Shown one piece after another: positions 1 to 64,000 of a stretch of 64,000 nt of DNA (its first letter is position 1; every line of letters starts with the position of its first letter). Under the pieces are notes generated by a model. The model had not been told where the DNA came from, did not search any database, and saw only the letters and a list, made by a program, of their open reading frames with translations. The translations under genes and the position numbers were made by a program. The DNA is taken from positions 15,674,154 through 15,738,153 of the forward strand of contig OV277874.1 of assembly GCA_922989275.2 (NCBI GenBank). The letters are read 5' to 3'. The DNA is from Gari tellinella (Eukaryota > Mollusca > Bivalvia > Cardiida > Psammobiidae).

Positions 1-161
1 TGTTTCTAGTTTTGTTGACATTCGACCATTTAAAGCAGACTGTAAGTAAAGCAGAATGCGCCTAGAGGCGCATTCTGCTTTACTTTCAGTCCGCTTTAAA
101 CTACTACAATCTGGAAACAAATCCGAAGATTTAGGAAAAATCCGGAGAAATGGCAGCCCTG
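1..161. mobile_element. P2 MITE, left end outside window
   Basis: It contains the hairpin core (about 32-110, apex GCGCCTAGAGGCGC) and ends GGAGAAATGGCAGCCCTG, the P2 terminus. The right flank is ATGATT. Confidence 0.75.
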
Positions 162-449
162 ATGATTATGATAATTCCACGAGACAAAAACAGACAACGT
201 CAGTGGTACCACAACAATGAAAAGTTCTATAATTCCCTATCTAAACCACAGAATTATACACTGTCTAAACCACGCAGTACTGACACACGGAGTAGAAACG
301 AGCCGGTGCGCGATTTATCCTGTCCAATAGACAAATCTTAAACATTAAAGTACCATCGGTTACAATTTTTTTAATAAATTCTTTAAGTTTTCCACTAAAA
401 CACTTGTCTTACGGATATAATAATCTCTGAGTTTGTTCTTGAGGTAAAA

Positions 450-680
450 AATAAATCATGATTACCTAAAGGGCTGTTGGGAATTAAGTGTGTTAAACAC
501 ACGAATAAACATGTTTACAGGTGGACTGATAAAGCAAGGTGACAGTAAAACAGAAAGCTCCTTTAGGATCTTTCTGTTTTAACTATCCCATTGCTTTAAG
601 CTGCCACATGTCTTTTATACACAATTAATAAGCATTCGTTTTAGTTGATGTAATAGGGAGGTTTTTACTAAATATTTGTT
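450..680. mobile_element. Diverged copy of the ACAGTAAAACCTC MITE
   Basis: The hairpin TAAAGCAAGGTGACAGTAAA, apex CTCCTTTAGGATC, is followed by GTAATAGGGAGGTTTTTAC as right end. Confidence 0.55.
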
Positions 681-808
681 AAGAATTATTTCTTTATTTA
701 AGTTAAAATTATTTTAACATATTCAGTGTTGTAATAAACGTGCATATGTTATATGACTTTGTATTTTAGTGTATCAAGCAAAATAACACACAATAAACAC
801 TTATTCTG

Positions 809-1063
809 CAGGGCTGCCATAAGTTGACATGAAAAATCCTAAGATTTCCAAATTTGCATTTTTCAAGTGCAATTTTACGAATCTTACCTTTACCCCATAT
901 CCTGTTTCTTGTTTTGTTGACATGCGACTACTTAAAGCAGGCTGTAAGTAAAGCAGAATGCGCATTAAGGCGCATTCTGCTTTACTTTCAGCCTGCTTTA
1001 AGCTACCATGTACTGGAAAAAAATCCGAAGATTTAGGAAAAATCCGGAGAAATGGAAGCCCTG
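809..1063. mobile_element. P2 MITE with 6-bp target duplication
   Basis: Ends CAGGGCTGCCATAAG and AATGGAAGCCCTG; flanks ATTCTG (803-808) and ATTCTG (1064-1069). The hairpin core has apex GCGCATTAAGGCGC. Length is 255 bp. Confidence 0.85.
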
Positions 1064-1214
1064 ATTCTGTAACCATTTCCCGTCAAACTTGGACGCTCCA
1101 GGCTATAAGCTTCGACTTTCATGTTTTTAAGTGCAGATAAAATCTTGATTTGCTAAACAGAACAATTGTTTACTTGCTAGTCACCGATATCTACCATTCA
1201 TCTTTGAAGGGGTA

Positions 1215-1584
1215 TACAGCGCTCCCTCTCTACAACGACACCCAATGGGAGACAACAACTATGTGCGTTGTTCGGAGGGAGTCGCTGTAGGGAGGGGAAA
1301 TTGACTTACATTTGCAAACAGCTTAAATATGGATCAGACGCCGCATAACTCGGCGTCTGATCTGGATTCAAGCTGTTTGCCACTCGTCATTATGTTTTTT
1401 CATTCAAAATGTATAATAAGTAAATTTGAAGAAAAAAAAACCAGCAGGCGAAAATTTTAAGTACACAATATTGCAGCCGTGAAAGGGTTGGACATAAGAT
1501 TACATTGGATAGGGAACAACGGAACTAGTCGTTGAAAGGAGGGAACTGTTGTTCGGACGGTCGTTGTAGAGAGGGAGTACTGTA
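1215..1584. mobile_element. Q2 MITE
   Basis: TACAGCGCTCCCTCTCTACA to GAGGGAGTACTGTA, about 370 bp. Subterminal blocks TTCGGAGGGAGTCG and a Q-type hairpin (AACAGCTTAAATATGGATCA, apex GCCGCATAACTCGGC). Confidence 0.75.
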
Positions 1585-1698
1585 TAAACAAATCCACAAT
1601 ACAGCACATGCAGTTGTACTTTGGAACAGGATGCCAGCAGTTACCGTTCTACAACCTGACGTTGAGGTGTTCAAAAGCTATCTCACCCCCTCCGTCCT

Positions 1699-1948
1699 TA
1701 CAGTGGAGAATCTGTTATTCTTTCCCGTTTAAACGCAAACGTACGCAAACGCAAAGCACTAACACGTAGAAAATAACAACTTTTCAACAATTCTAATAAT
1801 TGATATTAAGTTGAGTGGCAAACAGTTTGGAGCCTGATCAGACGCCGGGTTACCCGGCGTCTGATCTGGCTCCAAACTGTTTGTATTGGAAATAATAGTT
1901 TTTGCGTAAACGCGTTTATTGGGAAAGAATAACGTTTTCTCCACTGTA
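1699..1948. mobile_element. Q1 MITE (mariner-like)
   Basis: TACAGTGGAGAATCTG at one end, CTCCACTGTA at the other. The central hairpin has stem AACAGTTTGGAGCCTGATCA and apex GCCGGGTTACCCGGC. TA-bounded ends beginning CAGT point to Tc1/mariner mobilisation (inference). Confidence 0.8.
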
Positions 1949-2300
1949 CCAAAAGGGCTCCTTCAGGGTCCTTGGATGGTGTTTTTGACCTGATTGTAGA
2001 CTCCTTTAACAAGTACACTAAATCTATCTCACTTTGTTTCTTCACTATCACACTTTTTGAAGTCTTTTTCTATTCACTGCTGTTTTACCAACTTTTTATT
2101 TATCCTTGGCACGGATGCTCACCTGCACCTCCATAAAATACGCGAAAGCAGTGTCATGGAGTATATAAAGAAAGAAAGAAAGAAAGAAATGACCACTCAG
2201 CCTAACAATACTTATTTTTGTACACTTGTTTTTTGACAGACAGAAGGGCCACTATAGTGAAGAACTAGAAGAGTGAGAACACTTTAGAAAGAAATCCAAG

Positions 2301-2342
2301 ATGGCGACATCAGCAGAGGACAGCTCAATGGAAGAGAGCAAT
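2301..2342 (+). CDS. CARD-NACHT gene, coding exon 1
   Basis: ATG in good context (AAG before, G after) opens a 14-codon acidic, Ser-rich leader (MATSAEDSSMEESN) ending at a consensus donor, AAT|GTAAGT, in phase 0. This phase matches exon 2. The 5' UTR probably runs back to about 2240, where TTTTTTGACAG could be an acceptor from an upstream non-coding exon. A degenerate palindromic MITE starts only a few bases into the following intron. Confidence 0.55.
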
Positions 2343-3744
2343 GTAAGTCCCAACTCGATACTCCGAACTCGCTCAAGTCAGAATTACCCGTATTTGTTAA
2401 ATTGACTTGTGATAACTCGATCTCGATGAATTCGAACATACATGTTTTTCAAATTTAACCCTTTACTCCACAGGGGCCAGTCATAAAAAACTTAATGACG
2501 AGTGACATATAGCTTGAATTCAGATAAGAAACCACGTTACGCGGCTCATGATCTGGATTCAAGCTGTTTGCGAATGTCAGTCAATATCCCACCCTCTGAA
2601 CAACAGACATAATCTCCCATTGCGTGTCGTTAGATAGATATATAGATTTATTTCGGTAAAAAGTGTACATAACATGACAAAGCATAACTAAAGCAATCAT
2701 ATAAGAGCCATGTAATGTGCACTAGAAACCAAAGATAACACAAAAAAGGAACAATAGTTTCCTTATTTCCATTGTGGTCCTTGATTCTAGTGGCAAGACA
2801 CAGAGAGTTTCGGTAATTATTATAAATAAATATAACACTTCAGATAGTATCTTAAATTAAATGTATTACAGAAATATCATTGTAATCACTGTTAAGCTCA
2901 AAATTGTCAGTTTTAGAATGACTAGACCATGTTCATGGGTTAACACAGCAGAGTATCAGAACAACTCATAAGAATAATGATAAAGTGAAACAAACCTATC
3001 TAAGATTAACACAGATATACTAGTAGGCAAATTAATGTTGTAGAGAGGGAACACTGTACTTAGATAATCAAGTCAAGTCAAGTCAAGTCAAGTCAAATCA
3101 TTTTATTCGGAATAACATGATACATGTCTGTTGCCTTACACTAGGCGGTTGATAAACATGAAAAAAGCATTAAGAAGAGAGTGAACATTATTTTACATAT
3201 ACAAGGGAGATTATTGCTATTAATAAACATGGTGTCTAAATAAACGTATTTATTTGTTTCCTGGCCGGGCATCAGCATTGATGTCTGGTTTGGCTCCAAA
3301 TCTAGTTTAGTACTTTTCTTGGCAATTATGTTTTTTTTTTTACTTCATGCCATAAACAGCAAAAAGAATATATCTTATCCTGTCACGTGCCTATTTTCCT
3401 GACGGATAAAGGGGTGACAGATAAACTTTGCTTTATTATGCTATGTGGTCACATGACCGATGTTATTATGTCAAGAGGTCACATGACCTGTAGCCGGAAC
3501 TATTTTTTTCCACCGAGACGCTTATGTTTCCCGCTGTTAGGAAAGGAATTCTAAAACTCTTTCAACAGAATCCGACGTGTAACGACGTTTATTCGAACCA
3601 TTCGATGCAATCAAATCGTTAAAGAGTACGCGCCACCAGTCGCTTGCTGACATAATTCTACAATTGTCCGCCTTTTAGATTTCCCGATTGAAAAACAGTA
3701 GATTTTTAAAGGTTCTTGTATTTCTTTTCAACGTAACTAGGATG
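2343..3744. other. Intron 1, mostly unassigned
   Basis: It holds the diverged ACAGTCGAAACTCG MITE (to 2455), a Q-type core remnant (2500-2580), a Q2-like remnant (2590-3060) and the CAAGT microsatellite. 3240-3744 shows nothing recognised apart from two 'GTCACATGACC' repeats (3448, 3478). Confidence 0.5.
3073..3101 (+). repeat. (CAAGT)n microsatellite
   Basis: Five to six tandem copies of AAGTC at the start of a segment with CATTTTATTCGGAATAACAT, possibly the tail of a retroelement. Confidence 0.8.
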
Positions 3745-3770
3745 TGACGTCACTGACGTCATCTATATAA
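3745..3770 (+). promoter_or_regulatory. Paired CRE palindromes with a TATA-like box
   Basis: Two TGACGTCA motifs (3745-3752 and 3754-3761) are followed by TATATAA at 3764-3770, and about 57 bases later by an ATG with a 27-codon frame (3828-3911). CRE plus TATA is a classic core promoter layout. The site lies in intron 1 of the CARD-NACHT gene, so it could drive an internal transcript or belong to a repeat. Confidence 0.35.
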
Positions 3771-3888
3771 TAGCGCGCTTTCCTAGAATAACATAGTTCT
3801 TTAGTGAGAATCTTATCTGGACCAAAAATGAGTCTAGCTTTAAAAAATGCATTCTCTAATTCTTTTACTATTGTGACAAGGATAAATA

Positions 3889-4031
3889 GAATATTTGGTT
3901 CCTATCTTTGAATGAGAAATGTTATCTGGCTCGGCTTCTGAAAATATCAGGTTCGCCTGCGGCTCACCAGATATATTCATCCGCCTTGCCAGATAACATT
4001 TCTCATTCAAAGCTAGTCACCAAATATTCTC
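3889..4031. repeat. Hairpin repeat (GAATGAGAAATGTTATCTGGC)
   Basis: Arms TTGAATGAGAAATGTTATCT (3909) and AGATAACATTTCTCATTCAA (3993) with outer AATATTTGGT/ACCAAATATT pairs. Length about 143 bp. Confidence 0.65.
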
Positions 4032-4374
4032 TATTTATATATACTGGTTTAATGGTGATCTTAACGTCATCTGATCAAGTGCGGTATAAATGCACCTCGA
4101 AACAAATGAGATATACTGACATAATACTTTAAATTAATTAAGGTCTTTAAAATATCACGAAATAACAAGATTTATTTCACACCTACATCGATTAAACCAA
4201 TCGAAAGCCCCTCTTTCTACCACGTGACGGTACAAGAGAACCCTATATTGTACCGGAATTTAAAAAATCTATCCCAGAAGGCCATATTTTTCTCATATTG
4301 GACTCGGATGCAAAAAACCTATATTTTTCATATTGGACTGGACAACTCTTCCGACACTCTATTAAGAGTAACTT

Positions 4375-5371
4375 CCCTTGTTCCATCTCTGCAATGACAC
4401 CCACTTGGAGACACATATTGTGTGTGTTGCTCGGAGCGAGTCTTTATAGGGAGGGAAAAATAAGACTTGGCTTACATTTGCAATATTTATTTAATTTAAT
4501 GACGTAACGATAAACAATATGCTGAAGACGTTTTGGCGCGTTAACGTTCAAACGTAAAATACAGTAAATAACGTGGTGACGTTAGATCTATAATAAGTTG
4601 TTTTTCTATATTATGAATATAATTTTTGTTTATCCGAATATACAATTTAAAAATGCATAAGATAATTTATGCCTTATCGGACTGAAATTCTAAACATTAG
4701 TAAGTTTTATAATCATAACAACAAAAGAAAAAATATGAAAATGCTTTTGAGGAATAAAATTACTGTAGGTATTTCTTCACTTTTAAAGGGAGGTAATTCA
4801 TAAAGTTCGTTATATCATAATTTGAAAAAACGACCCTTTGTTAGATTTCTTACACCTTTAACATGTTTAAAAAGAGTATATTGATGGAGGTAAATGATTA
4901 AAAATTAGATATAGAACAGAAAATTATGCAAAATGATACGTGTAGACGATTATAGATTTGAAATAGATCTACTGGTGTGAGTAATAGCATTTTGGAGCTG
5001 TTTATAAGAGAGTTACGTCCACTCAGAGTCATGCGTGTAAATGTATGAATTTAAAAGTAGTCGCCTCGGTAAGATTGTAGTTATAATGTACTGTTAAGTG
5101 TTAAGTGATCTACACTATTGTTTATTTTTCATTGCAAAATAGAAAAATGGCGAATGCTTTTGGAGCGGAAAGTGGGGGTAATTCATATAGGTTATATAAA
5201 GTAGGCCTAAGGATTAAACTTAAATGCTTCAAATCAAAGGTAACTTTCCGAATAGCGGCAGTCGACAAATTTAAGCAGATGGTATTGCAGCCATGAAAAG
5301 AGTTAGACATAAAAAATATTGTCCTGTTTAGGGAACTGCGACAAGAGCCGGTGTAGGGAGGGAACACTGTA
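4375..5371. mobile_element. Q2 MITE ends about 1 kb apart (probable internal insertion)
   Basis: Left part TCTGCAATGACACCCACTTG and TTGCTCGGAGCGAGTC; right part ATGGTATTGCAGCCATGAAA to GGAGGGAACACTGTA. Between them are about 750 bases of AT-rich sequence with no hairpin core. It could be an insertion or a different family member. Confidence 0.45.
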
Positions 5372-5474
5372 TTTTGTTTTTGGAAATTGCGAAGTCAAAG
5401 GCTAGGCTAGGCTAGGCTAGAATGAATAGGAAAAAATGCATGTGGTTTCTTTTGTCATTTTATAATTTTATGGT

Positions 5475-5660
5475 GTGAAATAAAGAGGTAATTTAACAGT
5501 GTTAAGTACAATACTGAATTCTATTGGACTCGTACACAGCAGTCATAATCCATATTGGACTCGGCTATCGCCTCGTCCAATATGAATTATGGCTGCTGTG
5601 TACTCGTCCAATAGATTTCAGTATTGTACTCAACACTGTTAAATAACCTCTTAATATTTT
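5475..5660. repeat. Hairpin repeat with long arms
   Basis: Left arm from AAATAAAGAGGTAATTTAAC and CTATTGGACTCGTACACAGC; right arm GCTGTGTACTCGTCCAATAG and GTTAAATAACCTC. Centre ATTGGACTCGGCTATCGCCT. Confidence 0.7.
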
Positions 5661-5754
5661 TACTATTTTTACCACTCAGCTGGTTCTAGATTTAAGGTCG
5701 GTGCTATATTTTTAACTTACATATATATTTCATCATAATTATTTTCATTTTTGA

Positions 5755-5835
5755 GTGTGTCAATCGGTTTGAATCCTGATAAGACGACACAGTTGTTTTC
5801 GTCTTATCAGAATCCAAGCCAATTGAATTTGACAT
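5755..5835. repeat. Short hairpin (TCAATCGGTTTGAATCC)
   Basis: Arms GAATCCTGATAAGACGA and TCGTCTTATCAGAATCCAAG with apex CACAGTTGTTT, resembling a diverged Q-type hairpin. Confidence 0.5.
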
Positions 5836-5892
5836 TGATCTGCATTTTCAGAATGATAACTGACAATACTGTATTTATGCTTGAACATAATA

Positions 5893-6137
5893 GTTAAACC
5901 CTTTCTCTCCCAATGACGCTTTAAAGCGCGTTTGCAAACAGTTTGTGTCCTGATCAGACGCCGCGTAACGCGGCGTCTGATCAGGACCGAAACTGTTTGA
6001 CACTTTTATCGATACTTATTAAATCATACAACCTTAGATTTAACTTTGAAACATGTCTTGCAGACAATACTGAAGCAGACGACAGTAAAGCGGTGAAGGG
6101 GTAAACATCTCCCGAATAATTTGATCATGAAAGGGTT
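5893..6137. mobile_element. Q3 MITE
   Basis: TTAAACCCTTTCTCTCCCAA … CATGAAAGGGTTAA. The hairpin has stem AACAGTTTGTGTCCTGATCA and apex GCCGCGTAACGCGGC. TTAA at each end suggests piggyBac-type insertion. Confidence 0.7.
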
Positions 6138-7421
6138 AAATGTACACCACTAGCACGTGGAGAAATCTTCTGTTGCTAAGCAACAGAATATCCTGTTAAA
6201 AGGTTGTCTGCTAAGGTTTTGGAAATGTTCCATTCTGTTCCATACTGACAGAAATATGATAATAAAGGACACTTATACGATTTCACAATGTAGAACTCAA
6301 CGACACTTAGCCTATAGGTGTGCAAGTATAAAAATGTCATTTATTAGTTAATTCCTGTTTTGTTTTCAACCAGAATTTTACCAAATATTAAAAAAAATAA
6401 TGCAATTATAACTGAGTCTCGCTATTCATTTTTTGAAAAGCGCGACATCTTCACGGTCAAGTGCGCAAACAAATTAAAACATAAAAATGCACGTGGAATT
6501 CGACGCAGCGTGCAAAATGAAATTGCACGTGGCGATACGTAATGGAATAGCTCGAGCTTGTATGAAAAACAGAAACAATCAAGTTTTCTATCCCGCAAGG
6601 AGACGTAGCCTTGGGTTGAATTAAAAATGGGTTCTTCTATTTCATAAAAAATGAGTTTTACTTGCTCTTATATCGTGCCATCTTACACGATACATAGCGC
6701 ATGTAGGCAATTAATTTTTGAACACAATATTTTTGAAACATTTTCTATAAAAGTCCAAAAGTATTTATGCAACATTCACTCTAAGGAGAAAATTTACAGG
6801 GTTTTGAAATTGTTCAATTTTTTTTATATTCTATATCGATTTATACTATTGACCGAAGCATACGCCAGCGGCGAAAAAATCGATAATCAAACGTATTATC
6901 AAATAATGCCTACAGGTAAAGGGCGCAAACACTGTGTTATATGAAATTTAACGCTGCGTTAAAATCGGCAGGATGTAAGTTTTTAATATTAAGAATCAAC
7001 CCAGGTTCAGTTTTCTATGTTGAGAATCGACCCAGGTTATTTAACCTTAATTTTCGATTCCGTTGGGCTCATTTTTAACTTTAAGAATCGACCCAGGGTG
7101 AAAAGCAGCTTGTTCTATCGGTTATTAGGTTTTTTTGGAATTTCGTGTGATACATCAGTTCTTTTTAACCTCTGTCATTTGTAAGCTATTCATTGATATC
7201 AAATAAAATATGAATCAGTGCGAGACATGGTCTCTTAAGCCCACATTCTGAATATTTGACTTCATTCGGATTCATGTATTAATAACATATTTAAAAATTA
7301 ATACTTGTACACTTATAAGTGTCGTTTAGTGTATATTCTGCAGTGTAGTTGGAAGATGGCCGTTTTGTTTAAAATGTTGACTATAGGCATTTTATTAACC
7401 ATTTTATTTATATATTTTCAG
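6138..7421. other. Intron 1 distal part, unassigned
   Basis: AT-rich. A 96-codon frame at 6651-6944 (MSFTCSYIVPSYTIHSACRQ…) has no recognised family and no splice context I can support. GAATCGACCCAGG occurs three times near 7005-7100. Confidence 0.4.
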
Positions 7422-7449
7422 ACTAGTTCAGACGATGAGGAAATTGATT
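7422..7449 (+). CDS. CARD-NACHT gene, 28-nt micro-exon 2
   Basis: The acceptor TATATATTTTCAG and donor GATT|GTGAGT bound 28 nt that read TSSDDEEID plus the first base of a Tyr codon. The codon completes with the AC at the start of the next exon (Y-FEAIVK). The exon is very short and acidic. An in-frame ATG at 7356 reads through the same acceptor and could serve as an alternative first exon (see findings). Confidence 0.6.
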
Positions 7450-7479
7450 GTGAGTAACCATTTTTAGTTCTTCTTACGA

Positions 7480-8100
7480 AATTGCACGGTTAGCTATAGT
7501 GATACTCCAAGTCCTTCACACTCGCCTGCGTACAAAATGTAGCTCCCTCAATCATCACCTCTTTCTAAAAAACATTGTTGAGTCTCCACTGTGTCAATGT
7601 GGATTGATTGAAAGCACAAGGCACTGCTTCCTCGAATGCCATGCGTACAATAATATAAGAGATGTACTATTAAATGAAATATACCAAAATAAGCAACTTG
7701 AGCTTAGACATAATACTATATGGAGACCCTACACTTAATAAAGAAAGCAACAAACATATTTGTGACATTGTTCATTCTTATGTTAAGAGCTCAAACCGAT
7801 TTATCTAACTTATTATCACTTACTACTATCCCTCGGTTAAATGATGTATCGTCAAGGTTTAGCGTCGCCACATCTTTCCAGTCCCGTATCCATTATTCTT
7901 AAACTACCATCTTCCTTATCTCAATTCTTTACAAAAGTTTACTGTATCTCTTTTAAACTGTTCGAAAATATTGCTCATCAAACGATGTATTTACTCCAAT
8001 AACAAATTGATTGTTTTTGTCCGCATGCACCTACAGTTTGTCTTGTCTCCAGCGGCACCCTGTGAATGAATATGGTGCTCTGCTAAAATGTTGATAAATT
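7480..8100 (+). mobile_element. 3' end of a non-LTR retrotransposon (jockey/CR1-like), decayed
   Basis: The plus strand encodes the C-terminal end of a reverse-transcriptase ORF: LHTRLRTKCSSLNHHLFLKN, then a cysteine/histidine knuckle (CQCGLIESTRHCFLEC), then, after a frameshift near 7720, LLFGDPTLNKESNKHICDIV ending SSNRFI and a stop at about 7810. This is the usual tail of jockey/CR1-type elements in invertebrates. The rest looks like 3' UTR. It starts about 40 bases after the donor of micro-exon 2 of the CARD-NACHT gene. Confidence 0.65.
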
Positions 8101-8457
8101 GGTGCATTGCAGAAGTAAATCAGAAAGACACTTTGCGCTTTCTCCTTTACTTCTGTTCTGTATCAAGCAACCGAAAGTAATACAATATGAAACTATACTT
8201 TCTCTAGTAAGAAAGATTTCTAGGAAGCCGCTGAACACAAGACTAACTGTTTAGTTTATAAGTAAGGAGAGAAACTCAATAAGTTTATTCTTTCGTTTCA
8301 ATCCTTTTCCTAAGTATTGTAAAATAACGTTAGCATGTATAATTGTAATCATATGTACTTCTGGAAACAAATATGTTTAAACTAAAACAGGTATTTTTTG
8401 TGTCATGAATTTTTCGCGTAATACGATTTTGTATTAATTCGCGACATCATGCAATAT

Positions 8458-8570
8458 TTCTAGCAGGTGGTAGCTTAAAGCAGACTGAAAGTAAAGCAGA
8501 ATGTGCCTTAAGGCACATTCTGCTTTACTTTCAGCCTGCTTTAAGAAATCACATATTTTCAAAACTAGAG
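8458..8570. mobile_element. P-core hairpin, partial MITE
   Basis: A near-perfect hairpin (TTAAAGCAGACTGAAAGTAA … apex GTGCCTTAAGGCAC) flanked by remnants of P-type arms. Outside lie inverted ATTCGCGA segments (8440, 8573), suggesting insertion into another palindrome. Confidence 0.65.
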
Positions 8571-8814
8571 ACATTCGCGATATAACGCGTAAATTATATT
8601 CTCGCGAATAAAACCGGTTTTACAGTAGTCCGATGTCTGTCGTCATGTGTCGTCCATTGTCGTTGTCAACCATTTCAGCTCACCATAGCACAAATATGTA
8701 TGCCAATAGCTAAACAATATCTATATTAGATATTTGGTATATATGATCTCTTATTTGACGTGACAAGTCACAATATGCTGGACAGGTCGTCTATGCCTGA
8801 AAAGTAAGTTCAGT

Positions 8815-9225
8815 GTCTGTGCAGGACAACTCTTACTGTCTCTGTCGGACAGGTCAGTTTCATGTATGTCTATGCAGGACAATTCAGTTTCATGTTCTGT
8901 CTATGTAGGACAATTCAGTTTCCTGTTCTGTCTATGTAGGACAATTCAGTTTCCTGTTCTGTCTATGCAGGACAATTCAGTTTCATGTTCTGTCTATGTA
9001 GGACAATTCAGTTTCATGTTCTGTCTATGCAGGACACTTCAGTTTCCTGGTCTGTTTATGCAGGACAATTCAGTTTCCTGTTCTGTCTATGCAGGACAAT
9101 TCAGTTTCATGTTCTGTCAATGCAGGACACTTCAGTTCCATGTTCTGTCTATGCAGGACACTTCAGTTTCATGTTCTGTCTATGCAGTACAAATCAGTTT
9201 CATGTTCTGTCTATGCAAGACAGGG
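8815..9225 (+). repeat. 31-bp minisatellite
   Basis: About 12 copies of a 31-bp unit containing TCTATGCAGGACAATTCAG followed by TTTCATGTTCTG, with variants TGTAGG, GACACTTC and TTTCCTG. A 93-bp super-period gives open frames in several registers (repeats of SVSCSVYAGQFSFMFCLC). Two further degenerate units follow the SINE at 9515-9570. It lies in intron 2 of the CARD-NACHT gene. Confidence 0.85.
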
Positions 9226-9520
9226 GCCTCCGTGGCCTAGTGTTATAGTCACTGTGACTTACATCACTAAGCTCCTCACCGCTGTGAGTTCGAATCCCAG
9301 TAGGGTCGTTCGGATTTTTCATGTTGGGAAGCCTTCCAGCTGGCTTGCGGAAGGTCGGTGGTTCTACCCAGTTGCCGATTTGTGCCTGAAACAGTGCATA
9401 AAGAACTTCTTGGGTCTTCATCCACCTATAATTAGCTGGACGTCGCGATATGACTCAAATACTGTTGAAAGCGACGTAAAATCAAAATAAATAAATAGAT
9501 AAAATAAATAAATATGCAAG
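9225..9520 (+). mobile_element. tRNA-derived SINE
   Basis: A tRNA-like head starts GGGGCCTCCGTGGCCTAG, with a B box GAGTTCGAATCCC at about 9287-9299. It is followed by a central block (GCCTTCCAGCTGGCTTGCGG … GGTCGGTGGTTCTACCCAG) and the tail GCGATATGACTC…GCGACGTAAAATC, then an AAATAAATA repeat. The layout and central block look like the widespread mollusc SINEs of the BivaMD/MESC sort; that assignment is from memory. It lies inside a 31-bp minisatellite whose remnants resume at 9515-9570. Confidence 0.65.
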
Positions 9521-9769
9521 ACAATTCAGTGATCTGTTACGTTTATGCAAGACAATTCAGTGTCATGTTTTTAGATTTCGGAAAAGGCTTATAACTCCTA
9601 TGTCCCTTGAGTTATTGCTTTCAAATTTTCATAAACCTTAACACGTTGAAGCCTGTGACCTTGATCGCAGACTCTGCTTCAACGTTTTGAAATGTTTTTA
9701 CAATGTGCCGCCGGTGAGCTTTGTTATTTCTCTGGTGTCGTCTGGACTCTTGTTTAATTAAGAAATGAA

Positions 9770-9905
9770 TTGATTTTTTTCGGCGTTCAAGCGAAATGAA
9801 CGACAGAAAATTATCGGCAAATACCATGAATCGCGCTAGCGTTTCATGGTAAATTTGCCGATAATTTTCTGTCGTTCATTTCGCTTGAACGCCGAAAAAT
9901 ATCTG
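9770..9905. repeat. Hairpin repeat (CGGCGTTCAAGCGAAATGAA)
   Basis: Perfect arms CGGCGTTCAAGCGAAATGAA and TTCATTTCGCTTGAACGCCG, with inner GACAGAAAATTATCGGCAAA and apex AATCGCGCTAGCG. The flanks to 10480 recur inverted at 32810-33380, so this is the edge of a longer (about 700 bp) repeat with a copy at 32760-33780. Confidence 0.75.
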
Positions 9906-10526
9906 TTCATTGCTTATATTTACAATGTATTTGCTGTAATTTCTAATATTAAATTAACATTTTGTAAGTATGTATGTACATGTATGTTTAATCCATATGA
10001 GAGGTTGATAACATCAATAATGTGTACCCTATCAGGAACAGCCATGACCGAATAACTGTAGCTGCGTACATTCGAAAGCAAACAATAAATCCTATTGTTT
10101 ACATTCTAAAACTTTGACAGTTTGGTGCGAAAATGCCGATTTGACGTCATTTTAAAAGTAGGATAAATATATCGGGAATTTTTGGCATAAAGGTATGCAG
10201 ACAGTTTTTGTTTATACGGTATGTCAATTTCTTGCAATTTATCTCATTAATAAAGAAGAATATTAGTCGGGACTCATGGTTTCCACTAATAGGAAGGCAT
10301 AGATCGGTTAAGAACAAATTTTGAAAAAATCCGCCAAATGTTTGCTGTCCCAAGTTCCAAAGATTAATTCGCGAATGAAAACTGCACATGCCCCGCCTCC
10401 TTATCGAAACTTTTCCACAAGTCCCGCCCTCTCGAGAAATGGTGTTTATACGAAATGAACACCCTTTTTGTCAATGGAATTGAATGGGGCGAATGTAAAT
10501 ATTATTTGTTTGATGTGATATTTCAG

Positions 10527-10669
10527 ACTTCGAGGCTATTGTGAAATCTGTTTTGGAAACTGCAACTGAGAAAATTAGAGACAAGATGGAACCTGAAGGA
10601 ATACTTGATATGTTTGAAATGCACAACGTTTTGGTGGATGCCACAGTTTTCAAAATACGAGACATTAGG
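10527..10669 (+). CDS. CARD-NACHT gene, exon 3 (first half of CARD-like domain)
   Basis: Acceptor GATATTTCAG and donor ATTAGG|GTAAGT bound 143 nt (2 + 47 codons). The peptide starts FEAIVKSVLETATEKI and includes MEPEGILDMFEMHNVLV. The amphipathic helix, then a 'GIL..' turn, then another helix is typical of helices 1-3 of a CARD. It ends in phase 0, as exon 4 requires. Confidence 0.7.
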
Positions 10670-10744
10670 GTAAGTGTCAAATTATCAGGGCTCCAGATAA
10701 GGGGGTTACATGTATTTTAAAAGCTAAAATCTTTATTTCTGAAT

Positions 10745-10815
10745 AAAACTCTATAGTGTGACTACTCATTAGAATCGTCTCTACGAGACGATTCTAATGA
10801 GTAGTCACACCATAG
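10745..10815. repeat. Short perfect hairpin
   Basis: GTGTGACTACTCATTAGAAT and ATTCTAATGAGTAGTCACAC around CGTCTCTACGAGACG. It starts about 75 bases downstream of the donor of exon 3 of the CARD-NACHT gene. A shortened copy is at 11060-11110. Confidence 0.7.
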
Positions 10816-11117
10816 GATTTGGTACTGAATGATCGAGAAACGGTTGGATTTGTTTCCCTCTAATCTGGAGCTCTGAATTATGAGAAATTTCGTCCGAATA
10901 CAACATGTAAGCATACACAGGTTTAACCTTTTCACTCTCAATTACGTCATAAAGCGCATTTGAAAAAAGCCGAACCCTTTTCATTGGCTCCATATACGAG
11001 GGAGTAATCTGAACAGATACAACATTTTCTCACTCATACAGCACCAACTCTTATAGCGTTACTACTCTAAGTTCCTATTAGAATCGCCTCTTCTTATGAG
11101 TAGTGACACCTTACGGA

Positions 11118-11360
11118 TTAACCCGTTCATGATCAAATTATTCGGGTGTGTTTTTCCCCTTCACCGCTTTCTTGTCGTCTGCTTCGTTATTGTTGTCTGC
11201 AAGACACCTTTCAAAGTTAGATTTAAGGTTGTATGACAAAAACATCGATAAGAGTGTCAAACAGTTTGGGTCCTGATCAGACGCCGCGTTACGCGGCGTC
11301 TGATCAGGATCCAAACTGTTTGCAACGCGCTTTTAAGCGTCAATGAGAGTGAAAGGGTTA
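11118..11360. mobile_element. Q3 MITE
   Basis: TTAACCCGTTCATGATCAAA … AGTGAAAGGGTTAA. The hairpin has stem AACAGTTTGGGTCCTGATCA and apex GCCGCGTTACGCGGC. Confidence 0.7.
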
Positions 11361-11547
11361 AGGCAGAAATAAAGGTTTAGGCTTTTGAAATACTGCCCTT
11401 ATCTGGACCCCTGCTATAAACGCTCCCTGTTATTTGTAGGCTTGGGCACAAATATAGATGTTGGATCATCCTCAATTCACCAATCCATCACACCTCGGTT
11501 TGACATTAACTCTATTTGAACTAAGAGTCAAGAATGCAACATTGCAT

Positions 11548-11800
11548 TTAACCCATTACCCCATAGATACGCATTTTTACACCCTTTATTATTCCTTCAG
11601 TGAAGAAAATACTTCCAATCGTTTTACAGTCAAGAATAGGTTACATAAGAAATATTTTCTATATCCTAGCAGATGATAGCTTAAAGCAGGCTGAACGTTC
11701 AGCAGAATGCACCTTAAGGCGCAATCTGCGTTACTTTCAACCTGTTTTAAGTGATCACCTATCTTCAAAACTTAGAAACAGGCTTTTGGGTAATGGGTTC
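11548..11800. mobile_element. P1 MITE
   Basis: Starts TTAACCCATTACCCCATAG and ends GGGTAATGGGTTC. The hairpin core at 11682-11752 is somewhat mutated. It lies in intron 3 of the CARD-NACHT gene, just before the 41-bp minisatellite. Confidence 0.7.
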
Positions 11801-11959
11801 ATGAAAAAAAGTGTCAAATATTTTGCTAGCTACGGAAGAATAAAATGGATAGCCACATATGTACATATGTATCCGTCCGTCCGTCTTTCTGTCCGTCCGT
11901 CACACGTTTTATCCGAACCATATCTATGTTGTCTACATGACGTAGTTTCCGAACTGATT

Positions 11960-14135
11960 TAGAATAACAGATATTGATTACCGTCAGTTCCTAACCGATA
12001 TTGGTTCCTATTGCAATATTACCGTCAGTTACTAACAGATATTTGTTCCTATTGCAATATTACCGTCAGTTCCTAACCGATATTGGTGCCTATTGCAATA
12101 TTACCGTCAGTTCCTAACAGATATTGGTTCCCTTTACAATATTACCGTCAGTTCCTAACAGATATTGGTTCCCTTTACAATATTACCATCAGTTCCTAGC
12201 CGATATTGGTTCCCTTTACAATATTACCGTCAGTTACTGACCAAAATTGGTTCCCTTTACAATATTATTGTCAGTTCCTAGCCGATATTGGTTCCCTTTA
12301 CAATATTACCGGCAGTTCCTAACCGATATTGGTTCCCTTTACAATATTACCGTCAGTTCCTAACCATTATTGGTTCCCTTTACAATATTACCGTCAGTTC
12401 CTAGCCGATATTGGTTCCCTTTACAATATTACCGTCAGTTACTAACCAAAATTGGTTCCCTTTACAATATTATTGTCAGTTCCTAGCCGATATTGGTTCC
12501 CTTTACAATATTAACGGCAGTTCCTAACCGATATTGGTTCCCTTTACAATATTACCATCAGTTCCTAACCGATATTGGTTCCCTTTACAATATTACCGTC
12601 AGTTACTAACCGATATCGGTTCCCTTTACAATGTTATTGTCAGTTCCTAGCCGATATTTGTTCCCTTTACAATATTTCCGTCAGTTCCTAACCGATATTG
12701 GTTCCCTTTACAATATTACCGTCAGTTCCTAACCGATATTGGTTCCCTTTACAATATTACCGTCAGTTACTAACCGATATTGGTTCCCATTACAATGTTA
12801 TTGTCAGTTCCTAGCCGATATTTGTTCCCTTTACAATATAACCATCAGTTCCTAACCGATATTTGTTCCCTTTACAATATTACCGTCAGTTACTAACCGA
12901 TATTGGTTCCCTTTACAATGTTATTGTCAGTTCCTAACCGATATTGGTTCCCTTTACAATATTACCGTCCGTTCCTACTTCCTAACCGATATTGGTTCGC
13001 TTTACAATATTACCGTCAGTTCCTAACCGATATTGATTCCTATTGCAATATTACCGTCAGTTACTAACCGATATTGGTTCCTATTTCAATATTACCGTCA
13101 GTTACTAACCGATATTGGTTCCTATTGCAATATTACGGTCAGTTCCTAACCGATATTGGTTCCCTTTACAATATTATTGTGAGTTCCTAGCCGATATTGG
13201 TTCCCTTTACAATATAACCGTCAGTTACTAACCGATATTGGTTCCTTTTACAATATAATTGTCAGTTCCTACCCGATATTGGTTCCCTTTACAATATTAT
13301 CGTCAGTTCCTAACCGATATTGGGTCCTATTGCAATATTACCGTCAGTTACTAACCGATATTGGTTCCTATTACAATATTACCGTCAGTTCCTAACCGAT
13401 TTTGGTTCGTATTGAAATATTACCGTCAGTTCCTAACCGATATTGGTTCCCTTTACAATATTACCGTCAGTTACTAACCGATATTGTTTCCTTTTACAAT
13501 ATTATTGTCAGTTCCTAGCCGATATTGGTTCCCTTTACAATATTACCGTTAGTTACTAACCGATGTTGGTTCCTTTTGCAATATTACCGTCAGTTACTAA
13601 CCGATATTGGTTCCTATTGCAATATTACCATCAGTTCCTAACCGATATTGGTTCCTATTGCAATATAACCGTCAGTTACTAACCGATATTGGTTCCTATT
13701 GCAATATTACCGTCAGTTCCTAACCGATATTGGTTCCTATTGCAATATTACCGCCAGTTCCTAACCGATTTTGGTTCCCTTTACAATATTACCGTCAGTT
13801 ACAATCGATAATGGTTCCCTTTACAATATTACCGTCAGTTCCTAACCGTTATTGGTTCCTATTGCATTATTACCGTCAGTTCCTAACCGATATTGATTCC
13901 CTTTACAATATTACCGTCAGTTCCTAACCGACATTGGTTCCTATTGCAATATTACCGTCAGTTCCTAACCGATATTGGTTCCCTTTGCAATATTACCGTC
14001 AGTTCTTAACGGATTTTGATTACCTTTACAATATTACCGTCAGTTACTAACCGATATTGGTTCCCTTTACAATATTACCGTCAGTTCCTAACCGATATTG
14101 GTTCCCTTTACAATATTACCGTCAGTTCCTAACCG
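11960..14135 (+). repeat. 41-bp minisatellite, about 53 copies
   Basis: The unit contains ACCGTCAGTTCCTAACCGAT followed by ATTGGTTCCCTTTACAATATT. Variation recurs at fixed positions (CCTTTACAAT versus CTATTGCAAT; TTCCT versus TTACT; AACC versus AGCC), so copies fall into subtypes and longer-order blocks. The period was measured directly at 12144 to 12185. It occupies the 3' part of intron 3 of the CARD-NACHT gene and stops about 60 bases before the exon 4 acceptor. Confidence 0.9.
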
Positions 14136-14196
14136 ATTTTGATTACATACATGTATTAAAGTTACGATATGACTGTCTGTTTTTGCATTTATACAG

Positions 14197-14359
14197 GAAG
14201 AGCCAAAGACTTCAGATAAAAATAGACAAATCAGAGATATTTGCCATAGTAATCCAGACATATACATCATATTAAAAGAAGCTTTAGCAGCCTCTGGACA
14301 GCAGGGATTACTTTCTGATATAGAAGTTCTGGAAAAAGAAACACACGATTCCCTTAAAG
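14197..14359 (+). CDS. CARD-NACHT gene, exon 4 (second half of CARD-like domain)
   Basis: Acceptor GCATTTATACAG and donor CTTAAAG|GTAAAG bound 163 nt ending in phase 1. The peptide contains DKNRQIRDICHSNPD and LKEALAASGQQGLLSDI, matching CARD helices 4-6 (a 'LL..L...g..af..l..aL...gq..L' pattern). A 41-bp minisatellite ends about 60 bases upstream of this acceptor. A copy of the donor region recurs at 14666-14725 on the far side of a MITE. Confidence 0.7.
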
Positions 14360-14414
14360 GTAAAGAACTTTCTTTTACTCTTAACACTTGTCCTATCATT
14401 ATATCTTTAAATGT

Positions 14415-14668
14415 CAGGGCTGCCATTTCTCCGGACTTTTCCTAAATCTCCGGATTTTTCCCCAGTTCATGGTAGCTTAAAGCAGACTGAAAGTTAAGCA
14501 GAATGCGCCTTAAGGCCCATTCTGCTTTACTTACAGTCTGTTTTAAGTAGTTTCATGTCAACAAAACAAGAAAAAGGCTAATGGGTAAAGGTACGATTCG
14601 TTAAATCGCACTTGAAAAATGCAAGTTTAGAAGTCTTAGGATTTTTCATGTCAACTTATGGCAGCTCT
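14415..14668. mobile_element. P2 MITE next to exon 4 donor
   Basis: Left end CAGGGCTGCCATTTCTCCGG; right end TTATGGCAGCTCT. Unlike other P2 copies it lacks a 6-bp duplication. Instead about 55 bases containing the exon 4 donor are repeated on both sides. Confidence 0.75.
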
Positions 14669-14867
14669 TAAAGGTAGAGAACTTTCTTTTACTCTTAACA
14701 CTTGTCTCCTATCATTATATCTGCTATGAAATTGTTGTCTGCAAAATAAAACTATTAAATAAATATTTTACATTTTTAGTTAAAGAAACTTAAAGACTAG
14801 TGTCAAACACTTTGGGTCCAGAATAGACTTTTCTATTTGAGCCGTGTCACGAAGAAACTGGGGCCCG

Positions 14868-15110
14868 TTTTACTAAACTACTTACGCAAAATTTTTGCGT
14901 AAGTCAAACTCGTTTAACTCTTATTTTTCGATCATAAACGTTTGCAAACAGCAAATAGCCAGAACAGAGGACGCGCTAAAAGCGCGTCCTCTGATCTGGC
15001 TATTTGCTGTTTGTAGCAAGTGATAATAAAAAACATAAATTAAAATTTAAAATTTTGACTTACGCAAATAATTTGCGTAAGTTGTTTTAAATTAGTAAAA
15101 AGGGGTCCAG
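14868..15110. mobile_element. GGGGCCCGTTTTACTAAA MITE with Q-type hairpin
   Basis: Inverted ends GGGGCCCGTTTTACTAAA and TTAGTAAAAAGGGGTCC, subterminal CTTACGCAAA repeats, and a hairpin GCAAACAGCAAATAGCCAGA with apex GACGCGCTAAAAGCGCGTC. Confidence 0.75.
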
Positions 15111-15719
15111 CATGGTTGCATTGCAATATGTGCCGACCAGTCACCGTTGTCATCTCGGGGTCTATATCTGAGTTTGGTGTTCACTACCTAATACCGTAAT
15201 ACAGCTACATATACTGCTTGAAATGCATTTGGTTGTCAAACAGTGTAGATTTTAAACATATTTTCTTATATTTACCTGTTTTTAAAGCGTTTGTCATACT
15301 TTTACAAATTACTATTTTTATACAAAATCTGGCTGCCAGTACCTTTAAGTTTAAATATATGTAAAGTTCAAATTTATTGGAAATTTGAATTGTCCATTTA
15401 AAGTAAAGGGGGACAATGAGTATGGTGTGTGTATTTATCAACATCTATTCATAACAAATACCAAAACATTGTCTATACATATTTATCACATAATTTGCGG
15501 TCTGGGAGTTGCATAAAGCGATTGTATAAATATCGTAATCCACTAGTGAAATATCGTTTTTTGGGCTCCGGCCCAACTTGTACGTCCACAAGCGCTGCAT
15601 GTAGCGGGACGCCAAATGAATTCATTTACTATGACGTTAACGTAAACAACGTAACGTTTTGGCGGAAAATCTATATAGCGGAAGGTCTACAAACTACGGT
15701 TTCAATCAATTAAATAGGT
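15111..15719. other. Intron 4 segment, nothing assigned
   Basis: Short frames on both strands lack motifs or splice context. No repeat structure stands out beyond the flanking hairpin. Confidence 0.4.
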
Positions 15720-15865
15720 GCTTAAACTTATTATGTGATAAATAGAATCTCACATTCGTGCTAATTATTTATCATTTTTAATAAACTCGTCGACTATAAT
15801 GAATTTTAGTCAACTCGTCTATTAAAAATGATAAATAATGAGCACTCATACAAGATCCTCTATAT
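15720..15865. repeat. Hairpin repeat (ATTTATCATTTTTAATA)
   Basis: Arms ATTATTTATCATTTTTAATA and TATTAAAAATGATAAATAAT with ACTCGTCGACTATAATGA at the centre. Outer TCACATTCGTG/CACTCATAC pairs match similar hairpins at 27735-27870 and 58165-58315. Confidence 0.65.
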
Positions 15866-15985
15866 GTGTCATATAGGTAAGCAAATACATGTACCAGTGC
15901 AGCGAAACTCACTTACATTGGATACAAAGAACTATTGATTATAAAAACTTCACATTGGCCTAGAAGTCAAATATTTAAGATGGAA

Positions 15986-17016
15986 TTAAGGTACTTCGCA
16001 TACGGAAGTCACTCTTGCGGGCGAGTGGAAATGCGTTTCGACGACATAGACTTTACCCGCTCGTGCTTATACTAGAAAATTTATATAAAGGAAATGTTGC
16101 TACGGTTTAGTGTAGTTCTTCATAGCGCAGTCGGTAGAGTGATTGACCAGCAATCCAAAGGTCATAGGTTCGATTCCCATTCGATCCAAATATTGTTTTA
16201 AATGAAGTGTCCGATTTATTGACTTGTCAATCCATAACGCAGTGATCAAGGGACATGTTATATTTAGTCTTCGTTGATTAGAATTAGTGATGTTATATAT
16301 ACGGTCAAATTATATATCCACTTACATGTACGTTTTAGTTTAATGACTTATAAGTCAATAAAATCGGTATACATGTATAAGTTTTGATCAAACTATAAAG
16401 CCACACACTGAAGCTTTTTAAGATCGATATTGCCCATTATTATTTTTAAAAAATATAATCAACCTTGTATGCAAGTCCATGAATAAATAATAATGCATTT
16501 TAATGACAGAATTTTAATTTTTAGGTAGGCAACTGTGTCTCAACTTCAAATTTCCCACATTTTAAAAAGAAAAACTGTTATTACTACAAATCCTGACTGT
16601 AATATTTTTTAATTTTTTCTGACCAACTATTTCATCAACCATATATTCGAATAAAATGAAAAGAAATATACATTGAATGATTCAGTTTTTTTGTAATTCA
16701 ATTTTTTAGCTTTTTGCAAACTTTAAATAGCTGATAACATCTTTCTGAACACCTTGATTCAAAATGTTTTTAGCCTTTCAGTTTCTTGTAATGAATGGTG
16801 TGGACTACTTATTGGACGAGACTTAGCTTTATTCATTTTTAAAAAAATAAATCATCTAACTTCCAGGTTTTTGTCAGAAAAAGAGACCTTAAAGACAAAC
16901 CACAAGATAAATTGTGCCTATATTTTCACACATTGTTTCTTAGACTATTACCATTCTTCAAGAAAAGTTTCATAACACCTTGTATGGAAACTAAGCGCAC
17001 CCGCGAAGTACCTTAA
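15986..17016 (+). mobile_element. 1.03-kb TTAA-flanked DNA element with internal tRNA-like sequence, copy 1
   Basis: The ends are inverted: TTAAGGTACTTCGC at left, GCGAAGTACCTTAA at right, giving a TTAA target site. At 16125-16195 a tRNA-like block has an A-box-like CATAGCGCAGTCGGTAGAG and a B box GGTTCGATTCC. No long frame is present, so it depends on a transposase elsewhere (piggyBac-type by its TTAA site; inference). A colinear copy lies at 62028-63079. Confidence 0.7.
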
Positions 17017-17066
17017 ACCGATTAGTTTTAAATCCTTTGGTCCCGTTTCCAGCCCTTCTTTATTTT

Positions 17067-17215
17067 AACCCATTACACCATAAACATACATTTTACGCCT
17101 TTGATTTATTCCTACACGATCAGAAATATTTTCTATATTCTAGAAGAGTATAGCTTAAAGAAGAATGCGCCTTACTTTCAACCTGCTTTAAGTGATCAGC
17201 TATCTTCCATACTAA
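17067..17215. mobile_element. P1 MITE, internally deleted
   Basis: Starts TTAACCCATTACACCATAA. The left arm of the hairpin is mostly lost and the right arm ACTTTCAACCTGCTTTAAG remains. The right end is gone. Confidence 0.5.
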
Positions 17216-17616
17216 AAACCCCTCTAAACCGGAAACCCCTCTAAACCGGACATTTATGTTGTCCCAACACATGTCCGATTTAGAGGGGTTTCACTGTGCA
17301 CTCATGTGTGCATATACCATGCACGATAACTACATAGCTCCCTCCGTACAACGGCCCTCCGAACAAGGGTTCCCTCTCGACAGCATCACTTGCCGCTGTC
17401 ACCCAAACAAGACATCCATGCCTAACGCTTATATTTGCTGTAATATCGCCTGCTTAGAACTGTCTTTGTCGATTTTTGTCACTGTTTCGTAGGGGACATT
17501 TTGTCAGAAGAATCATAAAGACGAGTGACAAACAGTTTGAACCCAAATCAGACGCCGCGTTAGGATCGCGTCTGACCATGGTTTAAACTGTTTGCAAATT
17601 CACACTTAGGGTATTG

Positions 17617-17865
17617 CAGGGCTGCCATTTCTCCGGTTTTTTCCTAAATCTCCGGATTTTTTTCCCACCACATGGTATCTTAAAGCAGGCTGAAAGTAAA
17701 GCAGAATGCGCCCTAAGGCGCATTCTGTTTTAATTACAGCCAGCTTTAAGTAGTCGCATGTAAAAAAACAAGAAAAAGACTATAGGGTAAAGGTACGATT
17801 CGTAAAATCGCACTTGAAAAATGCAAATTTGGAAATCTTTTTCATGTCAACTTATTGCAGCCCTG
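17617..17865. mobile_element. P2 MITE with 6-bp target duplication
   Basis: Ends CAGGGCTGCCATTT and TTGCAGCCCTG; flanks GTATTG (17611-17616) and GTATTG (17866-17871). The hairpin core has apex GCGCCCTAAGGCGC. Confidence 0.85.
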
Positions 17866-17978
17866 GTATTGATTTCCCTACCTATAACAAACCCCTCCGA
17901 ACAACACACGCAATCTTTGTGTGCCATTTGGTTTTGTTGAAGAAAGGACGCACTAAACTATGCATTTAACTATTAAGA

Positions 17979-18190
17979 TACAGTAAAACCTCTCTATTAC
18001 GACCACTTAAATGAAGGCTTATTGATTGTTTAAAATACATGTGACAGCTTAATGCAAGTTGACAGTAAAACAGAAAGCTCCTGAATGAGCTTTCTGTTTA
18101 ACTCTCACATTGCTTTAAGCAGGCGACTGTTGTAAACACCTAATATTTAGCACAATTTAGTGGTCGTAATAGCGAGGTTTTACTGTAAAT
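17979..18190. mobile_element. ACAGTAAAACCTC MITE
   Basis: Inverted ends ACAGTAAAACCTCTCTATTA and TAGCGAGGTTTTACTGTAAA enclose a hairpin (TTAATGCAAGTTGACAGTAA, apex CTCCTGAATGAG). It ends 27 bases before the acceptor of exon 5 of the CARD-NACHT gene. A diverged copy is at about 450-680. Confidence 0.7.
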
Positions 18191-18217
18191 ATCTTATTTT
18201 ATTTGCATTGCTTTCAG

Positions 18218-18316
18218 GACCAAACCATTGTGATTCAACGGCATCGTGCGCTTTGCTTCAGCAGTTAAAACACCAAAAGCTAGAAGTATCGACGCCGACA
18301 AGCAAACATATACAAG
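18218..18316 (+). CDS. CARD-NACHT gene, exon 5 (linker)
   Basis: Acceptor TTGCTTTCAG and donor CAAG|GTAAAT bound 99 nt entered and left in phase 1. It reads PNHCDSTASCALLQQLKHQK and then a Ser/Thr-rich stretch ending HIQ. It appears to be a linker between the CARD-like domain and the NACHT exon. The minus-strand paralogue has a different linker exon of 55 nt at 39063-39117 with the same exit phase. Confidence 0.65.
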
Positions 18317-18326
18317 GTAAATGCCA

Positions 18327-19512
18327 ATTAACCCGTAACCCCATAGCTCAAGGTGACTACTTAAAGCAGGTTGAAAGTAAAGCAGAATGTGCCTTAAGGT
18401 AGCGTTTTACGAAATGATTGGTAAAATAGTCGTTTTATACTTTTTTCCAAATCCTGATAGATAAAGGTATTTTCTACAAGTTACCAAATTCTCTCTTGCT
18501 TAAACAAACGCTTTCTCGGTCATTTTACCGGTAAATCACGCGCCAGAATCCCCGTTGGGTGCCTCAATTGCGTAGATTACGTGACTAGATAGGTGGTTTA
18601 TTCCGAAGCTGTCAGAGGTGATTTACGACTTTTACCCTATTGAAATCGTTATTTTTATATGATTGGCTGTGTTAATTTGTGGCGGGGTTTAACGAAATAG
18701 TTGATGATAAGCTGGATCATGTTATTTGTTGAAAAAGAAGGTCTTAGTTGAATACCGGGCGGTCACGAGAGCCTAACTGACACATCTGTCAGTTAATTGG
18801 AGTTTCCGGCATCATGTTATTTGAAGCAAGCGGTATTTTTGAACACCCCTAACTTTCGCAGTTGGGGTTCGATTTTCGTGCGGTTTGAGACAGATGAAAG
18901 GGTATTATCTCCTCGAGGAAACCATGTCTCAGAAAATGTATTAGTAGCTCCAGTGGTCCGTTATAAAGCGTTACGTAATAGTGGTCGACTTTAATCCGTA
19001 AACAATTTTGAGGTTACATAACAAGGGTTTGAAGCGGTATTTTAAAAAACTGAGACATGGATCCCAAGATATGTTTATAAAGAGTATTTTGGGCAATTTT
19101 AATCATATTACAAATAAAGATGGCTTTGATATCGTTGTTTGAATTTTTTTTAAATGTTCTTATGAAATCGTAAAAAATTAAAATATTTTTTGTAAATTGG
19201 CATATTCTGATGGGATGTATACCATTTTCACTCGTCAGCTATAACATTTTGGGGGAAATCATCAATCACGACAATACATTAGAAAAAACCGTTTGCAGTA
19301 TCGATCGTAAACAGCTACCTTAAGGCACATTCTTTTTTACTTACTGTCTGCTTTAAGCTACCACCTGCTAGAATTAAGAAAATATTCCTTCTGATACATA
19401 TTCATGAATGTTTAAATAGGGACTATTTTCCTTAGTGGAGTTGCCTATTTTTGCATGAAACAGTGCATAAATGCGCTTTATGGCGTCATTGAGAGTAAAA
19501 GGGTTCAACTTT
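18327..19512 (+). mobile_element. P1 MITE interrupted by a 0.92-kb element
   Basis: The left half (18327-18397) runs from TTAACCCGTAACCCC to AGAATGTGCC. The right half (19323-19512) runs from GGCACATTC to AAAAGGGTTCAAC. It lies just after the donor of exon 5 of the CARD-NACHT gene. Confidence 0.65.
18398..19322 (+). mobile_element. 0.92-kb element inserted at the TTAA centre of a palindromic MITE
   Basis: The ends are GGTAGCGTTTTACG and CGTAAACAGCTACC, an imperfect inverted repeat, flanked by TTAA on both sides. The host is a P1 MITE (18327-19512) whose centre reads GTGCCTTAAGGCAC when the insert is removed. No transposase-like frame is seen; a 65-codon frame at 18797-18994 has no recognised match. 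Confidence 0.65.
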
Positions 19513-20054
19513 GTTCCTCCCAACTTATGAACTTACTGAAAATTTGTAGTTTAGACGGCATGTACGGATAATGCACATTGAATTACTCAAAAGTTGCTAT
19601 TTATTTCGCCCTCAGACCTAAATGTTTAATCCGACTTTCTGTACATTTGCTGTCAGTAACATGTCAAATCGCATAGATCATGTCAGGAGTAAGGTCTATT
19701 GCATTGCTTAAACGTGTGCAAATATCCCCAAAGGTTATGCAGATGTTCAATCATAATGGGTCATGGTTAAGATTATAATTCAAGGTCAAGAGTGATTCGT
19801 AATATTCGTGTATTCCACTGTATATATCATTTACTCCTTTTACGACTTTCATTTTGTTACGAGAATCTCTCGTAACGACGCATAGCTGAAAAATCAATTA
19901 AAATGTTTAAGTTCCCCTAGCATGAACAGGAACCGGATGACTCTAAGCTTACTAGTCCACTGCCTAATGCGGATATATTACTTTAAAAAGGTCATCATTT
20001 TCGATGACTTATAAGCCATTGTGGTTATTTCAGCATTTAGATGTTGATTCTGAA

Positions 20055-20072
20055 CCCCCCCCCCCCCCCCCA
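20055..20072 (+). repeat. Poly(C) tract
   Basis: A run of about 15-17 C. The length is prone to sequencing error. Confidence 0.8.
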
Positions 20073-20189
20073 ATTCAGCTACAAGCCAGACACGACAGAA
20101 TGACAAAGTCAGCAACAAACTGTACAGCAACTATTAACTTGAGGAAACTACCTATTGTAAACACTTGTTTCTGTTCTTTTTGCGTTAAC

Positions 20190-20386
20190 TACAGTCGAAA
20201 CTCGATACTACGAACTCGCTTAAATCGATCCTTCCAGTATTTCTGTAGTTTAAGTTTGATAAATCGATCTCGTTTAAGTCGAACATACCCGTATTTCAAA
20301 GTTAAAACGTGGCTAAGCCACGTTTTAACATTGAAATACGGGTATGTTCGAAGCAACGCGAGTTCGTAGAATCGAGTTTTTACTGT
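20190..20386. mobile_element. ACAGTCGAAACTCG MITE
   Basis: Ends ACAGTCGAAACTCGATACTA and the inverted GTAGAATCGAGTTTTTACTGTA. The hairpin AACATACCCGTATTTCAAAG has apex ACGTGGCTAAGCCACGT. Related diverged copies are at 2350-2455 (just after the exon 1 donor) and 44526-44702. Confidence 0.75.
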
Positions 20387-20497
20387 AAACAAAAAAAAAC
20401 GTTTGAAATCAAATTCCCGGCAACAATTTTATCAGTATCAAAGCATTCTAGTACATGTAAGTGGTGTTGATTTTAAACCAAAAGGTAAAATCTAAAA

Positions 20498-22962
20498 AAA
20501 CAAGAGCGTGTCCCAGTTACACGAATGCCCCCGATGATACAGGGAGGGGAATCCAGACTATCAAACGTAAAAGTTAGAGAGCTGAAACTGTAGTGGAGCG
20601 CCATTTTGAGGACTTCAAGGGCCATTACTCCAAAGGGCCTAGCATAAATTGGTGCCGCTGGCTATCCAAATTGGTCTCAATTTTATGTCAACAAACATTT
20701 TCAGAAAGTTTGGTGATGATCAGATGAAAACCAATGTGTTTGTGAAACACAAATGCCCCCAGCCAGAATCATGTTCTGTAATGTAATGCTTATTTGCAAA
20801 AGTAGGGCAAAAGTCATGGTCGTATGGTAAATGAAACATTGGCATGGTTGGAGAAGTCTTAACACAAGAAACATAAAGTATGGAAGCTCTAGGCCTACTG
20901 GTTCAAATGTTATAGGCGTATAAAGATTTATACAAATAAAGGTCAAGGGTCAAGGTCACAAGGGCAAAAACGTAGGTATGGTTGGAAAGGTCTTGACACA
21001 AGAAATATATAAACAAAATATGAAAGCCGTAGGTCTACTGGTGCAAATGTTATAGCCATTTAAAGATTTCAAAAAAAGTAGGTCAAATGTCAAGGTCACA
21101 AGGTCAAAAAGTTTTGTATGGTTAGAAAGGGAAAACACATGTCAAGTATAAAAGGCCAAGGTGCAAAAATGCAAAAGTTATATCCAAGGTTAAGGTTTTT
21201 GGTTAAAGTTTGATTAAATAGGTCAAAGGTCAAGGTCAAGGTCACATGGTCAAAGATGTTGGTATGGTTGGAAAGGTCTTGACACAAGAAATATATATAC
21301 AAAATATTAAAGCCCTGGGCCAACTGGTGCAAATGTTATAGCAATTTAAAGATTTTTACAAAAGAAGGTCAAATGTCAAGGTCAAGGTCAAAAAGTTTTG
21401 TATGGTTGGAAAGGTCTTGCCATGAGGAATACACATGCCAAGTATAAAATGCCCAGGTGCAAAAATGCAAAAGTTATAGCCAAGGTTAAGGTTTTTGGTT
21501 AAAGTTTGATTAAATAGGTCAAGGTCAAGGTCGCATGTTCAAAGATGTTGGTATGGTTGGAAAGGTCTTGACACAAGAAATATACATACAATATATGAAA
21601 ACCCTGGGCCTACTGGTGCAAATGTTATAGCCATTTAAAGATTTTTACAAAAGTAGGTCAAATGTCAAGGTCACAAGGTCAAAAAGTTTTATATGGTTGG
21701 AAAGGTCTTGCCATGAGGAATACACATGCCAAGTATAAAAGGCCCAGGTTTAAAAATGCAAAAGTTATAGCCAAGGTTAAGGTTTTTGGTTAAAGTTTGA
21801 TTAAATAGGTCAAAGGTCTAGGTCAAGGTCACATGGTCAAAGATGTTGGTATGGTTGGAAAGGTCTTGACAAAAGATATATACATACAAAATATGAAAGC
21901 CCTGGGCCTACTGGTGCAAATGTTATAGCCATTTAAAGATTTTTACAAAAGTAGGTCAAATTTCAAGGTCAAGGTCACAAGGTCAAAAAGTTTTATATGG
22001 TTGGAAAGGTCTTGTCATGAGGAATACACATGCCAAGTATAAAAGGCCCAGGTTTAAAAATGCAAAAGTTATAGCCAAGGTTAAGGTTTTTGGTTAAAGT
22101 TTGATTAAATAGGTCAAAGGTCAAGGTCAAGGTCACATGGTCAAAGATGTTGGTATGGTTAGAAAGGTCTTGACAAAAGAAATATACATACAAAATATGA
22201 AAGCCCTGGGCCTACTGGTGCAAATGTTATAGCAATTTAAAGATTTTTACAAAAGTAGGTCACATTTCAAGGTCAAGGTCACAAGGTCAACAAGTTTTAT
22301 ATGGTTGGAAAGGTCTTGCCATGAGGAATACACATGCCAAGTATAAAAGGCCCAGGTTTAAAAATGCAAGAGTTATAGCCAAGGTTAAGATTTTTGGTTA
22401 AAGTTTGATTAAATAGGTCAAAGGTCAAGGTCAAGGTCACATGGTAAAAGATGTTGGTATGGTTTGAAAGGTCTTGACAAAAGAAATATATATACAAAAT
22501 ATGAAAGCCCAGGGCCTACTGGTGTAAATGTTATAGCCATTTAAAGATTTTTACAAAAGTAGGTCAAATGTCAAGGTCAAGGTCACAAGGTCAAAAAGGT
22601 TTGTATGGATGGAAAGGTCTTGATACAGGGAAGACACATGCCAAGTATAAAAGGTCCAGGTACAAAAATGCAAGAGTTATAGCCAAGGTTAAGGTTTTTG
22701 GCACAGACAGACGGACGGACGTTCTCACAGTTGGACATTTGTTGGGTATATTTTTTGTTTAAAAGTACCAACAATACACTAATATACCCAACAATAACAA
22801 TAGGGCAATCACGGAATGAATGGAATCTATTGTTCTCCCTACCCAACAAAGGACCTTTCGTGCGCTCGGACGGACGGACGGACAGACGGACGGACGGACG
22901 AACCAACAGACATGACAAAAACTATATGCCCCCGAATCGTAGATTCTGGGGGCATAAAAACT
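20498..22962 (+). mobile_element. 2.4-kb non-autonomous element with ~300-bp internal tandem repeats
   Basis: It opens AACAAGAGCGTGTCCCAGTT … AATGCCCCCG and closes CCCCGAATCGTAG … CTGGGGGCATAAAAAC. The body has about six units of roughly 300 bp, each with 'GTCAAGGTCA' runs, GGTATGGTTGGAAAGGTCTT and AAGTTATAGCCAAGGTTAAG. The 3' part carries GACGGACGGACG microsatellite. A short relative lies at 59320-59895. Open frames within it are repeats in translation, not genes. Confidence 0.7.
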
Positions 22963-23119
22963 TGTACACACGGACGAATAGACGGATGGAGATGACAATC
23001 TATTAATGCCTGCTGCAGCTTACGAGGGGTATAATGACTGAAAGACCCAAAGAAACAAATTATTTACCCATGTCCTGCCACTTTATATTGCTGTTAGTTA
23101 ACATATTCTTACTTTTCAG

Positions 23120-25851
23120 AGCTTCAACAGTATCTTCTGAATAAGTATGGAGAAGAGAACAAGTACTGGGTCAATCCTGTGGATGACGAGGAGGTACACC
23201 TTTCAGAAATGTATGTTCAACCTTCTGTGAAGCGTATAAGAGAGATCGATGAACATGGGCAGATGGAAGAAGTAAAAGAGCACAAGTCAGAGTCCTCTAA
23301 ACTTAAATATAATGACATATTCCAGTCAAAAACTGGAGATATCTGTAAAAATGTTTATATCACCGGCGAAGCTGGGACCGGAAAGTCAACATTTTGTAAC
23401 CGGCTGGTCCTAAACTGGTGCATTGCAGTGCAGAATAACAAAGACTTGCTAGCTGACAACAACGCGTCGACTTGATACTCTGGATGGTCAACAAGCCCAA
23501 GAACTATTGGCATCTTTCACGGTTTTGTTTCACCTTAATTTAAGAGCCACTGAAACAATTTACCATGTTGAGGACATGATTCAAAAGCAGTTATCGAATG
23601 CCCCAGTGTCGTTGAATATATCAGACATTCTTAAATATGAGAGGTGTTTGATTGTTTTGGACGGTTAAGATGAGTGGACATGTCCACAGGATGCTGCGAA
23701 ATGCCCTAGTATAAATCAACACATTCCCGGCAGAAATACGGCAAATAAGAATTGTACCTTTATTACTACCACTCGTAATTGGAAGTATGATGTTATGGCT
23801 CTGAAAAATAAAGATGTGGATAAACATGTAGAGTTGAGTGGCATTGATAAAGAATCTTCAAAACAACTTGCACATAGAATGTTAGACTACCTTGATAAAG
23901 GCTCACAAATAAACAAAAATGTTGACGACTTTTATTCTGAAATAGAGGGAAACAATCTTGACGAATTTTTATCTGTGCCTGTTCTTCTCATACAGTTGAT
24001 AACTCTGTGGTTTTTTGGTAAAGACTTTGGCAACTCGCAGTTACGATTATACTGCAATATGCTGGACCTGATGTTTGAACGTTCTGAGAAAAATCTTCCT
24101 GAGGAAATCTCAAAATGTCCTAGCACAACTATATCTACTGCAACAAAGCTGCCAGAATGTTTCAGTATAAAAGACAGTTGCAAAAAATATGCAGAGTTAC
24201 TCCACTGCTTATCACAGCTGGCTTTTAAATCACTGTTTAACGAACACAAGGAAGAAGCACTAATCTTCAAGAGCTCAAAGTTGGAAATTTTTGGCATTTC
24301 TCCCTCAGATATTAAACTCTGCTTACATTGTGGCATTTTGTCTCAATGTAAGGATTATGGCAATCGTTCAGGGAAATATAAAAAGTTTTCATTCTTACAC
24401 AAAAAAGTACAGGAATGTCTTGCAGCTTTGTATATAGTTACTAACGACAAAGTAGAAGACATTCTGAAAGAAGTTTATCAATACTGTAATTCAGTAGAGA
24501 CCATGTTAGAAATGAATCAGGTGTGGTTGTTTGTAGCTGGAATGGACCCTGACATGACAAGACATTTGTTTGAACATTTTGGTCATGTTGTTAGTACTGA
24601 CGATTGGGTTAACATTTACAGACATACTGTAAACATTTGGCAATATCGGATTACCGGTACTAAGAATTTGATAAGCAACATACAGAGATGTGTATTGGAC
24701 TGTGTGTTAGAAGGCACTAAGAATGGCCACCGTTATGAGAATGTCGTTTTGGAGGATTTTGATATTGAGTACACTGTCCGTAACGAAGAACGTTTGTTGG
24801 TCTGCTGTGACATGTCTAAAGTCAAGTCTGTGAATATACATTCTTGTTACTTTGAAGCTGATGAGCTGCCAGCTATACCTAGCCAGTTGCAACAATGTCG
24901 CTCCCTACAAAAACTGTTTCTGTATGAAGCCCGTGACTCCTTTAAACCCGTCGGTACAATAGAAGCTCTAGTAGGTAACAATTATATCACACTTGCATCC
25001 ATTACCTTGGTCACTCACATCAAAGCCACAGATAAGTTAGTTAATGCACTGTGCGGGAGCATACGCAAGTCATTGATGACACTTGTGCTGAAGTTTGTTA
25101 ACCCTTTACCTGATAGCCTATTTCTAGTATTCAAGATAGGTGACCACTTAAAGCAGGTTGAAAGTAAAGCAGAATGCGCCCTAAGGCGCATTCTGCTTTA
25201 CATTCAGCCTGCTTTAAGCTTCCATGTGCTAGAATATTGAAAATTTTCCCTATACTATATAATCATGACTGATTAAATTGGAACTATTTTCTTCAGCGGA
25301 GGAATAAATCATATGTGCTAAAAGTCGCTTCTATTGGGTAAAGGGTTAAACTGAAACATAAACACAGAAAACAAATATTCCGAAGTGTATCCCGGTCATC
25401 TGTCATTAGACAGTTAAAACTGGAAATGTTATCCTGTAGAGACCATGACGACGAGTGTATACCTGCTGGGATAGACTTGTCTGCTATGAGTAAGCTCGAG
25501 GAACTTACTCTGGTTCGCTCAATGTATGTTGATAATCTGCAGTCTCTGCCATGCTGTGTGGCGAAGGTTGAACTGAGTTATGTTACATTACCAGTGTCGT
25601 CACTGCGTGACTTTGCTCACGAACTTTCAAAGACAAAACGTTACGTGACCGTAAAACTATGGTCGGTAACCTTTACAGAGAGAAAGACAAGAGGTATCAG
25701 GGGTTTCTTTAGGCAAGAAATGAAACAGTTAACTAGAGAGGAGTGCGGGGACTTGAAAGGTTGTCTCCTAAGCTGTCCCAGCTTGCAGTTGACCGAGTGC
25801 AAGTATGATGACAATACATGGAGTATAGAGTTCTTCTTAAACAGCATGTAA
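23120..25851 (+). pseudogene. CARD-NACHT gene, last exon: NACHT ATPase + LRR-like repeats, broken
   Basis: Acceptor TACTTTTCAG opens the exon in phase 1 (codon split G|AG). It holds Walker A (about 23362-23391, GEAGTGKST), the P-loop helix NRLVLNW, a Walker B block ending DEW with an in-frame TAA at 23666-23668, a sensor-1 TTTR, a winged-helix-like region with LHKKVQECLAAL, and C-terminal leucine-rich segments. The frame shifts near 23440-23475. It then stays open from 23669 to 25240, past the start of a MITE at 25102. The true C-terminus resumes at 25350 and ends at TAA 25849. Removing the MITE together with one TTAA restores one continuous frame, shown by alignment to the intact minus-strand copy. 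Confidence 0.8.
25102..25345 (+). mobile_element. P1 MITE inserted in the NACHT/LRR exon
   Basis: A 244-bp element with ends CCCTTTACC and GGTAAAGGG, flanked by TTAA at 25098-25101 and 25346-25349. The centre is a near-perfect hairpin (25146-25218) with stem TTAAAGCAGGTTGAAAGTAA and apex GCGCCCTAAGGCGC. Removing the element plus one TTAA joins LVLKFV to KLKHKHRKQ in frame, matching the intact paralogue. Confidence 0.9.
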
Positions 25852-26182
25852 AGCCTGGAAAAATCCTGAATGTCACTCAAACTCTCACCAGCCGCTATTT
25901 TGTCGCTAAGTGTTTAACAGTAAAACATATTTCACCTTCAAACTCGGTAACCACTCATCCAAAAGCCCTACTGTCACTATGTATTATTTTGGTTAGCTCG
26001 TTCTCTTTCTTATTATGCAAGTATCTTAGAGTTCTGAACATATTTTTTTCATCTCTCGGCAGTTTATTCAGCAGCAGACCGAAATTTAGTAGATCTAGTT
26101 TCTTTTTAGAGTCGAGTTTTGTTAAACATAAACTTGGGATCTTCAAACGTCTTTAAAGCCAATATGTTGTCTAAAGTTTTTA

Positions 26183-26188
26183 AATAAA
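26183..26188 (+). terminator. Candidate polyadenylation signal of the CARD-NACHT gene
   Basis: AATAAA lies about 330 bases after the stop codon at 25849, in AT-rich sequence, and before the next transposon begins near 26322. No transcript evidence is available. Confidence 0.4.
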
Positions 26189-26321
26189 GACATTACATAT
26201 ATCTATAACTTAGTTATAAAACGATTAATCATTTGTGGAGGAAGTTCTTTTCCAAAGCCACTCCTAATTAGCTTAAACTCTCGATTAATGAAAAACAACT
26301 TTTTCTAGAATATCTTGTTTT

Positions 26322-27396
26322 TAGCTCACCTGGCACGTAGTGCCAAGGTGAGCTATTTTGATTGTCCTCTGTCCGTCGTCTGTCGTCGTTCGTCCGTCCG
26401 TTCGTTCGTCCGTTCGTCGTCAACTATTTCTTTAAACGACATCTCCTCCGAAACTACTTGACAGATTTTTACTAAACTTGGCCTGAATGATCTTTATATG
26501 GTCCTCTTTCAAAGTTGTTCAAACAGTTCCGGTCCGTTGCATATCTAGGTCACAGGAGCTAAAAATAGTTCGTTTCAATGAAAACTTAAAAAATCTTCTT
26601 GTCTGAAACCACAGTACCCTGAGCTTAGATATTTGGCACAAAGCATTGTCTTGAGATCCTCTATCAATATTGTTCAAATTATGACCCTGGGGTCAAAAAT
26701 GACCCCGCCCCGGGGGTAGTAATTTTACATAGAGTTATATAGTGAAATCTTCAAACATCGTTATCTCTGAAACTAACATGACCAGAACTTTGATATTTGG
26801 CATAGTGACACTTCTAGAAGCCCTTAACCAATATTGTAAACTTGGTTTCGGTCTGTTGCATATCTAGGTCATAGGAGCTAAAAATAGATTTTTCAATGAA
26901 AACTTGAAAAATCTTCTTGTGTGAAACCACAGTACCTTTAGCTTAGATATGTGGCATAAAGCATCATCTACAGGTCCTCTATCCAGATTGTTAAAATTAT
27001 GCCCCTTGGGATAAAACTGCCAAGGCCCTAGGGGTCGCATTTTTACAAAGAGTTATATGGTGAAATATTCTTCTCTGAAACTATTATGGCAAGAGCTTTG
27101 ATATTTAGCAGTATGAAGTGACACTTTTAGATGTTCTTTACCAATATTGCTGAAATGGGTTGGGTCTGTTGCATATCTGGGTCACATTAGCTAAAAATAG
27201 ATTTTTTCAATGAAGTCTTCGTGTCTGAAACAACCCATGTACAAATATTTGACAGAACACTTAACTTTCAAGTTCATCAGCAAGATATTTGAAATTATGT
27301 TTCTGGGGTAAAAAATGATCCCACCCTAGGGGTTATGAGACACTTGTGTTGGTTTTTCCAGGTGAGCGATATTTATGCCCGCATGGGCCTCTTGTT
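26322..27396 (+). mobile_element. ~1.07-kb bivalve-type interspersed repeat (Helitron-like, non-autonomous)
   Basis: It begins with a hairpin AGCTCACCTGGCACGTAGTG … CCAAGGTGAGCT, then a CGTCCGTTCGTTCGTCCG microsatellite and a long body containing internally repeated 'GTTGCATATCTAGGTCA…GAGCTAAAAATAG' segments (26536, 26858, 27169). It ends with a small hairpin GCCCGCATGGGC then CTCTTGTT. The 3' hairpin plus short tail suggests a Helitron-like end, but no CTRR terminus was confirmed. Confidence 0.6.
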
Positions 27397-27734
27397 ATGG
27401 ATTTCATTTGATAGCAAATGAGCTAAAGGAACAAATGGCCACATCTGGATATTATACCAAATATACAAAAAGATTTACCTCATTTTTCTAATTCTAGAAT
27501 GGATCTGCTGTCAGTCTTTAATATTGGCAAATGATGTTTACATAACTTTTGCTCGATTTTTGGCTTTTATTGTTTTTCAATGGATGGCAATTGTCTAAGA
27601 AACATGTATCTATGTATTTAAAAAGTGTGTTATTGTGAAAGATATTATTTCTTCTTATTTATTGGTAGTTTTGATTTGTATTTGAAGTATTATTAAGCAT
27701 TGTTGATCAGCTCTGTGTAATAAATGGAAGATAT

Positions 27735-27870
27735 TGAATGAGTGTGTTGTGAGTCGTGAATTTATTGAACGAGTTAGATAAAATAATATGTTGCGAGCCT
27801 TGGCGAGCAACATATCATTTTATCCAACGATTTCAATAAATTCACGACTGACAACACACGAATTTGATAT
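27735..27870. repeat. Hairpin repeat (AACATATTATTTTATC type)
   Basis: Arms GTGTTGTGAGTCGTGAATTT and AAATTCACGACTGACAACAC; centre TTGCGAGCCTTGGCGAGCAA. It follows the 26322-27396 element. Confidence 0.65.
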
Positions 27871-28625
27871 CCTATTTATCACATAAACACCAAATGACAC
27901 GAAAACCCGAACGGTCTTACTTTCCCTTTTGACATCGGCTCTTAGGAAAACGATTCGTCATAGGTGTTATTCGGTGTTATTCATCCGTAGATAAAAACAC
28001 CTATCAAACTAAAAAAAAAGAAAATCAACATCAATGTGTTGTGAAAAGACTTTTTTGATACCATTTTCAAATTTTAAATTAATATTTAATTTAAAACTGT
28101 TCTAATTGACTAAAATGATCATTTGACATTTAGAATCTAGTTTCGTTTTCAAAATAACGTCGTTATAGCAACACGACATCATTATCAATGTAACGTGTAA
28201 ATTTGAAAAAAAGTCTGAGTCACTGTTAAAACTAGAGCTCTAAGTAGCCTGATTTGCAGCCTAAATTTGCAGGACTGCTCGTGATAATGTTTTTAGGACA
28301 CTTGGAAATGTTTTAAATCCCTAGTGGTGATCTTAGTTTGTCTAGATTCTCTTAACTGATTTAAAGTCGGCGTAGTAGTACAGTATTTTGGTGATTCGAA
28401 AATTAGTATAAAATATATGCCCAGTGGGTCGCACGATTTTTACGTACCTCTATACTTTGCACGTTTATGTGATAAAATACCTTAGGATGACATTGCGTAT
28501 CTCGGGTTGATACTTTGAATGTCACGCAAACTGTCATCTAATATTTACATGATAGTCAAATTTGTGTTTAGCTATCAATCAAAAATTAATGGTGGGCATC
28601 ATTGTAGCACATGTGACCTGCTTAC
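27871..28625. other. Intergenic, nothing assigned
   Basis: AT-rich sequence between the two NACHT genes with no supported exon. It has weak similarity to flanks of the preceding hairpin (CCTATTTATCACATAAAC). Confidence 0.4.
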
Positions 28626-29039
28626 TGTAGAGAAAACGTGATTATTTCCCGTTTAAACGAAACGAAACGCAAACGCAAAACACTAAACGTAGGAAAGTTC
28701 AACTTTTTGGACAATTCTGATAATTGATGTTTATCTTGGTGGTAAACAGTTAGGAGCCTGATCAGACGCCGGCTCCAAACTGTTTGCAATAGAAATAATA
28801 GAACTTGTAACCTAACCCTTTTTCCTTTATGTTTATGTTAAGTCAAGAATGAATGTTAAAAGAAATCTTTGTAAATTTCTTTGGAAATAAAATATGTTTA
28901 AACCTAATCTTTTCACTCACACCAATTAAGATGCTTTAAACATGTCAATGTTCATCGAATAATACCTTAATTGATTTATGGGAAGGACTGACTCTAATGA
29001 TGTTATAACTGGTGGCCTAACCCTTTTGTTCATATTAAT

Positions 29040-29290
29040 TAACTCTTTGAACCCTAGTCACGCATATATGTGTTATTTGCAAACGGCGTACCTGTGAGAA
29101 ATACACTTGTCCTATGCAAACAGTATTGACCCTGATCAGAGGGCTCCTTACGGAGCCCTCTGATCAGGGTCTACACTGTGTGTAAATTTGACATATATTG
29201 TAAAAATCAACTCTAAAAAGTCAAATACGGAATAGACTAAATTGAAAACTAGAATTGTCCATTTTAGGTTTCAGGGAGGAAAGGGTTATC
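29040..29290. mobile_element. Q4 MITE
   Basis: TTAACTCTTTGAACCCTAG … AGGGAGGAAAGGGTTA. The hairpin has stem AACAGTATTGACCCTGATCA and apex AGGGCTCCTTACGGAGCCCT. Confidence 0.75.
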
Positions 29291-29734
29291 AATTTTGATA
29301 ATGCTTGTGTGAATATGTAAACTAAATGAGCAATGAAATATTATTAAACTAAATGATTTGTTTTGTGGTACCTCTTCAGACTGTTGAGAAATTGGTTAAA
29401 TGATTTGAGTTTTGATTATAAATAGATTATAAATAAACAGTGAAACAATTCCTATATCCTAGCAGATAGTAGGTTAAATTAAAGAAATATGTACCCTTGC
29501 TTAAGACATATTCTGTTTTACCATTTACATGTTTTAAGTGGTAACCTGTGTTCAAACGTATTGACAGGCTATCGAGAAATGGATAGAATTTGGTGAAATA
29601 TGATTACGAATAGATTATGGATAAACAATTAAATGTTTCCTAAATTTTAACATCTGGACGTTTTCAACAGGATTAAAGTAAAGCAAGATGCAAATCAGGC
29701 ATATTCTGTTTTATTTTCAACATGTTGCGAGTGG

Positions 29735-29984
29735 TACAGTGGAGAATCTGTTATTCTTTCCCGTTTAAACGCAAACGTACGCAAACGCAAAGCGCTAAAA
29801 CGTCGAAAAGAACAACTTTTGGACAATTCTGATATTTCATGTTTATCTTGGTGGCAAACAGTTTGGAGCCTAATCAGACGCCGGGTTACCCGGCGTCTGA
29901 TCTGGCTCCAAACTGTTTGCACTGCAAATAATAGTTTTAGCGTAAACGCGTTTATTGGGAAAGGATAACAGATTGTCCATTGTA
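29735..29984. mobile_element. Q1 MITE
   Basis: TACAGTGGAGAATCTG … GTCCATTGTA with the full hairpin, inserted in a P-core remnant. Confidence 0.8.
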
Positions 29985-30530
29985 ACCTGAGTGTGTTCTA
30001 TCGCGAAATGGATTAAATTTGATGAACTATGTTTATATAGATTTATTATGAATACACAATTAAACATTTCCTATATTTTAGCGGATGGTCGCTTACAACA
30101 TTCTTAAAGTAAAGCAGAATGCACATTAAGACGGATTCTGTTTTATTTTCCAAAATGTTGTAAGTGGTAACCTGTGCTATAAAAGTGTTAAATATGGTGA
30201 AACATGACAATGAATAGAGTATGAATACACAATCAAATGTTTCCTATATCCTAGCAGATACTAGCTTAAAGAAGGGTTAATGTAAAGTAGAATGTACCTT
30301 ATGGACAACCTGCTTTATATGGTAACCACAGTTCAAACAAAGAAAATGGATATGGAGTAATGGGTTAAATATGATGAACATAATTATATTTTTGAATTGG
30401 TAATGAATGAACAATATACCGTTTTTCTTTATCCTAGTAGATGGTAGCTTAAAGTAAAGCAGAATACAGATTGAGACGCATTCTGTTTTACTTTCAACCT
30501 TCTTTAACCCATTACCCCATAGCTTGTTTC

Positions 30531-31100
30531 TAGTTTTGACGATATGTGACTATTTATTCAGGAAACAAGGCAACTTTGCCTACCATTGCCACACATATAA
30601 ACATGATACATTGTTATTTAAATTATATTGGTCAGTGGCGTCCGAAATATACATTATTTATCAAAATCAATGGAAGTCAAAAGGAATGATCCATGTCAAA
30701 ACCACGTACATGTATATGACGAGATTATAAGAATCCACCATGAGTGTTGATGTAAGATAGGAATTTTCTCCCCCGAGGGTCAGAAAATGCATGCAGGGAC
30801 GAGGCTTCCTATCCTACATCAAACGGATTGATTTTTCTCCCATTTAAATAATTAAAACATGATATAAATAACGAAATAATTGCAGTTTCTGTGCACTTTT
30901 CCGCCAAAACACGACGTTGTTTATAGTAACGTCATAAGAAATGACGTCATTTAGTTACCCGCGTCATACAGCGTTTGTGGTAAAGCTGGGCAACAATGAA
31001 GGACGTCACGTGGTATGGAGGATAGAGTGATTCCCCATGGGAATATCTCTATCCGACCATGGGCGAAAATGGAAGAAAAGTGTTTCCCATACAACAAGGC
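30531..31100. other. Intergenic, imperfect inverted repeat
   Basis: TGATGTAAGATAGGAATTTTC near 30750 pairs partly with TTCCTATCCTACATCAA near 30803, and GAGGATAGAGTGATTCC near 31015 is self-complementary in part. TGACGTCA-like motifs lie at 30940-30960. No gene is seen. Confidence 0.4.
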
Positions 31101-31114
31101 TCAATGTTTTGAAA

Positions 31115-31235
31115 ACGTTTGAGTTCAGTCTTAGATCGTTCTGAAGCTTTTGATTGGTCATATTTGAGCATTCTGCTTATATCTGACCAATTAAAGGCTT
31201 GAGAATGATCTCAGACTCAACTCAAACGCTTTATA
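31115..31235. mobile_element. AAACGCTTTATA palindromic MITE (decayed)
   Basis: An imperfect inverted repeat: GTTTGAGTTCAGTCTTAGAT against CTCAGACTCAACTCAAACGC. Better copies are at 31480-31610 and 47098-47248. Confidence 0.55.
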
Positions 31236-31479
31236 CAATAAACAATTTGTAGACCAAGAGTAGATAACTCCTTCACATTTTATACAAATCAAGGTTATGA
31301 AGTTTTCAGTTTGAACAATCGGACCCCAATTTGAGCGGAGTCTTGAAGATTATTTTGTCAAACTGACAGTATTACGGTAAGGGTGATATAAAATAAATCG
31401 TAATATAATAGTCATATTTATTTCAACAAGTAAATACATGTAACAGATACCAAGCTGCAGTTTTATCAGGCCAAACGCT

Positions 31480-31610
31480 TATAAAGCGTTTGAGTTGAGT
31501 CGGTGTACATTATCAAGCATTAGATTGGTCAGATTTGAGCCTAGGCTCAAATCTGACCAATCAAATGCTTGAGAACGATTTCCAACTCCACTCAAACGCT
31601 TTATAAACAT
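31480..31610. mobile_element. AAACGCTTTATA palindromic MITE
   Basis: TATAAAGCGTTTGAGTTGAG … CTCAAACGCTTTATA with centre TTTGAGCCTAGGCTCAAA; near-perfect hairpin of about 120 bp. Confidence 0.75.
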
Positions 31611-31700
31611 GGACCCATGTGTAAGCATAGCGCGTTTGTAGACTTTGATGAATGGCCAACTTCTTAAATTAGTGAACCCTACGGATGCATATAAGAGCGC

Positions 31701-31951
31701 TTAACCCTTTACCCCATAGTCTGCTTCTAGTTTTGAAGACTGGTGCCAACTTAAAGCAGGTCGAAGGTAAACAAAATGGACCTGAATGCGCGTTTTGCTT
31801 TACTTTCAGCCTGCTTTCACGTACCATCTTTTAGGACATAGAAATATTTATTACGGTATGTGTTCATGACTGTATAAACTGGAACTATTTTCTTCAGTAG
31901 AGGAATAAATTTAATACGCTAAAAGGCACGTCTATGGCGGAAATGGCTAAC
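31701..31951. mobile_element. P1 MITE
   Basis: Starts TTAACCCTTTACCCCATAG. The core has arms AACTTAAAGCAGG and CCTGCTTTCACG, and the end is GGCGGAAATGGCTAA. Confidence 0.65.
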
Positions 31952-32027
31952 AATGTACATCTGAAGAGTACAGTTGAACCCTTTCAAACCGGAACTTCTC
32001 AATACCGGAATTCTCTCTAAACCGATT

Positions 32028-32278
32028 TACAGTGGAGATTGTGTTATAATTTCCCAATAAACGCGTTTACGCTAAATCTATTATTTGCAGTGCAAACAGT
32101 TTGAAGCCAGATCAGACGCCGGGTAACCCGGCGTCTGATCAGGCTCCAAACTGTTTGCCACCAAGATAAACATGAATTATCAGAATTGTCCAAAAGTTGT
32201 ACTTTTCAACGTTTTAGTGCTTTGCGTTTGCGTTTCGTTTGCGTTTAAACGGGAAAGAATAACAAATTCTCCACTGTA
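32028..32278. mobile_element. Q1 MITE
   Basis: TACAGTGGAGATTGTG … TTCTCCACTGTA, hairpin complete. A tract 'CTTTCAAACCGGAACTTCTC' just upstream resembles another short repeat also seen at 17215-17290. Confidence 0.8.
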
Positions 32279-32759
32279 TATGTTATGTATGGAGAAGAAT
32301 TTCAAAATTTGCAAACTTAAAGGTGCACTTCAACTTCATTGGTGTACCCTTTATAATTGTTATCGTGCATTGATGTTATGTGTTCTGACGAGAATCTTAC
32401 GTAACAAAGCATAACAGAAAACCCCATATTGAATAATATGAAATAATCCGGGCGGCGGTCGAGCCCGGGACAACTGCTTGAATGTCCAATACCTTAACCA
32501 CTGAGTTGAAAAGTCGACTACCGGTACCTATAACGCAGTTGTTAAGGGTTCGTCGCTATGCTATTTATAGAACTCACACAGAGGTACATGTAATCATGAG
32601 GGATGAAAAATGTGCTTAAAATTTCTTTTTATAAAATACATCACTATATGAGATTAGACAAATGTAATAGATATGCTAATGGCACCCCATTCACATACAT
32701 TGGCAATGATGATCATGTACATGTACTCATGATTATATTATGACAGTTATTGAGTAATA

Positions 32760-33780
32760 TTTACATTCGACCCATTCAAATCCATTGAAAAAAAAGACGT
32801 ACAATTCGTGTAAACACTATTTCTCGAGAGGGCGGGACCTGTGGATAAGTTTCGCAGTGGAGGCGGGGCATATGCATTTTTCATTCGTGAATTAATCTTT
32901 GAAACTCGGACAGCAAACATTTTGAGGAATTTTTAAATTTTTGTTCTGAACCGATGCATGCCTTCCTATTACCGGAAACCATGATTACCGACTTAAGTTC
33001 TTTAGTAATGAGATAAATTGCAAGTAAAGTGATATAGCTTATGAACAGCAGCTGTCTGCATTTCTTTCTTTTTTTTTTACAAAAAATCGATATAGTTATC
33101 CTACTTTAAAAATTACGTCATTTCCAAATGACGTCAAATCGGCATTTTCGCGCCAAACTGTAAACTTTGATTACGTTAGAATGTAAGCAATGTAACTTAT
33201 TGTTTAGCTTTCGAAATAACACAGCTTCAGTAATGCGGTCATGGCTGTTACTTATAGGGTACACATTATTCGTGATCTCAACCTCTAATATGGATTAAAC
33301 ACACATGCGAACTAACAAACTGTTCATTTAATATTAGAAATTACAGCAAATATATTGTAAATATAAGAAATGAACTGATTTTTTCGGTGTTCAAGCGAAA
33401 TAAACGACAGAAAATTATCGGAAAATATCTTGAATCGCGCTAGCGATTCATGGTAAATCTGCCGATAACAGGGCTGCCATTTATCCGGATGTTTCCTAAA
33501 TCTTCGGACTTTTTTCTAGTACATGGTAGCTTAAGGTAGGCTTTAAGTAAAACAGAATTCGCCTGAAGGCGCATTCTGCTTTACTTCCAGCCTGCTTTAA
33601 CCAGCCACGTGTCAACAAAACTAGACACAGACGATAGGGTAAAGGTACGATTCGTATAATCGCACTTGAAAAATGTAAATGTTGAACTCTTAGGATTTTT
33701 ATGTCACCTTATGGCAGCCCTGCGATAATGTTCTGTCGTTGAACGACGAAACATTCAGTTCATTTCTTAAATACGCAGAA
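32760..33780. repeat. Inverted second copy of the 9770-10480 repeat, split by a P2 MITE
   Basis: The segment CTCGAGAGGGCGGGAC … GGAGGCGGGGCAT matches the reverse complement of 10391-10440, and 33379-33468 plus 33723-33760 matches the hairpin. The P2 MITE is at 33469-33722. Confidence 0.65.
33469..33722. mobile_element. P2 MITE inserted in another palindrome
   Basis: Ends CAGGGCTGCCATTTATCCGG and TATGGCAGCCCTG; flanks CGATAA (33463-33468) and CGATAA (33723-33728). It splits an older hairpin repeat whose uninterrupted relative is at 9770-9905. Confidence 0.85.
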
Positions 33781-33817
33781 GTGAAATAAGACACATACCA
33801 CTTCAGACAGCTGACCT

Positions 33818-34060
33818 GTTCAACCCACAGCCCAAATAGTCTGCTTCTAGCTTTGAAGATAGGTGATCACTTAAACCAGGTTGAAGTAAGCAGAAGGCAT
33901 CTTAAGGTTCACTTTGCTTTACTTAAAGCTTGCTAAAGTGGTCAAAAATCTCAATAACTAGAAACTATTTTCTTAAGATGTAATTTCATAACTGATTCAA
34001 GTGGAACTGTTTTCTTCAGTGGCGTTAAAAAACGAATTTATTAAATTGCCATTTTTGCCA
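33818..34060. mobile_element. P1 MITE, decayed
   Basis: The 'AGTCTGCTTCTAG' left arm is followed by a mutated hairpin (33866-33935) and the 'GGAACTGTTTTCTTCAGTGG' right arm. Confidence 0.5.
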
Positions 34061-34209
34061 GATATCTATTATTTCAAAAACAGATGGACACTTTGTTTAG
34101 CCCTTTAATTTCTCAATGCATGTGAGCGGTCTGACAGTAACTGGGTTCTCATACGAAATTATTTAAACATCTTTATAAATTATAAGAATATAATGCCTTC
34201 CATCCCAAA

Positions 34210-34438
34210 ACATACAGCGACAAAGACGTTATTCTTTTCCGATCAACGCGTTTACGCTAAAACTATTATTTCCACTGCAACCGGTTTGGATATTGATCAG
34301 GCTCGAACCCGCTTACCACTCAGATGAACATGAATAGTCAGAATTGTTGAAAAGTTGTCTTTCTACGTTTTATTGCGATGCGTTTGGCGATTCATTTTCG
34401 TTTAAACGGGAAAGAATAACGTCTTTTCCACTGTACAA
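34210..34438. mobile_element. Q1 MITE, decayed
   Basis: The left terminus is lost and the hairpin is partly deleted (GATATTGATCAGGCTCGAAC). The right end TTTTCCACTGTA is kept. Confidence 0.55.
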
Positions 34439-35004
34439 ACGTATGCTACGCATGTTTCTAAATGATAAGAGGATACATTGCACTCAAAAATATTGCTTGC
34501 TAAAGCACAATTTCAAAATTCGAACCTTGATTACTTTAACATTTTCAGGGTCAATTTTATTGTGAGAGTCTTACCCCTTCATCGCCATTTTGTCGTCTTC
34601 TACAAAAGGCGACTTTGTAAACAGTTTAGATCCTGATCCTTATTCTGAGTACGTTGGTTATTTGCAAAATACGTTGGATCCTGATCAGACGTAACTTAAT
34701 CATGATCCAAATTATTAGACACTCATTTCAGTTTTTTTTAAGTCAAACTACCTAAAAATGAAATTTGGGAAATATCAGCAGACGATAAAGAATTGTTTAA
34801 AATTTATGACGTCATAGCAGTGAAAAAAAGGCAAGAGTAGAGTGTTCGGATGAGTATTTACTGAGTTTGAAGCCAATGGTCTTTTCCCACATCAAACGCG
34901 TGGGGACAAAACTACCTAGAATTCCAAGTAGACCGGTTCATGTTTTGGTTACTAAAAAGATCCATAAGGGAACCTAATAACCCACAAGAGTTAGGCCTAA
35001 AAAA

Positions 35005-35846
35005 AAAATATGTGTGTTTCTGGTTTCACCCTCTCAAACTTTTAGGGTAGGTCGGTAGGAAAAAGTTTTTATTTTTTAAAAAGTTTTTATATAGGGTATC
35101 ATCATCATCATCATCGGATTTTTTATTAACGTGCAGGGGCGGGAGCATTGTCCACAACAGTGGGCTCCCTTCCAGGTAACTGGCTAGCTGCACACATGGC
35201 TGTTCTTACACAGGATCTCCATGCTTTTCTATCATGTGGGTCAACTGCTGCGAGTCCCCATTCTTGGGGGTCTCTTACAGTCAGCTCCCTCCATGACATC
35301 TTGGGCCTTCCAGGCCCACGCTTCCCTGCAACTTTCATATCGCTGGCGCACTTAATAGCTCCAGTAGAGCGTTCAACGTGCCCATACCATCGGTATATAT
35401 GCAGATTTTTTTTTACAATCGAAGGATGGGTTTATATGACAAATAATGACCTTGCTCTTGTTGTATTCAACATTGAAAGTGTCTGAAATGATTTATCTTG
35501 ATTTGCAAGTTTAAATTGTAAGGTATTTCATAATATGATTATGTGAAATAGTTCTTGTTTCAATCTGAAAACCATTGCATCAAATAAATATTATATTTTA
35601 AAGAAATGTGTGTTTGCTTTAAATACAGGGCGTTTTTCCTTCTATAACAGGCGCCGAATAACGGCCCCCTTCCCCTCCCATATCTTTTTCCACTCACCAA
35701 AAAAATTTCCCTAAAAAAAAATTTATTTTTTATTTTTTTTTAAATTTTTTTTTTTTTTAATTTTCTTTAAAAAACTTTAGGGTCGGGGGTAAAAAATAGG
35801 GTCGGTCGGGAAACCGGAAACACACATCTTTTTTTTTTTAGGCCTT
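35005..35846. mobile_element. TAGGCCTAAAAA TIR element hosting an RTE fragment
   Basis: Inverted ends TAGGCCTAAAAAAAAAATAT, then GTGTGTTTCTGGTTTC, against GAAACCGGAAACACACATC, then TTTTTTTTTTAGGCCT. The RTE-like 3' end (35098-35340) is inside. The long A/T runs at 35695-35760 are part of this element. Confidence 0.65.
35098..35340 (-). mobile_element. 3' end of an RTE-like non-LTR retrotransposon
   Basis: The minus strand encodes MKVAGKRGPGRPKMSWRELT, then DRKAWRSCVRTAMCAASQLP, ending DNAPAPAR and a stop. This is the typical C-terminus of RTE-type ORFs. After the stop the minus strand ends in a (GAT)n tail (plus strand ATCATCATC from 35098), which fits RTE tails. It is 5'-truncated and sits inside an older TIR-flanked element (35005-35846). 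Confidence 0.65.
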
Positions 35847-35886
35847 ACTTAGTGTTTGAGTGGAAATGAGAAATGTTTGTCAGGCT

Positions 35887-38297
35887 TTACTGACCGCTTG
35901 TGTGGAACTCTATAGACCAAGTATTTTTCCAGTCATCATACCACCACCTTGTCAACATTAAATCAGGACAGTTCTGGAGGAAACCCTTCAAGTCTCCACA
36001 CTCCTCCCTTGTCTCTATAAACGTTACAATGATAAGTTCTAAGGTCACTTTACGTTTTGTCTGGGAAAGTCCGCGAGCAAAGTCACGCAGTGACGTCACT
36101 GGTAATGTAACATCCGACAGTTCAACCTTCTCCACACAGTGTGGCAAAGACTCCATATTATCTACATACATGGAGGACAGAGTAAGCTCATGAAGCTGAA
36201 TCATAGCTGACCAGTCTATCGTAGCCTTGCACTTGTATCCGTGATCTGTACAGTGTACCTCTCTCAGGTCTAACTGCCTAATGGTTGGAGATTGTGATAA
36301 GCTGTGTAGTATTTGTTCTTTATGTCCATGTGTCACTGTCACCTTATTCAACTCAAGTGCCATTAAATGTTTGCCAATGTTCCTGCATATAGCTGTAACT
36401 AATTTGTCTGTGGCTGTGATACCAGTCAACAAGGACATGGCTGTAAGTGAGTCACAGTTGTTATCTACTAGAGCTGCCACTGTACTGTCGGGTATAAGGG
36501 AGGTGGCGGGTGTCATGGGTATAAGGGAGGACCTGTAGTCATTCAGGGACAGTCTGTGTAGTGAACAACAATTTAGTAATTGACCAGTTATAGATGCTAA
36601 ACTAGCAGCGTCAATGTCGTCGGTATCAATATACACAGACTTAGCTTTGGACATGTCAGAGCAAAGCAACAAACGTTCTACATCACGGACAATGCGGCCA
36701 AGAATGTAGAAATCCTGAAAACAGACATTCTCATAATGGTGACCATTATTGATGCCTTCTAATACACAGTCACATACACACCTCTGTATGTCGCCTATCA
36801 AACTGTCATAGTCATTGTCTACAGTTTGTCGGTGTGTTTTTACTCGTTCATCAGCACTAACAACATGGCCCAAATGTTCTAACAACTGTCTTGTCAGGTC
36901 ACGGTCCATTCCAGCTACAAACAGCCACACCTGATTCATTTCTAACATGGTCTCTACTGAATTACACAATTGTTTTACTTCTTCTAGAGTGTTTTCAGCC
37001 TTGTCGTTAGTAACTAAAAACAAAGCTGCAAGACACTCCTGTACCTTTTTGTGTAAGAATGAAAACTTTTTATATTTCCCTGTACGATTGCCATAATCCC
37101 TACATTGAGACAAAATGCCACATTTTAAGCAGCGTTTAATATCTGAGGAAGAAATGCCAAAAATTTCCATCGTCGATTTCTTGAAGACTAAACATTCTTC
37201 TTTTAGTTTGTTAAACAAGGCTTTATAAGCCATCTTTGCTAAACAATGGAGTAAGTCTGCATATTTTTGGCAACAGTGTTTTGTACTGAAACATTCTGGC
37301 AGCATATTTTGTATTGTTACATTTGTGGTGGAGCATTTTGAGAATTCCTCAGAAAGATTTTTCTCAGATCGTTCGAACAGCAGGTCGAGCATACTGCAGT
37401 GTAGTTGCAACTGTGAGTTTCCAAAGTCTTTACCAAAACACCACAGAGTTATTAACTGTATGAGAAGAACCGGCACAGTTAAAGATGCATTAAGCTTGTT
37501 GTCGTGGACATCTTTAAGAAATTCATCAACATTGTTGTTTGCTATTGAATCTCTGTCAAGATAGGTTATCATTTTCTGTGCCAGTTCCTTTGCTTGTTCT
37601 TTACCAATGCCATCCAGTTCTATATGCTTATCCACATCTTTATTTTTTAGGGACATGACATCATATTTCCAACTTCTTGTAGTTGTAAGGAAGGTACAGT
37701 TTTCAAATGCCGCATTTCTGCCAGGAATGTCTTTATTTATTTTAGGACATTTCTTCGCAATTGCTGGACACGACCATTCGTCTAATCCATCCAGAATAAT
37801 CAAACAACTCTCAGCGTTAAGTATGTCTGATATACTGAAAGACTGCCGGTCATTAAATAACTGTTCTTGAATCATGTCTTCAACACGATAGGTGTTTCCA
37901 CTGTCTCGTAAACTTATGTGAAACAAAAACCTGAAGGTTGATAGCAATTCTCTGTCTTCAGTAGTGAGGTTATCATCTGAACTATTCTGCACCGCCCTAC
38001 ACCAGTCGAGAACAAGTTGGTTACAAAATGTAGACTTACCGACTCCAGCTTCACCACTGATGTAAATATTTTTACACAGATCTCCAGTTTTAGATTGGAA
38101 TATGTCTTTATATATTAGCTTAGTCGGTTGTAAATTCGGCTCATTAACGTCTTTCATTTCTCCATGTTCGTTGATCTCTCTGATACGCTTCACGGACAGC
38201 TGAACGTACATTTCTGAAAGATGTGCTTCCTCCGACGTTAGTGGGTTCTCCCAGTATATTTCCTTTCTATACATCCGTAGAATGTGTTGTTGGAGAA
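35887..38297 (-). CDS. CXorf38-NACHT gene, NACHT + LRR-like exon (intact)
   Basis: Acceptor TTTACCTTTCAG enters in phase 1 and the exon runs 803 codons to TAA at 35887-35889. It opens LQQHILRM, parallel to LQQYLLNKYG in the plus-strand copy. It contains Walker A (GEAGVGKSTF), Walker B plus adjacent acids (IILDGLDEW), sensor-1 TTTR, LHKKVQECLAALFLV in a winged-helix-like region, and C-terminal leucine-rich segments (LNCCSLHRLSL, PTIRQLDLREV, IQLHELTLSSMYV). All key NTPase residues are present, so this copy should bind nucleotide. Long blocks are nearly the same as in the plus-strand copy, showing recent duplication. Confidence 0.9.
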
Positions 38298-41200
38298 CTG
38301 AAAGGTAAAGTAAATGCCACTCATTGCAATATTTCTTAAGTCAAAATAACTAAAAATTAAATTTGAGAAATAAAAGCAGACGATACTTGTTCAAAATTGA
38401 TGACACATTATTGCGTCATCAATTTTGAACAAGCATCGTCTGCTTTTATTTCTCAAATTTACATTTAAGATATTTTGACATATTAAGAAATATTGCAATG
38501 AGTGAAATGTATGCAGTTTGGATCCTGAATAGACGCCGCGACACGCGGTGTCTGATCAGGGTCTAAACTGTTGAAAAATAACTATTGTATTCGGGATAAG
38601 GCAGTGAAGTGGTCAACCTAAGTATGATAAAGAGTATGGTCTAGGACTAATCGTGTTAATCTGAGTGGCAAACAGTTTAGGGCCTGGTCAGATGTCGAGT
38701 TACTGGTCGTCTGATCAAACTCAAAACTGTTTGCAATGGGATAAAAGTTATAATTATACTTGATAGACCTTCAGTTTCATGTCTATGATATTTCAATAAT
38801 TTGTAATCTTTAATGTATGTCACAAAATACTGTATAATAAGGACCGGCATGGACATGGAGTATTCTTTTACTCCCGTTTGTGTTATTCTTATCGTATAAT
38901 GCTGCTTGGCATGTATCATGCTTACTGTTTTGCTATGTTTGAACCAATGTGCCATGCCGATGTACATTTTATGATGAATAAATATATCTATCTTGGTCTA
39001 TATATCTATCAGTCGTTTTAGCCTAGACGCGTTTATTGCGACAAAATAATGTCTGTACGTACCTTCACATGTGTTTTGAAAATCATTCACACCGCACGGA
39101 TGGGTATCTGCGTATGGCTGTAACTAAAATATATCAATGTTTATATGAGTATAAGTATTGTAAAAGTACACTCCATCCTACTGTTTAAACTACAGCTGAC
39201 GCATCCCTGTATTACCAGTTGTTATTAAACTTACTGAAATGACACAACTATTATTGAAAATTAGTTTGAGCGAGATGAGCAAACAAACGTTCCGCATAAT
39301 TCCATTTAATCTAACAATCTTTGTAGGAAACCATGCCAAGAATTTGCTTAGTGAATGTCCATGCCATATTTCTCAATGATCCCTTAGGTTAAAACTTATT
39401 GGTGTCTGCATCTCACTAATCTTTTCACTGCAATAGGTGCCAAAAGGCGTACAGTGGAGAATCTGTTATTCTGACGTCATTAGTGACGTTATACAGTGGA
39501 TAATCTGTTATTCTTTCCCAATAAACGCGTTTACGCTAAAACTATTATTTGCAGTGCAAACAGTTTGGAACCAGATCAGACGCCGGGTAACCCGGCGTCT
39601 GATCAGGCTCCAAACTGTTTACCACCAAGATAAACATGAAATATCAGAATTGTCCAAAATTTGTTCTTTTCTATGTTTTATCGCTTTGCGTACGTTTGCG
39701 TTTAAACGGGAAAGAATAACAGATTCTCCACTGTATCTGAAAACTATTTGGTTCGTGACCAGACGCCACGTAACGCAGCGTCAGATACGGATCCAAACTG
39801 TTTGACACTCGTGTCGATATTTATTCAGACAAACTGCTCTAAATCGGACTTGACACAATATTAAAGAGACGACACTATGAATGCAGACCTGATGTTTTAT
39901 TATTATAAAGTTTTCAATGTTCTTATGGCTGGCACTTGCTGGGATTCACTTGAGCTCTTAACTGCGTAGTTTACATGTACATTGATTCTTGAAACTAACA
40001 CGATTTAATACGAAATGCTTAAATGAGACCATAGCTACTATACAAAATATCTACATACAAGTCATCAACGGACAATGAATAATTAAACGAGGGCATTCTG
40101 AAAGTTTGCATCCATACATTAGATTGATCAATTAACTTAGCATACATTAGTCCATACCATTTCATTAAATAGGATTAAGTGTATTTTATATTACAGACTA
40201 AATGTAAACAAAATATTTGTATTGCCCGGATATATGCCCGGATATATGAGTATCTTGTTAAATATGTTCCGAACAGGACATTTGAAAGTGATCGTTTGAA
40301 CCTATTATGAAGGCTAAGTGTCGTGCTTCAGTGAATTCCTGAAATGTAATTAGAATATCTATACTGTTATCAAACACAGGCTTAACACATTGAACCCTAG
40401 CGACGAGTATACTCGTCATGAAGAAATCATTCAGCTATTTAGAATACACTTCTCCTATGAAAACAGTTTATATCCTGATCAGAGGGATCCTTAAGTAGCC
40501 CTCTGATTAGGATCTACACTGTATGTCATTTTGTAAAATATTGTTAAAAAACCACCCTTATTATTAAGAAATGGACTCAATATAATTGGAAATTGGAATT
40601 GTTCATTTAAAGATTCAGGGTTGAATGAGTTAACATATGTTTGCCATGTACAGTGGAGAATCTGTTATTCTTTCCCAATAAACGCGTTTACGCAAAAACT
40701 ATTATTTCCAGTGCAAACAGTTTGGAGCCAGATCAGACGCCGGGTAACCCGACGTCTGATCAGGCTCAAAACTGTTTGCCACCAAGATTAACAAGAATTA
40801 TTAGAATTGTCCAAAAGTTATTCTTTTCTACGTTTTAGTGCTTTGCGTTTGCGTACGTTTGCGTTTAAACGGGAAAGAATAACAGATTCTCCACTGTACT
40901 TACCCTTATTTTCTTTTCTACCGAATGCAACCTGTGATCAATATCCGCCACACGTTTTTGTAAGTTTGTCATGTCATCCACAATCTCATGTTGTTGCAGA
41001 AACTCATCAAACCTTTTCTGTGCTGCTTGTAGCTGAAAAAAACCCCATGAAAACACATCTCAATTATCGAATTCTTGTATCCTATAAATATGTTTATGAA
41101 GGACATTTTAAAAATAGAAATTTCCATGAAAAGGATTAATCAACCACATGCTTGTGTCTTGTTTTATATATATAACATGTAGAGAATATTTAATTCCTTT

Positions 41201-44200
41201 GGATTGATATGAAAAATATATCACGAGGATGGGTTGTTATCTGGTTGAAAAACGAGTCTGCTGGACGAGTTTTTTTTAACCCTTTCCCCCATAGAAGCGC
41301 CTTTTATCCACTGTAAAAAATAGTTCCAATTTTTACAGCCATGAAAATGAATAACCAGAAATATTTTGTAAATCCTAGCAGATGAGAGCTTAAAACAGGC
41401 TGAAAGTAAAGCAGAATGTGCCTTCGGGTACATTCTGCTTTACTTTCAACCTGCTTTAGGTGGTCACATATCTTCAAACTAGAAACAAGCTATGGGGTAA
41501 AGGGTTAACCAGATAACAACCAATTCGAGTGATATGTTTCATATCTATTCAAAGGAATTGATTATTCTATTTATTATATATATTTTATTGACGTTTTTAC
41601 AGAAAAAACACCACACAATTAATTATTTACGCAAGGCGACGTCACAAAAAGTGATATCATCCATAGACTAAGTGATGATATCAACTGTGACGATATCAAA
41701 AATATCTAACTGAGAAATATCTATAAATCATCGATAGGTATATAATAAATATAATAATGAAATTCTTTGGCACACTTGTTATTAGGACTGACTATTACGA
41801 CCCATATAGTTATCACGATAGTTATTGATAGTTGAAAATACTTTCACTATCGATAGTTGGATTCACTATTGCAAAACGCGTACTTTCAAGAAAGTTTATC
41901 ACATATTATACTATTATGAATAAAAAACATATATAATGTGTTCTATATTCTAGTAAATGGCTGAAGATTAAAACAGAAAGCGTATTCTGCTTTACGTTCA
42001 ACTTACTTTAAGCAACACTCTGTCTTAAATATTGAAAACAAGCTGTAGGCAAAAGCATTAAAATATACAGAAACACACACTGGGAACAAAACAAACACGC
42101 CACAATAAAATCCAGGTGCAACTCGTGGAGACAATTTTTCTGTTTCTTTGATGAAAGTGATAAAGACACAACTATCGATAGTAGCTCTTTCTATCGTCGA
42201 TAGTATCGATAGTTTGATTTTGCAATCGACTATCGTAGCATCACCTATCACGATAAGTGAACAAGAAACACAAAGTAACATGACTGTGAAAAATCATTTC
42301 TGTAAAGTTCGAAGAACTGACCATTTATTTTTTGAGAAGTTATTGAAAGAAAAGGTTTAGGAATTGATTAGGATTGATAACGACCGACGCGCGACAGACA
42401 ACAGCCGACGCCGGACACAGGACAATCATAATAACTCACCTTGGCATTCATTTAGTGCCAGTGCAGCTAAAAACAATACAAGAGAAAAACAAGTTACCCC
42501 ATTACCCCACAGACTGTTTCTAGCTGTTAACACAAGTTACTACTTAATACAGATTGAAAGTTAAGCAGAATGCGCCTTAGGGCGCATTCTGCTTAACTTT
42601 CAGCCTACTTTAAGCAAACATTTGCTAGAATTTAGAAAATATTTCTTAAGGTACATACTCATACTTGTGTAAATTGGAACTATTTTCCTCAATGGATGAA
42701 TAAACAAGAGGCGTAAAAAGGAGTATTTTTGGAGTAATGGGTTAAGGGTCTTTTGAATTTAAGTCAAACCTCTTTCAGAGCATCCCCATGGATCTTCAAC
42801 TCTGTTCCCTGACTGTCTTGTTCTTTCTGTATACCATCAACACGTGGCCTGACATCTCTCACATCTCTCTCTAACGCAATCTGCGCTTGTCCTAATGCCC
42901 GCAATTCTTGCTCCTTGTACATCGCCAGTTCTATCACAGTTGTCTTCAGCTACAGTAAAAAAGACGTTATCATTTTCCGTTTAACCCGTTCACTCTCAAT
43001 GACGCTTAAAATTGCGTTTGTTAACAGTTTGGATCTTGACACGACGTCTGATCAGGATCCAAACTGTTTGACACTCGTATCGATATGTTTTAAGTCATAC
43101 TACATTGAACCTTTAAAATAAAAGTTGCCATATATAATGTATAATTTTTATATAATTGAAATTCAAACTGTTTGCCAATAACTGTTGTACTTGTAGTTAT
43201 GCAGTAAAGGGATCAATTTGCCCTCCATTATTATAACAATTCCCTCCGAATAGTTATGAATCCGGTGTTTTTGTTGAGAGGGGGTACTATTGTTATGAGA
43301 AAAGGTTTATAATTACATGGTAAGGATGAGGAATTAGGCATTCCAATTTATGTAAAAGGGATAACAAAGACCTAATATTAAACGCCTTTGTTGTGAGATT
43401 TGGCAGTAAAAAGGTTAATATTTGAAGTAAATAATTTAGCTGTTATATCGACCTGCGTTACTCTATCCGTTGCTGTCTGTAAACTGGCTGCTTCATTCTT
43501 TGTCAATCCAGTCATGCCTTGTAAGAAGTCCAATATCGTCTTCAAGTAATTCTGTGTATCTGCGTCATTCACTTTGAAATCTCCTGAATGGAACATGCTG
43601 TTTCTAATAAGAAGTAACTGCAAATAGAATAATTGTATGACTCATAAACCTATATCTTTTGTCTAGATTTCGATGTCAAGTGGTTCGTCTAAAGTACCCC
43701 AAACCTCTCCAAACCTCTCAAAATCTGCACAAACAAATAAAAATACACACAACACAAACGTTGATTCCTTAGTATCTAATCCAATACAGCTTATAAATTG
43801 TGATGATAAGCTAACATTATGAAAAAAATGTTAATTTAAAATAAAATCTACGATGTCTTTCATTTCAAGAGAAGCATCTCGTACAACACTGAAGAAAACT
43901 ATACACAGTTATTATCCAATAGCCCGTTTCTGGTTTTGAAGACAGATATTCACTTGAAATAGATTAAAAGTAAAGTAAAATGCGCATTAAGGCGCATTCT
44001 GCTTTAATTTCAACCTGCTTTAAGCTATCATCTGTTAGAATATGGAAAACTTCATTTTAAAAGTGGTTGGGGAGGTTTGGAGAGGGGTCTTGAGACGGAC
44101 CGATGTCAAGACGTTGCCTTATGCAGGTTGAAAGGTTAGGTCCGCTTTAATCTATCATCTGCTAGCATATAGAAATTATTTCATATTGTGTATATATTTC

Positions 44201-46554
44201 TGATTATATGAAATGGAACTATTCACTTCAGCGTAGGAGTAAATGAAAGGTGTAAAAAGGCATATCTATGGAGTAATGGGTTAAGTCCGCAATATTATTA
44301 GTTACACGGTATTCCGGCAGGGTGTACGGGCTGGTATGACGGTTTTGGATTCCGTATTTCCTGAGCGCGAAGCCGTGTAACGAATTTATTTCCAGTCTAG
44401 ATCCAAAACAAGAAAGACAACATGCATCATCTGACATAGTGTTGTTTACTTGATCCTAAATTGACACTTGAAATTGACAACAGTTCACTGAAATCTCTCG
44501 CGCTAGAGCAAAAAAGTCTATACAGTTAAACTTCGATGTTTGGAACTTGCATAAGTAGAATCTACCTGCATTTCTACATATTAATGTCATAAACCCGCTT
44601 CTGTTGAACATATCCGTATTTCAAGCTAAAAAAGTGGCATATCCACCTTTTAAACTTTGAAATACCGATATGAATTCAAGATAGGTCATAAGTTTAACTG
44701 TATCTAACATGATTACGTCATCACATTGGAATGTGGGCATCTTATAAATGTTCATTACATGTAGGCTACCAAAATATTTCGAACGGACAGTTCTAGGACG
44801 ACATTTATGTTTTATGAAACACTGTAACGATAAGTTTTAACAAATGAACGGACATAATCAGGAGCGAACGAATTAATACGTAGGTCAGTGGCTATGCATA
44901 TCGAGTTAAGTCTATTTGGGTTGATTTCGATGAAAAATATTGATCTAAATATGACCTAATTATGTGTCAATTTCATTATAAACCAGTGACAAGTGCCATT
45001 TCATTTCCAGTGGTTTGTTTACCATGGTGACGACGCGGGTGGGGGTAATCAGGGAAAATAAAGCAAGAAATTAGCATTTAATCGATATTTGAGTTACACA
45101 TACGCATAATGATAGATTCAATACAGTTTTTAATTGAGATTTCTTTTTATTTCTTGATAAACAATTGCTTAATAAACAGAAAAAGAGAGATTATTTACGC
45201 GAATCGATCGAGGGAGAAACATCTATTAAGTCACGTGATCCGTACTACCCGGCAAAATCAATGAATACGGTCTCGTACACAGTGGTCACATGTGCAGTTT
45301 TAGCCTATCAGAGTCCAAGAATTTATGATGACTGGAAATAATAACCCTTATTGCACAAAACTGATGCCATGGGCGTGTATATGGACCGGCAACCCGATTC
45401 GCAATAAACTGTTGGATTGAATTGACCAATTTATGGGTTACCTTGATTCGCCTTATCTTTAATTGCGATAAACTTTTTCTTCAGTTTTGTATTCTCTGAA
45501 TTGATTATGTATTGTAAACATTGATTGTGAGCTTACCCTACTATAGAAATTTTAACTCATTCACCCATGAAACATTTACTGGACAATTCCGATTTTAAAA
45601 TAGGTAAGTCAATTTTTTACCAATAAGTGTTGATTTTAACAATATATTTCAAAATGACAAACAGTGTAGACCCTGACCAGAGGGCTCCTTTAAGGAGCCC
45701 CCTGATCAGGGTATACACTGTTTGCATGGCACAAGTGTAATCCTCGCAGGTACAGTGGAGAATCTGTTATTCTTTCCCGTTTAAACGCAAACGTACGCAA
45801 ACGCAAAGCACTCAAACGTAGTAAAGAACAACTTTTGGACAATTCTGATAATTCTTGTTTATCTTGGTGGCAAACAGTTTGGAGCCTGATCAGACGCCGG
45901 GTTACCCGGCGTCTGATCTGGCTCCAAACTGTTTGCACTGCAAATAATAGTTTTAGCGTAAACGCGTTTATTGGGAAAGAATAACAGATTCTCCACTGTA
46001 CACTGTTTGTAAATGACGAGTATACTCGTCGCTAGGGATGAATGTGTTAAAGTATAACGACTTACTTCCTGGAGTAGATCCTGTCTTCCTATGTTTTTAC
46101 CACTGGAAAAGTGTTTACAGTTTATAAACAAGGACAGCATGCCTTGAATATCCATATCTCTAGCAGACCTGTCTTTGCCACAGCCATAAGGCAGGTAAAT
46201 CTTTATTGTCTCCCAAGGATCAACTCGCCACAGTTGGGGATCCGTGTTAGCTGGTGACAACTTCGGAAAATGAGCATTCCGGTGATTACTTATGACTTTC
46301 TGTAACCACAAGTCACAGTCCGGGCAGGTCATGTACCATCTTTGATTGCGGCCAGTCTTCTTAATGTCCGTAGACGTACAGTGGCAGAATCGTGTAGCTG
46401 GGCCAATAGACGCAAGTAGTCCGTTATGAAATATGGTGGCTTGATTGTCGGTAAAGCCTTCAAGATCTTCTTTCATGTGCATCAAAGCCAGTGTCGTCCG
46501 TAGCCAGTTGATATATTCTTGATCGTCGAACCTTGATCCACCACTAGTAGCCAT
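35887..46554 (-). CDS. CXorf38-like/HEPN - coiled coil - NACHT - LRR-like receptor (intact)
   Basis: A predicted cytoplasmic NTPase receptor of 1142 residues from six coding exons (complement of 46066-46554, 43453-43617, 42770-42949, 40904-41032, 39063-39117, 35887-38297). All junctions are GT-AG and total coding length is 3429 nt with no stops. Residues 1-218 resemble the vertebrate CXorf38 family: an N-terminal YINWLRT block, a CxC…CPDC cysteine set, VDPWE, then IRNSMFHSG at 167-175, an RNxxxH motif as in HEPN domains. Residues 219-321 are heptad-rich coiled coil. NACHT follows: Walker A GEAGVGKS 421-428, Walker B LIILDGLDEW 505-514, TTTR 544-547. The C-terminus has divergent LRR-like repeats. 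I infer a nucleic-acid-responsive or antiviral NLR. HEPN activity is unproven. Confidence 0.8.
38340..38505. repeat. Hairpin repeat upstream of the NACHT exon
   Basis: Arms GAGAAATAAAAGCAGACGAT and ATCGTCTGCTTTTATTTCTC around ATGACACATTATTGCGTCAT, with outer TTGCAATATTTCTTAAGTCA pairing with 38480-38505. A Q-type remnant follows at 38515-38575. It lies about 45 bases upstream of the acceptor of the minus-strand NACHT exon. Confidence 0.7.
39063..39117 (-). CDS. CXorf38-NACHT gene, 55-nt linker exon
   Basis: Acceptor TTTTAGTTACAG and donor GTGAAG|GTACGT bound 55 nt reading PYADTHPCGVNDFQNTCE plus one base. The exon was found because its neighbours do not fit together: coiled-coil exon B ends in phase 0 while the NACHT exon needs a phase-1 partner. 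This exon is 18 codons + 1 nt and resolves the mismatch. Confidence 0.65.
39451..39735. mobile_element. Q1 MITE with a second partial left end
   Basis: A full copy at 39491-39735. Another TACAGTGGAGAATCTG at 39451 followed by TGACGTCATTAGTGACGTTA suggests insertion of one copy into, or recombination with, another. Confidence 0.7.
40386..40632. mobile_element. Q4 MITE
   Basis: TTAACACATTGAACCCTAG … TTCAGGGTTGAATGAGTTAA. The hairpin has apex AGGGATCCTTAAGTAGCCCT. Confidence 0.7.
40649..40898. mobile_element. Q1 MITE abutting a splice donor
   Basis: Complete element ending CTCCACTGTA at 40898. On the minus strand the gene reads AGG|GTAAG followed by TACAGTGG of the MITE, so the element's terminal T is donor position +6. 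Confidence 0.85.
40904..41032 (-). CDS. CXorf38-NACHT gene, coiled-coil exon B
   Basis: Acceptor GGTTTTTTTCAG and donor ATAAGG|GTAAGT bound 43 codons in phase 0 (LQAAQKRFDEFLQQHEIVDD, then LQKRVADIDHRLHSVEKKIR), a second coiled-coil block. The sixth base of the donor (T) is the first base of a MITE inserted at 40649-40898, so the transposon forms part of the splice site. Confidence 0.75.
41276..41508. mobile_element. P1 MITE
   Basis: TTAACCCTTTCCCCCATAG to GGGGTAAAGGGTTAA, in reverse orientation. The core at 41388-41460 has apex GTGCCTTCGGGTAC. It lies in an intron of the CXorf38-NACHT gene. Confidence 0.75.
41800..42265. mobile_element. TIR element of 'ATCGATAGT' type with P-core insert
   Basis: The ends are inverted (TATCACGATAGTTATTGATA at left; ATCACCTATCACGATA at right) with several ACTATCGATAGT palindromes. 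A partial P-core MITE sits at 41937-42060. Intronic in the CXorf38-NACHT gene. Confidence 0.5.
42492..42746. mobile_element. P1 MITE
   Basis: Starts TTACCCCATTACCCCACAG and ends GGAGTAATGGGTTAA. The core at 42544-42615 has apex GCGCCTTAGGGCGC. It ends 24 bases before the donor-side boundary of coiled-coil exon A. Confidence 0.75.
42770..42949 (-). CDS. CXorf38-NACHT gene, coiled-coil exon A
   Basis: Acceptor TTTTACTGTAG and donor AAAGAG|GTTTGA bound 60 codons in phase 0. The peptide (LKTTVIELAMYKEQELRALG, then IALERDVRDVRPRVDGIQKE) is rich in Leu, Glu, Lys and Arg with heptad spacing, consistent with coiled coil and oligomerisation. No homologous exon was seen in the CARD paralogue. Confidence 0.7.
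42983..43212. mobile_element. Q3 MITE, core partly deleted
   Basis: TTAACCCGTTCACTCTCAAT … GCAGTAAAGGGATCAA; the hairpin is shortened (GGATCTTGACACGACGTCTG). It lies next to the acceptor side of coiled-coil exon A. Confidence 0.6.
43453..43617 (-). CDS. CXorf38-NACHT gene, exon with RNxxxH (HEPN-type) motif
   Basis: Acceptor TTCTATTTGCAG and donor ACGCAG|GTCGAT bound 165 nt, phase 0 on both sides. The peptide begins LLLIRNSMFHSGDFKVNDAD, continues NYLKTILDFLQ and then a helical segment ending DRVTQ. The 'RNxxxH-SG-f.v' run and following helix align with the C-terminal part of CXorf38-type domains. The motif is complete within this exon. Confidence 0.75.
43912..44285. mobile_element. P1 MITE with internal duplication
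   Basis: P-core at 43950-44028, then a second partial right arm at 44120-44284 (AGGTTGAAAGGTTAGG … GTAATGGGTTAAG). The GGAGAGG/CCTCTCC stretch between copies pairs with 43710-43730. Confidence 0.55.
44703..45554. other. Intron of CXorf38-NACHT gene, nothing assigned
   Basis: No repeat core, hairpin or supported exon was found in this part of the intron between the first two coding exons. Confidence 0.4.
45555..45742. mobile_element. Q4 MITE, partial
   Basis: It contains TCATTCACCCATGAAAC and the hairpin CAAACAGTGTAGACCCTGAC with apex GGGCTCCTTTAAGGAGCCC. It runs into the Q1 at 45751; its other end (GACGAGTATACTCGTCGCTA … GTGTTAAAG) appears beyond that Q1 at 46012-46050, so Q1 was inserted into Q4. 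Confidence 0.65.
45751..46000. mobile_element. Q1 MITE in the intron after the first coding exon
   Basis: TACAGTGGAGAATCTG … CTCCACTGTA, complete. The reading frame of the upstream exon continues into it and stops inside it at 45859. Confidence 0.85.
46066..46554 (-). CDS. CXorf38-NACHT gene, first coding exon
   Basis: ATG at 46554 lies one base after an acceptor (GTTTCTACAG on the minus strand), so a 5' non-coding exon is expected upstream. The 163 codons read MATSGGSRFDDQEYINWLRT and continue with EDLEGF, FHNGLLAS, CHC, TCPDCDLWLQKVI, VDPWE and LFINCKHF, the order of blocks in the CXorf38 family. The paired cysteines (CHC and CPDC) could bind zinc. The donor is GAA|GTAAGT, phase 0. The frame stays open past the donor into the intron for 79 more codons (see findings). 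The end coordinate is good to within about 2 bases. Confidence 0.8.
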
Positions 46555-46650
46555 TCTGTAGAAACAAAACACTGTGATCCAAAACACTGAACACGTGGGG
46601 CCATGATAGAGATTGTGTGAAAGTCATATCGCACATCCTAACCATTTGGT

Positions 46651-46911
46651 CCTATTTACCCCATAACCACATAGCCTGTTTCTAGATCTGAAGATAGATG
46701 ACTACTTAAAGCAGGTTGAAAGTTAAGCAGAATGCGCCTAATGGCGCATTCTGCTTTACTTTCAGCCAGCTTTAAGCTACCATCTGCTAGAATATAGAAA
46801 ATATTTCTAATCATACATACATGTATATATAACAGTATAAATTGGAACTATTTTCTTCAGTTTAGAAATATATTTAAGGCGTAAAAAGGCGTATTTATGG
46901 GGTAATGGGTT
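46651..46911. mobile_element. P1 MITE
   Basis: TTACCCCATAACCACATAG to GGGGTAATGGGTTAA. The core has apex GCGCCTAATGGCGC. It lies in the predicted first (non-coding) intron of the CXorf38-NACHT gene. Confidence 0.75.
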
Positions 46912-47097
46912 AACCTATGTGTATGTCTGTAACAAAAACAATCTTTAAAGTAACGATAATATTACATGTTGTATTGTTGTCATAAAAGTGATTGTGTATA
47001 GTAAAACGTTAACTAATTTGACGAAGTGTGGTTAAGATTCTAGTCGTGTTTGGGTATATTCAGATGGACCTCCTGCTAAGCGATCTCAGGCCCCGAG

Positions 47098-47248
47098 GTC
47101 ATAAAGCGTTTGAGTTGTTTTCAAGCATTTGATTGATCAGATTCGGGCCTAGGCGCAAATCTGACCAATCAAATGCTTGAGAACGACTAGGCTCAAATCT
47201 GACCGTTCAAATGCGTGAGAACGACTTCAGATTCAACTCAAACGCTTA
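47098..47248. mobile_element. AAACGCTTTATA palindromic MITE with partial duplication
   Basis: CATAAAGCGTTTGAGTTG … CAACTCAAACGCTTAAATAT. The right arm's AGGCTCAAATCTGACC segment is present twice. It lies 40 bases from the candidate 5' exon of the CXorf38-NACHT gene. Confidence 0.65.
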
Positions 47249-47291
47249 AATATGACCATGGGACCAGGACGAATGCTCTCTAAACACTTAC

Positions 47292-47345
47292 CTGCGACTT
47301 TAGAAAATGCAATGATCGACAACTGAACTCACGATTCAGAATACA
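47292..47345 (-). other. Candidate 5' non-coding exon of the CXorf38-NACHT gene
   Basis: On the minus strand AAGTCGCAG|GTAAGTG at 47292/47291 is a near-perfect splice donor about 740 bases upstream of the acceptor of the first coding exon. It has no long reading frame of its own. The upstream limit is a guess. A transcript or cap-end map would settle it. Confidence 0.35.
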
Positions 47346-47391
47346 GTCGTTGAGGATATCAAATGTGTGTCAAATTGTAAAAGCGATGTTA

Positions 47392-47980
47392 TACAGTGCT
47401 CCCTCTCCACAACAACACATACAGTGGAGAATCTATTATTCTTTCCCAATAAACGCGTTTACGCTAAAACTATTATTTGCAGTGCAAACAGTTTGGAGCC
47501 AGATCAGACGCCGGGTAACCCGGCGTCTGATCAGGCTCCAAACTGTTTGCCACCAAGATAAACAAGAATTATCAGAATTGTCTAAAAGTTGTTCCTTTCT
47601 ACGTTTTAGTGATTTGCGTTTGCGTACGTTTGCGTTTAAACGGGAAAGAATAACAGATTCTCCACTGTAGTGGGAGACGAAGATTGTGTGCGATGTTTAA
47701 GAGAGGGACATTGTTATAGAGAGGGGCATTGGCTTACATTTGCAAACAGATAGAATCCAGATCAGACGCCGTGTAACGCTGTTTGTCACATGCCATAATT
47801 TGTTCTGCCAAAATGGCCAATATTTGACTTTGAGAAGAAAAAAACAGAGGTCAGTTTAAAGCAGACGATATTGCAGCCGTGAAGTTGAGCCAAATTGTCT
47901 TATTTGGGGCACAGCGGCATGCGTCGTTCTGAGGAGGGGATAGTTGTTCCTAGGGCCGTTAAAGAGAGGGAGCACTGTAA
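47392..47980. mobile_element. Q2 MITE with a Q1 MITE nested inside
   Basis: Outer ends TACAGTGCTCCCTCTCCACA and GAGGGAGCACTGTA. A complete Q1 (47420-47669) is inserted about 28 bases from the left end, at TA. The outer core is partly degraded (ATCAGACGCCGTGTAACGC). Confidence 0.8.
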
Positions 47981-48230
47981 TACAGTGGAGAATCTGTTAT
48001 TCTTTCCCGTTTAAACGCAAACGTACGCAAACGCAAAGCGCTAAAACATAGAAAAGAACAAATTTTGGACAATTCTGATATTTGATGTTTATCTTGGTGG
48101 TAAACAGTTTGGAGCCTGATCAGACGCCGGGTTACCCGGCGTCTGATCTGGCTCCAAACTGTTTGCACTGCAAATAATAGTTTTAGCGTAAACGCGTTTA
48201 TTGGAAAAGAATAACAGATTCTTCACTGTA
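47981..48230. mobile_element. Q1 MITE directly adjoining a Q2 end
   Basis: TACAGTGGAGAATCTG begins one base after the Q2 terminus ACTGTA. Complete hairpin; right end TTCACTGTA. Confidence 0.8.
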
Positions 48231-48277
48231 CAAAGTCATGTAGTATAGTGCAACCTTAAAACAATTGTTTCTGTTAT

Positions 48278-48603
48278 TACAGTACTGAATCTTATTAAAT
48301 TAACAATTTTTGCGATTCGCCTGCAATTCGATGGCAATTCGATGGCAATTCGATGGCAATTCGCTTGCGATTCAAAGTACTAACTTTACCTTCGGGTAAG
48401 TTTTCTTGAATGTTGTATCTCACAAATGTTCCCACATATGCCTTCGTTAATTTTTTCGATTCCATTTATGTCACAACCGCTTCGGAAAATTCGCGTAAAA
48501 CTATTCACACGTAGGATTTGTTTTTTGAAGCGCCCGATTCGATGGCAATTCGATGGCAATTCGCTTGCGATTATCAATTTAATTTAATAAGGTTCAGTAC
48601 TGT
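48278..48603. mobile_element. TACAGTACTGAATC MITE with GATGGCAATTC repeats
   Basis: The ends TACAGTACTGAATCTTATTA and its inverted match (AATAAGGTTCAGTACTGTA) enclose two arms, each with tandem GATTCGATGGCAATTCGATG-type units (four and two). About 325 bp with a unique middle. No copy elsewhere in the window. Confidence 0.7.
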
Positions 48604-48607
48604 AGGC

Positions 48608-48851
48608 TACAGTGGATAAAACGTTATTGTTTCTCTCAATAAACAGGTTTACGCTTAAACTATTATATCAATTGTAAACAGTTTCCAGCCTTGCATACAT
48701 GTACGCTGGGTCACCCGGCGTCTGACCAGGCCCCTATATTTTGCAACTCAAATTGACATGAATAGTCAGGATTGTCGAAAATTCACCTTTTTCTACATTT
48801 CCTTGCGATTCTTTTGTTTTTAGTTTGCATTTTAACGGTACAGAATAAGCC
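48608..48851. mobile_element. Q1 MITE, diverged
   Basis: Starts TACAGTGGATAAAACG; the hairpin is mutated and the right terminus is lost at the junction with a P element. Confidence 0.6.
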
Positions 48852-49265
48852 TTAACCCTTTACCTCATAGCCTGTTTACAGTTTTGAATACAGGTGACCA
48901 CTTAAAGCAAGTTGAAAGTAAAGCAGAATGTGCCTTAAGGCACATTCTGCTTTTCTTTCAGCCTGCTTTAAGCTAAAATCTGCTAGGCTATATAAAATAT
49001 TTGTCATGGTAATTGTTCATGAGGTTATAAACAGGAACTATTTTCTTCAGCGGAGGAATAAATTAAATACGCTAAAAGTCGCTTCTATAAGGGAAAGGGT
49101 TAAGGCGCATTCTGTTAGCTTAAGCCTGCTTAAAGTTACCATCTACCAGATTATAGAACATATTTCTTATGATACATATTCAATTTCATGACTATATAAT
49201 TTGAATTATTTTCTTCAGTGAAGGAATAAATGCATAAAATTGCGTATTTTGGGATAATTGGTTAA
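48852..49265. mobile_element. P1 MITE inserted in a second P1 MITE
   Basis: A full P1 (48852-49103) has TTAA at both ends. The right flank continues GGCGCATTCTG, the right half of another P element (to about 49265). The host's left half has been lost or replaced by Q1 sequence. Confidence 0.65.
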
Positions 49266-49623
49266 AAATAGCGTGAAAAAGAAACATCAAGATCTACATA
49301 CTTACGTTACGTTAGATCCAAATTGATCTCAACTCATATTTTCACTCCCAAATCAAACCCATGGCGTTTATTTACTCTGCCATCAATAAGCCTCGTCCCT
49401 GAGGGACGTTAGTGTTCATGTGTGAAGAGTAGGACATCGCGCCCGGGTTCCCTGTATCCGCTCCCCTCTCTCTGGGGCGTCCAATTAGCCCATAGATGGC
49501 AGAAACGGACGTTACAAACACAATCAAACTCATATGATAATGACATGGGTATATTAATAGCACAGATTATGTATGGTTTTAGGTTTCCCAACATCTCGCT
49601 ATCTACTGGTGTTTTATCACTGT

Positions 49624-49839
49624 TACAGTAAAGAAGACGTTTACGATAAAACTGTTAATTCCATTGCAAACAGTTTGGAGCCAGATCAGACGCCGGTAAC
49701 CCGGCGTCTGATCAGGCTCCAAACTGTTTGCCCCTCAGATTAAAATAAGTAATTAGATTCGTCAGCGAGTTGTCATTTTCTGCATTTTATTACAATGCGT
49801 TTGCGTTTAAACGGAAACAATAACGTCTCCTTCACTGTA
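49624..49839. mobile_element. Q1 MITE, left-truncated
   Basis: The hairpin is nearly complete (apex GCCGGTAACCCGGC) and the right end is CCTTCACTGTA. Confidence 0.65.
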
Positions 49840-49857
49840 GGCGTGAACAGTAAAAGC

Positions 49858-50106
49858 TACAGTGGAGAATCTGTTATTCTTTCCCAATAAACGCGTTTAC
49901 GCTTAAACTATTATTTGCAGTGCAAACAGTTAGGAGCCAGATCAGACGCCGGGTAACCCGGCGTCTGATCTGGCTCCAAACTGTTTGCCACCAAGATAAA
50001 CATGAATTATCAGAATTGTTCAAAAGTTGTTCTTTTCTACGTTTTAGTGCTTTGCGTTTGCGTACGTTTGCGTTTAAACGGGAAAGAATAACAGATTCTC
50101 CACTAT
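49858..50106. mobile_element. Q1 MITE
   Basis: TACAGTGGAGAATCTG … TCTCCACTATA, complete, 19 bases after the previous Q1 copy. Confidence 0.8.
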
Positions 50107-50243
50107 ACATGTTTGAAGTAGTGTTATCGTTTTTAAATAACCACTTTCAGTATGTCAGATAATGTTTAAACACCATGATTGTATGAGCTAAGCTGATAAT
50201 ACCATGTGAGCTATTAATATCATCCTTGTTTGGCCATTACATG

Positions 50244-50492
50244 TACAGTGGAGAAAACGTTATTCTTTCCCGATAAACGCGTTTACGCTAAAACTATTAT
50301 TTCTATTGCAAACAGTTTGGAGCCAGATCAGACGCCGGGTAACCCGGTGTCTGATCAGGCTCCAAACTGTTTGTCTCCAGGAAAAACATCAATTATCAGA
50401 ATGTCCAAAAATTGAACTTTTCTACGTTTTAGTGTTTTGCGTTTGCGTTTCGTTTCATTTAACGGGAAAGAATAACGTTTTCTCTATAGTAG
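50244..50492. mobile_element. Q1 MITE
   Basis: TACAGTGGAGAAAACG … CGTTTTCTCTATAGTA, complete. It belongs to the 'AAAACG' end variant seen also at 1699-1948. Confidence 0.75.
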
Positions 50493-51032
50493 TATCATTT
50501 AACAAAGTAAGATATTCAAAACATAAGCTTACATTTTCTTTATTATTTATATTGTTTGTGCGAAGGGCTTCTCGCTTAACATTGCTAGTAAAAGCATTTA
50601 AGTTGCATTTCCTCATGAATAACGGAAGTATGCAATTTATTTCTTATATATATGTATATTCCATTATGAACCGAGAAGTGTACATAACCGTACTAATAGA
50701 CAATTTGTCCGTTGCTTTGCGTTGCCAATCGTAGTTACGATCTCCATATATGGTATCTACATCTACATCTACATATTACGTCGGCTCAGTCACACTTGAC
50801 TTTTACGCGAGCTTTAGAACAGAATATATTGGGTTATTCTTTACCATTTTAACAAAATTCCAAATGAAATAGATCTTAAATTTTGAAAATGACTTAAAAT
50901 ACTGTAGACTTATTTTCATTTGAGTGACTAAAGGTTTGGATCTTGATTTGATTTTTTTTTAAAGAGAATACAGCCAATCTGATTGCATTAGCCTTTTTGA
51001 CGCTGAAACTTGCTTGCTTTGTTCATTTTCAG
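50493..51032. other. Unassigned sequence before the orphan exon
   Basis: AT-rich, with a short (ATCTAC)n run at 50754-50775. No supported feature. Confidence 0.4.
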
Positions 51033-51268
51033 ACATGGTTGCTGCAAATGACACTGAGCAAAAGGATCTACCAAGCAGCTGTTTTTGTTCGGAAGATAAG
51101 TTCCTACTAAAGGATCGGATTGAACTTTCATCTCTGTGGTCAGACATGCACATTATAATTATGCCGTGCCTCAAAGTCAGCGTCATTCATGCGTGTATTG
51201 CAGACCGTGAGACGAACGATATATATTTAGAATCTATAACGATTTGTATTGATCCGAGGGTAAACTAA
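51033..51268 (+). CDS. Orphan candidate coding exon, function unknown
   Basis: A good acceptor (TTGTTCATTTTCAG) precedes 77 open codons from ATG 51035 to TAA. The peptide begins MVAANDTEQKDLPSSCFCSE and includes KFLLKDRIELSSLWSDM and CLKVSVIHACIADRETND. The mixed composition and lack of MITE sequence set it apart from the surrounding repeats. I recognise no family. It may be the last exon of a plus-strand gene, a fragment, or chance. Confidence 0.25.
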
Positions 51269-51301
51269 TCATCAAAAAGCATCATGTGTTCAGTATTTAT
51301 T

Positions 51302-51549
51302 TAACCCTTTGAACCCTAGTCCCGCCTATATGCGTTCTTTTCAAAAAGTGTACATGTGGATAGTACACTTGTCCTATGCAAACAGTGAAGACCCAGATCA
51401 GAGGGCTCCGAAAGGAGCCCTCTGATCAGGGTCTTCACTGTTTGTCATTATGTCAAACATTGACAAAAACAACCCTTTAAAGTCAGAAATGGGTTAGACT
51501 AAAATGGAAACTGGAATTGTCCATTTAAAGTTTCAGGGAGGAAAGAGTT
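51302..51549. mobile_element. Q4 MITE
   Basis: TTAACCCTTTGAACCCTAG … CAGGGAGGAAAGAGTTAA. The hairpin has apex GGGCTCCGAAAGGAGCCC. Confidence 0.8.
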
Positions 51550-51769
51550 AAACCCCTAAGGCATGTATTTAGATTAAATTTGATTATTTTAATTTGTGCA
51601 TTGCAACATAAACTTTCCACATGTGGAGTGTGGGGTGTTTATTTACTCGGACTTCTGGGTAAAGGAAAACTAGTTTAGACTATTTTTTCAGTCGGCATTC
51701 ATGAGCTGATGGAACTATATTTTAACACAGTGTTTATATAAGGAATGTGCAGGGGGAATGTAAATATTA

Positions 51770-51935
51770 ATATTTTTCTAACTATTTTCTATATTCTAGC
51801 AGATGGTAGTTTTAAAGCAGGCTGAAAGTAAAGTAAAATGCATCTTAAGGCACAATCGACTGAACTTTGAATCTACTTTGAATATTCATCTAAATGTATC
51901 TTCTAAACTATAAACAAGCTATTTAGTATAATTGG
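51770..51935. mobile_element. P-core MITE, decayed
   Basis: The left arm (AGCAGATGGTAGTTTTAAAG, AGGCTGAAAGTAAAG) is well kept and the right arm mutated. Confidence 0.5.
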
Positions 51936-52086
51936 GGGTAAAAGACTGAAGCCGATTAAATATTGACCATCAGTTCTCCAACAGTCTATAATTTTCTCAA
52001 ATATCTATGATGAAATGTCCCGGCAAGTACGTATGGAGATTTCATTGCGACATCTTATCATATAGGGGTTAATATCTTTATCTGTC

Positions 52087-52385
52087 CAACAGCAGAGGAG
52101 ACGTTATTCTTTCCCGTTTAAACGCAAACGAAACGCAAACGAAACGAAAACGAAACGCAAAAGAAACGCAAACGCAATTCACTGAAATGTAGAAAACTAC
52201 AAATGAACTTTTAAGTTTCTAATTATCTAATTTAATCTGAGAAGCCTGGCAAACAGTTAGACGCCAGATCAGACGCCGGGTAACCCGGCGTCTGATCTGA
52301 CTCCAAACGATTTGCACTGGAAATAAAAGTTTAAGCGTATTTACGCATTTATTGGGAAAGAAAAAGGTCTTCTCAACTTTATATA
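52087..52385. mobile_element. Q1 MITE, diverged
   Basis: It contains TTCTTTCCCGTTTAAACGCA, an expanded CGAAACGCAAA repeat tract, the hairpin with apex GCCGGGTAACCCGGC and AATAAAAGTTTAAGCG. Termini are mutated. Confidence 0.6.
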
Positions 52386-52440
52386 TGGTGCAATGTTCCA
52401 GAATGTACATAGGGAGATTTCAATGCAACATATTGACATA

Positions 52441-52813
52441 TACAGTGCTTCCTCTCTACAACGACATCCAATGGGAGACACATATTGTGTGTGTTGTTCG
52501 GAGGGAGTCGTTATAGAGAGGGACAATTAAGAATTGGCTTACATTTGCAAACAGCTTGAATCCAGACCAGACGCCGCGTAACGCGGCGTCTGATCAGGAT
52601 TCAAGCTGTGTGTCACTGGTCAATATATGTGTTCTATCAAAATCACCACTTATATGTTACTGTGAGAGAAAACAGAAGACGCCAATCTTAAGCAGACGAT
52701 GTTGCAGCAGTAAAATAGTTAGACTTAATTCTCCCGTTTAGGGAATTGCGGCTAGTGTCGTTGTAAGGAGGGAGTCGTTGTTGGGAGGGTCGTTGTAGAG
52801 AGGAAGCGCTGTA
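52441..52813. mobile_element. Q2 MITE at the 3' end of the transporter gene
   Basis: TACAGTGCTTCCTCTCTACA to GAGGAAGCGCTGTA with the hairpin AACAGCTTGAATCCAGACCA, apex GCCGCGTAACGCGGC. It begins 34 bases downstream of the stop codon of the SLC22-type gene. Confidence 0.8.
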
Positions 52814-52846
52814 TTAATGTCTATATCTGTCCTATGTTGCCTTGTG

Positions 52847-52993
52847 TTAATGTTTGTCTTCTGAACTCTCTGCTCCGCTTAGTTTGTCACTTAATGTAGC
52901 ATCCATTGTTTCTGGCAGGGTGGCCAAGACGAGAATTGACAGCAAGCTCAGCAATGCCGTCATAAAGTACAACAAACCGGGCACTAGTTTATT
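52847..52993 (-). CDS. SLC22-type transporter, last coding exon (TM12 and C-tail)
   Basis: Acceptor GTTTCCTTTTCAG; 48 codons to TAA at 52847-52849. It reads NKLVPGLLYFMTALLSLLSI, then LVLATLPETMDATLSDKLSG and an acidic polar tail. 'LPET' after TM12 is the usual family ending. A MITE begins 34 bases downstream of the stop, so the 3' UTR must contain or be truncated by it. Confidence 0.85.
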   Translation of the reverse strand, partial: NKLVPGLLYFMTALLSLLSILVLATLPETMDATLSDKLSGAESSEDKH

Positions 52994-55900
52994 CTGAAAA
53001 GGAAACACTAATTGCGTACCCAGTACTGCTACTGAGCGAGTTTAGCTGACCTACTAGGATCGTACAAGGTAAGCTTGTATGACATTACATATCTACTCTA
53101 GTTCACAATCACGAAAACGCCAAGAGTGAGACTCTCGGATAAATAGTCTATAAAAAATGCGAAGACGACCGCTATTGACCAACTCTGTATAAAGCTAACG
53201 TCCAATGCAGTTGTTAAAGAATGGTGCTGCTATGATTTTATTTAATTTTAAATTTGGACATAATATATTTATCTGTGATTGATTCAACTACCAGCTTGTA
53301 ACAAGCTGTCACTCTCTTCCACCATTTTGTTTTCCGACATTTGTTCTACCCTCATGCTGGGCTGGGTGGAACTGAAGTAGCGGTGAAGAGTTACTAGGAT
53401 AGGAACCCCGAGCGTTTATGTCCTACTCTAGTTACTCGAGTCTACCCTAGTAGGTCAGCTAAACTCGCTCATTGATTCCTGAATCCAAGGTTATAAAGCG
53501 TTTAAGCTGAGTTTGAGATTGTTGTTCTCAAGCATGTCCAAACTGTTTTCAAAGTCGAATTCGGCAGTGAAATAATTGCCTAAAGTATTACATGTATTTC
53601 ATATTAATATTAAAAGCAATTAACCGAATGAATACCGATACGAGTGTGAAACAGTTTCGACCCTGGTCAGAAGTTTTTACTATTATTATTTGTCAGTTTG
53701 CCACGCATCGTACAATATCAAATAAACAGCAAATATTGGTATTGGAATTATCTACGACGTACAGTGCTCTTTCTCTTCAACGACATCCAATGGAAGACAC
53801 GTATTGTACATGCGTTGTTCGGAGGGAGTCGTTATAGGGAGGGAAATTTTTATATTTTGCTTATATTTTGCGTAACGCGGCATCTGATCTGGATTCAAAC
53901 TGTTTGTCACTCGATATTATATATATTCTATCAAATGTCCACTTATATGTTACTTTGAGAAACACAGCAAACGACATTTTTAAGCAGACAGTAGATCTAT
54001 AACAGCCATGAAAAGGTTGGACATAAATGTCTTGTTTGTGGAACAGCGGCAAAGGCCATTGTAAGGAGGGAATCGTTGTTGTGAGGGCCGTTGTAAGGAG
54101 GGAGCGCTGTATTTGATGTTTCAGTGACCAGTGAAATAAATCGACTACCGTTCTACATACCAGAAAAACAAGTTGTGGTCCTATTACCGCTCCGAGTCTC
54201 GCCATTACACTAACAAACCCGAAACCCATGTTCCTGTAAGGGAAACACCCTTCATATCACATAAATTTATATGCCTATTTACGTATTTGATTTATTCCTT
54301 CACTGAAGAAAGTAGTTTATAGAATCTAGCAGATCATAGCTTAAAGCAGGTTGAACGTAAAGCAGAATGCGCTTCAATCTGCTTTAAGTGGTCAGCTATC
54401 TTCCATACAAGTTGTTTGGTAAAGGGTTAAAACCCCTCTAAACTGCAGTTGTGGGCCTATAACCGCTCCAATTCTCGCCATCACACTAACAAAACCGAAA
54501 CCCATGTTCCTGTAAGGGAAATCTCCTTTATATCACATCTAATGAAATATATTAGTCGAATTGTCCATTACTCAAGCTCATTTACATAGAATTTACCAAG
54601 GATAATTCGCTATTTCTAACTGTTTCACTATTACACTGTGTATCAAAGGTCTTTCTTCTAAAAGGTTAAAACTCTCCAAACTTGCGAAAAAGAAAATTGA
54701 CAACAAAAGCAAGTGATAGGTCCATGGATAATGCTATTAAATATGAAATTCTTACAAACGGAAGTCTTTGCAAACGACAGTCTGACAACCGGAAATTGAA
54801 GGTGGCAGACGATAGTGCAATAGTTAGGACGAAGTAAATATAATAATAATTATGTAAAGAACCTGGTACGCGTCTTAGGAAACATCGTACGTAAGTTAGA
54901 TTCTAATATTCGCAATCATTATTTATAACTCAATCTAATTCTGTCATGTGACATCCTTTTGGAATTTGTCTTTTTAAGACGATTCCAAAGAGATGTCACA
55001 AGGCTGGAATAGAAGGAGAAATCAGAAATTAGATGTATTTTAAAGTTTTGACTTACGACCATGTTTGTCGTACGAGACGTTTAGTATGACGGGCACCAGT
55101 ATTTTTGAAAACGATATTATACATGTACCTAACAACTGTAGGGTAAACCTCTAATGTTAGAGTCTGTACCGGTCCCCATGTGGCATCCATCGCCATGTTG
55201 GCAACTAAAGCACAATAAGTTGTGACGTCATTACGGTAGGGCGTGTCTGAAAAACCAAATAAAGTATCCCGACATACCCACGTCATGAAGAGCAATGTAA
55301 AGAACAACTACAGTTGAGTTAAATGTTTGCTGAATTCTAAAGAAAATATGAGTTGGTCAAATAAAGGGTCACAGGAGAGGGACTCAGGGCTGCCATAAAT
55401 TGATAAAAAAATCCAAAGATTTCAAAATTTTCAATTTTTCAAGCGCGATCTTCCGAATTATACCTTTTACCCATAGTCTGTTTTTATTTTTTAAGACACG
55501 TAATGCTTAAATCAGGTTGAAAGTAAAGCAGAATGCGCCTTAACCCTTTCCCCCATAGACGCGACTTTTAGCGTATTTAATTTATTCCTCCGCTGAAGAA
55601 AATAGTTCCAGTTTATACCCTCATGAACAATAACCATTACAAATATTTTATATAGACTAGCAGATTTTAGCTTAAAGCAGGCTGAAAGTAAATCAGAATG
55701 TGCATTAAGGCACATTCTGCTTTACTTTCAACCTGCTTTAAGTGGTAACCTGTCTTCAATATTATAACTAGGCTATCAGGTAAAGGGTTAAGGCGCATTG
55801 TGCTTTACTTTCAGCCTGCCTTAGGCTACCATGTACTGGGAAAAAATGCGTGCGGTAATATCGTCTACATTATTACAATGGAGGAGACGAAAGTCCTTCC

Positions 55901-58900
55901 CAATAAACGCGTGTACGTCTGGGGCCCGTTTCATAAAACATCTTACGACAAATGTTGTCGTAAGTCAAAACTTTAAAATACGTTTAATCTCTTATTTCTC
56001 TATCTAATCCTGTCGTGTGACATCTTTTTGGAATCGTCTTTTCAAGACGATTAAAAAAAGATGTCTCAAGACAGGATTAGATTGAGAAATAAATTATAAT
56101 TGAGACTTTTATAATCTGACTTATGACAACATTTGTCATAAGAAGTTTTATGAAACGGGCCCCTGAACTTTTATTTCCATTGAAAACAGATAACATGGCG
56201 TCTGATCACTCTCCAAACTGGTTGCCACTCAGATTGAAATAAATAGCCAGACATTTAGAACTATTGCAATATTTTCGTTTGCGTTTAAACGGGAAAGAGT
56301 AACGTCGTTTTCACCTACAAACGATGTTATATACAGCTTCGCCTCGGTTAACAGTATTTTTCCGAAAGTTGACAATTTTACTGTCACCCTGTCAGACATG
56401 CGATATTTATATATTATTATACCTCAATTTATTTTACAATGTTAATCTCCCATAGGCCACAGTGCCATAGAAATACTATCAGACTCAGCGGGAAAAAAGT
56501 TACTGTCTTAAAAATACTGTCTCCCGCTACCATTGGTAATCGAACGTCGTAATGACGTCAAAAATACTGTCTCCCGCTACCATAGACAACGTAATGTTCG
56601 AAAATTATACTGTACCTTTCGCGCATGCGTAGTATCATTTTTTGCATTTCCGTTTAAAACACAACAAACGGTTTACAACGGTTAACGATGAGGATTTTAA
56701 AAAGTTTGACCAAGAGAAAGATTCCAAAAACACCAAGCGGTTCTAGTAAACACGGGGTGAATTTGTTTAATGAATTCTGCGATCAAATAAATTGAGGTAT
56801 AATAGTATAATATACCGTTCCCTCCCTACAATGGCCCTTCCAACAACGATTCCATCCTAACAACAACCTTTGTCGCAGTTCTCTCAACAGGACACTTATG
56901 TCTAATGCTATTACTGCTTCATATCGTCAGCTTAAAATTGTCGTCTGCAGTTTTTTCTCAAAGTTATAAATTAGTGGACACTTTGATAGAATAAATAGAA
57001 TGACGTATTACAAACAGCTTGAATCCAGATCAGACGCCGCGTTACGCGGCGTCTGATCTGGATTTAAGCTGTTTTCAAATGTAAGCCAAATCTTAATGTT
57101 TCCTCAATATAACGATTGCCTCCGAACAACACACACAATCTGTGTCTCTCATTGAATGTCCTTTTAGGAAGGGAGCACTGTATTTCCATACCGGCCTCTG
57201 CAGAACACACGCCTCCTTTCAACGACACTTGAAAATAATCCCCAAAACTAACATCGAATTTATTGTAAACCGAACACTTCCTTTGAACCTGTACAGTGGA
57301 GAATCTGTTATTCTTTCCCGTTTAAACGCAAACGTACGCAAATGAAAATCACTAAAACGTAGAAAAGAACAACTTTTGGCCAATTCTGATAATTCTTGTT
57401 TATCTTGGTGGCAAACTGTTTGGAGCCTGATCAGACGCCGGGCAAATAATAGTTTTAGCGTAAACGCGTTTATTGGGAAAGAATAACAGATTCTCCACTG
57501 TATACTTGCTGGAAAATTTCAATGTTGATGAACAAAGGTAATCTAATGGCACTGCAATAGTGTATGTCCATACAGCAAAGTAATACAGTGTGGACAGCAT
57601 TATTATAACATAACAGACGGCGTGAGCGTTGAATTACACCCGTTGTTTAAATGTCATATATAACTAGTGTAACGTGCAAACCGAGTGACCCAGCAACAAC
57701 AAACCCCGTCGGTGCAAAGCTTAAGCTCACACCAAGAGATGTTTGTTGCGCTATATAATTGACTCTACTTTCCCAACATACAACGGTTTGGGAAGCCTCA
57801 TTTGCATATACCAACGTACTACATGTACATGTACGTACGTTACACTAGTTATATAACTATGCAAATGAGGTACGCCACGACGTCGTTTACTTGTGACGTC
57901 GTTAAAATGCGTTATGTGCGCGTTCGATTTCCAACGTCTTCATTCCATCATGTAGATTCAATTTATAGATTGTTGGTGTAATTAATCAATATTAGATCTA
58001 CATGAAAGTGTCTATTAATACATATAACAACATAAGCATTATGCTAGTGAACGGGGTTACTTTGGAACAACTTTTTTCCTGTATAGATCTACTTATATCG
58101 CGCTTAGCATTCACTTGACCTCAAAGGCTGCGATAAATAACATTTCTAGGTTTTGTTATAAAAAGAATATAACATTCGTGTTAATAATGTATTGGATTTA
58201 TCAAACTCGTCGTTTTAGAAAACGATAAAAACTCGGCAAAGCCTCGTTTTTATCGTTTTCTAAAAGACTCGTTTAATAAATCCAATACATTATCAACACT
58301 CATGTAATATCCTATATTTCTTTCCCAATAAATGAGTTTACTCTAAAACGCTTATTTCCATTGCAGACAGTTTGCAGACTGATCAGACTCCGGGTTATCC
58401 AGCGTCTGATCAGTCTCTAAACTGTTTGTCACTCAGAATAACATTAATAGTGAGAATTATCGAAAAGTTGTCATTTTCTCATTTTTGATGCGATGCGTTT
58501 GCGTTTCGTTTGCATTTAAACGGGAAAGAATACCGTTTTATTCACTGTACATATGATATAGCAGACCGTGAAGACCCTAATAAGACGCAGCGTGACTCGG
58601 TATCTCGTCATGGTCTACATTGTTGGCAAATGTCCACTTTAATAGACACAATTCTTAAATGGTTTAATCTGTTAATAGCATGTATAGGTCAAAAGAATGC
58701 CTAACTGGGTTACACGTATCGCTGTTGTTAGTTTTGGCTAAACTTCGTAACTACATGTGCATTTCTGATTTTGTTTTGGAACATGTTTTGACTGAATAAA
58801 TTGGAATTATTTTCTTCAGTGCATGAATAAATCAAATGCGCTAAAAGGCGCTTCTGGTGAGGAAATGGTTAACCCATTTGTGTCCACGATCCCATATATG

Positions 58901-61811
58901 GGACATAGGCAAACAGTGTAGACTCTGATCAGACGCCGCATTATGCGGCGTCTGATCAGAGTCTACACTGTTTGCTGATAGGAATTTCATTATAAAACAA
59001 AATGAAAATGAAAATTTTGACCAGGCATCCCTTGATAAAAAATGGACTAATCCAATATATAAGCATGGAAGAATCCACTGGGCACAAATGGGTTAAACAT
59101 CTTCTCTACTGCATCCTAACCTATATATTGTACACTTCCAACTGCCACGCCTCCAAGCAGACACACCGTTAGAGACATCATCGAAGCCCGTTTTCTGCCA
59201 AATCTTTACAAAAAGATATAATAGAAAATGCCCCATTATTTCTCGTATATTTGAAATTTAACGCAAATGCAATGCTAAGTAAATTGAAACAAGAATGGTA
59301 TCACAGAAAGAGACAAATGCCCCCGAGGTGTTTTGTCACTGCAATGTATTCATTTGGCTTTCAAGTAAAATCATAAAGCAGGTTATAATTGTACTGCTTG
59401 TTGTTGTTGTGACGAAAATGTACAAAAACAAGCTTTTCTAGCTTATTCAAATGCATCATCACCATAGCATCATGACGTCATATTGATGTCATCATGACGT
59501 CATGATGATGTCGTTGTCATAACAAGGTTTGTCAAATGTCATATATCTAAATTTAGAAATGATCACATGATCAAGAGTTATGAAGAGTTAGGAAGAGTTA
59601 TCTCTCTTCCTATTCATTTGAAATAAAATAGGATGAGTTATCTCCTTTTTCACCCAAATTTACCTCTAAATGATCTCTAAGTGACCTCTAAATGACCTTG
59701 ACCTTTGTCAGACATGACCCAAGTTGTACTGACCTCAAGAGCTTCTTGAGGTGAGTACACATACCAAATACATTTGTATAAAGTCTCTATCCCATGTTGT
59801 TCAAAAGGTATGGCCAAGGTTAAAATTGTGTACAGACAAACAGACAGACAGACCAAAAAACAACATGCCCCCGACTAAGTCGTGCGGTGGCATACAAACT
59901 GATAGTACTTTCTAAATGATAGTTTAAACAAATTTTATTTCATAAATTACTACATATTGTACATAAGATGATAATTAACAACATTTGAATAGGATTGGAC
60001 CAGAAGCAAAGCTTGTTAAGATCCTTCCCTTCTCCTTTTGCAAATGTTTAATTCAACCTGAATGACAAACAGTTTGGAACCTGATCAGTCGCTGGATAAC
60101 CCGACGTCTGATCAGATTCCAGCCTGTTTGCCACTCAAACTAACATGAAGCACAATATCATTTTCTACGTTTTATAATGATGCGTTCGCGTTTTTAAAAA
60201 CAGTAAAGTACATCGTCTTCTCTATTATAAGCTACAGTGGAGAATCTGTTATTCTTTCCCGTTTAAACGCAAACGTACGCAAACGCAAAGCACTAAAACG
60301 TAGAAAAGAAGAACTTTTTGACAATTCTGATAATTCTTGTTTATCTTGGTGGCAAACAGTTTGGAGCCTGATCAGACGCCGGGTTACCCGGCGTCTAATC
60401 TGGCTCCAAACTGTTTGCACTGCAAATAATAGATTTAGCGTAAACGCGTTTATTGGGAATGAATAACAGATTCTCCACTGTAACACGTTATTACGAATAG
60501 TATAAATTATTATGCATTGTTACAAAGAGCTCACAAGGAATATGTGTGTATGATGATATACATGTACGAGTACACATCATTTCCTATTGTAAGATATATT
60601 CGGACTTCAGTAGTTTCGTACCTGTTTTGTAAGTAAATGGACGTGAGTTTTGCAGGGAAAGAGGCGATGCCGAACAAGAAGATATTGAGATAGATGTTTC
60701 CGGAGAGCTGTTGAATGCCGAAGTTGATCCCGTAGGACACCAGACCCATAGTCAGCCTGTACGAGAATTAGAAATCTGTTAGGAACCATGTGCACACACA
60801 CTCACGCAATAAAGCAACACAGTAACTCCTAATCATTTCCCCCATATAAACTACTTTTGGCACCTTTAATTTATTCCTCCACTGAAGAAAATAGTTCCAA
60901 TTTGAAGTCATGAACATGTACCATAAGAAACATTTTATAAATGCTAGCAGATGGTAGCTTAAAGCAGATTGAAAGTAGAGCTTTAAGCAGTTACCTGTCT
61001 TTAAAGCTAGAACCAGAAAATTTTATTCATTTCTAATAAACGCGTAAAATATTTCTGCTGCAAGCAAGTTCGAGTCTGATCAGTCGCCCGGTTACCCGCC
61101 GCCAGATCAGACTTCAGTCTGTTTAAACATGAATGTTCAGAATTGTCAAAAACGTTTCCTATTTTTCGTTTTATTACGATGCGTTAACGTTTTATTAGTG
61201 CTTAAACGCGTACAGTGGATAATCTGTTATTCTTTCCCGTTTAAACGCAAACGTACGCAAACGCAAATCACTAAAACGTAGAAAAGAACAACATTTGGAC
61301 AATTCTGATAATTCTTGTTTATCTTGGTGGCAAACAGTTTGGAGCCTGATCAGACGCCGGGTTACCCGGCGTCTGATCTGGCTCCAAACTGTTTGCACTG
61401 CAAATAATAGTTTTAGCGTAAACGCGTTTATTGGGAAAGAATAACAGATTCTCCATTGTACCTGTATCATTTAGAAGCAGTGTGCCTGAAAAGGGCTCCT
61501 ACATTTTCATTTTTCAATACGTATAAAATCAACCTATCTAGAATTGTCCATTTGAGGTTTCAGGGAGAAAGGAGTTAACTCACCATGTTATAACTAGTGG
61601 TAGTGTTAACTTCAGAAGCCGTATCTTGCTAAACAAAACAAATACTGTGTATTTTGTAGCCGCTTCTTCGGATTTGTTTGAGTTAATGCTGCGCATGCGC
61701 GACAAGTCCGGTATAGACTTTCCGTTGATTCTCGCAACTTTCCACAAAGTCTTTTCAGCATCTTCGTGACGGTCATTAGCTAAATACCAACGAAAGCTTT
61801 CCGGTATGAAA
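52847..61811 (-). CDS. SLC22-type organic ion transporter (MFS), C-terminal half
   Basis: A plasma-membrane transporter of the major facilitator superfamily, SLC22 (organic cation/anion/carnitine) type. Six exons join in phase: complement of 61584-61811, 60622-60756, 59136-59203, 55129-55246, 54161-54233, 52847-52993. In order they give PESFRW with a cytoplasmic loop (family signature PESPRW, with Pro replaced by Phe here), a TM7 region SYGINFGIQQLSGNIYLNIF, the RFGRKRA loop, a TM10-like span ending EVYPTVVR, NMGFGFVSVMARLGAVIGP (TM11), and TM12 ending LATLPET with a short polar tail and stop. The N-terminal half, including TM1 and the large extracellular loop, was not found upstream to 64000 and probably lies beyond the window. 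The substrate cannot be told. Introns are full of MITEs. Confidence 0.85.
53034..53470. mobile_element. GAGCGAGTTTAGCTGACC TIR element
   Basis: Inverted ends GAGCGAGTTTAGCTGACCTA and TAGGTCAGCTAAACTCGCTC enclose about 385 bases without a long frame. It lies in the last intron of the transporter gene. Confidence 0.65.
53760..54111. mobile_element. Q2 MITE
   Basis: TACAGTGCTCTTTCTCTTCA to GAGGGAGCGCTGTA. The left arm of the core is partly deleted. It lies in the last intron of the transporter gene, 50 bases from exon 54161-54233. Confidence 0.75.
54161..54233 (-). CDS. SLC22-type transporter, TM11 exon
   Basis: Acceptor GGTGTTTCCCTTACAG-type pyrimidine tract and donor TTTCTG|GTATGT bound 73 nt. 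With the preceding exon it reads PTVVRNMGFGFVSVMARLGA and then VIGPQLVFL, in the 'N.G.G..S..AR.G..iaP' form of the family. A truncated second copy lies at 54446-54509. Confidence 0.85.
54270..54430. mobile_element. P1 MITE, internally deleted, between duplicated exons
   Basis: It contains GCTTAAAGCAGGTTGAACG, a shortened core and the terminus GGTAAAGGGTTAA at about 54417-54430. It sits between the two copies of the TM11 exon of the transporter gene. Confidence 0.6.
54446..54509 (-). pseudogene. Truncated duplicate of the transporter TM11 exon
   Basis: The minus strand repeats the acceptor and NMGFGFVSVMARIGAVIGPQ almost unchanged, but the end of the exon and its donor are replaced by unrelated sequence (GCAGTTTAGAGG). 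About 25 bases of upstream intron are duplicated as well. A palindromic MITE (54270-54430) lies between the two copies. The copy has an acceptor but no donor, so including it would wreck the message. Confidence 0.7.
55129..55246 (-). CDS. SLC22-type transporter, TM10 exon
   Basis: Acceptor TTGGTTTTTCAG, donor GTTAG|GTACAT, 118 nt. It reads TPYRNDVTTYCALVANMAMD and then TLEVYPTVV, completing Arg with the next exon. 'ELyPTvvR' is the conserved family motif; Glu-Val-Tyr here is a small variation. Confidence 0.8.
55385..55848. mobile_element. P2 MITE with a P1 MITE nested in its centre
   Basis: Left end CAGGGCTGCCATAAATTG. The core reads up to AGAATGCGCC, then a complete P1 element begins at TTAA 55540 and ends at TTAA 55788-55791, and the core resumes GGCGCATTGTGC. 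The outer right terminus is lost near 55848. Confidence 0.75.
55544..55787. mobile_element. P1 MITE nested at TTAA
   Basis: It runs CCCTTTCCCCCATAG to CAGGTAAAGGG, flanked by TTAA on each side, and was inserted at the CCTTAAGG apex of a P2 hairpin. It carries its own core (about 55670-55742). Confidence 0.8.
55920..56163. mobile_element. GGGGCCCGTTTCATAAAA MITE with a different hairpin
   Basis: Inverted ends GGGGCCCGTTTCATAAAAC and TTTTATGAAACGGGCCCC, subterminal CTTACGACAAATG. The hairpin core TCTAATCCTGTCGTGTGACA, apex CGTCTTTTCAAGACG, also appears alone at 54935-55015. Confidence 0.75.
56412..56812. mobile_element. TATTATACCTCAATTTATTT TIR element
   Basis: TATTATACCTCAATTTATTT at 56416 is matched inverted by AATAAATTGAGGTATAATA at 56789. 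Inside, TACTGTCTCCCGCTACCAT occurs twice (about 56515 and 56565). Confidence 0.6.
56817..57182. mobile_element. Q2 MITE
   Basis: It contains TTCCCTCCCTACAATGGCCC, the hairpin AACAGCTTGAATCCAGATCA with apex GCCGCGTTACGCGGC, and the end GGGAGCACTGTA. The orientation is opposite to 52441-52813. Confidence 0.75.
57292..57502. mobile_element. Q1 MITE lacking one hairpin arm
   Basis: Both termini are intact, but the hairpin stops at GATCAGACGCCGGG and jumps to CAAATAATAG, so the right arm was deleted. A deletion at the hairpin apex fits replication slippage. Confidence 0.75.
57655..57860. mobile_element. TATATAACTAGTGTAACGT TIR element
   Basis: TATATAACTAGTGTAACGT at 57658 and its inverted copy ACGTTACACTAGTTATATA at 57838. 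Internal ACATGTACATGTACGTACGT tract near the right end. Confidence 0.55.
58165..58315. repeat. Hairpin repeat (AATGTATTGGATTTAT type)
   Basis: Arms AATGTATTGGATTTATCAAA and AATAAATCCAATACATT; centre AAACTCGGCAAAGCCTCGTTT. In an intron of the transporter gene. Confidence 0.7.
58318..58550. mobile_element. Q1 MITE, diverged
   Basis: TTTCTTTCCCAATAAATGAG, a mutated hairpin (apex CCGGGTTATCCAGCG), right end TTATTCACTGTA. Confidence 0.6.
58790..58872. mobile_element. P1 MITE, right end only
   Basis: TGAATAAATTGGAATTATTT … GAGGAAATGGTTAA matches the right arm of P1 copies. The next element (a Q4) starts directly at the TTAA. Confidence 0.5.
58868..59094. mobile_element. TTAA-ended MITE with Q-type hairpin
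   Basis: GTTAACCCATTTGTGTCCAC … GGGCACAAATGGGTTAA, about 225 bp. The hairpin has stem AACAGTGTAGACTCTGATCA and apex GCCGCATTATGCGGC. The termini differ from Q3 and Q4. Confidence 0.75.
59136..59203 (-). CDS. SLC22-type transporter, RFGRKR loop exon
   Basis: Acceptor TTTTTGTAAAG, donor GTTGGAA|GTGTAC, 68 nt. With the previous exon it reads QNRFGRKRASMMSLTVCLLG, then GVAVG. The donor was chosen because only this GT joins the next exon in frame (GN-TPYR). A GT two bases downstream breaks the phase. Confidence 0.75.
59320..59895 (+). mobile_element. Short relative of the 'TGCCCCCG…' element
   Basis: Left end ACAAATGCCCCCGAGGTG, right end AACATGCCCCCGACTAAG, with CAAGGTTAAAATTGTGTACA and an ACAGACAGACAGACC microsatellite near the right end. 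It shares motifs with the 2.4-kb element at 20498-22962. It also includes 59455-59520, a cluster of overlapping ATGACGTCAT-like palindromes. It lies in an intron of the SLC22-type gene. Confidence 0.5.
60233..60482. mobile_element. Q1 MITE
   Basis: TACAGTGGAGAATCTG … TTCTCCACTGTA, complete. A decayed Q1 core precedes it at 60060-60225. Confidence 0.8.
60622..60756 (-). CDS. SLC22-type transporter, TM7 exon
   Basis: Acceptor TTCTCGTACAG, donor AACAG|GTACGA, 135 nt. It reads LTMGLVSYGINFGIQQLSG, then NIYLNIFLFGIASFPAKLT, then YLQNR across the junction. The 'G..LSG..Y.N.FL.G..E.P' pattern is diagnostic of the family. Confidence 0.85.
60830..61015. mobile_element. P1 MITE, partial
   Basis: Starts CATTTCCCCCATATAAAC. 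The core is truncated (TTAAAGCAGATTGAAAGTAG then GAGCTTTAAGCAG). Confidence 0.5.
61211..61460. mobile_element. Q1 MITE
   Basis: TACAGTGGATAATCTG … CTCCATTGTA, complete, preceded by a decayed copy at 61020-61205. It lies 124 bases after the donor of the PESxRW exon of the transporter gene. Confidence 0.8.
61584..61811 (-). CDS. SLC22-type transporter, PESxRW exon
   Basis: Acceptor TACTATTACAG, donor ACATG|GTGAGT, 228 nt. The peptide reads FIPESFRWYLANDRHEDAEK, then a basic intracellular loop, then KLTLPLVIT entering TM7. The terminal TG joins G of the next exon as Trp. This is the family's signature loop between TM6 and TM7. Confidence 0.85.
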
Positions 61812-61817
61812 CTGTAA

Positions 61818-61868
61818 TAGTAATAATAATAATAATAATAAATATAGTAATAATAATAATAATAATAA
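61818..61868 (+). repeat. (TAA)n microsatellite
   Basis: Interrupted runs of AATAATAATAAT just upstream, on the minus strand, of the PESxRW exon acceptor of the transporter gene. Confidence 0.85.
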
Positions 61869-62027
61869 AGACTTTATTTAGCAAGAGAGCTCACTTAATA
61901 AAAATCCCTCTTCCACGAGACCCTCAACTTATATACAAGTACAAACTGTAAGCGTTAAACATAAATGTATCCTCTTCATTCCTATCGCCGGAACCCTTAG
62001 CGAAAAGCGATTATAAATATCATCAAT

Positions 62028-63079
62028 TTAAGGCATTTCGCATACGGAAGTCGGTCTTGCGGGCGAGCGGATATGCGTCTTGACGACATAGACTTTTTCC
62101 GTACGTGCTTATACTAGAAAATTTATATAAAGGAAATGTTGATACCATTTAGTATAATCCTTCATAGCGCAGTCAGTAGAGTGATTGACTAGCATTTCAA
62201 AGGTCATAGGTTCGAGACCCATCCGATGCAAATATGTTTTTAAGTGTCCGATTTATTGACTTGTCAATCCATAACGCAGTGCTCAATGGACATGTTATGT
62301 TTAGTCTTCGTTGATTAGAATTAGTGATATTATATACGGTCCAATTATATGCCCACTTACATGTACGTTTTAGTTTAATGACTTACAAGTCAATAAAATC
62401 GGTGTTCATGTATATGATTTGATCGAACTATAAAGCCACACATTGAAGCTTATCAATACGTCAACCTTTTCAAGATCGATATTGCCCATTATTATTATGT
62501 TTAAACAACATAATTAACCTTGTATGCAAGTCCATGAATAGATAATAATGCATTTTAATGACAGAGTTTTAATTTTAAGGTAGGCTACTGTATCTCAACT
62601 TCAAATATCCCACATTTTAATAAGAAAATCTATTATTACAACAAATCCCGACTGTACTATTTTCAAATATTTCAGACTAACTACATGTACTTCATAAACC
62701 ATATATTTGAATAAAATGAAAAAAGTATACATTGAATGAGTCAGTTTTTTGTAATTCAATTGTTTAGCATTTTGCAAAATTTAAATAGCTGATAACATCT
62801 TTCTGAACACATTTATTAAAAATGTTTTTAGCTTTTCTTGTAATGAATGTTGTGGACTAGTTATTGGGCGAGATTTATAGTCATTAGCTTGATTTATTTT
62901 TGAGAAAAATAAAATCATCAAAATTCCAGGTTTTTGTCGATAAAAGAGACCTTAAAGACAAACCACACGATAAATTTTGCCTATATTTTCACACATTGTT
63001 TCTTAGGCTATTATCATTCTTCATGAAAAGTTTCATAACACCTTGTATGGAAACTAAGCGCACCTGCGAAGTACCTTAA
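62028..63079 (+). mobile_element. 1.05-kb TTAA-flanked DNA element with internal tRNA-like sequence, copy 2
   Basis: It matches the 15986-17016 copy from end to end with small indels. It starts TTAAGGCATTTCGC (left end slightly decayed) and ends GCGAAGTACCTTAA. The tRNA-like block is at about 62159-62225 with B box GGTTCGAGACC. It lies upstream of the first transporter exon found here. Confidence 0.7.
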
Positions 63080-64000
63080 ATGGAAACTGGGAGATACATT
63101 GAAGGAATATGAAGAAAAAAAATTCTAACTGAAAATAACGCTTAATAGAGTAATCAAACTACTTCATTGTTTAAACAAATACCAGTTATTCGAACTACAT
63201 GCAACCTTCGATTGTAAATGCAGCGCCGCGAATTCCTTTTACGCCGGAAATTTGACGTCAGCATCCGGGTAACAAAGGCGCTTGTACACAATCGGGTTAA
63301 ATTTATAGTGCATGTGAAACGTAAATTCCAGAGACTCGCTACACGTAATAAACATTTAGAGCTATTTTTAAAAATGTGTTATTCTAAATCAATTTACAAA
63401 GGGACATTAAAAAAATAAGTTACGTTATAAATTTTGGTATTCGTATTTTGAAAATATAATTTTCTTCAAAGTTTCACTATAAATCCTAGTTTTTTTCGCA
63501 TTTTTCTGCTATGTTGCTGCCAACATATAATACCAAACCTGAACCGGTTGAAGCTATGACGCCAGCAGATCGCACACGCTATATCAAGCGTTTTTTGTCG
63601 GAGGCTTCCGGAAATGTAGGAAGGGTCCGATGTTTGAGAATCAAGGATAAGTTGTTTTACAGATAATATTTCAGCTCACCTACTTCACTACCAATCTCGA
63701 GAACATTAAAATTTGGAAGCACTTTTGCATTTTGCTTTCTGAATAGGATCAAAACTGCTTGCCTCAAGTATCAATGTTTCAATAAAAGTTTTAATATAAT
63801 TTTCTTATAATTGAGAATACGTGATCCATTGTGTCCCAAAATCATGGACAGTTTTGTCCCAACGAGGTCGGTTTTGTTCCCTACATGGTTCTGTGCGATT
63901 CACAATGAAAATTTGTTTATCCATAGAATCATTATTTTCTTCAATGTGAAAATTGCAAGCCACCTTTAACCAGCTAAACCACTCCATTGCTAAGACGACA
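63080..64000. other. Unassigned end of window
   Basis: Short frames (63218-63418 plus, 63805-63987 minus) have no recognised family. No SLC22 exon encoding TM1-TM6 was found here, so the missing 5' exons of the transporter gene should lie beyond 64000. Confidence 0.4.

Follow-up and report, generated by a model that had tools for sequence, protein, structure and literature searches.

Whether an animal NLR could itself be an RNA-cutting enzyme is the question raised by a receptor gene on the minus strand of the window (the whole 64,000-nucleotide stretch of DNA analysed, C19:15674154-15738153). A preliminary description had proposed that the N terminus of this receptor is a CXorf38-like domain with an RNxxxH motif of the HEPN type, fused to an intact NACHT.

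Exon chain and domains of the receptor

Joining six exons in phase gives a frame of 1,144 residues that runs to a stop codon in the window translation. Exon 1 (46066..46554, phase 0, donor GT) starts with an ATG at 46554 and contributes 163 codons, which hold the N-terminal part of the CXorf38/DUF4559 domain and a zinc-ribbon insert. Because this ATG lies one base past an AG, a non-coding exon upstream is likely. Exon 2 (43453..43617, 55 codons, phase 0) covers the predicted HEPN active-site helix region, exon 3 (42770..42949, 60 codons, with similar exons in paralogues) belongs to the coiled-coil-like portion towards the C-terminal end of the DUF4559 match, and that match ends in exon 4 (40904..41032, 43 codons, matched in four paralogous loci). 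Exon 5 (39063..39123) is a short linker of 61 bases, placed by phase and splice sites, which is entered in phase 0 and left with one base over. Exon 6 (35887..38297) is an open frame that carries NACHT and the C-terminal region up to the stop codon. All five introns start with GT and end with AG. The stretch 43453-46554 that was singled out in the preliminary description corresponds exactly to exons 1 and 2 plus the intron between them, and joining these exons, both in phase 0, does place IRNSMFHSG at residues 167-175, with R168, N169 and H173 where they had been reported.

In a Pfam search, the whole protein matched DUF4559 (PF15112), which we take to be the model of the CXorf38 family (the Pfam name itself is only DUF4559), over residues 8-320 (E 4.2e-39; 135.3 bits against a cut-off of 27). 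The match spans positions 1-302 of the 305 in the profile, in agreement with the CXorf38-like domain claimed earlier. Exon 1 alone matched over residues 8-151 (E 2.2e-26), exon 2 alone matched profile positions 152-185 (E 2.3e-5; 24.5 bits, below the cut-off of 27), and exons 3 and 4, which are coiled-coil-like, are covered by the match of the whole protein. NACHT occupies residues 419-585 (37567..38067, minus strand; E 2e-9, 37.9 bits against a cut-off of 26.7) and was found at the same place by a genome-wide profile search. In the translation, GEAGVGKST provides an intact Walker A motif and LIILDGLDE an intact Walker B. The in-phase chain, the NACHT match and the two Walker motifs uphold the claimed fusion to an intact NACHT. 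The C-terminal half contains no Pfam family above cut-off, LRR included, and the receptor's 19 Pfam matches at E 10 include no LRR, Death or dsRBD family. This unclassified C-terminal region probably senses the trigger.

We consider it quite improbable that this is a decaying, non-functional gene copy. It is surrounded by many repeats, and a related NACHT gene of the same window is broken, but its own frame is open across six exons with intact Walker motifs. Moreover, dN is lower than dS in comparisons with near copies, both for exon 2 (L049; dS 0.55, dN 0.25) and for exon 1 (L039; dS 1.15, dN 0.28).

Recurrence of the fusion in the genome

The fusion recurs in the genome. Across 1.6 Gb in 80 contigs we found at least 129 DUF4559 matches, counted as exons; this total is a lower bound, as is that for NACHT, because 129 of 232 DUF4559 candidates and 95 of 227 NACHT candidates were scored. 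Exon borders were kept in every paralogue row that reached them: GT after exon 1 (40/40), AG before exon 2 (46/46), GT after exon 2 (41/41), the start (13/13) and end (9/9) of exon 3 and the start of exon 4 (4/4), where each row is one locus and some loci overlap. Eight loci were retrieved with 8 kb, and in four of these (L039, L040, L044 and L045) exons 1-4 are collinear on one strand; at the same threshold L046 has exons 1-3, L042 and L043 have exons 1-2, and L041 has exon 1 only.

We also counted DUF4559 matches in the neighbourhood of NACHT, using 121 of the 129 (the eight omitted were short or weak, and seven of them covered the exon-2 part of the profile). A DUF4559 match lay within 25 kb upstream in sense at 20 of the 81 scored NACHT matches, on ten contigs, compared with 3 of 81 downstream and none of 81 on the opposite strand. 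By chance, about 1.7 would be expected after random shifts of the matches by at most 1 Mb (2,000 trials, maximum 7), and 10.0 when strands were random (2,000 trials, maximum 17). On these counts and the kept exon borders, we rejected the reading of the exon chain as an artefact.

The least certain exon of the chain is exon 5, which had no match in paralogous loci at E 0.05. One weak sense stretch was present in locus L043 (E 6.3); a second, antisense one in locus L046 was put down to chance. The CXorf38-like exons might in principle form a separate gene, the fusion being an error of the gene model: the short exon 5 lacks a clear paralogue, and exon 1 is about 8 kb from the NACHT exon, across introns of 0.5 to 2.4 kb. 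We regard this as very improbable, given that the chain is consistent in phase with its borders kept in paralogues, that DUF4559 lies upstream of NACHT in sense and never on the opposite strand in the count above, and that DUF4559-NACHT genes have been annotated in the clam Corbicula (PMC8298618).

The two kinds of domain differ in their distribution over the contigs, and no contig numbered above 19 has a match to either. Taken with the genome size and the parallel in Corbicula, this suggests a bivalve genome. C19 carries 50 of the 81 scored NACHT matches, and its interval from 29 to 43 Mb alone holds 42 of these, a large receptor cluster. DUF4559 matches are concentrated on C15 (45 of 121) and C9 (29 of 121), many in arrays, and the scored NACHT matches, whose total is a lower bound, include three on C15 and none on C9. 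One C15 copy (L077) has, downstream of its exon 1, a 9-kb stretch that contains no closed open frame of more than 95 residues. The arrays on C15 and C9 may consist of NACHT-less CXorf38-like genes.

Affinity to HEPN and conservation of the RNxxxH motif

Profile searches of the N terminus, which the preliminary description had proposed, gave a strong match to DUF4559 and a HEPN signal that was clearer in the family than in the window copy. The Pfam family HEPN_Swt1 matched 10 of 14 domains (the window copy and 13 paralogues) at E ≤10 and was absent in the other four, HMMER filters dropping most weak matches. Its best match was a copy on contig C7, 17.8 kb upstream of a NACHT match (E 8.4e-7; 29.7 bits against a cut-off of 27.5), this copy being the one above the cut-off among five paralogues scanned singly. 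The window copy stayed below it, with E 0.015 and 16.0 bits for residues 1-218 and E 0.073 for the whole protein. The best alignment covers positions 26-114 of the 115 in the profile, begins past the zinc ribbon and contains the RNxxxH motif. HEPN_RiboL-PSP matched 4 of the 14 domains (best E 6.8e-4). By these profiles the family belongs to the Swt1-like branch of HEPN, although the window copy alone falls below the cut-off, and we infer that the receptor N terminus adopts an HEPN fold.

The zinc-ribbon insert (C57-x-C59 ... C77-x2-C80; 46315..46386, minus strand) has four cysteines that are invariant in all 14 aligned domains, consistent with the putative zinc ribbon inserted in domains of the CXorf38 type. 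The family matches, with a zinc ribbon before the HEPN_Swt1 region, agree with CXorf38 as it has been described before, a Swt1-like HEPN into which a zinc ribbon is inserted (PMC3710099). Against the aIF2-beta zinc ribbon the insert gave a weak in-register match (E 0.28), which alone is not significant. A sequence search of the PDB produced no relative above chance: archaeal aIF2-beta zinc ribbons aligned over the cysteines at E 0.28 and above, and two HEPN-type chains, 8yuf and 8xdj (the latter entered as HEPN toxin), at E 0.41-0.42, the RNxxxH of 8yuf being in register with the window motif, while an unrelated AP-3 subunit scored better (E 0.22). The preliminary description had looked to DZIP3-type HEPN domains for comparison; the profile matches and the classification in PMC3710099 instead point to Swt1-like/CXorf38 as the nearest branch. 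DZIP3/hRUL138-like HEPN (PF18738) had no match to the window protein at E 10 and was absent from the 13 families matched by the 14-member set.

The claimed HEPN-type motif, R168-N169-xxx-H173 (43588..43605, minus strand), is present in the translation and has the Rx4-6H form, with a polar residue after the arginine. We found 71 exon-2 matches in the genome, counted as exons, of which 30 were retrieved as loci in their own right; among the remaining 41, some copies lie within other retrieved loci. Among 76 loci searched, 49 gave an exon-2 row with a match (some copies are doubled, and the other 27 had no exon 2 or no match), and R, N and H were kept in all 49. Removal of gapped, partial and duplicate rows left 32 non-redundant full-length copies, in which only R168, N169, H173 and F194 are invariant among the 55 exon-2 columns; this set is biased towards lookalikes, its rows having been found by similarity to exon 2 or to a neighbouring exon. 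The 14-member alignment, in which L064 is two residues short at the end of exon 1 and L037 and L043 are partial in exon 2, has 25 invariant columns, including C57, C59, C77, C80, E115 and K118. E115 and K118 may be the conserved acidic/basic pair found in many HEPN families, the typical spacing of which is given as Ex3[KR] (PMC3710099). Over 143 pairs of exon 1 the median dN/dS was 0.22, and over 221 pairs of exon 2 it was 0.36 (range 0.115 to 1.31, with some recent pairs above 1); the pairs have sequences in common and so are non-independent. These medians indicate that both exons are under purifying selection overall.

In our reading the gene belongs to an NLR-like receptor family that is expanded in a mollusc-like animal genome, and its product consists of an N-terminal HEPN domain of the CXorf38 (Swt1-like) kind with an inserted zinc ribbon, then a coiled coil, NACHT and a C-terminal region. 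The interpretation that we lean towards, with modest confidence, is that of a receptor in which NACHT switches an HEPN RNase. Binding of a ligand to the C terminus would open NACHT, ATP-driven oligomerization would then bring together at least two HEPN domains, and RNA would be cut by their paired R168/N169/H173 sites. The target might be cellular RNA, the loss of which would stop the infected cell, or viral RNA. The fold, an active site formed by a dimer and oligomerization through NACHT are what the respective families would lead one to expect.

The main alternative is that the HEPN domain is an RNA-binding or oligomerization/adaptor module that signals via partners, with RNxxxH serving RNA binding or structure and not cleavage. 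We hold this to be possible, if rather unlikely. Eukaryotic Swt1 HEPN domains are themselves listed as inactive in the 2013 survey of HEPN families, which also reports dsRBD fusions of CXorf38 in vertebrates and others that would fit RNA binding (PMC3710099), and a zinc ribbon would fit it too. However, the three catalytic-type residues are invariant in all 32 copies while 51 of the 55 columns vary, and HEPN domains thought to bind substrate are reported in the same survey to lose the motif (PMC3710099). The invariance of the motif favours cleavage as the predicted activity.

Should activation of NACHT set off RNA cleavage by the HEPN domain, animals would possess NLRs that are themselves enzymes and resemble bacterial STAND effectors and RNase L more than inflammasomes. 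The locus is of interest mainly because an animal NLR is predicted here to have enzyme activity, and an intact gene with many natural paralogues makes an RNase test of the family practical. A more speculative extension, to which we give little credence, is that the NLRs of this lineage are oligomer-activated RNases that carry out the immune response directly, without Death-fold adaptors or caspases, and that the many CXorf38-like genes with no scored NACHT nearby, as in the arrays of C15 and C9, are partner RNases recruited by NACHT sensors, like plant helper NLRs.

Published relatives and the surroundings of the gene

The preliminary description had called this a new kind of animal effector. 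That claim does not hold: both the kind of protein and the mechanism have been proposed before, and the design has been known since 2013. Anantharaman et al. described CXorf38 as an HEPN family with an inserted zinc ribbon, marked it 'active', and listed fusions to dsRBD, NACHT, ankyrin, CARD and DEATH (PMC3710099). They proposed that NACHT couples the cleavage of RNA to apoptosis or defence and drew the analogy to bacterial HEPN-STAND proteins, so that the bacterial HEPN-NTPase parallel noted for this locus had a precedent (PMC3710099). The receptor resembles that family in its DUF4559/CXorf38 domain, inserted zinc ribbon, retained RNxxxH motif and NACHT fusion. The NACHT and DEATH fusions in that account were placed in cephalochordates and cnidarians (PMC3710099); the present receptor differs in that it probably comes from another lineage, is part of a large expansion and has no Death or dsRBD match.

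DUF4559 was counted in 45 of 99 NACHT genes of the clam Corbicula fluminea in 2021 (PMC8298618). These 'NLRP' genes likewise combine DUF4559 with NACHT and are expanded in a bivalve; the terms 'HEPN' and 'CXorf38' are absent from the main text of that paper, where the RNase link is not drawn (PMC8298618). DZIP3-type HEPN-NACHT proteins are likewise common in pearl oyster, with more than 50 (PMC9646362), and in corals, with 17 to 83 in anthozoans (PMC8260672). They too carry an N-terminal HEPN domain on a NACHT receptor, with an RNxxxH-type motif in pearl oyster (PMC9646362), but belong to another HEPN family, PF18738. HEPN RNases have further been described as variable effectors beside TRADD-N, DED and STAND in oysters and cnidarians (PMC8195603). 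There, too, HEPN serves as the effector part of immune proteins in animals; the architectures are others, and the account given there names neither CXorf38 nor DZIP3 (PMC8195603).

RNase L offers a further parallel, namely regulated dimerization of an HEPN-type RNase domain in antiviral defence. Its sensor and regulator differ, comprising 2-5A, ankyrins and a kinase-like domain. It was named as an analogue in the 2013 work as well (PMC3710099). What the present analysis adds is the joining of two literature threads in one genome, the test of the motif across paralogues and the exon evidence.

Searches of protein databases with the whole receptor, with residues 1-330 (by words), with the domain alone and with the 14-member alignment returned no relative, and none emerged when bacterial and archaeal genomes were scanned with that alignment. 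PADLOC gave no match, and PHROGs gave only weak matches, of one member each. A term search of the text of a 2025 paper on human CXorf38 retrieved no 'HEPN', 'RNase' or 'ribonuclease', and the matches listed in the open-licence literature included no biochemical test of a CXorf38-type HEPN domain.

Elsewhere in the window, a second NACHT gene lies on the plus strand at 23122-25833 and is related to exon 6, with 56-67% identity by piece. It is broken by a frame change and an in-frame stop beside Walker B, and a loose search of the window found no CXorf38-like exon near it. The window also contains MITE-like elements of about 250 bp with near-identical 28-base inverted ends (for example at 45751-46000, 40649-40898 and 47420-47669), some of them inside introns of the receptor gene. 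The 28-base ends gave 24 matches within 3 mismatches in the window and none in 100 shuffles. Other short hairpin repeats, recognized by eye around GCAGAATG...CATTCTGC, lie at about 46720-46760, 42560-42600 and 41395-41445.
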